DNA of 45,042 bases from Bdellovibrionales bacterium (GTDB lineage Bacteria; Bdellovibrionota; Bdellovibrionia; Bdellovibrionales; UBA1609), in the NCBI GenBank assembly GCA_007121385.1, contig SKLV01000078.1, forward strand, positions 1 to 45,042, written 5' to 3'. The notes under the pieces are model-generated. The model worked only from the letters and a program-made list of their open reading frames with translations. It did no database searches and had not been told where the DNA came from. Position 1 is the first letter of the stretch; each line of letters starts with the position of its first letter. Made by a program: the position numbers and the translations under genes. This document shows positions 1 through 45,042 of this stretch, piece by piece.

Positions 1-898
1 AACTCTGAATGCTGGCCAAGGGAGTCAACCCCAAGGCCTGAGCCTTCTCTCGACTCATCATTAGCACAGCCGCAGCTCCATCGGTGATGGGGCAGGCATT
101 GCCCACGGTGATGCTGCCGTGTTTGCGATCAAAAAAGGGCTTGAGCTTAGCCATCTTTTCCAAAGTCTGACCCTCCCTGGGGCCTATATCTTCACTGATG
201 ACCTCTTTGTACTTGGGCTTAATAAAAACTGGAGTGATCTCCTCGGCCAGTCGTCCCTCTTTTTGCGCCACTATCGCTCTCTCATGGCTGCGCACCGCAA
301 ACTGATCCTGCTCCTCCCGACTGATGGAAAATTCCCTGGCCAGGATCTCTGCCGTCTGGCCCATATTGATGCCGACAAAGGGGTCTGTCAGCCCCTCCAT
401 GACAGAAATCCGGGGCTTGAGGTATTTGAGTTTCATTTTTTTTAGGGCCTTCAGGCGTCCCCCTAAGCTCTTGGCAAAGGCAAACTCGCCAAAGACCTCT
501 GCAAACTCCCTAGTGAATAAAAGGGGCAATTGGGACATGGATTCAGTGCCCCCAGCCACCACCACATCCACCGTTCCTGACCGAATCTTGTCAAAGCCTG
601 AGGTGATGCTCTCCAGGGCCGAGGCACAGTTTCGATGCACAGTGTAAGCCGAAACATTTAAAGGAATTTCTGAACGCAAGGCAATAACTCGTGAAATATT
701 CACCGAGTCAGAGGGGTTGCCTGTATTGCCAAAAATGACCTCATCAATTTCCTCAACCGGAACCTCGGTCCGGGCCAAAAGCTCCTTAACCGCGGTGGTT
801 CCCAAGTCGGCGGGGTGAACATCCTTTAACTTTGTGCCTGCCTTTGCAAAGGGGGTGCGCACTCCCTCCACCAAGACCACATCGCGCTGTGAGGCCAT
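1..898 (-). CDS. acetyl-CoA C-acyltransferase (thiolase), 3' end off the window
   Basis: The reverse strand from the ATG at 898 reads continuously to the left edge (about 299 codons), so the gene is N-terminally complete and C-terminally cut. It is a thiolase: the conserved nucleophile segment HRNCASALES carries the acyl-accepting cysteine, and VAGGTESMS and a GNACPITDGAAAV segment follow in the family order. Such enzymes cleave 3-ketoacyl-CoA in beta-oxidation or condense acetyl-CoA. The ATG is preceded by a GAGGAG ribosome binding site. The C-terminal catalytic His and Cys regions are outside the window, so degradative and biosynthetic types cannot be told apart. The gene is divergent from maeB. 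Confidence 0.93.
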   Translation of the reverse strand, partial: MASQRDVVLVEGVRTPFAKAGTKLKDVHPADLGTTAVKELLARTEVPVEEIDEVIFGNTGNPSDSVNISRVIALRSEIPLNVSAYTVHRNCASALESITSGFDKIRSGTVDVVVAGGTESMSQLPLLFTREFAEVFGEFAFAKSLGGRLKALKKMKLKYLKPRISVMEGLTDPFVGINMGQTAEILAREFSISREEQDQFAVRSHERAIVAQKEGRLAEEITPVFIKPKYKEVISEDIGPREGQTLEKMAKLKPFFDRKHGSITVGNACPITDGAAAVLMMSREKAQALGLTPLASIQS

Positions 899-922
899 AG
901 CTGCTTCTCCTCAAAATCGTTT

Positions 923-973
923 GGGGGCCGTTAAGAAATGGACCCTACCAAAGTGCATGGCCCCCTTTTTTTT
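923..973 (+). terminator. terminator-like hairpin with T8 tract between divergent genes
   Basis: GGGGGCC at 923-929 pairs perfectly with GGCCCCC at 959-965, followed at once by eight T residues (966-973). This is the form of a rho-independent terminator read on the + strand. It lies upstream of maeB and outside any + strand gene, so it may stop antisense transcription entering from the thiolase side. On the other strand the same stem would sit in the 5' leader of the thiolase mRNA. The 29-nt loop is long for a terminator. Confidence 0.4.
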
Positions 974-1032
974 GTCAACCGCTTCGGAGAGGGACAAAGA
1001 CCTGTTGACCCCTTGAGGCGACTCAAGAAGCG

Positions 1033-1062
1033 TTGACTTTCCCAGTCACAGCCCCCTAGAGT
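1033..1062 (+). promoter_or_regulatory. candidate sigma-70-type promoter for maeB
   Basis: TTGACT at 1033-1038 is followed after 18 nt by TAGAGT at 1057-1062, about 50 nt upstream of the maeB start and downstream of the terminator-like hairpin. The -35 box is a good match and the -10 box matches four of six positions. This is a sequence match only. Confidence 0.3.
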
Positions 1063-1115
1063 TCAGACTGCTTAAACCCTTAAGATCAGCTTCAGTTTGG
1101 GGCGGAGGTAAAACC

Positions 1116-3404
1116 ATGAGCAAAAGTCTGGATCAAGAGGCCTTAGAGTATCACTCTCGTCCTCAGCCGGGAAAAGTGGAGGTCGTTTCCAGCAAAGACT
1201 GCCGTAGTGAGCATTCCTTGGCTCTGGCCTATTCCCCTGGAGTGGCCGCCCCCTGCAAGGAGATCTTTAAGGACCCGGCCAAAGCCTACGAATACACCAC
1301 CAAAGGCAACTTGGTGGCTGTGATCACTAATGGCACTGCCGTTTTGGGCTTGGGCAATATAGGAGCCTTGGCGGGCAAGCCCGTGATGGAAGGCAAAGGT
1401 GTTTTATTTAAGCAGTTTGCCGACATCAATGTCTTCGATATCGAACTCAACACTCAGAGCACGGAGGAGTTTATCACTGCCGTCAAAGCTTTGGAGCCCA
1501 CCTTTGGGGGCATTAATCTTGAGGACATTGCCGCCCCTGAGTGCTTTGTCATTGAGGAGACCCTCAAAAAAGAAATGGATATCCCCGTCTTTCATGATGA
1601 CCAACATGGCACCGCCATCATTACGGCCGCTGCCTTGATCAACGCCTGCCGGATTTCTCGCCGTGAGATAGATCAAATTCAAGTGGTCTTCAATGGAGCC
1701 GGGGCGGCTTCCATTGCCTGTGCCCGCCTCTTCTTTCATCTGGGAGTCAAGAGAGAAAACCTATTGATGTGTGACTCTCAGGGGGTGATTTATGAGGGTC
1801 GACAAAAGGGGATGAATCCCTATAAGGCTGAGTTTGCTGTGGCCACTGAAAAACGCAGCTTGGCTGATGCCCTTAAAGGGGCTGATGTCTTTGTGGGGCT
1901 AAGTGTGGCCGGAGTGATGACCGAAGAGATGCTGATGAGCATGGCTGAACAGCCCATTGTCTTTGCCATGGCCAACCCAGACCCAGAAATCAACCCCGAA
2001 CTGGCTAAGCAGCTGCGCCCCGACGCCATCGTGGCCACAGGCCGCAGTGACTACCCCAATCAGGTCAATAATGTCCTGGGCTTTCCCTTTATCTTTCGTG
2101 GAGCCTTGGACGTGCAGGCACGACAGATCAACGAGGAGATGAAGCTGGCGGCCGTCCATGCCATTGCTGAGCTGGCCCGGGAAGATGTCCCAGAAAGTGT
2201 TTCGGCCGCCTACAGTCACCGCAGCTTTCAATTTGGCCCGGATTACATTATCCCCAAGCCCTTCGATCCTCGAGTGCTGCTCAAAGTAGCTCCCGCTGTG
2301 GCCAAGGCCGCCATGCAGAGCGGTGTGGCCCGCAAGCCCATCGAGAACTTTAAGTCCTATACCGAACAGCTGGAAGCCAAGCAGAGCTTTCGCCGCGGCT
2401 TTATTCGCAACCAGATCAACCAGATCAAATCTCGGGGAAGACGCCGAGGCCAAGATATCCCCAAAATTTACTTTCCGGAGGGCCGCTCAAGTAAAGTTTT
2501 AAAGGCCCTGAACTCCATGATCCCGGAAAAGGTCTTTCACCCTGTTCTCTTGGGCTACGAAGATCAGGTCCGAGGCCGGATTCAGGAGCTGGATTTAGAT
2601 CAGCTCAGCGATGTGCCTATTATTCATCCTTCTCGGCACCCCAAATTTGAACGCTACTGCCAAGAGTTTTATGAGAAAAGGCGACGCAAAGGAGTGATGT
2701 GGGCTGAGGCTGAAAGACTAATGGCTGACCCTAACTACTTTGCCTCCATGGCCGTCCACCTGGGTGATGCCGATGGACTGGTGACCGGAGCCACCCAAAA
2801 CTATGCCGACTGTGTGCGCCCAATTTTAGAGATTATCGGGACCGGCAAGCATAAAACGGCCTCCGGCCTCAATATCGTTCTATTCAAAGACCGGATGCTG
2901 TTTTTTGCCGACACCACAGTGAACATTGATCCCACTGCTGAGCAGGTGGCCAATATCGCCATCCACGCAGCTCGGGTGGCTCGCTACTTTAAAGTGGAGC
3001 CGCGAATTGCCATGCTCAGTTTTTCTAATTTTACCGCCCGCAGGGAAAGCCCTCAGAAAATGCGTCAGGCTGTGGATTTGGTTAAAAAGCGCTATCCCGA
3101 CCTGATTGTGGACGGAGAAATGCAAGCCGACACCGCCGTCAACCCCGACATCGTGGAGAGGATTTTTCCTTTCTGCGAGATTAAGGGGGGAGCCAATATC
3201 CTCATTTTCCCAAATTTAGACGCCGGCAACATTGGTTACAAATTGGTACAACAGCTGGGGGGAGGAGAGGTTTTAGGGCCTTTTTTAATGGGGGTGAGGA
3301 AACCGGCCAATGTTTTACAGCGGACTTGTACAGTTGATGATATCATGAATACAATGGTACTGACGGCCCTTGAGGCCAGAGCCTATAACTACAAAAAGGA
3401 GTAG
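1116..3404 (+). CDS. maeB: NADP-dependent malic enzyme with C-terminal phosphotransacetylase domain
   Basis: The 762-residue protein has the length and two-part layout of MaeB. The N-terminal malic enzyme half (about 1-430) contains HDDQHGT near residue 160 and a Rossmann GAGAASIA motif near 193. The C-terminal half (from about 447, [16 protein letters not shown]) is a phosphate acetyl/butyryltransferase-like domain that usually acts as a regulatory domain rather than an active transferase. The enzyme decarboxylates malate to pyruvate, producing NADPH. An ATG with GGCGGAGG upstream fixes the start. The stop codon is followed directly, in the same frame, by hflX. Confidence 0.97.
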
Positions 3405-3410
3405 GGTTTT

Positions 3411-4655
3411 ATAGCGCAGGAAAAAGCCATTGTCGTTGGCGTGGGACTCAAAACTGAGTCCTTTGTTGAGCTCAAAGAGAGCTTGGCCGAACTGGAGGAG
3501 CTGGCCTTTGCCGCCGGAGCCGAAGTGGTGGGCAGCCTTGTCCAAGTGTTGCCCCAATACAACCCTGCCACCCTGATGGGAGCTGGCAAAGTTCAAGAAA
3601 TCAAGAAAATGGTGGTGGACGGACAGGTGAGCCTTGTGGTGATTGACCATCCTTTGACCGGTAGCCAGACTCGCAACCTGGAAAAGGAGTGGGGAGCCCG
3701 AGTCCTCGACCGCAGCCAATTGATCCTGGATATTTTTGCCCAGAGGGCGACTTCTCACGAGGGAAAGCTCCAAGTGGAGCTGGCACAGATGCTGGATCAA
3801 CTCCCGCGAATGGTGGGGGCCTGGCTAGGCTCTCTCTCGCGGATGGGTGGAGGAATTGGCACTCGCGGCCCCGGAGAAACAGCCCTTGAACTGGACCGAC
3901 GACGCATTCGCGAGAGAGTGAAGCAGATCCGCAAACAACTGGAGGTGGTGCAACAGAGCCGAGCCCAGCACCGCTCCCTCCGGCGCCGGCAAAAAGTTCC
4001 CAGCTTTGCCCTGATCGGCTACACCAACACGGGCAAAAGCACCTTACTCAACCAACTCACCCAATCGCAGGTTTTTACCAAAGACCAAGTTTTTGCCACC
4101 CTCGATCCCACCACGCGAAAAATTCACTTGGCCGAATTTGGCCCTGCTGTGATTACAGACACAGTGGGCTTTATCCGTAAACTCCCTACTCATCTGATTG
4201 ACGCCTTTAAAGCCACTCTTGAAGAGACCGCTGAGGCCGACATTCTCCTGCATGTCATTGACCTCAACAGCCCTCAGATGGATCAGCAGATGAGAGAGGT
4301 GGAAAAGCTGATTCAAGAGTTCGGTTGGCAGGACAAGCCAATAATATATGTTTACAATAAAGCCGACAAAGCCCCCTTTGAAAAGCAATTTCAGGTGAAA
4401 ACTCATCCCCGAGTCTTTGTCAGCGCCCTGAAAGGGGATGGCCTGGATAAGCTGCGCCGTTTAATGGGCGAAACCTTGAACTCTCTTAATCAGAGCATTG
4501 AACTCTACTTTCCCCGAGACCAGGAACATCGGATCTACGAATTGGGCCGGGAGAGTCAGATTCAAAAGACCGAAACGGGAAGTCAGGGCACCATCTGCCA
4601 CGCCCTCCTCACTCCAGCTCAAATCAGCCGCTGGTCCGAGTTTTTGGTGAAGTGA
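3411..4655 (+). CDS. hflX: GTPase HflX, probable AUA start
   Basis: HflX is a ribosome-associated GTPase that splits stalled 70S ribosomes. The G1 motif GYTNTGKST (near residue 203), DTVGF (about 250) and NKAD (about 316) are visible, as are the family's glycine-rich GGIGTRGPGET segment and the ILDIFAQRA stretch. No ATG, GTG or TTG occurs between the maeB stop (TAG, 3402-3404, same frame) and a GTG at 3441. Starting at that GTG would remove the first strand of the conserved N-terminal domain (KAIVVGVGL). A strong AAGGAG (3396-3401) lies 9 nt before an ATA at 3411, so I place the start there. Starts at ATT 3429 or GTG 3441 are less likely. Confidence 0.9.
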   Translation: MAQEKAIVVGVGLKTESFVELKESLAELEELAFAAGAEVVGSLVQVLPQYNPATLMGAGKVQEIKKMVVDGQVSLVVIDHPLTGSQTRNLEKEWGARVLDRSQLILDIFAQRATSHEGKLQVELAQMLDQLPRMVGAWLGSLSRMGGGIGTRGPGETALELDRRRIRERVKQIRKQLEVVQQSRAQHRSLRRRQKVPSFALIGYTNTGKSTLLNQLTQSQVFTKDQVFATLDPTTRKIHLAEFGPAVITDTVGFIRKLPTHLIDAFKATLEETAEADILLHVIDLNSPQMDQQMREVEKLIQEFGWQDKPIIYVYNKADKAPFEKQFQVKTHPRVFVSALKGDGLDKLRRLMGETLNSLNQSIELYFPRDQEHRIYELGRESQIQKTETGSQGTICHALLTPAQISRWSEFLVK

Positions 4656-4673
4656 ATTCCACCCATCTAATAA

Positions 4674-4703
4674 AAAACCCAAGCTGATAACAGCTTGGGT
4701 TTT
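4674..4703. terminator. bidirectional rho-independent terminator
   Basis: A 13-bp perfect stem (AAACCCAAGCTG with CAGCTTGGGTTT, loop ATAA) is flanked by A-runs on the left and T-runs on the right. It lies between the convergent hflX and the LuxR-type gene and can serve both strands. Confidence 0.9.
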
Positions 4704-4773
4704 GGTCAAACTTATAAGTTCGAGATCTTCAGCCAAACTCTCTCAGAGCCTGGCCTCAGAACTTAGACTAGAA

Positions 4774-5166
4774 TCAGTTACCGAAAGAATCAGCGCCAGG
4801 ACCACGATTGATGTTCATTCCGGGCAGAGTGGCGATACCTGAGTCCTGAGCCACTGTGGCGTTGCCTGCAGGGATAGTGTTGGCAGCTGCGGCTTGAGGA
4901 GCACCGGCGACCATGGTGTTTTCGGTGGAGATTTGACGATCTTCTTTTTCCACAAAGCCAAGGTGAGGCAAGCACCAGACGATCAGCTGAGCACGAGACT
5001 TCACATTCATCTTTTTATAGATGTTGGTCAGGTGAAACTTCACTGTTTTTTCAGTGACGAACAACTGGTTGGCAACTTCCTTGTTGGACAGTCCCTTGGT
5101 CACCAACTCGGCCACTTCTGCCTCACGATTTGACAAACCTTTTTGAATTAGGACATCTCTGAGCAT
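4774..5166 (-). CDS. stand-alone LuxR/GerE-type HTH regulator with low-complexity tail
   Basis: The first 70 of 130 residues form a LuxR-type DNA-binding domain: LSNREAEVAELVTKGLSNKE, then VTEKTVKFHLTNIYKKM as the recognition-helix region. No receiver or sensor domain precedes it. Residues about 75-130 are rich in Ala, Gly, Asn and Thr and look disordered. A GGGAGGGAG ribosome binding site precedes the ATG. The gene lies downstream of glnD but behind a 198-nt gap with its own candidate operator repeats, so it probably has its own promoter. It resembles GerE-like single-domain regulators; its target genes are unknown. Confidence 0.85.
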   Translation of the reverse strand: MLRDVLIQKGLSNREAEVAELVTKGLSNKEVANQLFVTEKTVKFHLTNIYKKMNVKSRAQLIVWCLPHLGFVEKEDRQISTENTMVAGAPQAAAANTIPAGNATVAQDSGIATLPGMNINRGPGADSFGN

Positions 5167-5205
5167 CCTTGCTCCCTCCCCAATAATAGTTATTATTATT
5201 TTTCT

Positions 5206-5264
5206 CTTCAGACCTTTTTCTAGAGGCCCGACGACCTGTATTAAAGTCTGACAGGCTTCAGACC
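5206..5264 (-). promoter_or_regulatory. candidate operator: direct and inverted repeats upstream of the LuxR-type gene
   Basis: The 9-mer CTTCAGACC (GGTCTGAAG on the minus strand) occurs at 5206-5214 and 5256-5264, exactly 50 bp apart. The second copy overlaps a perfect inverted repeat, GTCTGA-CAGGCT-TCAGAC, at 5246-5263. Both copies lie 40-100 bp upstream of the regulator's start, where a regulator or autoregulator could bind. This is inferred from the pattern only. Confidence 0.35.
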
Positions 5265-5364
5265 ATACCGCAACCCTAAAGTTTTAAAAAAAAATGAAAC
5301 TGGACTGAATTAACCGAATTTAAACAGACCTGTGTCCAAGTCCGACTATATGCTTATGTTACAC

Positions 5365-7665
5365 TCAAAGCCCTAAGCACTCTAGGATCTTACCAATGTC
5401 CTGTCCTTTTATTTTATCCACCGCAAAGACATCATCCACCTGTCGTCCCCAAGTGTGAACTCGCGCCCAACGAATGGTCAAACCTAAGTCAAAAAGAGCC
5501 TGAGCGGCGGCCAATAAAAGCCCTCTCTGATCCCGGCCCCTGAAGCTAATGATCCACTCTTGATCATCCTCCCCGACGAGGGTGACATGATCAAATTGAA
5601 CATGGGGAATGGGCCCAAGAGGAGTCTTTTCAATCTCCCTCTCCACAATCTGTAAAAGACGCGACAGCTGAGCCGGAGTCTTTTGACTGCGGACATGAAA
5701 CCAATCATAGGCCCCCACACCCGGCCAAGTTCGCACCGAGGACTGCTGAATCCGGCTGCCTGTTGCAAAGAGGCTCCGGACAAAGCCTAAAAAAAGTCCG
5801 GGGCGATCCTGAATTCGGTGAAAACGCACCCATATCTCGCCTCTGGAGTTCTTCACCACCTTCAAAGCAAGATCTTCTTGAACCTCCTTTAAGTGATTTA
5901 ACTCTTCAAGAACGACTCCATTGGGCAAAGCCTCCACCACCGTTGGGTCCATCTGCTGCAGAATTTCTTTGGGCCAAGAGATGTTCTGCTTCTCCATAAA
6001 ATTTAAAAACTTCATAAAACGGGTGGCATAGGAGGAGCGCAGGGAGTTCACCAAGTCCATGAGCAACTGCTCTTTCCAGTCCGTCCAAGCCTCTGGATTG
6101 GTCGCGCGAATATCCACAGCGGTAAAGACGGCCAGCCGAGTGAGCCGCTTCTCCCGGACCCCCAAGCTGTGAAGCCTTTGCCAAGTGCTGGGCTCTTGGG
6201 AGTTCATGCGAAAGGCCGCGGTGGACAAAGTCAGGTGATTTCGCACCATCCAGGCCACCTCTAAAGTCAGACGCAAAGACAGCCCCATGGCCACAAAATC
6301 TCTCTTGACTAAGGCCTCTCCCTTGGTGGAGTGATCCCCCCCTTTACCCTTTGCCAAGTCATGGTACAGGGCTGTCCACAGGAGAATACGAAAATCCTGA
6401 GCATCTAACTCTTTGACTAGAGGGGCCAGGCGCCCCAGAGTGCTGGGTCCAGCATACACTCTAAGAACTTCCTTAAGGGCCTGGCTCAAATGAGCATCCA
6501 CAGTGAAGCGATGGTAGTGGTCGTGCTGAACGACCCCCTTGACTCGAGCCAAGTCAGGAATCAGTCGCTCCAAAACTCGAGAGCGAAAAAGGGCACGAAA
6601 AAACTCAGGCGAGTGATTCACGGTAAAAGCCTGATTGAGCTGGCGACCCACTGATCTTTTATAGGAGACCGGAGCCGACAGTTTGAGCCCAGGCCCGAGA
6701 ACGGAGTCCTCCACCTCCCAGCGCAGACGGCCCTGCATCAACACCGATGGATCCCCTTTGAGAGCCTCAAAAACCTCGGACAGAGTCTTTAAACGTCGTG
6801 ATGCAGTCTGCCCCAGCCGCTGAGAAGAGGCCATAGCTCGCTCCATCACCCAGTCATGAATAAAGCTCACCTGGGCTAAACTTCTCTGCAGCTTCTGCAT
6901 CAGAGGGCCTGGTTCCGCAAAGCCCATCTGCTCTGCCAACTCTCTTTGTTCCCCGGCGGAGAGAATATCCATCCCCCCCAAAAGGTGTAGCCGTTGACGC
7001 AGCTCCAGATAAAAGCTTTGGTTGCGGCTGAGGATACGACGCGCTTGTCCCAGCTCAATACTCAAAGAGGAAGCAAAAAATAGATCCAAAACATAAAAGG
7101 CCTGCTGGGCATCGCGCAGAGCCCCTGGGCCATACTTTAGGTTGGGCTCCAAGTAATTTGAAACCGAGTCATAGCGCTCATTGCGACTTTTTTGCTCCTG
7201 ACGCATAAACTTTAAAGACCGCTTCCACACTTTAAGTCCCTGGTCTCGCAGCCGCTGCTGCTGTTCAGTCAAGAAAGGTTCGGCCTCTGGCACTAGGGCC
7301 CGGGCATAAGGAATGGCCAGAATATCCTGAACATCCACTCCCTCCGTCCAGTCCTGCATATTCTGCGGCACCCGATAGCGCAGGGGCCAGCGCTCATGGG
7401 TCAGGTCCTGCACCAACTCCAGAACCAAGTCTTCAGGGCCCAGAAAGATCATGTCCAAATCGGAATGAGGACACAGCTCCCCCCGAGCCAGCGAGCCAGT
7501 GGCCACGGGCAGTGATTGAGCCCAATTGGGGTGCTGAGAAAAGGCCTTGATCACAGTATCCTGAATCCAAGCCGACAGGGAGGAGCCAAACTGCAGCTCC
7601 CCCTGAGCCAACAACTCCCGAGCTCTGGCTAGAGATTGGGAATTCAGCAGAGATCTTTTTGCCAT
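5365..7665 (-). CDS. glnD: bifunctional PII uridylyltransferase / uridylyl-removing enzyme
   Basis: GlnD senses glutamine and adds or removes UMP on PII proteins. In the 766 residues there is a nucleotidyltransferase motif GSLARGELCPHSDLDM (from residue 57), a central HD hydrolase motif YHDLAKGKGGDHS (about 435), and C-terminal ACT-like regions (VGAYDWFHVRSQ..., then DQRGLLLAAAQALFDLGL). It is somewhat shorter than the roughly 890-residue enterobacterial protein. The ATG lies inside the 3' end of mutS (22-bp overlap), indicating translational coupling in a mutS-glnD operon. Confidence 0.93.
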   Translation of the reverse strand: MAKRSLLNSQSLARARELLAQGELQFGSSLSAWIQDTVIKAFSQHPNWAQSLPVATGSLARGELCPHSDLDMIFLGPEDLVLELVQDLTHERWPLRYRVPQNMQDWTEGVDVQDILAIPYARALVPEAEPFLTEQQQRLRDQGLKVWKRSLKFMRQEQKSRNERYDSVSNYLEPNLKYGPGALRDAQQAFYVLDLFFASSLSIELGQARRILSRNQSFYLELRQRLHLLGGMDILSAGEQRELAEQMGFAEPGPLMQKLQRSLAQVSFIHDWVMERAMASSQRLGQTASRRLKTLSEVFEALKGDPSVLMQGRLRWEVEDSVLGPGLKLSAPVSYKRSVGRQLNQAFTVNHSPEFFRALFRSRVLERLIPDLARVKGVVQHDHYHRFTVDAHLSQALKEVLRVYAGPSTLGRLAPLVKELDAQDFRILLWTALYHDLAKGKGGDHSTKGEALVKRDFVAMGLSLRLTLEVAWMVRNHLTLSTAAFRMNSQEPSTWQRLHSLGVREKRLTRLAVFTAVDIRATNPEAWTDWKEQLLMDLVNSLRSSYATRFMKFLNFMEKQNISWPKEILQQMDPTVVEALPNGVVLEELNHLKEVQEDLALKVVKNSRGEIWVRFHRIQDRPGLFLGFVRSLFATGSRIQQSSVRTWPGVGAYDWFHVRSQKTPAQLSRLLQIVEREIEKTPLGPIPHVQFDHVTLVGEDDQEWIISFRGRDQRGLLLAAAQALFDLGLTIRWARVHTWGRQVDDVFAVDKIKGQDIGKILECLGL

Positions 7666-10160
7666 TTTGCCAATGTATTGAGAGCCTCTAAAGGCGTTAG
7701 GTTAGAGACATCCAACTGGCGCAGTTCCTCAGCCCACTTAAAGTCTTCTGGTGGAGACAACAGCTCTTCTCTGTCGTCAAAGACCTCGTTGGAGATTTTC
7801 ATGGACTCAGCCAGAGTCATCTGAGAAAAGCCCTCGTGACCAAAGCTCTCCAATCCAGCCAAGAGCTTTTTGGCCCTCTGGGTGACCCAGGTTGGAAGTC
7901 CCGCCAAACGAGCCACCTGAATTCCATAAGAGCCTTTGGCTGGGCCAGGCACCAAAGTGTGAAGGAAGGAGATCTCTCCAGACTTTTCATAAATCGCCAT
8001 ATGGGCGTTATGCACTTGAGGAAAGCTGCGCTCCAGGCTGGTGAGCTCATGATAGTGGGTGGCAAACAGAGTCATCGCCCGAATTCGCCCCACCAAGTCC
8101 TCCAGAATAGCCTGAGCTAAACTCATGCCATCGTAAGTGCTTGTTCCCCGTCCCACTTCATCCAAGATCACGAGCGAATGGGCAGTGGCTTTGTTGAGCA
8201 TCTCCGCCGTCTCAATCATCTCCACCATAAAAGTGGAGAGGCCTTCAGATAAAAAATCACTGGCCCCCACCCGAGTGAAAATGCGATCGAAGAGAGGCAA
8301 CTCGGCCTCGGCTGCTGGGACAAAAAAGCCACATTGAGCCATAAGGGCCACCACAGCCACCTGACGCATCAAAGTGCTTTTCCCCGCCATATTGGGACCT
8401 GTGAGCAAGAGGCAAGAGGACTGCTGCAACTCCAAACTGTTGGGGACAAAGGGCTTATCCACCTCCTGCTCCACCACGGGATGGCGACTGGACTTCAGCT
8501 TCAAATGCCCATGATCAGAAAACCGCGGCCGAGTGTATTTGCCTTCCAAAGCCAACCAGGCCATAGAGCTTAAAACATCCTCTTCACTCCACCAACGAGC
8601 TAAAGCCAAAAGCTCTGCCGAGGCCTTGAGAACTCTTTTTCTCAGCTCATCAAAAATTTCTCCCTCGAGCTCAACCCGACGGGAGCGGCTGGAGAGCACC
8701 TTGCGCTCCAGCTCCTGCAACTCATCTGTGGTGTAGCGTTCCGCATTGGTCAAGGTCTGCTTTCGCAAGTAGTGAGTGGGAACTTTACTGGCATGAGTGT
8801 TAGTCACCTCAATATAATAACCAAAAACAGAATTGTAGCGCACCTTGAGCGAGGGAATATCCGTCTTTTCTCTCTCCCGAGCCTCCAGTTCCAAAACCAA
8901 CCTCTGACTGTCTTGAGCCAGATCAATCAATTCATCCAAATCCCCTCGAAAGCCGCGACGAATAATGCCCCCCTCTTTCAGGCTCGCCGGTGGATCCTCA
9001 ACAAGAGTGTTTTCAACTTCCCTCACCAGTTCACCCGCCAGCTTCAAAGCACTGCTCCAGACTTCAGCTCGCGGAGTCAAGCAAGACAGCTCCAATCCCG
9101 CTCTCAAGGATTCGGCCATGGAGAGTACATCCCGAGCCCCACAGTTGGGCAGAGCCAATTTGCCCAAGCGCCTTTCAATATCCCCCATCTCGGACAGATG
9201 CCCCCTCAGGCGCTTAAGCTCCTGGGGTCGCTCAATCCAATCGGCAATTTGATCCAGGCGATGTTCAATCACTGACAAATCTCGCAGCGGAAAACTGAGC
9301 CAGGATTTTAGCTTGCGGGCTCCGGCTGCCGTTTTTGTCCGGTTAATGGCCGCAAAGAGAGAACCCTTGACCTCTCCCCGAGAGCTTAAAAACACCTCCA
9401 AGTGACGAAGTGTGGTCGGAGAAAGGTCGAGAGAGGCCTTTTTAAACTCTCTGGCCTCAAACTTTCCACCTAGCTGCAAAGACTCTCCCTGCATGGCTCG
9501 CACATAGCTGAGTAGCCTTTGAGCGGCCTCTGGCAGGGCCCTTTCCTCTTCCCCTCTCGGTGTCAGGGAGTCCCATGAGCTCAAGACCCATGATTTGACT
9601 TCCAGCCCCTGTTCATTGATCAATCCCTGCTTGCCCTCAGTGCTCAGAACCAGCTCCACTGGACTCAGAACAGCGAGCAACTGGTGTAAATCCTCCGCCG
9701 AGGAGTAAGAAAAGTAAAAGGCCTCCCCGGTGGAGCTCTCCAAAAAGGCCAACTGATGGCCATCGTAGCTGGCAATATAATTGGCAGACAGAGCATCAAG
9801 AGTCTCTGGGTCATAGACCATTCCTGGACTCAAAACCCTGGTCACCGCTCGCTTGACAATACCCTTTGCCTCTTTGGGGTCCTCAATCTGATCACAGATC
9901 GCCACCTTGTGCCCTGCCGCCAAAAGTTTGCCAATGGGCACGGCAATACTGTGATGGGGAATACCACACATCTTGGTCTCGTCCTGGGCTTTTCTGTTCC
10001 TCTGAGTAAGGGCAATGTTCAATAGGGGGGCGGCCACTTCCGCATCCTGGTGAAACATCTCAAAGAAATCACCCATGCGAAAAAAAAGAATTTTGTCCTG
10101 GTGCTGATTTTTAATCTCCCAGTACTGCTGCATTAAGGGTGTGAGCTTCGTCTTTGACAT
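7644..10160 (-). CDS. mutS: DNA mismatch repair protein MutS
   Basis: MutS recognises mismatches and couples ATP hydrolysis to repair signalling. The mismatch-reading segment FFRMGDFFEMF is near residue 30 and keeps the Phe-X-Glu wedge. The Walker A motif TGPNMAGKST is near 590, followed by VEMIETAEML and LDEVGRGTSTYDG. I start at the third possible codon, the ATG at 10160 (MSKTKLTPLMQQYWEIK), because it matches the usual MutS N-terminus and follows an AGGGGG site; GTG 10193 and ATG 10184 would add 11 or 8 atypical residues. The 838-residue length is normal. Confidence 0.97.
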   Translation of the reverse strand: MSKTKLTPLMQQYWEIKNQHQDKILFFRMGDFFEMFHQDAEVAAPLLNIALTQRNRKAQDETKMCGIPHHSIAVPIGKLLAAGHKVAICDQIEDPKEAKGIVKRAVTRVLSPGMVYDPETLDALSANYIASYDGHQLAFLESSTGEAFYFSYSSAEDLHQLLAVLSPVELVLSTEGKQGLINEQGLEVKSWVLSSWDSLTPRGEEERALPEAAQRLLSYVRAMQGESLQLGGKFEAREFKKASLDLSPTTLRHLEVFLSSRGEVKGSLFAAINRTKTAAGARKLKSWLSFPLRDLSVIEHRLDQIADWIERPQELKRLRGHLSEMGDIERRLGKLALPNCGARDVLSMAESLRAGLELSCLTPRAEVWSSALKLAGELVREVENTLVEDPPASLKEGGIIRRGFRGDLDELIDLAQDSQRLVLELEAREREKTDIPSLKVRYNSVFGYYIEVTNTHASKVPTHYLRKQTLTNAERYTTDELQELERKVLSSRSRRVELEGEIFDELRKRVLKASAELLALARWWSEEDVLSSMAWLALEGKYTRPRFSDHGHLKLKSSRHPVVEQEVDKPFVPNSLELQQSSCLLLTGPNMAGKSTLMRQVAVVALMAQCGFFVPAAEAELPLFDRIFTRVGASDFLSEGLSTFMVEMIETAEMLNKATAHSLVILDEVGRGTSTYDGMSLAQAILEDLVGRIRAMTLFATHYHELTSLERSFPQVHNAHMAIYEKSGEISFLHTLVPGPAKGSYGIQVARLAGLPTWVTQRAKKLLAGLESFGHEGFSQMTLAESMKISNEVFDDREELLSPPEDFKWAEELRQLDVSNLTPLEALNTLAKWQKDLC

Positions 10161-10232
10161 CAGGCCCCCTACATCGTCTCCCATTAGGGGCACAAGTTAT
10201 CATCCGTCTTAGACAAATCCAAAAATTTTCTC

Positions 10233-10257
10233 AGGCCTGTGAGGGCTTAACAGGCCT
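10233..10257 (-). terminator. possible terminator after the MoxR-DUF58-TgpA operon
   Basis: AGGCCTGT (10233-10240) pairs perfectly with ACAGGCCT (10250-10257) around a 9-nt loop. On the minus strand the stem is followed by GAGAAAATTTTTGG, a modest T-rich tail. It sits between the end of the TgpA gene and mutS, where an operon end is expected. Confidence 0.45.
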
Positions 10258-10267
10258 CAAAGAGGCC

Positions 10268-12394
10268 TCAGGCAGGCGTAGGGCCCTTGGGCAACGCAGC
10301 AGACTGCGTTTTTTTCAGTTTGACCCCTCGCAGCCGGCGCCGCCAGCTGCGCAGCTCCTCCGAGCTCATGGCTCTTGGCCCATAGCGAGACTCCATAAAG
10401 CGCTTGAAAAAAGGCTCCAACTCCGTCATCTGCTCAGGCGGCAAATGCTCTCTCAGACGCCGACGATAATCCTGAGGCCCCTCCCAAGGCTGACGGGCTA
10501 GGCCCAACTTGCGCTCAATTTCCTCGCTGAGATCCCGGTAAAGTCGCAAGTCTCCCCTAACAGGCTCCCTCTGCCGATTCAGCCACCAAGCCACCAACAG
10601 CATCAGCAGAATGAGGGCCACGCCGCTGACGATAAACATAAGAATGCGCCCGGCCTGACCAAAGCCCAAACGACGGAAAAAATCCTGCTGGGCCCCATAG
10701 TCGTAGCGCATAAGAAATCTTAACCAAGAGGACTCAATTTGATCCCAAGCCAGTCGTGCCTGGTAATAAGTGCGAGCCCACTCCGAACCTAGCCAGCGCC
10801 CCACCCAGTTGGAAGTGCCGCTCAAACCAAAGCCACCTGTGCCGGCAAAGAGGTCACTGGAGGCACTGGCTCCCAAACTTAAGCGTGAGGGCTCCACCGC
10901 TCCGGTGGGGTCCCAGCGCTGCCATCCCCCTTGTAAATCATCCCAGTACTCCACCCAGGCGTGGGCATCATAATAGCGAACTAAAAGATAATCCCCCAAA
11001 AGGCTGGGGGTGCCGCCCTGAAAGCCCACGATCACTCTGGCCGCCACTCCGGCCAAGCGCAAGAGACTGGCCCCCACCGCAGCGTAATGCTCACAAAACC
11101 CCTCTTTGGTTTCAAAGAAAAACTCATCCACCGACTCCACTTCAGCAGGACTCATACTGTAACTAAAGCCTCCCCGCTGAAAATGCTCAAAAATGACCTC
11201 AGCCCATTCGGCCGAATGGGTTAAAGACCGAGTTCGTCTTTGCTCATCAAGCCACCTCTGGGCCCTTGGAGCTTCAATCTGATCAATGAATTTAAACCTC
11301 TTTAAATAGCCCTCGATCGCCTCAGGGGGAAGGTCTGTCCAGCGCGGGGCCTCCGCACTGGAAAAAGCCAAAAAGTACTCCCGAGAAGTCATATCCTGAT
11401 GAGCTCGGTAGACATGTTGCCCCGCCCGATCATCTCTCAATGTGTGTCGGCGGCCTCTATCATTGCGCGGCTGAGACATCTGCAGGGGGTGCTCCAAGGG
11501 AAAGAGCCAGCGCTGCTCAGTGGGCTCCATAAAAATCTCCTGAACGATAAACTCGGACCAACGCTCCCGAGGCAGGGGATCAGGCACTCGAGACAGCTCA
11601 ATAGGATCCATAGTCCAATTCAAGCCCTGCCCCTGGGATAAAACCGCTCCTCGCCAATAGAGTTGGTCAAGAGGGGGCAGACGCTGCTGATTGGGGAAAG
11701 TGGCACGAAAAACCAGCTGATCATTGCTCATCAACTGAGCCACCTGACCTGGAGCCAACTGCTCAGAAAAGCCCGTCATGGACTGAGTGGGGGGCGGACG
11801 TTGCAACAAACCCATTTGAAAGCGGGGAAACAGGAAAAACAGCAAAAACACCGCAGGCAAGGCCCAGAGGGCCAAACCATAGGTGCGCTTAATCACGGCG
11901 CCCAGGTGGCCTCGATCCACGGGACTGTGGTAAAAAGCCATTACAGATGTGATAAGAATCACATCCACCACCATAAAAATTGAAACCGTGATGGATTGAC
12001 TATTTAAAAGTTTAGCCATCAACAAAAAATAACAGAGAATAGTAAGAACCATCAGATCTCGATAGCGGCGCAAATAAAAACTCTTCAAGACCGTCATCAA
12101 AACTAAGACTGAGGCGGTGGCCTGCTCGCCCAAGAAACTGCCGAACTCAAAAAAAATACCGACAGAAAAAAGTAGCCCGAGGAAGTTGGCCACCCAGGGA
12201 CCGGGAACATAGATGTTGCGAATCAGACCCATTGCCCGCCACAGCCAGAGCACCAGGCCCGAGAAAAAAATCCACTTGGGCAAGGTAAAGTAATGCGGCA
12301 GGACATTGATTAATATCAAGAGGAGTAAATAGCGCTCCTGATCTCTGGGTACAGAATCTTTTTTGGCGGTCCAAAGATCTGCTTTGCCACTCAC
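10268..12394 (-). CDS. TgpA-type transmembrane transglutaminase-like protein
   Basis: The protein has 708 residues. Several N-terminal membrane helices (about residues 25-200, as in the DUF3488 region) precede a periplasmic transglutaminase-like core and then one more helix near 615 (LMFIVSGVALILLMLLVAWW), with a cytoplasmic tail like DUF4129. The catalytic triad is visible: Cys in KEGFCEHYAA (about 434), His in YDAHAWVEYW (about 476) and Asp in RWDPTG (about 494). The start is GTG, with GAGGGG overlapping the upstream stop. It is the last gene of a MoxR-DUF58-TgpA operon, a common set thought to act in envelope protein processing; its substrate is unknown. Confidence 0.92.
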   Translation of the reverse strand: MSGKADLWTAKKDSVPRDQERYLLLLILINVLPHYFTLPKWIFFSGLVLWLWRAMGLIRNIYVPGPWVANFLGLLFSVGIFFEFGSFLGEQATASVLVLMTVLKSFYLRRYRDLMVLTILCYFLLMAKLLNSQSITVSIFMVVDVILITSVMAFYHSPVDRGHLGAVIKRTYGLALWALPAVFLLFFLFPRFQMGLLQRPPPTQSMTGFSEQLAPGQVAQLMSNDQLVFRATFPNQQRLPPLDQLYWRGAVLSQGQGLNWTMDPIELSRVPDPLPRERWSEFIVQEIFMEPTEQRWLFPLEHPLQMSQPRNDRGRRHTLRDDRAGQHVYRAHQDMTSREYFLAFSSAEAPRWTDLPPEAIEGYLKRFKFIDQIEAPRAQRWLDEQRRTRSLTHSAEWAEVIFEHFQRGGFSYSMSPAEVESVDEFFFETKEGFCEHYAAVGASLLRLAGVAARVIVGFQGGTPSLLGDYLLVRYYDAHAWVEYWDDLQGGWQRWDPTGAVEPSRLSLGASASSDLFAGTGGFGLSGTSNWVGRWLGSEWARTYYQARLAWDQIESSWLRFLMRYDYGAQQDFFRRLGFGQAGRILMFIVSGVALILLMLLVAWWLNRQREPVRGDLRLYRDLSEEIERKLGLARQPWEGPQDYRRRLREHLPPEQMTELEPFFKRFMESRYGPRAMSSEELRSWRRRLRGVKLKKTQSAALPKGPTPA

Positions 12395-12404
12395 GCTTTA
12401 CCCC

Positions 12405-13319
12405 TCACGACTTGACTCCAAACTCAGCCAAGCTTCTTTGGCATTTTCTGTATTGATCTCGCCCCTGACCCCAGCCCGATGAGCCTTCAGGCATAACCAA
12501 CTCATAAAGAGCCTGCCTCTCATGGGCCACTTTCACCCACTGAGCCAGCTGACTGAGACGCCTCTCCTCTTCCAAGCCCCTCAACTCCTCCCAGCGGAGA
12601 GAGTAGAGCTCCTGCCCTTCGCCTTCAAACTTTTTGGTCAGAAGAGACCGCTGTCTTGCATAGGCCTTCCAGTCAATATGGTGGTAAGACTCCCCGGGCT
12701 GATACTTTCGATGTTCACTAAAATCCACTCCCTGATTCCATAGTCCTCGCTCCCACTTATCACTCTCAGCCCGAGAAGGTGCATTGGACTTGAGTTCCTG
12801 ACTCCCTTCGGGCCTGGGATAGACATAAACAGAGCCTTGAGGCTGCCAATCCATCCAGGCACGAAAAAGACCTAAAGGAAAGGTGGTGGAGATTCTCAAG
12901 CGAGGCAGAGGATAGACGCCCCGAGTCCTTTCTTGAAGAGAGAGCTCCAGGGGCTCAGACTCCCCCCTTTTCAAAAGGGTCAGAGAACCGGGCTCGGATC
13001 GGTGACGACCCTCCAAAGCTTGAAGGTCTAAGGCCTGGCGATTCACCTTAGATCGGTTGACCAAGGTCAACCGCATGGATCGCTTTTGCCCAGCTAAAGC
13101 ATCTTGTCCCTCAGCTCTAGCCAGATGAACTCCCGTGAGATTAGCATGAGTGTGAACCATAGAGACAAAAAAAACCGAAAAGAGCAAAAAGGCCAGAAGG
13201 TACACGAGGTTGTTGTTATAAGTGGCTGCAGTCAACAGCATCGCCACAGAGCTCAGCAAAAAAAGCACTCCATATCCAGTAGGCAAGATGTAGATCTTTT
13301 CTGTGGGCATCTTAAACAT
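12405..13319 (-). CDS. DUF58 family protein
   Basis: The 304-residue protein has two N-terminal membrane helices (GVLFLLSSVAMLLTAAT and NLVYLLAFLLFSVFFVSMV) and the DUF58 signature near residues 195-225 (HRKYQPGESYHHIDWKAYAR). DUF58 proteins are partners of MoxR ATPases, often with a von Willebrand-like fold. I start at ATG 13319 rather than GTG-type codons further upstream because this ATG lies 4 nt past the moxR stop and the preceding membrane-proximal sequence then matches the family (MPTEKIYILPTGYGVL). It is tightly coupled to both neighbours. Confidence 0.9.
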   Translation of the reverse strand: MFKMPTEKIYILPTGYGVLFLLSSVAMLLTAATYNNNLVYLLAFLLFSVFFVSMVHTHANLTGVHLARAEGQDALAGQKRSMRLTLVNRSKVNRQALDLQALEGRHRSEPGSLTLLKRGESEPLELSLQERTRGVYPLPRLRISTTFPLGLFRAWMDWQPQGSVYVYPRPEGSQELKSNAPSRAESDKWERGLWNQGVDFSEHRKYQPGESYHHIDWKAYARQRSLLTKKFEGEGQELYSLRWEELRGLEEERRLSQLAQWVKVAHERQALYELVMPEGSSGWGQGRDQYRKCQRSLAEFGVKS

Positions 13320-13323
13320 AGAC

Positions 13324-14340
13324 CTAGTCCACGGAAACAGATTCCAAAATCTGACGAGCCAGAATCTGACCTTCCTGGCTCCCCATGTGAACTCCCCCAT
13401 TGAGTCGGTGGGACATCACCGTCACGGCGATGGCTTGCACATCTTCTGGCAAAACATAGGCTCTCCCTTCAAGCAGGGCCCAAGCCCGCGAGGCTCGCAT
13501 CAAGGCCAATCCCGCCCGGGGTGAGAGTCCTCGCACCTCTCCACCCAACTGACGGCTCCGGTGGAGAAGTTTTTGAATGTAGTCCACAATGGGCTCCGCC
13601 ACTAAAATATGTTCCACCACTTCTTGCATCTGCAGGAGCAACTGAGGTTCAATCACCACAGACAGCTCCTCTAGCAGAAGCTCGCGGCGACGACCCAGTA
13701 AAAGAGCTCTCTCAGCCTCTGCATCGGGATAGCCCATCTCAATGCGCATGAGAAATCGATCCAGCTGAGACTCGGGCAAAGGATAAGTGCCCATCTGCTC
13801 TCTGGGGTTTTGGGTGGCAACCACAAAAAAGGGATCCGGCAAAGAGTAGGTTCCTCCATCCACTGTCACCTTTCTCTCCTCCATGGCCTGAAGACAAGCG
13901 CTCTGAGTTTTGGGAGTGGCCCGATTCAGCTCATCCGCAATCACCAATTGGGCAAAGATGGGCCCAGGGTGAAAAGAGAATTCTGCTTTGGCGGGACTGT
14001 AGATGGAAGTCCCCACTATATCGGCGGGCAAAAGATCGTTGGTGAATTGAATTCGCGAGCTCTTTAGGCCCAAGCTGTGGGCTAAAAGCTTCACCAGAGT
14101 GGTCTTGCCAACCCCGGGGAGGTCCTCAATCAACAGGTGGCCGCGAGCCAGAAGAGTACAAAGGGCCAATTTAAGTTGCTCTGGCTTGCCCAAAATGACC
14201 TGCTCAGCTTGCGCGAAAAAATCCTGCAGAGGTCGATGAAAGACCTGAGACACCACCGGTTCCAAGTTGAGAGACTGGCTGTTCTCCCCCTCACTCTCTA
14301 GGCCTTGCGAACTCAAAGGCTTTTTCTGTGCTCTGATCAT
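13324..14340 (-). CDS. MoxR-family AAA+ ATPase
   Basis: The protein has a Walker A motif DLPGVGKTTLVK (about residues 74-85), a Walker B motif VIADELNRA (about 132), sensor-1 VVATQNP and the family segment GTYPLPESQLDRFLMR. MoxR ATPases act as chaperone-like remodelling factors with DUF58 or VWA partners, consistent with the next gene. I chose the ATG at 14340, preceded by GAGAGG, over a TTG at 14397 that would add 19 residues with no clear ribosome binding site. It is the first gene of a three-gene operon. Confidence 0.93.
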   Translation of the reverse strand: MIRAQKKPLSSQGLESEGENSQSLNLEPVVSQVFHRPLQDFFAQAEQVILGKPEQLKLALCTLLARGHLLIEDLPGVGKTTLVKLLAHSLGLKSSRIQFTNDLLPADIVGTSIYSPAKAEFSFHPGPIFAQLVIADELNRATPKTQSACLQAMEERKVTVDGGTYSLPDPFFVVATQNPREQMGTYPLPESQLDRFLMRIEMGYPDAEAERALLLGRRRELLLEELSVVIEPQLLLQMQEVVEHILVAEPIVDYIQKLLHRSRQLGGEVRGLSPRAGLALMRASRAWALLEGRAYVLPEDVQAIAVTVMSHRLNGGVHMGSQEGQILARQILESVSVD

Positions 14341-14640
14341 GCCAATAATCCTCTCGATCGGATGGAGTGAAAATCTCTCTCTACTTTTCGTCCTCAAAAG
14401 CCCTCTGTTTTAGACTAGTTTTTATGTAAAACCAAAGCCCCCTGTGTCTCTTTGAGACCAAAGTCCCAGAACCCCAAAAAAGTACACCCCCTTACGACGC
14501 CCCACATTGAGAAAGATGATCTAAAATCCTTAAGTTCTCCCCCATCCTCTTCCGAAAAGCCTATGGCAAAAGCACAAATAGATCTCGGCCCCAAAGTGAT
14601 ATGGCCCTGATCTTTAGTGAATAGAGAAAGGGTTAACCTC
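14341..14640. other. divergent intergenic region, no gene seen
   Basis: This 300-bp region separates the MoxR operon from the RCC1-repeat gene and should hold both promoters. I see no convincing -35/-10 pair, no RNA gene and no coding sequence. A short inverted repeat, GTCTC-TTT-GAGAC, lies near 14451-14463. The long reverse-strand reading frame across the region overlaps the start of the RCC1 gene and shows no protein-like pattern. Confidence 0.5.
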
Positions 14641-17346
14641 ATGTCACGTGTCTTCACTTGGATTCTGCTGTCCATCCTTAGTTTCTCCCTTCTGTCCTGC
14701 ACTCGTAATTTCGACCAGCCCATAAGACTCCAGCTCAACTCCCAGGAGCTCAGCAAAAGCCTGCAGAATGCCACCGGAAACTCCAACTTGATGATTGGCC
14801 GAATCATGGTCAATGTGAGTGGACCGGGGATTGATCCGGTGATTTTCTGGTTCTGGGATAGGCCACGAGATGAAGATATGAATGGTGGTAAGGGTGACGA
14901 GATGAACTCCAGCGGAACCTCTGGGGACAATGGCACTCCCCCCGTTGCTCCACCTCAGGAGATTGATCTGGTGGTGCCTCGAGGTTCGGGCCGTCTGGTG
15001 CAGTTGCTGGTGGTGGCGATGGATGAAGAAACAGAGGCCATGACCTTTGCCTATGCGGACCAACTCACTGACATCAATGGTGTCACCTTGGTGGAACTGT
15101 CCCCCCAAGTGATTCCCGGCCAGGCCCTGGAGGGGGATATTGCTGGCCGCTATATCACTCACCTTGACTCCGAGGGTGTCCCTCAAGGCCCCTCAGGAGA
15201 AGTAGACATTTTCTTTCGCCCTCCACAAAACTTCTCCAGTTTGAGCACTCCAACCCCTCCCTTTCTGGTGGAGCGTTCGGCCATCTTTGGTGGCTGGTTC
15301 CGCTTTTTTGCCTTAACTGGAGGTCCTCGCCTCAGCTACCGCCTGCGCGGCCAAGACATCACTCTCTTTGAGCGCCTGGATGGAGTCTTAAATCCCGGCG
15401 GCTTTGTGGGTCTTGATGATCCCTACTTTAACCCCTCAGTGGGCACCACCAGCCGGATGCGGGTGCGCCGAGATGGGATCTATGGGGCCCGATGTTACGA
15501 CGAATCAGAATGTTATTATGAGTATCGATCTCCCTCTCGAGTGGTCTATGGCTTTTTTCTTGATGGCTCTTTGACCAATCCCCCCTCCTTGTTAGCCTGC
15601 TATCCTGGCGCTCCCGCAGAGGGAACAGTGATCGACTGGAAATACCAGTCCGATTTGCCTCCTGATTTTGTGGAGATCTCCAGCGGCGGAAACCACACCT
15701 GCGGCATCACCTCAAATGGGGAGCTTTACTGCTGGGGGCAAAACTCATGGGGCCAAATTGGTGATGGCAATATTGGAAACTTCCTACTGAGTCCGGTGCG
15801 AATCGGCGACCCGGAAATGACCTATTCACAGGTCTCGGCCGGCACCGATCACACCTGCGCCATCACCTCAGAGAACAAGCTCTATTGTTGGGGTAAAGGT
15901 GACGAGGGGCGTTTAGGTGCCGGCGATCAAAGCACCCAATATCTACCCACACCCATAGACCCGTTAACCCTCTATTCCCAAATCTCTGCGGGAGATCGCC
16001 ACACCTGTGGGATCACCACCTCTGGAGAGTTAAAATGTTGGGGCAGCCAGAGCGATGGTCGCCTAGGTAATGACTCAACGACTGGATTTCGTGGCGCCCC
16101 AACCTCCATTGATGTCGGCAATATATACTCTCAAGTTGCGGCTGGAGGATCACACACCTGTGCTTTGTCAGGTACTGGATCATTGAAGTGCTGGGGGAAA
16201 AATACTTCTGGTCAACTCGGCAATGCTCAAGCTGGGGAAACAACGGAGTTCTCTGCCAGCCCGGTGGAGGTCTCGGGAGAGGGTGAGTATATCTACGTCG
16301 CCGTTGGGGGTGAGCACAGCTGTGCTATCACTTCCGACAATGCACTTAAGTGTTGGGGTAACAATAGCAGAGGGCAAGTGGGGGATGGACAAGGTGCCGA
16401 CCCCAATACCCCTCAGCACATAGCGGCGGGTCATTTATTTGCCGGTCTTGCCTCTGGTGACGAACACAGTTGTGCTATCACATTAACTGGCGAATTGTTT
16501 TGCTGGGGAAGAGGTGAAGAAGGACAATTGGGAGCTGGTTCTGGCACTTCAGGGGAGGGGCCTGGCAATGAGACTATCCCTGCTCAAATTGGAGTCGGCT
16601 ATAGTTCCGTTACTCTTGGAGCCATGCACAGCTGTGGTCTTTCCAATGATGGACTCAAGTGCTGGGGGGGCAATAGCTCTGGGCAGTTGGGGACTGGAAG
16701 TTCAACTATCCACACTCGCTATACCCCAGACCTCTCCGGCCTCCCCCCCTTTAGGTGGCATGGAAATAACTGTAATGCAGAGGCCACTCTGGCTTGCGTG
16801 CAAGGGGGAGGCCTAGAAACTGGCTCTGATTGCACGACGGGTAGCCCTTGGGTGAATGTCATCACTCTCAACTCCCAAGGAATATCTTATGGAACTTCGA
16901 AAATGATCGGCCTTGAAGGTCCCTTTGCCTATAGAAACCAACCAGGGGGAGGCTCCGTTCTTATTGAGATTGGGGGGAGCTCCTGGCCAGAGTTTGTCAC
17001 CTGGACTTACCTTCCCGGAGTCTTTGCAGAGCCCTATGGTATTAATGGAGTGGACCTTTTTGCGAGTACCGATCGCGATTTTGATCTCTATTTTTTAAAA
17101 GATGGTGCTGGGGACTGTGATGAGTTAACCGATTTGGGCCTACAAAATATTGCTCGGGTGACTGGGCCCAATTCTGGGGGCATAGAAAATCAACAGGAGT
17201 ACCACCTGGGAACACAATTTGCTGATGAAGATTACTTAGCTGTAGTGGCCTGCCCCTTTAGGAACAAGAGCTCTGGCACAGGGGTGGACTACCTCAGCCA
17301 AGGGGCAGTTGACGGCCGCTGGGAAAAACACTTTCATGGCGAATAG
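14641..17346 (+). CDS. large lipoprotein with seven RCC1-type repeats
   Basis: The 901-residue protein begins with a lipoprotein signal (SLLSC, Cys at residue 20). An unknown N-terminal region is followed by seven RCC1/BLIP-II-like propeller blades (about residues 345-700). Each blade has an H(T/S)C...CWG pattern that puts two cysteines about 11 residues apart, suggesting a disulfide per blade. A C-terminal region of about 200 residues with more cysteines is unrecognised. Seven blades fit a complete beta-propeller. ATG 14641 is preferred over GTG 14617, which would add 8 charged residues before the signal. It is probably attached to the outer membrane or cell surface; the partner is unknown. 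Confidence 0.85.
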   Translation: MSRVFTWILLSILSFSLLSCTRNFDQPIRLQLNSQELSKSLQNATGNSNLMIGRIMVNVSGPGIDPVIFWFWDRPRDEDMNGGKGDEMNSSGTSGDNGTPPVAPPQEIDLVVPRGSGRLVQLLVVAMDEETEAMTFAYADQLTDINGVTLVELSPQVIPGQALEGDIAGRYITHLDSEGVPQGPSGEVDIFFRPPQNFSSLSTPTPPFLVERSAIFGGWFRFFALTGGPRLSYRLRGQDITLFERLDGVLNPGGFVGLDDPYFNPSVGTTSRMRVRRDGIYGARCYDESECYYEYRSPSRVVYGFFLDGSLTNPPSLLACYPGAPAEGTVIDWKYQSDLPPDFVEISSGGNHTCGITSNGELYCWGQNSWGQIGDGNIGNFLLSPVRIGDPEMTYSQVSAGTDHTCAITSENKLYCWGKGDEGRLGAGDQSTQYLPTPIDPLTLYSQISAGDRHTCGITTSGELKCWGSQSDGRLGNDSTTGFRGAPTSIDVGNIYSQVAAGGSHTCALSGTGSLKCWGKNTSGQLGNAQAGETTEFSASPVEVSGEGEYIYVAVGGEHSCAITSDNALKCWGNNSRGQVGDGQGADPNTPQHIAAGHLFAGLASGDEHSCAITLTGELFCWGRGEEGQLGAGSGTSGEGPGNETIPAQIGVGYSSVTLGAMHSCGLSNDGLKCWGGNSSGQLGTGSSTIHTRYTPDLSGLPPFRWHGNNCNAEATLACVQGGGLETGSDCTTGSPWVNVITLNSQGISYGTSKMIGLEGPFAYRNQPGGGSVLIEIGGSSWPEFVTWTYLPGVFAEPYGINGVDLFASTDRDFDLYFLKDGAGDCDELTDLGLQNIARVTGPNSGGIENQQEYHLGTQFADEDYLAVVACPFRNKSSGTGVDYLSQGAVDGRWEKHFHGE

Positions 17347-17395
17347 GGGGAAATTCAACAGACTCATTCTTTAAATGAGTTATCCTCATAATCCC

Positions 17396-17581
17396 TGCGT
17401 CATCCGCTTTTTTGTGCTTCCGCTCCAGCTCCGACGTTGGAGTGGAATCCTTTTTTCTAAACCTTTTTACTCTCAAGGCTGTCAAACTTTGGCGGGCCAT
17501 CTTGGCCACCATATCGGCCCAACTGAGGCCCACCCCCTTTGCGGCCAAAAGGAAGCGCACCTCTTCCAACTGCTCAGCGCT
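17396..17581 (-). pseudogene. relic of an HNH-endonuclease-family gene
   Basis: Between the convergent RCC1 and small secreted genes, the reverse strand encodes EQLEEVRFLLAAKGVGLSWA and, further on, KMARQSLTALRVKRFRKKDS. This aligns without gaps to the middle of the HNH protein at 39007-40167 (RLEEVKSLLGPKALGMSLAE, then VMAELSLESLRDKKFGKRRS). No N-terminal part or HNH motif remains, and a stop codon lies just upstream (17582-17584). The fragment slightly overlaps the end of the secreted-protein gene. It is best read as debris of a paralogue. Confidence 0.6.
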
Positions 17582-17897
17582 CTAGCAGCACATCGGGGCC
17601 CACTTGGTAGAGCACACCGCTCAAGGTGTGGCCGGGGCGAAAGGGGCAGTTGGCGCCAGGGATAGAAACTCCATATGTTTTTACATAATCAGAATCCAAA
17701 GGGCAGACCTGGGAGGCCTGGTAAAAGCTGTAATCGGCAAAGACCCAGCAAGACTGACCATCTGAGACCACATGGGTGACTTCGCCAATGACCTGAGCTT
17801 CTTTTTGACAGGCCTGAGCCGAAGAAGCATCCCCCACAGCCAAGCTGAAAAACACAAGAATTCCTAAACTTAAAATGATTTTCCAATTTGCAAACAT
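17574..17897 (-). CDS. small secreted protein of unknown function
   Basis: The 107-residue protein has a classical signal peptide (WKIILSLGILVFFSLAVG, cleavage near ASSAQA). The mature part of about 80 residues has five cysteines, a VSDGQSCWVFADYSFYQ stretch and a C-terminal GHTLSGVLYQVGPDVLLER. I start at ATG 17897, directly after GGGAGGG; longer starts upstream lack a ribosome binding site and would bury the signal peptide. I do not recognise the family. The mature domain looks like a small all-beta fold. Confidence 0.75.
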   Translation of the reverse strand: MFANWKIILSLGILVFFSLAVGDASSAQACQKEAQVIGEVTHVVSDGQSCWVFADYSFYQASQVCPLDSDYVKTYGVSIPGANCPFRPGHTLSGVLYQVGPDVLLER

Positions 17898-18013
17898 AGT
17901 CCCTCCCTTTGAATGGAAACCACCTAACCCCAAAGCCCTCCCTCTGGCAACATTCACACTGTTAGTTTTTCTACAGGCCTTGACTCTCAGATTCAGTGTG
18001 TTTGTATGCCCCA

Positions 18014-18766
18014 ATGTCCCATTCCATTATCATGACTCGGGTCAGCAAGGAGCTGGGAGGCCACTCCATTGTCCAAGACCTTGATCTTAAAGTGCAGAGC
18101 CAGAGGACTCTTTGCCTCTTGGGAGAGAGTGGCTGTGGTAAAACCACCACTTTGCGGCTGATCAATGGCCTGCTATTGGCTGACCAGGGCCGGGTGGAAG
18201 TAAATGGAGAACCAGTTCTCAAGTCCAATGCCACAGCTCTGCGGCGAAAAATGGGCTATAGCCAGCAGGGAAGTGGCCTCTTTCCTCACCTCAGTGTTCT
18301 GGACAATATTTCTCTCATGGCCCGTAAAAGTGGCTGGAAAAAAGATCAGATCCTTCAGCGAGCTCAAGAGGTCTTGGAAATGGTTCATCTGGACCTGGCC
18401 CAGGTGGGGCAGCACAGACCCCGTCAGCTCAGTGGAGGGCAGCGACAGCGAGTGGGCATTGCCCGAGCCCTTTTTTTAAAGCCACAAATTATGCTGATGG
18501 ACGAGCCCTTTGGGGCCTTAGACCCTTTGACTCGCAAGGAAGTTCAGGACCTTTTTTTGGAGCTCAAAAGCCAGCAGAATTTGACCACAGTGATGGTGAC
18601 CCACGACCTGCTTGAGGCCTTTAAAATGGCCGACCAAATTGCCCTAATGCATCAAGGACGAATTGAGCAAATTGGCTCCAAGGAGGACTTTTTAAAGCGC
18701 CCCGCTTCTGAGTACGCCGACCGCTTTGTCAATAGCCATCTGGAGGCCGTGCGTGACTTGGTTTAG
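18014..18766 (+). CDS. osmoprotectant/glycine betaine ABC transporter ATP-binding protein
   Basis: This is a typical ABC ATPase of about 250 residues: Walker A GESGCGKTT (near residue 40), signature LSGGQRQRVGIARAL, Walker B ILMDEPFGALDP (read here as IMLMDEPFGALDP), and the H-loop VTHD. The best fit is the OpuCA/YehX group, given the neighbouring fused permease and binding protein. The start is uncertain: GTG 17996, ATG 18014 and ATG 18032 are all in frame and none has a good ribosome binding site. Its 3' end overlaps the next gene by 14 nt. Confidence 0.9.
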   Translation: MSHSIIMTRVSKELGGHSIVQDLDLKVQSQRTLCLLGESGCGKTTTLRLINGLLLADQGRVEVNGEPVLKSNATALRRKMGYSQQGSGLFPHLSVLDNISLMARKSGWKKDQILQRAQEVLEMVHLDLAQVGQHRPRQLSGGQRQRVGIARALFLKPQIMLMDEPFGALDPLTRKEVQDLFLELKSQQNLTTVMVTHDLLEAFKMADQIALMHQGRIEQIGSKEDFLKRPASEYADRFVNSHLEAVRDLV

Positions 18767-20267
18767 AATCCTCTTCCTTGCAGTTCTACTTTGGCTTCTT
18801 GGCCTGGGCTTTTCTTCAGAAATCACGGCCAAAGCTCGCAGCACAGGAGAGACCACTCTCGTGGTGGGCTCCAAGCGCTTCACGGAAAGTTATATTTTGG
18901 CCGAAATCATGGCCCAGCTTTTAGAAGCGGAGGGCTTTCGCGTTGAGCGCCGCTTAGGGCTGGGCGGAACCATGATTGCCTTTGAAGCTCTGCGCTCCGG
19001 CAGTATTGACCTCTACCCAGAGTACACGGGCACCCTGTCTCTCAATATTCTCCGAGCCGAAAAGGATTTGCCTCTTCGCCAGCTCAACCGACGATTGGTT
19101 TCCTATCAAATGGAGCTTCTTGACCCCATTGGCTTTAACAACACCTATGCCATTGCTCTGCCTCGACCCCTGGCCGAGGAACATAAAATTAAGACCATTG
19201 AGGATTTGGCGGGATTCGACTGGGTGGCTGCCTTTGGCCACGAATTTGTGGAGCGCCAGGATGGCTGGCCTGGCTTAAGAGACCTCTATGGATTGAGTTT
19301 GCGCTTAAGGCCCACTGAACAGGCTCTTGCCTATCAAGCCTTAAGCTCTGGAGCCGCTCAAGTCATGGACGCCTATAGCACTGACGCCAGCTTAGATCAG
19401 TTTGACTTGAGGATTTTAAAGGACAATAAAAATTATTTTCCCAAGTACTTGGCAGCCCCATTGGTGCGACAGGATATTCCCACTCGCGCCAAGCGAGCCC
19501 TTGGTCAGTTGGCCGACCGCATTGACGATGAGCAAATGCGAGCTCTCAATCGCATGGCGGCTGTAGATGGCCTTAACTTCACTCAGGTGGCTTCTTTCTT
19601 TTTGCAGGAGTCGGGTCTACTGGCCAGGGATCAGGACCAGGCCCTTTTGCTGCGCCCCTCTGTGGACTATGCCGAGTTGGGGCGCCTCACTCTTCAGCAT
19701 CTCTACCTCACCTTTTTTCCTGTGTTCTTGGCCTGTCTTTTGGCCATTCCTTTAGGCATTCTCCTGACGCGCAAACCCAGCCTGGCCCCCACAGTGATCA
19801 CCTTAACGGGTCTGCTACAGACCATCCCCTCCTTAGCTCTCCTTGTGCTGATGATCTGGTACTATGATCAAATTGGTTTACTTCCGGCCATGACAGCTCT
19901 CTTTCTTTACAGTTTGCTGCCCATTTTGCGGAACACCTATGCGGGGATCAAAAATGTAGATCCCCAGTTGATTGAGTCCGCCAGGGGCATTGGGCTCTAC
20001 CCCCGAGAAATTCTCTGGCATGTGGAGCTGCCCCTAGCCATGCCCATTATTGTTTCAGGTATTCGCACAGCCACAGTCATCAATGTAGGCATGGCCACCA
20101 TTGCAGCCTTTATTGGAGCTGGAGGCCTGGGAGTCCCCATTGTCACCGGCCTCGCCCTCAATGACACCCGAATCATTCTTCAAGGGGCCATCCCGGCGGC
20201 GGCCCTGGCCATTGTCTTGGAGTTTTGCCTGGAGCGAGTGGAGCGCTGGCTCAGCCTTAAAAGATAA
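18753..20267 (+). CDS. osmoprotectant ABC transporter, substrate-binding protein fused to permease
   Basis: The 504-residue protein has a signal peptide or first helix (ILFLAVLLWLLGLGF), then an OpuAC/ProX-type binding domain (about residues 35-300) with VVGSKRFTESYILAEI and DLYPEYTGT. A permease domain of five or six helices (about 320-490) follows, with a SARGIGLYPREILWHVELPL coupling loop. It imports glycine betaine, choline or a related osmolyte together with the upstream ATPase. I choose GTG 18753, which has GGAGG 6 nt before it and overlaps the ATPase stop; a TTG at 18726 is possible. The binding domain precedes the permease, the reverse of the common OpuABC-type fusion. Confidence 0.92.
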   Translation: MTWFRILFLAVLLWLLGLGFSSEITAKARSTGETTLVVGSKRFTESYILAEIMAQLLEAEGFRVERRLGLGGTMIAFEALRSGSIDLYPEYTGTLSLNILRAEKDLPLRQLNRRLVSYQMELLDPIGFNNTYAIALPRPLAEEHKIKTIEDLAGFDWVAAFGHEFVERQDGWPGLRDLYGLSLRLRPTEQALAYQALSSGAAQVMDAYSTDASLDQFDLRILKDNKNYFPKYLAAPLVRQDIPTRAKRALGQLADRIDDEQMRALNRMAAVDGLNFTQVASFFLQESGLLARDQDQALLLRPSVDYAELGRLTLQHLYLTFFPVFLACLLAIPLGILLTRKPSLAPTVITLTGLLQTIPSLALLVLMIWYYDQIGLLPAMTALFLYSLLPILRNTYAGIKNVDPQLIESARGIGLYPREILWHVELPLAMPIIVSGIRTATVINVGMATIAAFIGAGGLGVPIVTGLALNDTRIILQGAIPAAALAIVLEFCLERVERWLSLKR

Positions 20268-20270
20268 GAA

Positions 20271-20738
20271 CTAGGCGCTCTGTTGACCCTGCCAAGAGGC
20301 CAAGTACTCCTCAATACTCATCACGCGAAAGCCAGAGCTGTCGTCTGAGTCCTCTAACAAGCGAGAGAGAATGTAGAGAGCATCGGTGGTGGTGAAAATA
20401 CCCACTACTTTCTCCTGACTGTTACAAACAATAGCGCAGCCATATTTGTTATCGGCCATCATCTTGACCACGGGACCTAAGCGCTCACCACTTTTTACAG
20501 TGAAGGGGTTGAGAGACATGGCCTCAGACACCAATTTCTTTGTTGGTTGAAAGGCCATTTGGCGATAGATGTCTCTGTCACTCAAGAGCCCCACCACCTT
20601 CTCTTGCTCCACCACGGGCAGGTGCCTCATTCCCCATGAGCGCATGACCTCAAGAGCATCTTGAACACTCAGTCCAGGCTCTATAGTCACTGCTCCTTGA
20701 GTCATCACATCAGATAAATTTTTTGGTTTCTGCTCCAT
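20271..20738 (-). CDS. protein with paired CBS domains
   Basis: The 155 residues consist almost wholly of two CBS domains (about 8-65 and 75-135), with HLPVVEQEKVVGLLSDRDIY in the first and GCAIVCNSQEKVVGIFTTTD in the second. Such proteins bind adenosine nucleotides and regulate partners. The ATG is preceded by GGGAGGAAGG. It is convergent with the osmoprotectant operon, and CBS domains often regulate such transporters, but the two genes are on opposite strands so the link is only suggestive. Confidence 0.92.
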   Translation of the reverse strand: MEQKPKNLSDVMTQGAVTIEPGLSVQDALEVMRSWGMRHLPVVEQEKVVGLLSDRDIYRQMAFQPTKKLVSEAMSLNPFTVKSGERLGPVVKMMADNKYGCAIVCNSQEKVVGIFTTTDALYILSRLLEDSDDSSGFRVMSIEEYLASWQGQQSA

Positions 20739-20848
20739 GCCCTTCCTCCCTGAAAGTGAACCCCTTCATTAAAACAAGAATTTTTTCCAAAGCAAAGCTC
20801 CCAATGGACAATTTTTAATCTGTCAGGGGAGCATTCACGAAAGCGCTC

Positions 20849-21394
20849 TTAGTGCCGAGCTTTTGAACCGCATGGCTCCCCTGGACTCTCCGAAAGAGAG
20901 TTCCATAAATAGACAATGGTCTCATCACCCAAAGGCAAGTAAAGCTTCATCTGTCCCGATTCAGAAAACTGAAGACGGGAAATTGAACGATTTCCGGGGG
21001 TCATATCAGGATCGGACTTGCAATCAGCTCGGCTTTCTGGATTGAGCCAAAGCACCTCTTTGCGCAAATAGCAGTTTTCATAGGTGTAGCGAGAATGACT
21101 CTCACAAAAGCCATTCTCGTCTTCACGGTGCCAGTAAAGACGAGCTGAGTTCTCTCCATCAAACTCAAAATGCATAATTAATCGGGGATTGGGACGAGGC
21201 ATGGTCTCGCCTCGATAAATCACATGGGTGAACTGCCAAAGACCCGCCAGTTTATCTGGGCTGCAGGAGGCTTCCTGCAAAACAGAGTGTTCAATGGGGG
21301 TAGACGGCCATGGAGCTGCCTTCCCCTGAGGAAAAGACAGCCCAATAGCGAATAGAATAGTTAAGGGCAAAAAATTAAAGCCCGCCTTCAACAT
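20849..21394 (-). CDS. secreted protein of unknown function
   Basis: This protein of about 181 residues has a signal peptide (FNFLPLTILFAIGLSFPQGKA). Its domain starts with SCSPDKLAGLWQFTHVIYRG, and an NPRLIMHFEFDGENSARLYW segment suggests a lipocalin-like or small beta-barrel fold, with four or five cysteines. I start at ATG 21394, which has AGGAG upstream; GTG 21424 and ATG 21421 are alternatives. The start lies inside the upstream gene's 3' end (20-nt overlap), so the two are co-translated. The function is unknown. Confidence 0.75.
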   Translation of the reverse strand: MLKAGFNFLPLTILFAIGLSFPQGKAAPWPSTPIEHSVLQEASCSPDKLAGLWQFTHVIYRGETMPRPNPRLIMHFEFDGENSARLYWHREDENGFCESHSRYTYENCYLRKEVLWLNPESRADCKSDPDMTPGNRSISRLQFSESGQMKLYLPLGDETIVYLWNSLSESPGEPCGSKARH

Positions 21395-21812
21395 TGAGAG
21401 TTTTCTCCTGATAAGTGCCATCACCGGCAGAGACTCTAACCCGGTAAGTGCCAGCTGACAAGGACCCTAAAACCACTTCCCGAGTGAAGGGCACCAACAC
21501 CTGAATACACATCCCCTGGTTCACCTGAGCGTAGGGAGTGATGTGGATCAGATTGTGGTGGCCATGAACCCTCACATCCGCTCGGTCCCAGTTGTAGCAA
21601 CCATTGGGGAAAAGACCAGAGAGCAGGACAAAAGCTCTGTCTGTGGACTTGAGGCCCCCAGGCACAAAGACATCATTCACAGAAACCACCACCTCACGAG
21701 GAGCCGGCTCAGAGTACTGTTCAGAAGCCATGGCCGTTGTGGACAGAGAAGAGGCCACCAAAGCCCCAACAGCGAGAGCGGATACTTGACCGATCACTGA
21801 TTTAAAAAACAT
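21375..21812 (-). CDS. secreted beta-sandwich-like protein of unknown function
   Basis: The 145-residue protein has a signal peptide ending at AMA and a mature domain with FVPGGLKSTDRAFVLLSGLF, HGHHNLIHITPYA and a C-terminal AGTYRVRVSAGDGTYQEKTL stretch, typical of an Ig-like or FNIII-like beta fold. Two cysteines (NGCYN and MCIQV) could form a disulfide. AAGGAGA lies 7 nt before the ATG. It is the first gene of a two-gene overlapping unit with the secreted protein downstream. I do not recognise a family. Confidence 0.78.
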   Translation of the reverse strand: MFFKSVIGQVSALAVGALVASSLSTTAMASEQYSEPAPREVVVSVNDVFVPGGLKSTDRAFVLLSGLFPNGCYNWDRADVRVHGHHNLIHITPYAQVNQGMCIQVLVPFTREVVLGSLSAGTYRVRVSAGDGTYQEKTLNVEGGL

Positions 21813-22016
21813 AAGAATCTCCTTTTCTAGGGTTATGCAGCCATGAACTATCTACAGCCACTTAAGAAATTTTTATAACTTTAGACAGATAATGACAAAG
21901 ATAAAAGCCAAACCTTAGTCGGATCTAGACGCCAAGCGTCTTAGGGGCCTTAGGTCCACGAACTTAACGCAACAGGCAGATAAAAAGAAGGCCAAGATGT
22001 GGACAAAAAAGCCCTT

Positions 22017-22406
22017 CTATAAAGAGAGAAGGGCAAATATTAATAGGGCCAGGAAAAGCAAAATTCCCAGTGAGCGCCAAAAGGCCAACTGACGCTCAAT
22101 ACTCTTCACTAAATTGGTGATGGATTCATTGGCCAAATAAAAACTAATGGCCCGGGAGTACTGGGTCAAAATGACGGCCAAAATCAAAAAAACGCTGGCT
22201 AACAAAATCGTCAGAGCCAATTGCTCGGGCCCAAAGAAGAAGGCTCGGACCACTTGAAAAGCGGAAATACTAAAGCCCATCACCGCCAAGCCCCTCACCC
22301 AAAGACGGATCTCTTTGAGCTCTGTGGCCACCCGGGGGTCAGACAGACGCTGAATAATCCGACGATCCTGACCTTCCCTATTGGCTTTTCTGCGCTTTTC
22401 CACCAT
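22017..22406 (-). CDS. small multi-pass membrane protein
   Basis: A charged N-terminus (MVEKRRKANREGQDRR) is followed by about three hydrophobic helices: GLAVMGFSISAFQVVRAFFF, ALTILLASVFLILAVILT and a C-terminal LGILLFLALLIFALLSL. The length is 129 residues. I start at ATG 22406, or the adjacent GTG 22403, behind GGGGAGGA; codons up to 22478 are open but have no binding site. The family is not recognised. It is transcribed away from the lipoprotein gene at 22567. Confidence 0.72.
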   Translation of the reverse strand: MVEKRRKANREGQDRRIIQRLSDPRVATELKEIRLWVRGLAVMGFSISAFQVVRAFFFGPEQLALTILLASVFLILAVILTQYSRAISFYLANESITNLVKSIERQLAFWRSLGILLFLALLIFALLSL

Positions 22407-22566
22407 TCCTCCCCTTGTGCCGCTATTAGGCATGGCTTTGCTTGTAAAAATTTTAAATGAGCGCCCCCCGTCTGTCACAATCCAATCTGCTTTTTACGCG
22501 CTTAATCATTAAGCTTTCCCCTTGGTAAAAACTGAGGTAATTCCTTCTCAAAAAAGGAGATTGATT

Positions 22567-23124
22567 GTGTCTAAAACCCTCCTCGTTTCTTTAAAGCGCC
22601 TAAGCCTGGTCAGCTTAATGAGCTTTTTCCTGTCAGGCTGCTGGGTCTATTACGGAGTTTATACAGCTCCCGTCTTTGTACGAACCTGCGTTCCCGGATG
22701 GGTGACGGTGCCAGTCCACACTTTCCATGGAGTGTTCTTCCAAAACGTCTACAGCAACTGCGCTTGGGTTATGTCTTTGAACCAAACTCCAGACATTGAT
22801 CGCGACAGTCGCCAATTGGCTCTGGGTGGGATGCCTCTCGATGGAGCTAGAGAGTTCCTTGAGATTCTCTCAGAAATGGATCGCGAGCTACGCCGACAAA
22901 GAGATCCCTCTCGGCCTTTTCAAAAGCGAGACCTTGAGTTATCCGCGCAATTCTTGCTGCACCCGGAGGCTGCAGAAGGAGATTTTTCAGCCGCGGTTGA
23001 GGAGCTGGCTCGCCACCTCGACTATGAGTTGGAGCGAACTCAAGAGCTGGTGGAACACTTTCGTGATTATGTGCACAAACAGCTTTTGACTCCTGAGGCC
23101 AAACCCGATTCCTTTGCCCTCTGA
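22567..23124 (+). CDS. lipoprotein of unknown function
   Basis: The 185-residue protein has a lipobox FLSGC (Cys 25). It continues with an aromatic-rich YYGVYTAPVFVRTCVPGW segment and a helical C-terminal half rich in Glu and Arg (LEILSEMDRELRRQRD; ELARHLDYELERTQELVEHF), possibly a coiled coil. A GTG at 22567 is the start: AAGGAG lies 7 nt upstream and the resulting signal peptide has normal length. An earlier start at 22522 would give an overlong n-region. It is followed 28 nt later by the DsbD-like gene, so the two may be co-transcribed. Confidence 0.78.
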   Translation: MSKTLLVSLKRLSLVSLMSFFLSGCWVYYGVYTAPVFVRTCVPGWVTVPVHTFHGVFFQNVYSNCAWVMSLNQTPDIDRDSRQLALGGMPLDGAREFLEILSEMDRELRRQRDPSRPFQKRDLELSAQFLLHPEAAEGDFSAAVEELARHLDYELERTQELVEHFRDYVHKQLLTPEAKPDSFAL

Positions 23125-23152
23125 GTTTTAGTTTACTACTATCTTGAGAGAA

Positions 23153-25330
23153 ATGATCCAATTTCTCTCTTTGAGCGGGGCAATATCTTATAGACCAAGA
23201 GCTTTTCAACTGAGTTCTCCACTCTCAAGACTCGCTCTGTCAGTTAGCCTCCTTATTGGCTGGGCAATTGGCCTTGTCTCTCCGACTGGAACACAAGCTT
23301 CCGAGTCCTTTTACAAAGACCAATATGTGGAAGTCGAACTCTACCCGCTCAGTCAAACAGTGACGGCGGGAGAAGCGAGCCTCTGGGCCCTGGAGTTTCG
23401 CATTGCCCCTGAATGGCATATCTATTGGGAAAATCCCGGTGACTCGGGAGCTCCTTTAATTCTGGAGTGGAAATGGGAGGGAGCTCAACTTCTTCACTTC
23501 CACTACCCACCACCAAAAAGAATCCCCGTCTCCAGTTTGGTGAACTTTGGCTACGAGGAACAAGTCATCTTCCCTCTGGAAGTTCAAGTGGGACCCCAGG
23601 CCGAAGGGGTCCAGGTGAACTTGGATTTGGAGTGGCTGGTCTGCAAGGTCGAGTGCATTCCTGGCTTTGCGCAACTGAAGGCCCAAGCTGTAGTAGGACC
23701 TCAAGCTCAAGCCCCTCATCCCCAACAAGCTTTGGCCCAGCAATTTTTGGCCCAGTCCCCTGGACCCCAGAGCCTGACCGCCCCCCTGTTTCATCGCCAA
23801 GAGGATCAACTCTTTTTTAAACTCCCACTCCCTCAAACTGATTTTAACCCCCAGGAAGTTCACCTTTTTCCCTATGATGGGCTTTTCTTCTCCCATCAAT
23901 TCCCGGAGTTTTTACAGCTAACACAAAGCCAACTCGACTTTTCTCTTCAGTCTAAGAGTCAAAGCCTAAGGGAGCCCTCTGACCCCCGAGTTCTTCTGGT
24001 TCTTAGAGGAACTGCTTCAGACCCTGTTCAGGTTCGCTCATTCGATGTGGAGCTTGACTTTTCTCCTGCACAAAGTCCTTGGACTTCCGCCATGACCCTC
24101 TTAAGTCTCCTAGCCTTAGCTTTTCTGGGTGGCCTGATCCTTAACATCATGCCCTGTGTGTTGCCTGTGCTCTCAATTAAGATTCTCAGCTTGTCGCAAA
24201 GCGCTCACTCCCCCAGAGAAATGCGCTGGGGAGGTTGGTTCTACTCTGCAGGAGTCCTCCTCTCCTTTGCCTTGATGGGAGGTCTGCTCCTGTGGTTGCG
24301 CCACCAAGGTGAGGAGATTGGCTGGGGCTTCCAGCTACAGAATCCCACCTTCGTCAGCGCTCTCATTCTACTATTCTTTGTTCTGGGCCTTAACTTTTTG
24401 GGGGTCTTTGAGTGGGGGGAGAGTTTAAGTCGTTGGGCAGCCCAAATGGGGCAGCGCCGCTCTAAGCTAAGTGGCTCCTTCTGGACAGGAGTGCTGGCCG
24501 CCTTTGTCGCCAGCCCCTGCACAGCTCCCTTTATGGGCACGGCCTTAGGAGCGAGCCTTATGCTCTCCCCTTGGCAAAGCCCCCTGGTTTTTCTAAGCTT
24601 AGGGGCTGGAATGGCCTTTCCCTTTTGGCTTCTCGCCCATTTCCCCCAGTTTTTAACTTGGCTCCCCAAGCCCGGCCCTTGGATGAAGACTCTTAAAGAG
24701 TTCTTTGCTTTCCCCCTCTTTCTCACAGCCGTTTGGTTGCTCTGGGTCCTGGGCCAGCAGAGCTCGCCGCTTCAGACATTCATCTTGACCGGCTCTTTAA
24801 CCTTAGTGGCCATGGGTTTTTGGCTGGGCCACAACTCTACAAAACCAGTTTTTCTCTGGCTGTCTCGCCTGTTGATTTTACTTTTCATGGCTCTGCCCCT
24901 GTGGAGCGCTCAGTCTCAGTGGGTCCTTCTGGCCGGTGCCTCTTTCCAGGGCGGGGACTCAGCCGGAGCAGAGTCCTCAAGCTGGCTCGACTACAGCTCG
25001 GAGAAAGTGGCGGATCTGGTGGCTCAAGGTGAATGGGTGTTTATCGACTTTACAGCTGCTTGGTGTATCACCTGCCAAGTCAATAAAATCAATGTACTTG
25101 AGACCCGCCGATTGCAAGAGCTCTTTGACCAATCTGGAGTGCATCGCTTTAGGGCTGATTGGACACAGAGAGATCCCCTCATCACCCAGAGCTTGGCTCG
25201 CTATGGCCGCAACTCTCTCCCTGTCTATGTTTTTTACGGTGCTTCGGGGGAGCCCCATCTGTTTTCCGAGTTGCTCACGGTTTCGATGATTGAAGAGGTT
25301 TTACAACAACAGCACTCTAAGGAGGAATAG
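23153..25330 (+). CDS. DsbD/ScsB-type membrane thiol:disulfide interchange protein
   Basis: The protein has about 725 residues. An exported N-terminal domain (about 45-300) carries the WLVCKVECIPG motif of DsbD alpha-like domains. A central eight-helix DsbD transporter region (about 310-590) has MPCVLPVLSIKILSL and FVASPCTAPFMGTALG, each with its redox cysteine. A C-terminal thioredoxin-like domain contains FIDFTAAWCITCQVN. This carries electrons from cytoplasmic thioredoxin across the membrane to envelope thiol proteins. ATG 23153 or TTG 23144 may be the start; neither has a strong binding site. The next gene begins 2 nt after the stop. Confidence 0.92.
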   Translation: MIQFLSLSGAISYRPRAFQLSSPLSRLALSVSLLIGWAIGLVSPTGTQASESFYKDQYVEVELYPLSQTVTAGEASLWALEFRIAPEWHIYWENPGDSGAPLILEWKWEGAQLLHFHYPPPKRIPVSSLVNFGYEEQVIFPLEVQVGPQAEGVQVNLDLEWLVCKVECIPGFAQLKAQAVVGPQAQAPHPQQALAQQFLAQSPGPQSLTAPLFHRQEDQLFFKLPLPQTDFNPQEVHLFPYDGLFFSHQFPEFLQLTQSQLDFSLQSKSQSLREPSDPRVLLVLRGTASDPVQVRSFDVELDFSPAQSPWTSAMTLLSLLALAFLGGLILNIMPCVLPVLSIKILSLSQSAHSPREMRWGGWFYSAGVLLSFALMGGLLLWLRHQGEEIGWGFQLQNPTFVSALILLFFVLGLNFLGVFEWGESLSRWAAQMGQRRSKLSGSFWTGVLAAFVASPCTAPFMGTALGASLMLSPWQSPLVFLSLGAGMAFPFWLLAHFPQFLTWLPKPGPWMKTLKEFFAFPLFLTAVWLLWVLGQQSSPLQTFILTGSLTLVAMGFWLGHNSTKPVFLWLSRLLILLFMALPLWSAQSQWVLLAGASFQGGDSAGAESSSWLDYSSEKVADLVAQGEWVFIDFTAAWCITCQVNKINVLETRRLQELFDQSGVHRFRADWTQRDPLITQSLARYGRNSLPVYVFYGASGEPHLFSELLTVSMIEEVLQQQHSKEE

Positions 25331-25332
25331 CT

Positions 25333-25956
25333 ATGAAATATTTTAAATTGAGACAAGCTCAGTGGATAGGCAGCCTACTGCTGCTTTTCTCTTGGTCTTC
25401 CGGTTCAGCTTGGGCCCAAGCTCAAGTGGGTTCTCAAGCTCCCGACTTTTCCGTACAAACGGCCACAGGAGAAACTAAGTCCAAGTCCGACTTTGCCGGC
25501 AAACATGTGGTCTTGGAGTGGCATAACAAAGACTGCCCCTATGTGGTCAAACACTACAAGTCGGGAAATATGCAAAAGCTGCAAAAAAAATACACCGACC
25601 AGGATGTTGTCTGGCTCACGGTCTTATCTTCGGCTCCAGGTAAGCAGGGGCATCTGACGGCTGAGCAGGTTTTGGCTGAATCTAAAAGCGGAAAATGGCA
25701 CTCCTCTCATATTCTCTTAGACCCTGAGGGTCGCATGGGACGAGCCTTTGATGCCAGAGTGACTCCCCATATGTTCATCCTCAACCCTGAAGGTGTTGTG
25801 GTCTACAATGGGGCGATTGACGACAACAGCTCGGCTAATCCCAAAGTGATCCCTGAATCCACCAACCATGTGGCTCAGGCCCTAGACGCACTTTTAAAAG
25901 GTGAACCTGTGCCGGTGGCTGAGACTCGCCCCTACGGCTGTTCAGTAAAGTATTAA
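25333..25956 (+). CDS. exported redoxin/thioredoxin-fold protein
   Basis: The 207-residue protein has a signal peptide (SLLLLFSWSSGSAWAQA) and a redoxin (AhpC/TSA-like) domain: VGSQAPDFSVQTATG, then WHNKDCPYVVKHY with a single active-site-type cysteine, DPEGRMGRAFDARVTPHMFI, and a C-terminal RPYGCSVKY whose cysteine may resolve. AAGGAGG precedes the ATG, which lies 2 nt after the DsbD-like stop. It is therefore the likely envelope partner that receives electrons from the reductase. Confidence 0.9.
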   Translation: MKYFKLRQAQWIGSLLLLFSWSSGSAWAQAQVGSQAPDFSVQTATGETKSKSDFAGKHVVLEWHNKDCPYVVKHYKSGNMQKLQKKYTDQDVVWLTVLSSAPGKQGHLTAEQVLAESKSGKWHSSHILLDPEGRMGRAFDARVTPHMFILNPEGVVVYNGAIDDNSSANPKVIPESTNHVAQALDALLKGEPVPVAETRPYGCSVKY

Positions 25957-25966
25957 AACCCAAATA

Positions 25967-26638
25967 TTAAAAGCCTCGGGCCGCACCACTTGTCGCCAAA
26001 AAGAACAGGATGCGGCCCAGCTGGTCGGAGAATCCCGCCAAAGCGGACTCCTGTGGCAGGGGAGGCAAGGGATAGGAGTCTTTGTTCCAAGTCGAAGCAT
26101 AGCGAAAGAGTTCCCGCGGCACTCGGTCTGGACAGTCCTCAATCCTCTGAGGCGAGCAGGGCACAGCCATCAGAGAATAGCCAATCACTTCACCCCCCTG
26201 GGCCATATCACAGGTGATTTCATAGTTTAAATAATTGGGAAGGTCCTCAAAGACCAAAAGCATAATACCCAGGTGGGGATCCACTCTCTGACTCACTCCA
26301 TCAGGACACAGCCCTCCCCCAGACCGGGAGATCATCGGACGCCGCACTCCAAGTTGAGCGATGGGCAGCTCACAGACCTTGTCTCTCCCCCTCTTGTCCT
26401 GAGCAGTAATAATGATTTTATCTCCCGCCAGGGTGTCCACTTGGCGAATCTTGTACTTTTCTGAATAGCGTTTGTTCCCATCTTTCGCTCTGGCCTCAGC
26501 CCCCACATCCCGCAGAATTAAATACCCCTGGTGTTCCTGTTTAAATTGAGCCTCGGCTAAGGGGAGATTCCACCACGGCAAACTGACCAGGAAGAGAAAA
26601 CTGGAAAGATGCAACCTACTCAATTGGATTTTCTCCAT
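25967..26638 (-). CDS. periplasmic or surface protein of unknown function
   Basis: The 223-residue protein has a signal peptide (SSFLFLVSLPWWNLPLAEA). The mature domain includes YKIRQVDTLAGDKIIITAQD and five cysteines (KVCELP, GGGLCPDG, ITCDMA, VPCSPQRIEDCPD), so disulfides are likely. A C-terminal helical tail ends in LGRILFFLATSGAARGF. It is convergent with the redoxin gene, 10 nt apart. I do not recognise the family; the cysteines make it a plausible client of the neighbouring disulfide system. Confidence 0.75.
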   Translation of the reverse strand: MEKIQLSRLHLSSFLFLVSLPWWNLPLAEAQFKQEHQGYLILRDVGAEARAKDGNKRYSEKYKIRQVDTLAGDKIIITAQDKRGRDKVCELPIAQLGVRRPMISRSGGGLCPDGVSQRVDPHLGIMLLVFEDLPNYLNYEITCDMAQGGEVIGYSLMAVPCSPQRIEDCPDRVPRELFRYASTWNKDSYPLPPLPQESALAGFSDQLGRILFFLATSGAARGF

Positions 26639-26826
26639 CTATGAACTCTCTTTCCCTTTATTCTGCCTTTATTCTACCTCTATTTTATCGGACCCTTAAG
26701 CCTTTTCCATAAAGACTCTCTCCCACGAGCTCAACCAAGGACCAGAGGCTGAGCCCCTTTTCCCACCTATGTCACCCCCATGTGCTTTTGAATTAAAAAT
26801 TTTCCTGAAAGTTCCGATTGATCCGA

Positions 26827-27516
26827 ATGACTCCAATAATTGGAGTGGCCCGGATCAGTTTAGACCAGGGCGATTACCCCCAGAGGGAGAATTTTCTGAT
26901 AAAGCCGGGACTTTGCAAAACTTTACTTAGACTCTGGACCTCAGGACTCTTGATCCTGCTCACCGCCTGCGCTTCAGGGTCTGAGTCCAGCTCCAGCTCA
27001 TCCATTCAAGGCTTTAATATGTCTGGAACCTGGTCCCCTTTGGCTGTGGAGTGCTTTGATGCAGACTTCACCAGCCAAACCACTTATGCCATCTTGGCTT
27101 TTTATTCTCACCCCTCCACCCTGCTCATTCAGGGCAACCACAGCTCCCTGCAAATTTCAAATAACTCATGTTTAGCAGAGAGAATCGAGGAAGTGGACTT
27201 TCAAGTGACGGAAACTCTCACCGATGGCAGCGCCACCTTGCTCCGCGGCCTTCTTCAAATGACCGGAAGACAAAGCCAGACCGACACCGGGGCAGCCTGC
27301 GAGTTCACGCAGAGCTTGACCCCTGAACCCCTTCTCCCAGAAATCTCCCCTTCCTCCTGGACCCTGAATATGAGTCCCAATGCCGAGCTCGAAGACCAGG
27401 AAATCTCCTTCTTTTACGTGGCTTCAGGGAGCATTGCCTATTTAAGCCTGGCCCTACCTCTTGAGGTTGTGGGCCGCCCCACAGACTTTTGTGTACTCAC
27501 CTACGAAAAAATTTAA
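26827..27516 (+). CDS. lipoprotein of unknown function, start uncertain
   Basis: A lipobox LLTAC at the end of WTSGLLILLTAC marks a lipoprotein, followed by a Ser-rich linker (SGSESSSSSS) and an unrecognised domain with GTWSPLAVECFDADF and four more cysteines. Starting at ATG 26827 gives a 48-residue leader with an acidic stretch, which is unusual. A GAGGGAGA site (26883-26890) stands 5 nt before a CTG (26896) and 8 nt before an ATA (26899). Either codon would give a normal signal peptide of about 24 residues, but neither is a standard start. Confidence 0.7.
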   Translation: MTPIIGVARISLDQGDYPQRENFLIKPGLCKTLLRLWTSGLLILLTACASGSESSSSSSIQGFNMSGTWSPLAVECFDADFTSQTTYAILAFYSHPSTLLIQGNHSSLQISNNSCLAERIEEVDFQVTETLTDGSATLLRGLLQMTGRQSQTDTGAACEFTQSLTPEPLLPEISPSSWTLNMSPNAELEDQEISFFYVASGSIAYLSLALPLEVVGRPTDFCVLTYEKI

Positions 27517-28148
27517 GGGGGAGTAATCAGTACCTGAACAAAGGTCTGAGGCGCTCTGAACACCGCATTGGTGGTGGGGTCAAAGTCCGTGGTCACCAGA
27601 GTCTGAGCAAAGGTCTGTGGCGCCCTAAAAGAAGCGCTGGCGGTGGGGTCAAAGTCCGTGGCCACTAGAGTCTGAGCAAAGGTCTGCGGCGCCCTGAATA
27701 CCGCACTGGTGGTGGGGTCAAAGTCCCCCTGAATTAAAGTCTGAGCAAAAGTCTGCGGCGCCCTGAATACCGCATTGGTGGTGGGGTCAAAGTCCGTCCT
27801 CACCAGACTTTGAGCAAAGGTCTGAGGAGAACGAAAGACAGCTCGGGTGGTGGGATCAAAGCCTGTCCACACCAGAGTCTGAGCAAAGGTCTGTGTGGCG
27901 CGAAAAGTGGCCTGGGCCACATGCTGCCGCCAAAATCCTAAGTTGTACTGAAATTTGGCCCGAGCGGGAGTAGGAGCCAATACTCCCCCTCCAGTCACGG
28001 CCATGATCAAGCCCATGGATCTTAAAAACTCTCGCCGACTCACTACACCTTGGAAGATTTCAGAAAACGAGGGCTCATGGGATGGGCCGGGAGTCTCTTC
28101 GGAGCCTCTTGACTCTGGCTGGGATGAGGATTTTTTAGAGGGTTTCAA
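27513..28148 (-). CDS. twin-arginine exported protein of 23-residue tandem repeats
   Basis: The 211-residue protein has a polar N-terminus, a twin-arginine signal (SRREFLRSMGLIMAVTGG, ending near PTPARA), and then five full and one partial copies of a 23-residue unit with consensus AVFRAPQTFAQTLVxTDFDP, then TTN. The units are closely similar in DNA as well, so they are recent duplications. The start is a TTG inside the end of the previous gene; a GTG at about residue 36 (SRREFL) after AAGGTG is possible. I do not know the family. Export by Tat suggests it folds before transport. Confidence 0.72.
   Translation of the reverse strand: MKPSKKSSSQPESRGSEETPGPSHEPSFSEIFQGVVSRREFLRSMGLIMAVTGGGVLAPTPARAKFQYNLGFWRQHVAQATFRATQTFAQTLVWTGFDPTTRAVFRSPQTFAQSLVRTDFDPTTNAVFRAPQTFAQTLIQGDFDPTTSAVFRAPQTFAQTLVATDFDPTASASFRAPQTFAQTLVTTDFDPTTNAVFRAPQTFVQVLITPP
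27525..27914 (-). repeat. 69-bp tandem repeat array
   Basis: The near-constant anchor CAAAGGTCTG (one copy reads CAAAAGTCTG) recurs at 27539, 27608, 27677, 27746, 27815 and 27884, an exact 69-bp period. Each period encodes one 23-residue unit. The 5'-most unit in coding order (near 27830-27900) is the most divergent. The partial last unit lies at the 3' end of the gene. Confidence 0.95.
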
Positions 28149-29184
28149 ATCCTATTTCCATGGCATTGATGGCCGCCTCATCCCAGTCTGAACCATTGGG
28201 CTGGGTGAGATAGAGCTCCTGGCTGCGGCGGTACTGCCCATTAATACACACATGGGTCGCCCCATCCACCGTGTCCCCTCCCACCTTCAGTTTGCTGCGC
28301 ACATCTCGGTGCCCAATGGTGGACTTTTGCGAGCGACCACTCAAAATCACCCCATGCACCGCCGTCGGCGTCACCGGCAAATCATGAACATTATAGAGGT
28401 CCACCTGGTTGGCCTGATCAGTGGTGACATAGGGGGAATTGGAGCCGCTATTCGTTTTACTGACAGACTGCCAGTTAGTGGCCGCCCCCACCGGCGTCAT
28501 CTGATTGGTGGTCCCATCGGCATTGGGAATCAGGGTGTAGACCAAAACCGGCCCCAAAAAGTCATTGGCCTTGGCTCCTGTATCATCACAGACATAGAGG
28601 TGATCCACATAATAGCCTGAAGAAGAAGCAGTAGCGAAATTGATATTGGGGTATCCCGCTCCGCTCAGCCCTCCTCGAGTGTCCACTCCTGCAGCCGAGG
28701 CAACCGTGGCCCCATCCACACGGATCTCTAGGGAGCCCGAACTGCCAAACTCGGCCATAACCTCCAAATGATACCAGGCACTGGCCACCACTGTATCAGC
28801 TGGGCTGGAGGTGAGAATCACCCCGCTAGTATTGTCGATAAAGGCCAGTGAGCCATCTTCATTACGATGTAGTCGGATCCCTGTGGTGGGGCTAGCTGTG
28901 GCTGTCTGATCCGTTAGGTTGAGCATCCTTAGGCTAATTGAACTTGAGCTCCAGTAGTAAAAACCCAAATAAAGTTTTGAAGTAATAGGTATTTGCAAAA
29001 TACCCCTCCACCATGATTGATAGACCAATATTCCTATGGATGTGATTCCAGGTTGAGAGCCAAAAGCGTAAGATGAGCTTGTGTAGAATCCACTAGTCAG
29101 CCACCTGGCCTCCATAGGGCTGGTCACATAAAAGGCATCCCCATAAGGGGTGCACTCAAAGCCCTCCATAAAAATCAGTGCCAT
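28135..29184 (-). CDS. phage-virion-like concanavalin A-type fold protein
   Basis: The 349 residues start MALIFMEGFECTPYGDAFYV, like the opening of many phage and gene-transfer-agent tail-associated proteins. A jelly-roll-like middle (VVASAWYHLEVMAEFGSSGS; LEIRVDGATVASA) is followed by a C-terminal domain ending WDEAAINAMEIGFETL. ATG 29184 with AAGGAGG upstream is chosen over TTG 29220. The tandem-repeat gene starts inside its last codons, so the two form an operon. No other virion, terminase or integrase genes are present. The N-terminal third is visibly more AT-rich than the rest. Confidence 0.75.
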   Translation of the reverse strand: MALIFMEGFECTPYGDAFYVTSPMEARWLTSGFYTSSSYAFGSQPGITSIGILVYQSWWRGILQIPITSKLYLGFYYWSSSSISLRMLNLTDQTATASPTTGIRLHRNEDGSLAFIDNTSGVILTSSPADTVVASAWYHLEVMAEFGSSGSLEIRVDGATVASAAGVDTRGGLSGAGYPNINFATASSSGYYVDHLYVCDDTGAKANDFLGPVLVYTLIPNADGTTNQMTPVGAATNWQSVSKTNSGSNSPYVTTDQANQVDLYNVHDLPVTPTAVHGVILSGRSQKSTIGHRDVRSKLKVGGDTVDGATHVCINGQYRRSQELYLTQPNGSDWDEAAINAMEIGFETL

Positions 29185-29900
29185 AGAGCCTCCTTGCCCC
29201 TCCCATTGTCCAGAATCCAAGGGGCGAAAGTCAAAAACCTCCCTGGCTCCCTGGACCTAAGCCCAAACTCAACTTTGCCCACCAACAGCCACCTTTCACA
29301 GCCCCCGCACTAAAGGGGCTAAGGTTAAATGACCTAGAAATCTGTACAACGCGATGCCTCTCCGACAGAGTGGATTGGACAAGCATATAATGGGGTATAG
29401 ATAAGTGCCGAGCCCCTTGAACTCCAGATCCATGAAGCAAAGCCCCTTTTTGGGTTTAAAGCCCACAGAATCTTTCCCACTCTTTAAGCCCTGGAGGTCT
29501 AGTTGCCTAAACCACTGTCAGGTGAACGAGCTGGGCCGCAATTAAAATCAACTTGTGCAGAACCAAAAGGATCCACAGCTGGACTCTAAAGAGCTCCCAA
29601 CTTCGCCGATAGGAACCACATCGTTGGTAGTTCATACCGCCCCCCTTTCTCTTGGAAGGGGTGGCCTTTCCTTTAGCCCTCAAGGGGCCCGGCACCCTCC
29701 TCCACTGCAAAAGGGACCAACTCCTCAAAGGCAAAACAATCAGCTGCTTAAGTTTTTTAAGACCGCCTCTCGGACATCAATCGATCTCTCAAACCAAGAT
29801 CTCTGGTATAAAGTGTAAACCATGTCTCCGGTACGGACCGGGTCTCTGGGACAGTTATTGACGCGGTGATACGCAAAAATATGACGGGCACTTTTGAAAA
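29185..29900. other. gene-poor region between the phage-like cassette and tRNA-Pro
   Basis: I see no substantial gene in these 716 bp; the short reading frames on both strands lack protein-like patterns apart from one 42-codon candidate listed separately. A 6-bp inverted repeat, AGCCCC/GGGGCT, lies at 29300-29320 with no T-tract. No copy of the tRNA 3' end, and so no integration repeat, is recognisable. Confidence 0.5.
29507..29635 (-). CDS. possible 42-residue small membrane protein
   Basis: ATG at 29635 follows AAGGGGGG at 4 nt spacing. The product has a basic N-terminus (MNYQRCGSYRRSWELFR) and one long hydrophobic helix (LWILLVLHKLILIAAQLVHL). That layout is typical of small single-pass membrane proteins, but the evidence is only a ribosome binding site and hydropathy; a chance frame is quite possible. 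Confidence 0.25.
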   Translation of the reverse strand: MNYQRCGSYRRSWELFRVQLWILLVLHKLILIAAQLVHLTVV

Positions 29901-29977
29901 TGGTCGGCGCGACTGGATTTGAACCAGCGACCTTTTGCACCCCAAGCAAATGCGCTACCAGGCTGCGCCACGCGCCG
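29901..29977 (-). tRNA. tRNA-Pro (anticodon GGG)
   Basis: The reverse strand folds as a full cloverleaf. Acceptor stem CGGCGCG/CGCGCCG carries the C1-G72 pair typical of bacterial tRNA-Pro. The D arm is GCGC...GCGC. The anticodon stem TTTGC/GCAAA has loop TTGGGGT, giving anticodon GGG for CCC/CCU codons. The T arm has loop TTCAAAT, and CCA is encoded. It ends the pheST-ihfA-merR cluster, the same relative place as in many proteobacteria. Confidence 0.96.
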
Positions 29978-30052
29978 ACATCTCTAAATGACTTTAAAGA
30001 CGCACCAAGATAGAGGGAATCGCCCCCCTAAATCAAGGAAAAATCTTGCTGT

Positions 30053-30520
30053 TTAAACTTGGCTCCAAATGCGGCGCAGGCGGCCAATATCCTCAATCAG
30101 ATCTTCCGTTTGCTCTTTGAGGACTTCAATTTGTCCAGCAAAGCTCTGCATTTCCTTGAGACTCTGGCTAGCCCGGCGCATCTTCTTTAAGGCGGCCTTG
30201 GCCCCCTCAATGGAGTAGCGATCCCGGTAGAGGAGCTTTTTGATGAGCAGCAGAGCCTCAACATCTTTGCGCTCATAGACCCTCTGATTGTGTTTGGACT
30301 TTTTGGGCTTCAGATGATCAAATTCTGACTCCCAATAGCGCAAAACATAGGCCTTCACCTTAAGTAAATCCGCCACCTCGCCGATTTTAAAGGCCATTTT
30401 ATCTGGAATTTTTGAGTACTCTCTCTGTAAATCCCCATCCAAAATCATAGGCAATGGCGCCTCCGCCCGCGGGGCAAAACGCTTTTCTGAGCGGGACTTG
30501 AGTACAATCTCCTCTGTCAT
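30053..30520 (-). CDS. MerR-family transcriptional regulator
   Basis: The 155-residue protein has a winged-helix MerR domain (about residues 42-115): FKIGEVADLLKVKAYVLRYW, with ESEFDHLKPKK and NQRVYERKDVEALLLIKKLL. A coiled-coil C-terminus (EVLKEQTEDLIEDIGRLRRI) follows. No metal-binding cysteines are present, so it is not a heavy-metal sensor. Its start overlaps the ihfA stop as ATGA. This MerR next to ihfA and tRNA-Pro is a widely conserved neighbour; its target is unknown to me. Confidence 0.93.
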   Translation of the reverse strand: MTEEIVLKSRSEKRFAPRAEAPLPMILDGDLQREYSKIPDKMAFKIGEVADLLKVKAYVLRYWESEFDHLKPKKSKHNQRVYERKDVEALLLIKKLLYRDRYSIEGAKAALKKMRRASQSLKEMQSFAGQIEVLKEQTEDLIEDIGRLRRIWSQV

Positions 30521-30861
30521 TCTCCGTCCTCATCGTCTTTTAGGTGACTGAACTCTTCCCCATTGAGCATGGCTTTCAGCACCTGTGAGGGCCTAAAAGT
30601 GAGCACCCGGCGAGCACTGATAGTGATTCTCTCTCCCGTTTGTGGATTGCGCCCCACCCTCTCTTTTTTCTCTCTCACCACAAAATTGCCAAAGCCAGAG
30701 ATCTTGACCTTTTCCCCATCACAGAGCTGATCTTTCAGAGAGCCAAACACCATCTCCACCAGCTCTGAAGCCTCTTTCTTCGAGAAGCCAATCTTCTCGT
30801 AAACCTTTTCCACAATGTCGGCCTTGGTCATTGTTGAGCGATCTTCTTTTTGCCCAGCCAT
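30517..30861 (-). CDS. ihfA: integration host factor subunit alpha
   Basis: This HU/IHF-family DNA-bending protein of 114 residues has MTKADIVEKVYEKIGFSKKE, the KISGFGNFVVREKKERVGRN segment with the beta-arm, and NPQTGERITISARRVLTFRP. The context downstream of pheT identifies it as the alpha subunit rather than HU. It has a short N-terminal extension (MAGQKEDRST) and an acidic C-terminus (HLKDDEDGE). AGGGGAGGAG precedes the ATG. The longer N-terminus is supported by that site; a start at the internal Met 11 is less likely. Confidence 0.95.
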   Translation of the reverse strand: MAGQKEDRSTMTKADIVEKVYEKIGFSKKEASELVEMVFGSLKDQLCDGEKVKISGFGNFVVREKKERVGRNPQTGERITISARRVLTFRPSQVLKAMLNGEEFSHLKDDEDGE

Positions 30862-31042
30862 GATTGAGCTCCTCCCCTAATGTGCCTATAGGCTAACAAG
30901 CCCTTGAAAACTTTCAAGATTTTTATTTTGATTTAGCTCATATTCGGACTGGTTCCCGCCTGACAAGCTCAAGCCCCGCCCTCAGGGAAATATTATGTTA
31001 CTGAAAGCAAGACCCTAAAGCCACTCACATCCTGCTCTTCCA

Positions 31043-33583
31043 TTAGCGCACAGAGATAGAGTGCTTTTTCTTTACCAGCTCAATAATCTGGCTTTGGACC
31101 TTCTGCAGAGTCTCCTCTGATAAGGTTGCCTGAGAATCCTGCAACTTCATCCGATAGGATAGGGCCCTGGTCCCCGCTGGCAAATCGCCCCCGGTAAATT
31201 GATCCACCACCTGGACCGACTGGAGCAGAGGCCCTGAAGCCTTTTTGATTTCAGCAAAGAGCCTATTAGCGGGCACCGAGTGGGGCACCACAAAGGTCAA
31301 ATCTCTTTCCACGGCGGGATAAGGAGATAGGCTCTTGAGCTTAAGGGCCCGGGGCTGGCCTCGCATCAAGCTCTCCACATCCAACTCAGCCACACTCACA
31401 TCGGCTCTGAGCTTTTCCCTTTCTAGGAGAAGGGGGTGAAGGCTGCCCACAAAACCCACAGGGCGGCCTTCCAAAATCAGCGCCGCAGACTTACCGGGGT
31501 GCAGAAAGCCAGGAACCCCTTGGCCCTGAGCTTTCATTTCCTCAGCTGTCCTCCAGTGAAATCCTCCCAAGCGCAGCCGCAGAAGCAGGCTCTCTATGGC
31601 CGCTTTCAGGTCATAGACCACAGGCCAGCTCACTTTCTTGTGCCACAAAGTCTCACTCTGACCCCAGGCCACCATGGACAACCTGGATCTCTCCACATAC
31701 TCCCAATGTCCCACTGAGGGCCCGGAAGCTTCAGTGCTTCCCGCCGGAGCGGGTTTTCCCGGCTCAGGGACCTTGGCCTGAAAGACAGATCCCAACTCAA
31801 AAAGCCTTCCCCACTCCACAGAATGGCGAAAGTTGTGCAAAATATTTTTATAGAGCCCGGGAAGTAGAGACAGGCGCATCACATCCAGCTCCACATTGAG
31901 GGGGTTGAGCACCTTCACCGGCTCCGCTGCCCCCTCCAACCCCCATGCGGGCAACACCTCAGGGTTTTGCAAAAAGTCTGCACTCCACTCAGAACCAATA
32001 AAGCCATAGTTAACCGCCTGAGAGTAGCCCTGAGCTCTCACTAACTCACTGAGAGTCTCTTGCATCAAATACTCCCGAGCATGGGGGCTGGGTTTGTGTT
32101 CCAAAGGGGGAAAGCTCTCAGGAATCTGGTCATAGCCCTTGAGCCGAGCAAACTCCTCAATAAAATCGACAGGCTGAAACAGATCCCAGCGATACACTGG
32201 GGCCACCAAGGCAAAGGCTTCACTTTGCGAAGTCACCAGAGGCTCCACCCGACAGCCCAAACGGGTCATCATCTGGGCAAACTCTTGAGCCTCAACGGGG
32301 TAACCGAGTTTTTGGCTCACCAAATCCACATGGACGGCCACCGCTTCTCGGATAAGAGGAGAGGGGTAGTGGTCCACATAGACCTCCGCCACTTCGCCGC
32401 CGGCCAATTTCTGAATCAGTTCACAGGCTCGGTTGAGGGCCAACTCCACCATTTCGGGATCCGTCCCCCGAGAAAAGCGATAGGCCGAATCCGTCTCAAT
32501 GCCATACTGGCGGGAAGTGCGGCGCACGCTCTCTGGGATAAAGTGAGCCGACTCAATAAAAAGATCTTGGCTCTGATCCGTTACTCCACTGTTCAAGCCT
32601 CCCACAACGCCGGCCAAAGCCACGGGCCGCTCTTCATCGCGAATGACTAATTCCCCTCCCTTTAAAACTATCTCTGTTTTATCAAGGGTGGTGAACTTTT
32701 CTCCTTTTTTCGCCTCGCCCACGAGTATTTTAGGACCCGCCAAACGGGCCACATCAAAGGCGTGAAGAGGCTGACCCAACTCCATCATCACAAAATTGGT
32801 CACATCCACCACATTGTTGATGGAGTTCAATCCCAAAAGCTCAAGTCGACCTTTCAACCAGTCTGGAGAAGGGCCCACCTTCACTCCGCGAATCACTCTT
32901 CCGGCATAGCGAGGGCAAAGCTGAGCGTTCAGCACCTCGACCGCCACCAAATCCTGAGTGGGGGCTCCTGTCGCTGAAAACTGAGGTTCAGGGACCCGAA
33001 CTGGCCTCTCCGAGAGAGAGCCAATCTCGCGAGCCAAGCCTAAGTGACTCAAGCAGTCGGCCCGGTTGGGGGTGACACTCAATTCAAAAATCACATCATC
33101 CAGCTCCCGGTAGCGAGCAAAGCTCTCGCCCACTGGAGCTTGCGGGGGAAGAATCACAATTCCCTTGGCCGCTTCCGCAGTCTCGCCTTCACTCAAGCCC
33201 AACTCCGAGGCCGAACACAACATCCCTCGGCTCTCCACCCCACGAATCTTGGACACCTTGATTTTAAAATCCCCAGGCAGCACCGCTCCAGGCAAGGCCA
33301 CCACCACTTTGTCCCCTTGCTGGTGGTTACTGGCCCCGCAGACAATCTGCTGCAACCCTCCCGAGCCCACATCCACCTGACATAAAGTCAGCTTGTCGGC
33401 ATCCGGGTGCCTGTCCTTCACCTTGATATGGCCCACCACCACGGAGGCAAAGGCCTGACCTGGCCTTTCGATGCCCTCCACTTCAATTCCCGCCGCGGTG
33501 AGCTTCTCTGCCAAAGGCTCGGGCTGAGCTAAAAAGTCAGCCACATCCACATAATCTTGAAGCCACTTCAAACTGATTTTCAT
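31043..33583 (-). CDS. pheT: phenylalanine--tRNA ligase beta subunit
   Basis: The 846-residue protein has the full PheT layout. An N-terminal tRNA-binding OB domain (VVVGHIKVKDRHPDADKL...) and a B3/B4 editing region come first. A B5 domain and core follow (EEFARLKGYDQIPESFPPL), then a C-terminal FDX-ACB anticodon-binding domain (LSPYPAVERDLTFVVP). It pairs with PheS to charge tRNA-Phe. It starts 13 nt after the pheS stop with GGGAAAG upstream. It is slightly longer than the roughly 795-residue enterobacterial protein. Confidence 0.97.
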   Translation of the reverse strand: MKISLKWLQDYVDVADFLAQPEPLAEKLTAAGIEVEGIERPGQAFASVVVGHIKVKDRHPDADKLTLCQVDVGSGGLQQIVCGASNHQQGDKVVVALPGAVLPGDFKIKVSKIRGVESRGMLCSASELGLSEGETAEAAKGIVILPPQAPVGESFARYRELDDVIFELSVTPNRADCLSHLGLAREIGSLSERPVRVPEPQFSATGAPTQDLVAVEVLNAQLCPRYAGRVIRGVKVGPSPDWLKGRLELLGLNSINNVVDVTNFVMMELGQPLHAFDVARLAGPKILVGEAKKGEKFTTLDKTEIVLKGGELVIRDEERPVALAGVVGGLNSGVTDQSQDLFIESAHFIPESVRRTSRQYGIETDSAYRFSRGTDPEMVELALNRACELIQKLAGGEVAEVYVDHYPSPLIREAVAVHVDLVSQKLGYPVEAQEFAQMMTRLGCRVEPLVTSQSEAFALVAPVYRWDLFQPVDFIEEFARLKGYDQIPESFPPLEHKPSPHAREYLMQETLSELVRAQGYSQAVNYGFIGSEWSADFLQNPEVLPAWGLEGAAEPVKVLNPLNVELDVMRLSLLPGLYKNILHNFRHSVEWGRLFELGSVFQAKVPEPGKPAPAGSTEASGPSVGHWEYVERSRLSMVAWGQSETLWHKKVSWPVVYDLKAAIESLLLRLRLGGFHWRTAEEMKAQGQGVPGFLHPGKSAALILEGRPVGFVGSLHPLLLEREKLRADVSVAELDVESLMRGQPRALKLKSLSPYPAVERDLTFVVPHSVPANRLFAEIKKASGPLLQSVQVVDQFTGGDLPAGTRALSYRMKLQDSQATLSEETLQKVQSQIIELVKKKHSISVR

Positions 33584-33595
33584 TCTTTCCCTGCC

Positions 33596-34630
33596 TCACT
33601 CAAATTGGCGCAAAAAACGCAAATCATTTTCATTAAACAGACGGATATCTTGCACTCCATATTTGATAATGGCCATCCTCTCAATTCCAAAGCCAAAGGC
33701 CAATCCCTGCCACTCTAAGGGGTCCAATCCGGCCTGCATCAGCACCTTGGGGTTGATCAGACCACAGCCGCCAATCTCCACCCAACCGGAGTGCTTACAC
33801 ATACGACAGCCTTTGCCCTGACAAATGGGACAGGAACAATCAAATTCTGCAGAGGGCTCGGTAAAGGGAAAAAAGCTGGGGCGAAAACGCACTTTTAGAC
33901 TGCTGCCAAAAAGCTCCTTCACAAAATAGGACAAGGTGCCCTTAAGATCAGCCATGGACACTTTGCGGTCCACCAACATCCCCTCGATCTGATGAAAGTT
34001 GGGGGAGTGAGACACATCGCTGTCACAGCGGAACACGGAGCCCGGAGCCAGGACTCGGAGCGGAGGTATTTCGTTAAGCAAGGTGTGGATCTGAACTGGT
34101 GACGTGTGGGTTCTCAATACATGATGATCATCCACATAAAAGGTGTCCTGCAGATCTCTCGATGGGTGATCTGGAGGAATGTTCAGAGCCTCAAAGTTAA
34201 ACCAATCCCCCTCAATCTGCGGCCCCAACCTCACACTGTAGCCAATGCGGGACAAAATGGAAATAACCTCGTTAATCACTAGGCTGATGGGATGACGAGA
34301 TCCCTGACTCCGCTCTGGCCCTGGCAAACTCAAGTCCAAAGCTTCTTGAGCCAGCCGAGTGGCCATCTCTTGGCTTTTAAGCTGGCTCTCCTGCTGATTG
34401 TACAGAGCCTCCAGTCTCTGCTTAGTCTCGTTGACCTCTTTGCCGAAAGTGGGTTTATCCTCTGGCCCCAACTTTCCCATGACTCGCATCAGCTCAGAAA
34501 AAGAGCCCTGCTTGCCAAAATAGCGAACCTTCTGGTCGTAGAGCTCTTTGGTTCCTGGAGCATTGGTAAAATCAGCCTGGGCTTGGGCTTCGATTTCTTT
34601 GAGCCGAGCCAAATGTTCTGTCAGTGCCAT
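33596..34630 (-). CDS. pheS: phenylalanine--tRNA ligase alpha subunit
   Basis: This 344-residue class II synthetase subunit has the PheS motifs: the N-terminal coiled coil, motif 2 ([20 protein letters not shown]) and motif 3 ([20 protein letters not shown]). A four-cysteine patch, [20 protein letters not shown], is inserted near residue 270, a zinc-site-like feature. I start at ATG 34630 ([15 protein letters not shown]), which has GAGGGAG 9 nt upstream, rather than an earlier codon at 34678 that adds an atypical 16 residues. It heads the pheST-ihfA-merR-tRNA cluster. Confidence 0.96.
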
Positions 34631-34874
34631 AGTCACAAACTCCCTCTGATCAGGCTGAAATATTGCCCTTAACCGCATATTGATTCAATCCTTTTATCCT
34701 TCCGGAAACAGCCTAAGTCTCCGTCACCAGGGCCATAGCCCCATCCACCTTGGACCAGCCCCATAGCCGTCTGCTGGCCAGCTGCCGACAATGCAGATGT
34801 CTGTTGGGCAGTGGTCTACCCCTTACGCTTGGTCCTTGTCTTAAACCAAGCTGTCCAGTAGACTGCGCTGCAAG
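34631..34874 (-). promoter_or_regulatory. structured-looking leader region upstream of pheS
   Basis: The 244-bp region between pheS and the divergent methyltransferase gene contains repeated GGGCTATGG/GGCTATGGGG segments on the minus strand and a CTGGCCAG palindrome. This could be an RNA leader or attenuator of pheST. I find no Phe-rich leader peptide and no terminator with a T-tract, so it is a weak suggestion. Confidence 0.25.
34827..34851. repeat. inverted repeat upstream of the SpoU methyltransferase gene
   Basis: GCTTGGT (34827-34833) and ACCAAGC (34845-34851) form a 7-bp inverted repeat with an 11-nt loop, 24 bp before the methyltransferase start. It may be an operator or leader hairpin; no T-tract follows. 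Confidence 0.35.
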
Positions 34875-35780
34875 ATGAACCTATCTCGACCCATCACCGA
34901 AATCAGTAGTGCGGCCAATCCCCAGCTTAAGCTGTGGCTGTCCTTACAAGAGCGCAAGGGACTGCGTCGCCACGGTCAATTTTTATTGAGTGGCCGCAAG
35001 CTGGTGCCCGAACTGCTGGTGCAACAGCCCGGCCTCTTTCAAGCTCTTATTTTTTCTCAGCCCGAACAGTTGGAGGAATTGGCCAGCTCCGACCATGTGG
35101 CCTCATTGATGTTGAGGTCTCACAAGGGGCCGGCCGAGGGCCTCTCTGCCAAGGCTCTGACTTTGATTGCCAACCTGCCAAAATCCATTAGCCTTTATCG
35201 CCTAGCTCCCTCTCTTTTCTCTGAGCTGGACTTTTTTGCCACCGAGGCTCCCCTCCTGATTGGCAACCAGCCTGAACTCAACAGCTCTGACCTGATGTCT
35301 CTCCCCTTTGGCTTGGAACTGCTGACGGCCACCGGGGATCCGGCCAACCTGGGAGCTTTGCTGCGCAGCTCGGAGGCCTTTGGGGTCAGGAAAGTGATCT
35401 TGCTGGAAGAGTGCGCCCATCCCTTCAACCCTAAAGTCATCCGTGCTTCCTCAGGCTCAGTCTTTCGCCTCAAGCTGGAGTGGGGTCCCTCAATTCAGGA
35501 CTTAGCCTCAGCCCTTCCCCTAAGCCCCCGCTCTGAGCCCTGGCTCTACGCTCTGAGCTCTCACCCGGGCCGATCCCGCAGCCTGGTGGACCTGGCCTGG
35601 CCTCCTCACCTTCGCCTCCTGGTAGGCGAAGAGGGCCCGGGTCTGCCACAAAACCTGATCCAAAACCCCTTGATCCAGCACTTAACTATTCCCATGCAGC
35701 CTGGAGTGGAGTCCCTCAATGCCACCGTGGCCGCCAGCCTGGCGCTGTGGGAAATTCAACGCTCGAGGAGTGGCCGATGA
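34875..35780 (+). CDS. TrmH/SpoU-family RNA 2'-O-methyltransferase
   Basis: The 301-residue protein has an N-terminal SpoU substrate-binding-like region (ISSAANPQLKLWLSLQERKG; RRHGQFLLSGRKL) and the knotted methyltransferase domain with its three motifs: GDPANLGALLRSSEAFG, LRLLVGEEGPGLP and MQPGVESLNATVAASLALWE. It methylates a ribose in rRNA or tRNA; the exact target cannot be read from sequence. There is no strong ribosome binding site before the ATG. Its stop overlaps the msrA start as ATGA. Confidence 0.93.
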   Translation: MNLSRPITEISSAANPQLKLWLSLQERKGLRRHGQFLLSGRKLVPELLVQQPGLFQALIFSQPEQLEELASSDHVASLMLRSHKGPAEGLSAKALTLIANLPKSISLYRLAPSLFSELDFFATEAPLLIGNQPELNSSDLMSLPFGLELLTATGDPANLGALLRSSEAFGVRKVILLEECAHPFNPKVIRASSGSVFRLKLEWGPSIQDLASALPLSPRSEPWLYALSSHPGRSRSLVDLAWPPHLRLLVGEEGPGLPQNLIQNPLIQHLTIPMQPGVESLNATVAASLALWEIQRSRSGR

Positions 35781-36298
35781 CACCAACTCCCTCTGTTCAA
35801 GACTCCCTGGAAACAGTCACTTTAGCCGGCGGCTGCTTTTGGGGCATGGAGGAGCTCTTTCGCCAGCTCCCCGGAGTGGTGGACACTGAGGTGGGTTACA
35901 CTGGGGGACATTTAGCCCAACCCGGTTATCGGGATGTGTGCACGGGAGAGACGGGCCATGCCGAGGCCCTGCAAGTGAAATTCGACCCCGGGGTTTTAGC
36001 TTTTGCCGAGCTGCTTAAATTCTTTTTTCGCATCCATGACCCCACCACCCCTAACCAGCAGGGCAATGATCGGGGCTCTCAGTACCGCTCGGCCATCTTT
36101 TGCCACAGTCCTGAGCAACTGAAGGTGGCCCAAGAGGTCAAGGATCTGGTGGAGGCCTCGGGCCAGTGGCCCCGGCCCCTGGTCACCGAGATTGTGATGG
36201 CGGGCCCCTTTTACCCCGCCGAACCCGAACACCAGGACTACCTGCAAAAGTATCCTGAGGGCTACAGCTGTCATTATGTGAGGCCTTTTCAATTCTAA
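35777..36298 (+). CDS. msrA: peptide methionine sulfoxide reductase MsrA
   Basis: The 173-residue protein has the catalytic GGCFWGMEE motif near the N-terminus and further MsrA segments (VDTEVGYTGGHLAQPGYRDV; HDPTTPNQQGNDRGSQYRSA; EPEHQDYLQKYPEGYSCHYV). It reduces methionine-S-sulfoxide in proteins. I start at ATG 35777, preceded by GAGGAG at 6 nt and overlapping the methyltransferase stop, rather than an upstream codon at 35747. It has no signal peptide, so it is cytoplasmic. Confidence 0.95.
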   Translation: MTPTPSVQDSLETVTLAGGCFWGMEELFRQLPGVVDTEVGYTGGHLAQPGYRDVCTGETGHAEALQVKFDPGVLAFAELLKFFFRIHDPTTPNQQGNDRGSQYRSAIFCHSPEQLKVAQEVKDLVEASGQWPRPLVTEIVMAGPFYPAEPEHQDYLQKYPEGYSCHYVRPFQF

Positions 36299-36319
36299 CC
36301 AAACCAACAAGGAGCTTTC

Positions 36320-36541
36320 ATGTTTCAACAAAATATTCACAATGTGGAAAGAGTGGTCCGAGTCGTCGCAGGAGCCTTTTTAGTGAGCCTGGCCTTTTGG
36401 GGCCCGCAAAGTCCCTGGTTTTTCTTGGGCCTCGTCCCTATGGCCACAGGCCTTCTCGGCTGGTGCCCCCCCTATAGCCTACTGGGCATTAGCACCTGCC
36501 CGGCGAAGGCTTCGACAGCTTCCAGCAGCTCCACTGAGTGA
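36320..36541 (+). CDS. DUF2892 family small inner-membrane protein
   Basis: The 73 residues match the DUF2892 pattern: MFQQNIHNVERVVRVVAGAF, then helices around FLVSLAFWG and FFLGLVPMATGLLGWCPPYS, ending LLGISTCPAK. The two cysteines (GWCPPY and STCP) are typical of this family. AAGGAG precedes the ATG, 21 nt after msrA, so it probably belongs to the same transcript. The function is poorly known. Confidence 0.92.
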   Translation: MFQQNIHNVERVVRVVAGAFLVSLAFWGPQSPWFFLGLVPMATGLLGWCPPYSLLGISTCPAKASTASSSSTE

Positions 36542-36601
36542 TGTGTGTGTTGTTGTGGGTGATGCTGTTGTGACTTTGTGTGATCTACCCCCTAACAATC
36601 A

Positions 36602-36650
36602 ACGCAGAGCTTCTTCGTCACGAAGAGACGCTGCGTCATTCTCCTTTTAG
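36602..36650 (+). terminator. hairpin with T-rich tail after the msrA operon
   Basis: ACGCAG (36602-36607) pairs with CTGCGT (36631-36636), enclosing an inner hairpin TCTTCGT-C-ACGAAGA (36612-36626). CATTCTCCTTTT follows. Just before it the sequence is GT-rich and low in complexity (36541-36581). Probably the terminator of the methyltransferase-msrA-DUF2892 unit. Confidence 0.55.
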
Positions 36651-36716
36651 GTCACTTTGTGCTCAGTGAGTTGGCGACAGCTTCAGAAGAAGAATTTGGA
36701 GGGGTAAATCCAAACA

Positions 36717-37262
36717 ATGAAGCCAAAGTCATTCTTTGACGAAAACTTACGAGACATCCCTGTCGATGAAGAAAAGACGAGAGCCTATGTGAATCAGCTA
36801 AAATCTTCCCTCAGGAAGACCTTAGAGCCACGTGAGCAAGTTCGTCTTTTGGGAGAAATTGCAGCTTATCAAAGACAGCTGGGTGATCTTGAGTTATCTG
36901 AGCAGAATCTACGTCACGCCCTTGAGATCATAGATTCTGGGAACCTTGGCATTCAATTCGAAACTCAGCAAAAGATCCGCCTGGCCCACACCTTACAGTG
37001 AAAGCGACAATTTAAAGACAGTAACCCTTTTTTTGCTGAAGTCCTCTCAATCTGTCGTAAACACCATGAAGTCTCTACCTATTTGGATTTTGCGCTTCAA
37101 CATGCTGGCAAAAACTTCTTCGACCAAGGCAGATGGCATGAAGCTCTGGGTATGTTTGAAGAAGCTCTCAATTTGCGAAAAAATCGAAATGCCCCGCAAG
37201 ACCAGATTGACTCGACTGAGACCTCCATAGCTCGAACTAAATTTCTGATGATGACCCCTTAG
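36717..37262 (+). pseudogene. TPR-like gene interrupted by an in-frame TGA
   Basis: An ATG with an upstream GGAGGGG opens a helical, TPR-like protein (LLGEIAAYQRQLGDLELSEQ, then LRHALEII). At codon 95 a TGA (36999-37001) interrupts it after RLAHTLQ. The same frame then stays open to 37262 and is equally protein-like: FKDSNPFFAEVLSICRKHHE, then GRWHEALGMFEEALNLRKNR. One base change from TGG (Trp) would restore 181 residues. The likely reading is a recently inactivated gene; TGA read-through is the alternative. Confidence 0.65.
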
Positions 37263-37305
37263 TGAAGGTCCTGTGTTTTTGGAAGGCTGTCACGGGTCTT
37301 AAATA

Positions 37306-37339
37306 AAAAAAGCGCAAAGAGACTGTCTTCGCGCTTTTT
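37306..37339. terminator. bidirectional terminator
   Basis: AAAAAGCGC (37306-37314) pairs with GCGCTTTTT (37331-37339), with extra pairing inside the loop (AAGA...CTT). It lies between the interrupted TPR-like gene and the convergent outer-membrane protein gene, flanked by A and T tracts. Confidence 0.85.
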
Positions 37340-37382
37340 GAAAATTTTAAACTTGTAATAACTGACTACCTACAACCCCTAA

Positions 37383-38423
37383 TTAGAGGTTGATTGTAGC
37401 ACTAATCCCCACATTTGTTTGATCAGCACTGATCTCCCTGGGAATGAACTGCACATTAGGATAGAGATAAATATCTCTAGTTACGGAAATACCTAAACCA
37501 ACAGATTGATACATCTTCTGATTTTTAAATCTCCAGGGATCTTGCTCCGCCCTAGTCTGCTGATAAATCTGCCCAATCAGAGTCCTCAAATTGAATGTGT
37601 CATTGATCACATATTCAGCCACTGGAAAAACCCCAAGAGAGTAGCGTGTCTGGCTCCCCAAAAGATCTGTATCGTCCTTGGAGTACAGTGAACTTCCCGC
37701 AGAAAAACTCACACCAAACGAAAGACCCGTCACAGGAGTATCTGTCATAAATGTCTGACCCAAACTGAGGCTTGCCACTCCACCTAGAGTTCCTCTAGTG
37801 TAACTATTGGTGAAAGCATACAGTGTTGCAGATGAAACACTCTGAACATTTCCCAGCCTCGCTAACCTCGTGTAGGACAAGTAAGGATCGTTGACACTGA
37901 GTTTTTGCGCATTTTCTGCGTGATTGTCCCTCAACCTGTTTAGGGTATCCTCAGGCATATCATAGCTGTCAAAATCGACACTCCCGTGAAAGGGCGCAAA
38001 CATCCCCAATCCAGCTCCAAGGCTCAGGCTATCGACTGCTGACAATCGCCTCCGCAAAGCAATATCACCTGTAGCTCTATGCATATCTGCAGTCCCAGCA
38101 GCCCCTCGAATATTGGGCCTTACGGGATCGAAGGGATTCTTTACACTTGATCCCAAATACCCCCAGGTAGTGCTCACACTCCAAGTAGAAAGGGATCCCG
38201 CAGAGGCTCGCAGCATGCGGTTGGTGATGAGTTCGTCGGCCTTATCGGTCTCTGTTCTTTCACCTTCACCCACAATCTCATCCAAAGTGACTTTGGTTTC
38301 GCTTGCAGGAGCTGAGCTTTCTGAAGCATGAGCGATAGTTGAAACACTCAAGCTCAGAGAAACCATGGCCAATAGGCTAAATAGGCTTCCCAGAGGACCT
38401 CTTGAAAGGATTTTCATTTGCAT
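37383..38423 (-). CDS. outer-membrane beta-barrel-type protein
   Basis: The 346-residue protein has a signal peptide (SLFSLLAMVSLSLSVSTIAHASES) and many alternating hydrophobic/polar stretches typical of transmembrane strands (SLSLGAGLGMFAPF, GVASLSLGQTFM, VGISATINL at the C-terminus). An acidic segment, DEIVGEGERTETDKADELIT, follows the signal. It is probably a porin or a transport or channel protein of the outer membrane; I cannot name the family. AAGGGG lies upstream of the ATG at 38423, and a second in-frame ATG at 38417 is possible. Confidence 0.82.
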   Translation of the reverse strand: MQMKILSRGPLGSLFSLLAMVSLSLSVSTIAHASESSAPASETKVTLDEIVGEGERTETDKADELITNRMLRASAGSLSTWSVSTTWGYLGSSVKNPFDPVRPNIRGAAGTADMHRATGDIALRRRLSAVDSLSLGAGLGMFAPFHGSVDFDSYDMPEDTLNRLRDNHAENAQKLSVNDPYLSYTRLARLGNVQSVSSATLYAFTNSYTRGTLGGVASLSLGQTFMTDTPVTGLSFGVSFSAGSSLYSKDDTDLLGSQTRYSLGVFPVAEYVINDTFNLRTLIGQIYQQTRAEQDPWRFKNQKMYQSVGLGISVTRDIYLYPNVQFIPREISADQTNVGISATINL

Positions 38424-39006
38424 ATTTTGTTACCCCTTATCTTAATTTGATGGCTCTTAAGGAGCCTCAGCTGCGGAGAAGCTTAAACTCCCACCCGAAC
38501 ACTTCCGCAAGAGTTATGCCCATATTAATGCTTTGGGTCAATGATCAATCTTTCAAAGTGCCTGTAATTATTGCAATCTCCCTCTGACAGTAGGCTAAAA
38601 ATCCCATTTTTCGCCTATTGCGCCCTATTGCGCCCCAGGAGCCTCAACCAGGACAGAGGCTCTCCCGCCTGAGACTCTTTGCGCACCACCCGCTCACTGG
38701 CCGATGAGGGATGAGGGAAATTCGCCCTGAAAACAGAATTATGTCCAGGTAAATTATGTTTATTTTTACGCTATCTTTTGCCCGAGTATTCCATTTTTTC
38801 TTGACGCCCTTTTCGACTCTCTAAAATCCTCTCTGTTGAACTTTTCGCCCTCTTTGATTGTGAAAAAGAGATTTCCCCTAAAAAGACCCCAGCGTGGAGG
38901 CTCTAAGAAGCTCACCAAGGCTAAGAAGCAGGCATTCCGGTTCGACCAAAAAAGGCACTTTGAAAACCCATGTTATGGTTCCTCCAACTCAAGAAAAAGG
39001 AGGCCC
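38424..39006. other. intergenic region without a clear gene
   Basis: These 583 bp hold the divergent promoters of the barrel gene and the HNH gene. I see a tandem 10-bp repeat, CTATTGCGCC twice (38615-38634), and a possible promoter TTGACG (38801-38806) with TAAAAT (38822-38827) whose 15-bp spacing is too short to be convincing. The reading frame that extends the HNH gene upstream to 38836 is basic, has no ribosome binding site and is probably non-coding. Confidence 0.5.
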
Positions 39007-40167
39007 ATGAAACTGCAAAGTCTTAGCGATCGGCAATTGCTTCAGCAAACTCAGCAACTGGTACAAAAAGAAAGAGAGATTCTCAGTGAAATTCTGCAGC
39101 ACCTCAAAGAGGTGGAAAGACGCAAGCTCTATTCGGACTTGGACTACAGCAGTTTGTTTGAGTATTGTCTCAGAGAGCTGAAATACTCCGAAGCTCAGGC
39201 CGGCCGCCGCCTTCAAGCCCTCAAACTGATTCGCGAGCTGCCCCAGGTGGAGGAGCAAATTGCCAGCGGCGCTTTGAATTTGACTCACATCTGCCAGGCG
39301 CAAAGTTTTTTTAAACACCTGCAAAAGGCTGGGGGAAAGGGTTTCTGCAAGGACGAGAGTAATGACCCAGGCCAGAGCGCCTTGAGCAAAGAGGCCAAAC
39401 TGCAAGTGCTCAATGAAATGGCCAATAAGTCCTCCCGGGAGGCCCAGGCCCTTTTAGTGGCTAAGACAGCCCAGGCGGGACTCAGCCCTCAATTGCCCCC
39501 GGAAAGAGAACGAGTCCTCAGCGAAGAGTATTGCGAAGTGCGTCTGATTCTGAATCAGGAGTTGCGCCAGCGGCTGGAAGAAGTGAAGAGCCTTTTGGGC
39601 CCCAAGGCCTTGGGCATGAGTCTGGCTGAACTGATCGGAGTTATGGCCGAACTCAGCCTTGAGTCCCTTCGGGATAAAAAGTTTGGCAAAAGAAGATCTG
39701 GAACTAGAGAGAGTAGGGCCAGATCTGGTGATGTGGAGTCCAATAGGACAGAAAATCCCACGGCGCCGGAGAAGCTTTGCGTAAAATTTGGGGTAGATCA
39801 AAAGCCACAGTCGAGGGCAAAAGTGAAGTTGGAATCACAATCACAGCTGAGATCGCCATCGCAGGTGGGGTCACAATCACATTTGAAAGCCCAATCGCAA
39901 CCAACTGGTGAATTTCTGGCTGACTTGCCTCCACAGAAAAAGAAACCGCGGTCTATTTCAAAGAGCCAGAAATGGAAGATTTGGCAGAGAGATGAGGGCC
40001 GCTGTGAGCAGTGTGGAAGTCACAAAAATCTACAAGTGGATCATCAAATGCCGGTGGCTTTGGGTGGGAGGGCAGATCTGGAAAATTTGAGGCTTCTCTG
40101 TGGCAACTGCAATATGCGTCAGGGAATCAAGAGTTTTGGTCTGGGGAGAATGAGACGATCTATCTAG
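39007..40167 (+). CDS. HNH endonuclease family protein
   Basis: The 386-residue protein has a helical N-terminal domain (LQHLKEVERRKLYSDLDYSS; KYSEAQAGRRLQALKLIREL), a Ser/Gln-rich linker (LESQSQLRSPSQVGSQSH) and a C-terminal HNH motif: CEQCGSHKNLQVDHQMPVAL, then ENLRLLCGNCNMRQG, with four zinc-binding-type cysteines and the catalytic His. AAGGAGG precedes the ATG by 3 nt. The linker contains a 77-bp segment that is duplicated downstream. The family is multi-copy in predatory and related bacteria as far as I recall; its biological role is not known to me. Confidence 0.88.
   Translation: MKLQSLSDRQLLQQTQQLVQKEREILSEILQHLKEVERRKLYSDLDYSSLFEYCLRELKYSEAQAGRRLQALKLIRELPQVEEQIASGALNLTHICQAQSFFKHLQKAGGKGFCKDESNDPGQSALSKEAKLQVLNEMANKSSREAQALLVAKTAQAGLSPQLPPERERVLSEEYCEVRLILNQELRQRLEEVKSLLGPKALGMSLAELIGVMAELSLESLRDKKFGKRRSGTRESRARSGDVESNRTENPTAPEKLCVKFGVDQKPQSRAKVKLESQSQLRSPSQVGSQSHLKAQSQPTGEFLADLPPQKKKPRSISKSQKWKIWQRDEGRCEQCGSHKNLQVDHQMPVALGGRADLENLRLLCGNCNMRQGIKSFGLGRMRRSI
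39688..39764 (+). repeat. 77-bp direct repeat, copy 1 (inside the HNH gene)
   Basis: Identical over 77 bp to 40222-40298, exactly 534 bp away. Copy 1 encodes part of the linker of the HNH protein. It contains an 8-bp inverted repeat (AGATCTGG and CCAGATCT, 17 bp apart). Confidence 0.95.
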
Positions 40168-40221
40168 GGCAGAGATCTGGCAAAGGGTCAAAGAACTGGC
40201 AAAGAAAAGGACATCGACGGG

Positions 40222-40298
40222 AAAAGAAGATCTGGAACTAGAGAGAGTAGGGCCAGATCTGGTGATGTGGAGTCCAATAGGACAGAAAATCCCACGGC
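40222..40298 (+). repeat. 77-bp direct repeat, copy 2 (downstream of the HNH gene)
   Basis: Second copy of the HNH linker segment, 55 bp after the HNH stop codon, with the same inverted repeat. The surrounding sequence (40168-40414) has no gene that I can recognise; the fragment looks like debris of a duplicated or converted HNH paralogue. Confidence 0.95.
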
Positions 40299-40414
40299 AC
40301 CCTTAGTTGTCTATAAAGATGTCGCCTTTAAATTGGAGGAGACATGGGTGCAATAGTTACAACTCAGTTAGGGTCAAGCCGTTCAGTTAAGATGAACTTG
40401 GCAGTGAGTGCTAC

Positions 40415-41824
40415 TCAGAGGTCCCGCTCATCTTTTTTTGGGGCCAGAGGGAATTCGTTGGCTTTGAGTTTGGCAAAGTAGCGATCAGTCTCTTGGCGCA
40501 GTTTGGGCAAAAGAAGAAGAACGGCAATGAGATTGGGGATAACCATCAACCCCAACATCATATCGGAAAAGTTGAGGACCGGTTCAATGGCCCAAATGGC
40601 ACCGAGAATGGCGGCAAAGCAAAAGGCAATTTTGTAGGTCATCACCCCTTTTTCTCCCACCAGGTACTCCACCGCCTGCTGGCCATAGTAGGACCAGCTA
40701 ATCAAAGTGGAGTAGGCAAAGAGGAATACGGCTAAGGGGACAAAGTAACTGCCAAAGCCCGGCAGCACCACATCAAAGGCGTGAGCGGTCAACTCCACTC
40801 CATTGGCCCCACTGGTCCACACCCCGGAGATGAGAATCACCAGGGCCGTCAGGGTGCAGATCACTACGGTGTCGATAAAGGGCTCCAGCAAGGCCACTGT
40901 CCCCTCGCGAACGGGTTCGCTCGTAGTGGCTGCTGCATGGGCAATAGGAGCCGTGCCTAAGCCCGCCTCGTTGGAAAAGCAGGCTCGTCTCACTCCTTGA
41001 ATCAGCACCTCGCGCACCGCAATCCCTGTCAGCCCTCCACCCGCGGCGGTGCCCGTGAAGGCGTCACTGACAATCTGCCATAGCACCTGAGGCACCAAGG
41101 ACCAGTTCATCACCACCACCACCAAGGCCCCCAAAAAATAAATGCCCCCCATAACAGGGACCAGACGAGAGGTCACTTTGCCAATGCGCTTGATCCCGCC
41201 AATAATGACCACTCCAGTCAGAAAGGCCAGAACAACGCCAGTCAAGATGTGGGGAACAGAAAAACTATTATTGAGAATGGCGGCCACCTGATTGGCCTGA
41301 AACATGTTAGCCGCCCCAAAGCTGGCACTCAAACAGGCGAGAGCAAAAAAGATGGCTAGGGGCTTCCACTTGGGCCCTAAACCCCTTTCAATGTAGTGCA
41401 TGGCGCCCCCATGAACCACTCCGTTGGGGTCGATCTTACGATACATCAGGGAAATCGAGACCTCGGAGTACTTGGTCGCCATTCCCACCAAGCCGGTGAC
41501 CACCATCCAAAATACTGCGCCCGGTCCTCCAAAGTGAATGGCCACGGCCACTCCGGCAATATTGCCCAAGCCCACTGTGGCCGATAGAGCTGTACAGAGA
41601 GCCTGAAAGTGAGTGATCTCACCTGGGTCATTGGGGTTGTCGTACTTCCCTCGCACCACAGAAATGCCATGCAGAAAACCGCGAAACTGAATTCCTCTTA
41701 AGGCCACCGACAGAAATAGACCTGTGCCGACAAGGAGGATCACTAAGGGCAAGCCCCAGACATAGCCAACTAAAGTTTCAAGAGTCTGATTGATCCAATC
41801 TATTGATCCCACCTGCACCCCCAC
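40415..41824 (-). CDS. AGCS-family alanine/sodium symporter
   Basis: The 469-residue integral membrane protein has the family signatures: HFQALCTALSATVGLGNIAG near the N-terminus, GGAMHYIERGLGPKW, and VRRACFSNEAGLGTAPIAHA. These proteins take up alanine or glycine with sodium. The C-terminus is charged (LAPKKDERDL). Several in-frame GTG codons (41824, 41818, 41812) could start it, none with a strong ribosome binding site. It is convergent with the HNH gene. Confidence 0.95.
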   Translation of the reverse strand: MGVQVGSIDWINQTLETLVGYVWGLPLVILLVGTGLFLSVALRGIQFRGFLHGISVVRGKYDNPNDPGEITHFQALCTALSATVGLGNIAGVAVAIHFGGPGAVFWMVVTGLVGMATKYSEVSISLMYRKIDPNGVVHGGAMHYIERGLGPKWKPLAIFFALACLSASFGAANMFQANQVAAILNNSFSVPHILTGVVLAFLTGVVIIGGIKRIGKVTSRLVPVMGGIYFLGALVVVVMNWSLVPQVLWQIVSDAFTGTAAGGGLTGIAVREVLIQGVRRACFSNEAGLGTAPIAHAAATTSEPVREGTVALLEPFIDTVVICTLTALVILISGVWTSGANGVELTAHAFDVVLPGFGSYFVPLAVFLFAYSTLISWSYYGQQAVEYLVGEKGVMTYKIAFCFAAILGAIWAIEPVLNFSDMMLGLMVIPNLIAVLLLLPKLRQETDRYFAKLKANEFPLAPKKDERDL

Positions 41825-41870
41825 AAAGGGGCAAAGCCTAGCAATAGGTTAAAAAGGGGGTCAACTCGTT

Positions 41871-44800
41871 TTAAGCCGGATCCCGGGAGGAAATTTTACT
41901 CTGTCCTTCGCCCCAACTCCCCTGCTCCACCACCTCTACTAGACTTAAAAAGTCCTCCACCTGCTCTAGCTGCTGCGCCACGGCAGCAACCTCCTGAGCC
42001 TCAGCAAAGCTCTCTAGGGCCCGACTCATTTCATCTAAACGCAGAAAACCATAGGGCTTACAGATCCCCTTCCAAGTGTGGGCTAAGCGTCCCAAGCCCT
42101 TCCAATCTTCTTGATTCAAGGCTTTTTTCATGAGCTCCAGATCTCTTTTGCGATTGAGGATAAAGTCTGGAATGAGGTCCACTAAGTCTGGGTCTGGACA
42201 AACCCTCACATCCCCCACCTCAACCACCGGGCTCTCCACCGGGCTCTCCTGAGGCAGCCACCGAGCCAGCTCTGCAAGTAGGGCCTGTCTCTTTATGGGC
42301 TTAGTCAAGTAGCCATCGCAGCCGCTTTCCAAACTCAGCCTCACTTCCTCCTTCAGGGCATGGGCGCTCAGGGCTAAAATGGGGGTCCTGGTCAGCCCCA
42401 ATTCCTGCTCCTTTTGGCGGATGGCCCTGGTCGCCTCTCGACCATCCATCAGGGGCATCTGGATATCCATCAGCACCAAATCAAAGTCTCCATGGGCAAA
42501 AAACTTTTCCACCGCCTCTTGACCATTCTCCGCCACTTCCAACTCCAACTGAGTTCCTGCAAAATAGGCTCCCATCAGACTTCGGTTGTCCGCCGAGTCC
42601 TCCACGAGAAGAACTCGTCCCCGCAAGTCCTTAATAGAGACCTTTGCAGAGTCGGCTCCAGCCCCTCCTGAAATTTCCCCTTGAGTGACCTCTTGGGGGT
42701 GAACCGCCAAGCCAAGAAGAGACAAAAACTCCTCTCGCTCAATGGGCTTCACCAGTGGCCCATAAAAGCCCAAGGCTCTGAGTCTCTGCACATCTCCCTT
42801 TTTGAGATCATTGGCCACAATAAGCACTGGAGGGCTGGGATCTCCTAACAGAGGCTTTAACCTTTCAAACCACTCAAAGACATCCCCATCCTTCAGGTCC
42901 ACCTCCGAGACAATAAGGTCCACAGGACGATCCTGCCCCTGCCTGGCCTTCAAAAGGTCATAAGCATCCTGAGGGTGGGCCGCTTCGATCACCCGAGCTC
43001 CTCTTTGGCCCAACAGCTCACTGAAGAGCAGACGACAAGCAGGCTCTGGCTCCACAAGCAGAACACTCATATTGGATAGATCTGAGGCCTTGCGCACTCT
43101 CTCCTTCACTTTTTCTTTAGCCTCAGCCAACTGAAACTCCACTTCAACCACAAACTCAGTCCCCACTCCCACTTCACTTTGAACCCGAATCTGCCCCCCC
43201 ATTTTTTCCACCAGGCTCTTGGAAATGGCCAAGCCCAGCCCCGTGCCCCCATACTTGCGTGTCATGGACGAGTCACTTTGCATAAACTTTTCAAACACTC
43301 TCTGCATATCTTCTGGGGGGATCCCAATTCCCGTATCACTCACAGCAAAGCGGATTCTTCCATGGCCATTGCTTTTTCCCACTTGGGAGACCGTCATTCG
43401 AATAAAACCCTGATCGGTAAACTTGATGGCATTACCCAGAAGGTTGACAAAGACCTGGCGCAGACGGTTTTCATCTCCCCACACCATCTGCGGCACCTGA
43501 GGCTCAATCTCACAGCGAATCATAAGGCCCTTGTCTCGAGCCTTTAAGGCCAGCATTTCACAAGTGCCCTCAACAAGTCCAAATAAGTCAAATTTATTGT
43601 GATCCAAATCAAACTGTCCCGACTCAATTTTACTCAAATCCAAGATATCATTCACTAAACTCAAAAGAGTGTGACTGGAGCGCTGACACATATTCACCAG
43701 TCGGCGCTGCTCCAGGTTGAGCCTGGTGTCGGACAAAAGATCCGACATACCTATGATGGCGTTCAATGGAGTTCGAATTTCATGACTCATTTTGGCCAAA
43801 AACTCACTCTTAGCCAAAGAAGCCAAAATAGCTTCCTCTCGCGCGGCCATGATCTCCTCTTTGAAGCGAAGAGATTCAGTGATGTCGCGCAAATAGGCTG
43901 TGACACACTGAAACTGCTCCACCTCGATCAAGCTCAAGGACACCTCCATAGCAAACTCTTGACCATCCTGACGCAGGCCCCGAAGCTGCAAACGACGGCC
44001 CAAGGGGAGCCCCTTACCGAGAGAGAACTGACGCTGAAGTCGTTGCCGAAGCCTTTTGCCGTAGCGCTCAGGAAGAAGGCGAAAAACCCCTCCCGGGTGA
44101 GTAACAAGTTCCGCCCGGGTGATTCCAAAAATTTGCTCTGCTGCAAAATTGAAGTCTAAAATATCTCCCTGAGGATTGATGGTTAAAACCCCATCCAATG
44201 CCGACTGGAGAATGGCCGACTTGAGCTTTTCACTTTTTTTAAGCTCAATTTCAAACTCCAGTCGCTTTTGGATTTGTGCGGCCAACCTTTTATTAGTGAT
44301 CTGTAGGTCGCGAGTCTTTTCCAGAAGACGATGCTGGGCGAGCTGATAGTTATCCACCTTGAGAGCTTTGCGCTGGTCAATAGCCACAGTGTAAACAATG
44401 GTGCTGGCAACAATAAAATAGGCCATGCTATTGAAGCCTACACTGATTAGAGCCCCCTGGGAGAGAAGACCCTCAGCTCCAAGAAATTCAAAAGCAGAGG
44501 AAAACAAAATGGCCCCATAGGTCCAGCCTAAAGCCAGGTAGTAGGAAGAGGGGGTCCTTCCATAGAGTTCATACAAGTTAAAGAAGATGAGGGCCAGAGC
44601 AAGAACCCCAATGGCGGCAGGCAGAGCCAATCCCGGCGACCAGCCCAGGAGAGCTTCCGATTTCTGATTGAAAACAAAAGCCAAAAGAATAGACGTTAAT
44701 AAGAGGCCAACAAACCCGACGAGGCGCCGCAGCTCCACCGCTCGTTGAAAGAAGCTGGCGAGGCTTAAAATCAAGCCCCCGTAGACGGCTTTCACGGGAC

Positions 44801-45042
44801 CATCCAAGGTCATAGTGAGAATCTCTGAGCCATACTGGTATTCACGAAAATAAATGAAGAGCACATCCACAAATAGAAGGGAAAAAATCACCTGCTGCGC
44901 CCAAAGAGCAGGCACCAGGCCCCCAGAAGTGAACTGAGCCGAGGTGATCAAAAGACCAAAAAAACCCGCTCCTAAGCCCACCCAGAAAATGACCTCCAAC
45001 AGAGCGGAGAACTCCACCCAAATCAGGCCTCCCACCACCAGA
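41871..45042 (-). CDS. hybrid sensor histidine kinase with two receiver domains and HPt, 5' end off the window
   Basis: This kinase of over 1055 residues is complete at its 3' end but open at the right edge. Counting from the GTG at 45038, it has about seven N-terminal membrane helices (to about 220), a short coiled coil, a PAS domain (about 270-390), a HisKA domain with SHEIRTP (His 419), and a catalytic ATPase domain with NLLGNAIKF, DTGIGIP and GTGLGLA. A degenerate receiver (about 658-775), an intact receiver (about 808-930, Asp 858, Lys 913) and an HPt domain (His 987 in AHTWKG) follow. Signal flow is probably His 419 to Asp 858 to His 987. The output regulator is not in the window. Confidence 0.93.
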   Translation of the reverse strand, partial: LVVGGLIWVEFSALLEVIFWVGLGAGFFGLLITSAQFTSGGLVPALWAQQVIFSLLFVDVLFIYFREYQYGSEILTMTLDGPVKAVYGGLILSLASFFQRAVELRRLVGFVGLLLTSILLAFVFNQKSEALLGWSPGLALPAAIGVLALALIFFNLYELYGRTPSSYYLALGWTYGAILFSSAFEFLGAEGLLSQGALISVGFNSMAYFIVASTIVYTVAIDQRKALKVDNYQLAQHRLLEKTRDLQITNKRLAAQIQKRLEFEIELKKSEKLKSAILQSALDGVLTINPQGDILDFNFAAEQIFGITRAELVTHPGGVFRLLPERYGKRLRQRLQRQFSLGKGLPLGRRLQLRGLRQDGQEFAMEVSLSLIEVEQFQCVTAYLRDITESLRFKEEIMAAREEAILASLAKSEFLAKMSHEIRTPLNAIIGMSDLLSDTRLNLEQRRLVNMCQRSSHTLLSLVNDILDLSKIESGQFDLDHNKFDLFGLVEGTCEMLALKARDKGLMIRCEIEPQVPQMVWGDENRLRQVFVNLLGNAIKFTDQGFIRMTVSQVGKSNGHGRIRFAVSDTGIGIPPEDMQRVFEKFMQSDSSMTRKYGGTGLGLAISKSLVEKMGGQIRVQSEVGVGTEFVVEVEFQLAEAKEKVKERVRKASDLSNMSVLLVEPEPACRLLFSELLGQRGARVIEAAHPQDAYDLLKARQGQDRPVDLIVSEVDLKDGDVFEWFERLKPLLGDPSPPVLIVANDLKKGDVQRLRALGFYGPLVKPIEREEFLSLLGLAVHPQEVTQGEISGGAGADSAKVSIKDLRGRVLLVEDSADNRSLMGAYFAGTQLELEVAENGQEAVEKFFAHGDFDLVLMDIQMPLMDGREATRAIRQKEQELGLTRTPILALSAHALKEEVRLSLESGCDGYLTKPIKRQALLAELARWLPQESPVESPVVEVGDVRVCPDPDLVDLIPDFILNRKRDLELMKKALNQEDWKGLGRLAHTWKGICKPYGFLRLDEMSRALESFAEAQEVAAVAQQLEQVEDFLSLVEVVEQGSWGEGQSKISSRDPA

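Follow-up and report, generated by a model that had tools for sequence, protein, structure and literature searches.

Among the chromosomal genes of a Bdellovibrionales bacterium is one that encodes a small protein made largely of tandem repeats and equipped with a signal for export by the twin-arginine (Tat) route. What is such a protein for, and where did it come from? The DNA analysed here (called the window throughout) is a stretch of 45,042 nucleotides. The original prediction described the protein as belonging to no known family, and it missed a partner gene, two other complete pairs of genes in the same genome, and the phage origin of the pair. We put at about even the chance that the repeat gene and its partner are a phage tail-appendage pair made cellular, in which the repeat protein would act as a Tat carrier for a lectin-like partner that has no signal of its own, the two being exported together and perhaps serving in adhesion. 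The features of the repeat gene are as follows.

27513 to 28148, minus strand: gene for the repeat protein, 211 amino acids, an intact open reading frame with its stop codon at 27513-27515.
27957 to 28148, minus strand: Tat-type signal region, residues 1-64, judged by SRREFLR, a hydrophobic stretch and an ARA cleavage site.
28020 to 28040, minus strand: twin-arginine motif SRREFLR, residues 37-43, seen in the sequence and recurring in paralogues.
27927 to 27956, minus strand: mature N-terminal motif KFQYNLGFWR, residues 65-74, which reads KVQYNIGFWR in both complete paralogues.
27561 to 27905, minus strand: five full 23-residue units with the core RAPQTFAQTL, from unit comparison and TRF.
27516 to 27560, minus strand: sixth unit, partial, 15 residues, FRAPQTFVQVLITPP, from unit comparison.

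The gene starts with TTG, overlapping the end of its partner by 14 bp, and has an alternative start at a GTG immediately ahead of SRREFL. The protein begins with a long hydrophilic N-terminus, passes through SRREFLR, a hydrophobic stretch and ARA followed by K at the cleavage site, and continues with KFQYNLGFWR and then the units. These features, their recurrence in the paralogues and the presence in the genome of a gene encoding TatC (E=2.3e-72) bear out the Tat signal that had been proposed. Judged by motif, by conservation and by TatC, the assignment of the protein as a Tat substrate is sound, export itself being a prediction.

The count of five full units and one partial, with a period of exactly 23 amino acids or 69 bp, stands. 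The units start at residues 82, 105, 128, 151, 174, and 197, and the array was recovered independently by TRF (27534-27893, period 69, score 408). To call the units near-identical was an overstatement, since they share 68-86% of their DNA sequence and 74-87% of their protein sequence, which makes them similar. The DFDPTT ending was overstated as well, since unit 1 has GFDPTT and unit 4 has DFDPTA. The differences fall mostly at third codon positions, and this bias, together with the level of DNA identity, makes the repeats of the window look like sequences kept for their protein and not like fresh copies. The recent expansion that had been read from them is therefore weakly supported in the window; to judge from DNA identity, it appears better supported for a paralogue on another contig (C35, described below), whose units are 85-100% identical.

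Searches for a family gave little. The repeat protein had no significant match to a characterised family or structure in Pfam, NCBIfam, PHROGs, PADLOC, or PDB sequence searches (nothing below E=0.2 in PHROGs). Predicting its structure, a step that the original prediction had suggested, was possible from the single sequence, which gave a fold of low confidence (pLDDT 53) and, in a structural search, no significant match. Its neighbour is more informative.

28135 to 29184, minus strand: partner gene, 349 amino acids, beginning MALIFMEGFE, a member of phrog_2448 with a predicted jelly-roll fold and no signal peptide.
29189 to 29195, minus strand: Shine-Dalgarno sequence AAGGAGG, seen in the sequence 4 nt ahead of the ATG of the partner gene.

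The position of the Shine-Dalgarno sequence supports a start that leaves no room for a signal peptide, and this start is identical in form to that of the partner's phage relatives. A profile match over nearly the entire length of the partner places it in phrog_2448, an uncharacterised phage family (E=5.7e-35, residues 2-348 on positions 1-333 of a profile of 335). Relatives were found in 165 phage records, many of them from Chi-like phages, and these lie in the tail gene region, with genes for tail tip or tail fibre on one side and lysis genes on the other. The partner thus resembles the phage proteins (e.g., Enc34 ORF35 and those of Brevundimonas and Mesorhizobium phages) in full-length homology and in fold. 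It differs from them in being chromosomal, present in several copies, outside any tail gene cluster, and paired with a gene that carries a Tat signal. One huge phage, LR756511.1 (L010:4709-7389), has two partner-family genes near each other and an adjoining gene, on the opposite strand, for RVTQ repeats of the kind taken up below.

A model of the partner built from 32 sequences (pLDDT 82) has a jelly-roll (ConA-like) fold. Its best match among viral proteins scored TM 0.83/0.81, and one of the viral matches carries the annotation virion structural protein and comes from phage AchV4, for which LC-MS/MS detected the proteins of the virion (PMC7996906). Compared with solved structures, the model resembles jelly-roll proteins that bind or cleave sugars, at low TM. 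The fold suggests that the partner is lectin-like and binds glycans or another surface ligand. Among the matches are receptor-binding domains of clostridial neurotoxins, but these have TM of only about 0.3 and stand beside matches to lyases and calreticulin; they show a generic jelly-roll likeness and do not point to a toxin.

The pair recurs within the genome. Two further complete pairs lie on contigs C35 and C106, and in all three the partner gene comes first and overlaps the repeat gene by 4-14 bp. The three repeat proteins all have a Tat-type signal and K[VF]QYN[IL]GFWR. What varies is the unit: RAPQTFAQTL in the window (23 amino acids), RVTQAYGSVL in C35 (20 amino acids), and R/S..Q.FAQAL in C106. 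The core common to the three is R1-Q4-L10 (RxxQ[..]L), with R1 missing from some C106 units. Such divergence between copies could vary the number of partners bound or the manner of binding. At the end of contig C106 (L014:7708-8025), in tandem with the complete pair, is part of a fourth repeat gene, cut off by the end of the contig. The 60-bp array of the C35 paralogue (L015:5467-6174) generates long open frames, up to 235 amino acids, on both strands and in several frames, and these can mislead gene callers.

It is through the paralogues that the repeat protein can be connected to phages. Loci with the partner gene were collected from phages, 63 by a scan of viral contigs with an alignment of partner sequences and 3 from genome loci. 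Of these 66, 23 encode also an ORF with at least three units resembling RVTQxxVEVL, while shuffled ORFs gave none, and the repeat ORF is mostly 0-30 bp from the partner gene. Several of the phage repeat proteins match phrog_13560, and in two phage proteins the RVTQ repeats are fused to ConA-like Laminin_G_3 domains. When a profile of 98 phage RVTQ units was run against 1019 ORFs, it found the C35 paralogue, with seven units, at E=1.4e-8 (a value inflated by identical copies), and nothing else below E=1; the window protein was not returned. Likeness of the units to the phage core, measured against shuffled units, was strongest for C35 (P=0.00005) and lesser for the window (P=0.01) and C106 (P=0.04). 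Given the P value of the window unit taken by itself, its membership among the RVTQ repeats depends chiefly on paralogy and the partner.

Other approaches to the same link returned nothing: a tblastn search of phages with the C35 repeat protein gave no match, a scan of viral contigs with an alignment of the Tat-repeat proteins found no relative, and neither the C35 paralogue nor a second repeat protein from another family of the phylum (see below) matched phrog_13560 at E<=0.1. A literature search on ARVTQ together with tail fiber found no paper. On sequence grounds, the homology of the pair to phage proteins is firm, and it is weaker for the repeats of the window, which are linked to RVTQ repeats (phrog_13560) by way of paralogues and not by direct match. 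The description of the protein as of unknown family survives insofar as no family matches it directly, but not altogether, because its paralogues tie it to phage RVTQ repeats found beside the same partner gene. The bacterial and phage repeat proteins both have short units in tandem that align at R1, Q4, and L10, and both are encoded next to a phrog_2448 gene. The phage versions have neither a Tat signal nor the QYN[IL]GFWR segment, and the window's unit stands apart from theirs in its 23 amino acids and its FDPTT.

How widespread is the Tat-tagged form? Scans covered the phylum of the window, and other phyla were reached only by contig scans, which pick up close relatives. Among 369 genomes of the phylum, such relatives of the repeat protein were confined to the window's genome, and a Tat-tagged pair was confirmed in only two of the 369. 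The second case (G349) belongs to another family. It encodes a full-length partner (E=9e-69), and 21 bp upstream is a gene for a protein with a Tat-type signal (ELSRRNFLKWVTAFPALVANAQ), three RTTQ/RVTQ units, with RVTQ verbatim, and a segment FHRFGSFW that recalls QYNIGFW. The order is reversed relative to the window, the repeat gene preceding the partner. No ORF in the phage loci searched combines a Tat signal with RVTQ units, and this, together with the independent pair in G349, favours reading the Tat-tagged pair as a cellular variant over a chance event in a single genome. Convergent to the pair in G349 is a gene (L090:11673-13952) for a fibre-like protein with collagen repeats. A match in another genome of the phylum (G034, E=6e-5) looked unrelated, its stretch containing neither repeats nor a partner gene, and partial matches in G047, G176, and G204 look like other ConA-like proteins.

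The chromosomal setting bears on whether the pair is a working unit of the cell or something left behind. The window's copy lies between two features that are not part of it.

29901 to 29977, minus strand: tRNA-Pro (GGG), one border of a variable site.
26818 to 27516, plus strand: conserved convergent lipoprotein-like gene, the other border, 37% identical to the corresponding gene of a congener.

The end of the lipoprotein-like gene overlaps the stop of the repeat gene by 4 bp. In a congener (G001, same genus), the space between tRNA-Pro and the lipoprotein-like gene is occupied by an AbiEi/AbiEii pair (L094:5201-6680); by this comparison of sequences, the site is evidently a variable one for accessory genes. 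Nor is there a pair in the congener beside pepN (the C35 site) or the HD-GYP gene (the C106 site). Since the pair is missing there from all three corresponding sites, it is accessory. The genes surrounding the copies are chromosomal and housekeeping (e.g., pheT, pheS, IHF, and mutS; recG; pepN).

Perhaps the pairs are remnants of prophages, tail genes without a cellular role that were scattered by past integrations. Both genes have phage relatives, the pair is missing from all three sites in the congener, and the window copy adjoins a tRNA gene, tRNA genes being common integration sites. Yet a remnant is an unlikely explanation where no fewer than three pairs are intact, their frames overlap, and their repeat proteins all carry a Tat signal and share the mature motif. 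On the three contigs no other phage genes were recognised near the pairs: reading the ORFs around the window, C35, and C106 copies revealed no integrase, head, terminase, or lysis gene. Also, the Tat-tagged version appears in no phage locus examined, while an independent Tat-tagged pair occurs in a different family.

The presence in the congener of AbiEi/AbiEii, a type IV toxin-antitoxin defence system, at the same chromosomal site raises the thought that the pair might itself defend against phages, a phage-type receptor-binding protein displayed on the surface blocking the receptors needed by incoming phages, in the manner of superinfection exclusion. A phage origin and an accessory distribution would fit such a role. 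One shared site is weak evidence, however; no recognised defence genes adjoin the other two copies, and PADLOC matched neither protein of the pair nor the C35 paralogue. We consider defence improbable.

The remaining consideration is whether the two proteins act together. The partner lacks a signal peptide and begins exactly as its phage relatives do, as might be expected if it were simply transcribed with the repeat gene and acted separately in the cytoplasm, the repeat protein being exported through Tat as a structural or surface protein in its own right. Against this stand the gene overlap seen in each of the three complete pairs, the retention of the neighbourhood in phages and, in reversed order, in a distant family, and the phage proteins in which RVTQ repeats and ConA-like domains are joined. 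Separate action is improbable.

Carriage of the partner by the repeat protein would proceed as follows. The repeat protein would be a bacterial version of the RVTQ protein of phages, one that acquired a Tat signal and the conserved QYN[IL]GFWR segment. The two proteins would be translated together, and the partner would bind the repeat protein in the cytoplasm. The folded complex would then leave by way of Tat, with the signal of the repeat protein serving both (hitchhiker export). Once the complex is outside the cytoplasm, its repeats may provide scaffolding or tethering and its partner subunit may bind a glycan or other surface ligand, as an adhesin. The purpose of the arrangement is probably to place a virus-type sugar-binding protein outside the cytoplasm. 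That the repeat protein has a signal and its co-translated partner lacks one fits the hitchhiker mechanism. Tat is known to export folded complexes on the signal of a single subunit, an established route (PMC4273604, PMC10924467). The example of PaoABC is similar in that one subunit has a twin-arginine signal and its partner has none (PMC4273604); PaoABC is an aldehyde oxidoreductase, whereas the partner in the window is a lectin-like protein of phage type whose co-export is a proposal. Use of Tat had been thought to imply folding or a cofactor bound inside the cell. Folding, or a folded partner, is sufficient, and a cofactor is unnecessary to the explanation. More tentatively, and with somewhat less than even confidence, the whole may be described as a phage tail-appendage pair turned into an exported surface or periplasmic system, with a Tat-signalled repeat scaffold and a folded virion-type lectin hitchhiking out.

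There is a parallel in the mosaic adhesive trimer (MAT) fibres of Bdellovibrio bacteriovorus, a multi-member family resembling phage tail fibres that serves in surface recognition (PMC10769870). The analogy extends to phage-tail-like proteins with several members in one bacterium, surface recognition by the pair being proposed. MAT proteins are nonetheless a different family. They are long trimeric fibres of beta-helix and beta-prism, many with an S74 domain, and have a conserved domain of about 130 amino acids after the signal peptide (PMC10769870); none of these is found in the pair, and the repeat protein has 211 amino acids, short repeats, and no significant Pfam domain.

What makes the pair of interest is that phrog_2448 and the RVTQ repeats, two uncharacterised phage families found in each other's company, occur here outside the virion, in a small bacterial unit predicted to be exported, and a unit of two genes renders their binding and function testable. 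If Tat hitchhiking is true, it would provide a route for the export of folded phage-type proteins that requires no signal on the cargo, and it would add to the evidence that bacteria reuse parts of phage tails in surface recognition.

Elsewhere in the window are two ORFs that merit mention. One (14617-17346) is large and lipoprotein-like, with several RCC1-like repeats (recurring CAIT...CWG...GQLG). The other (38836-40167) encodes an HNH-type nuclease, with weak matches to models of a restriction enzyme and PtuB.
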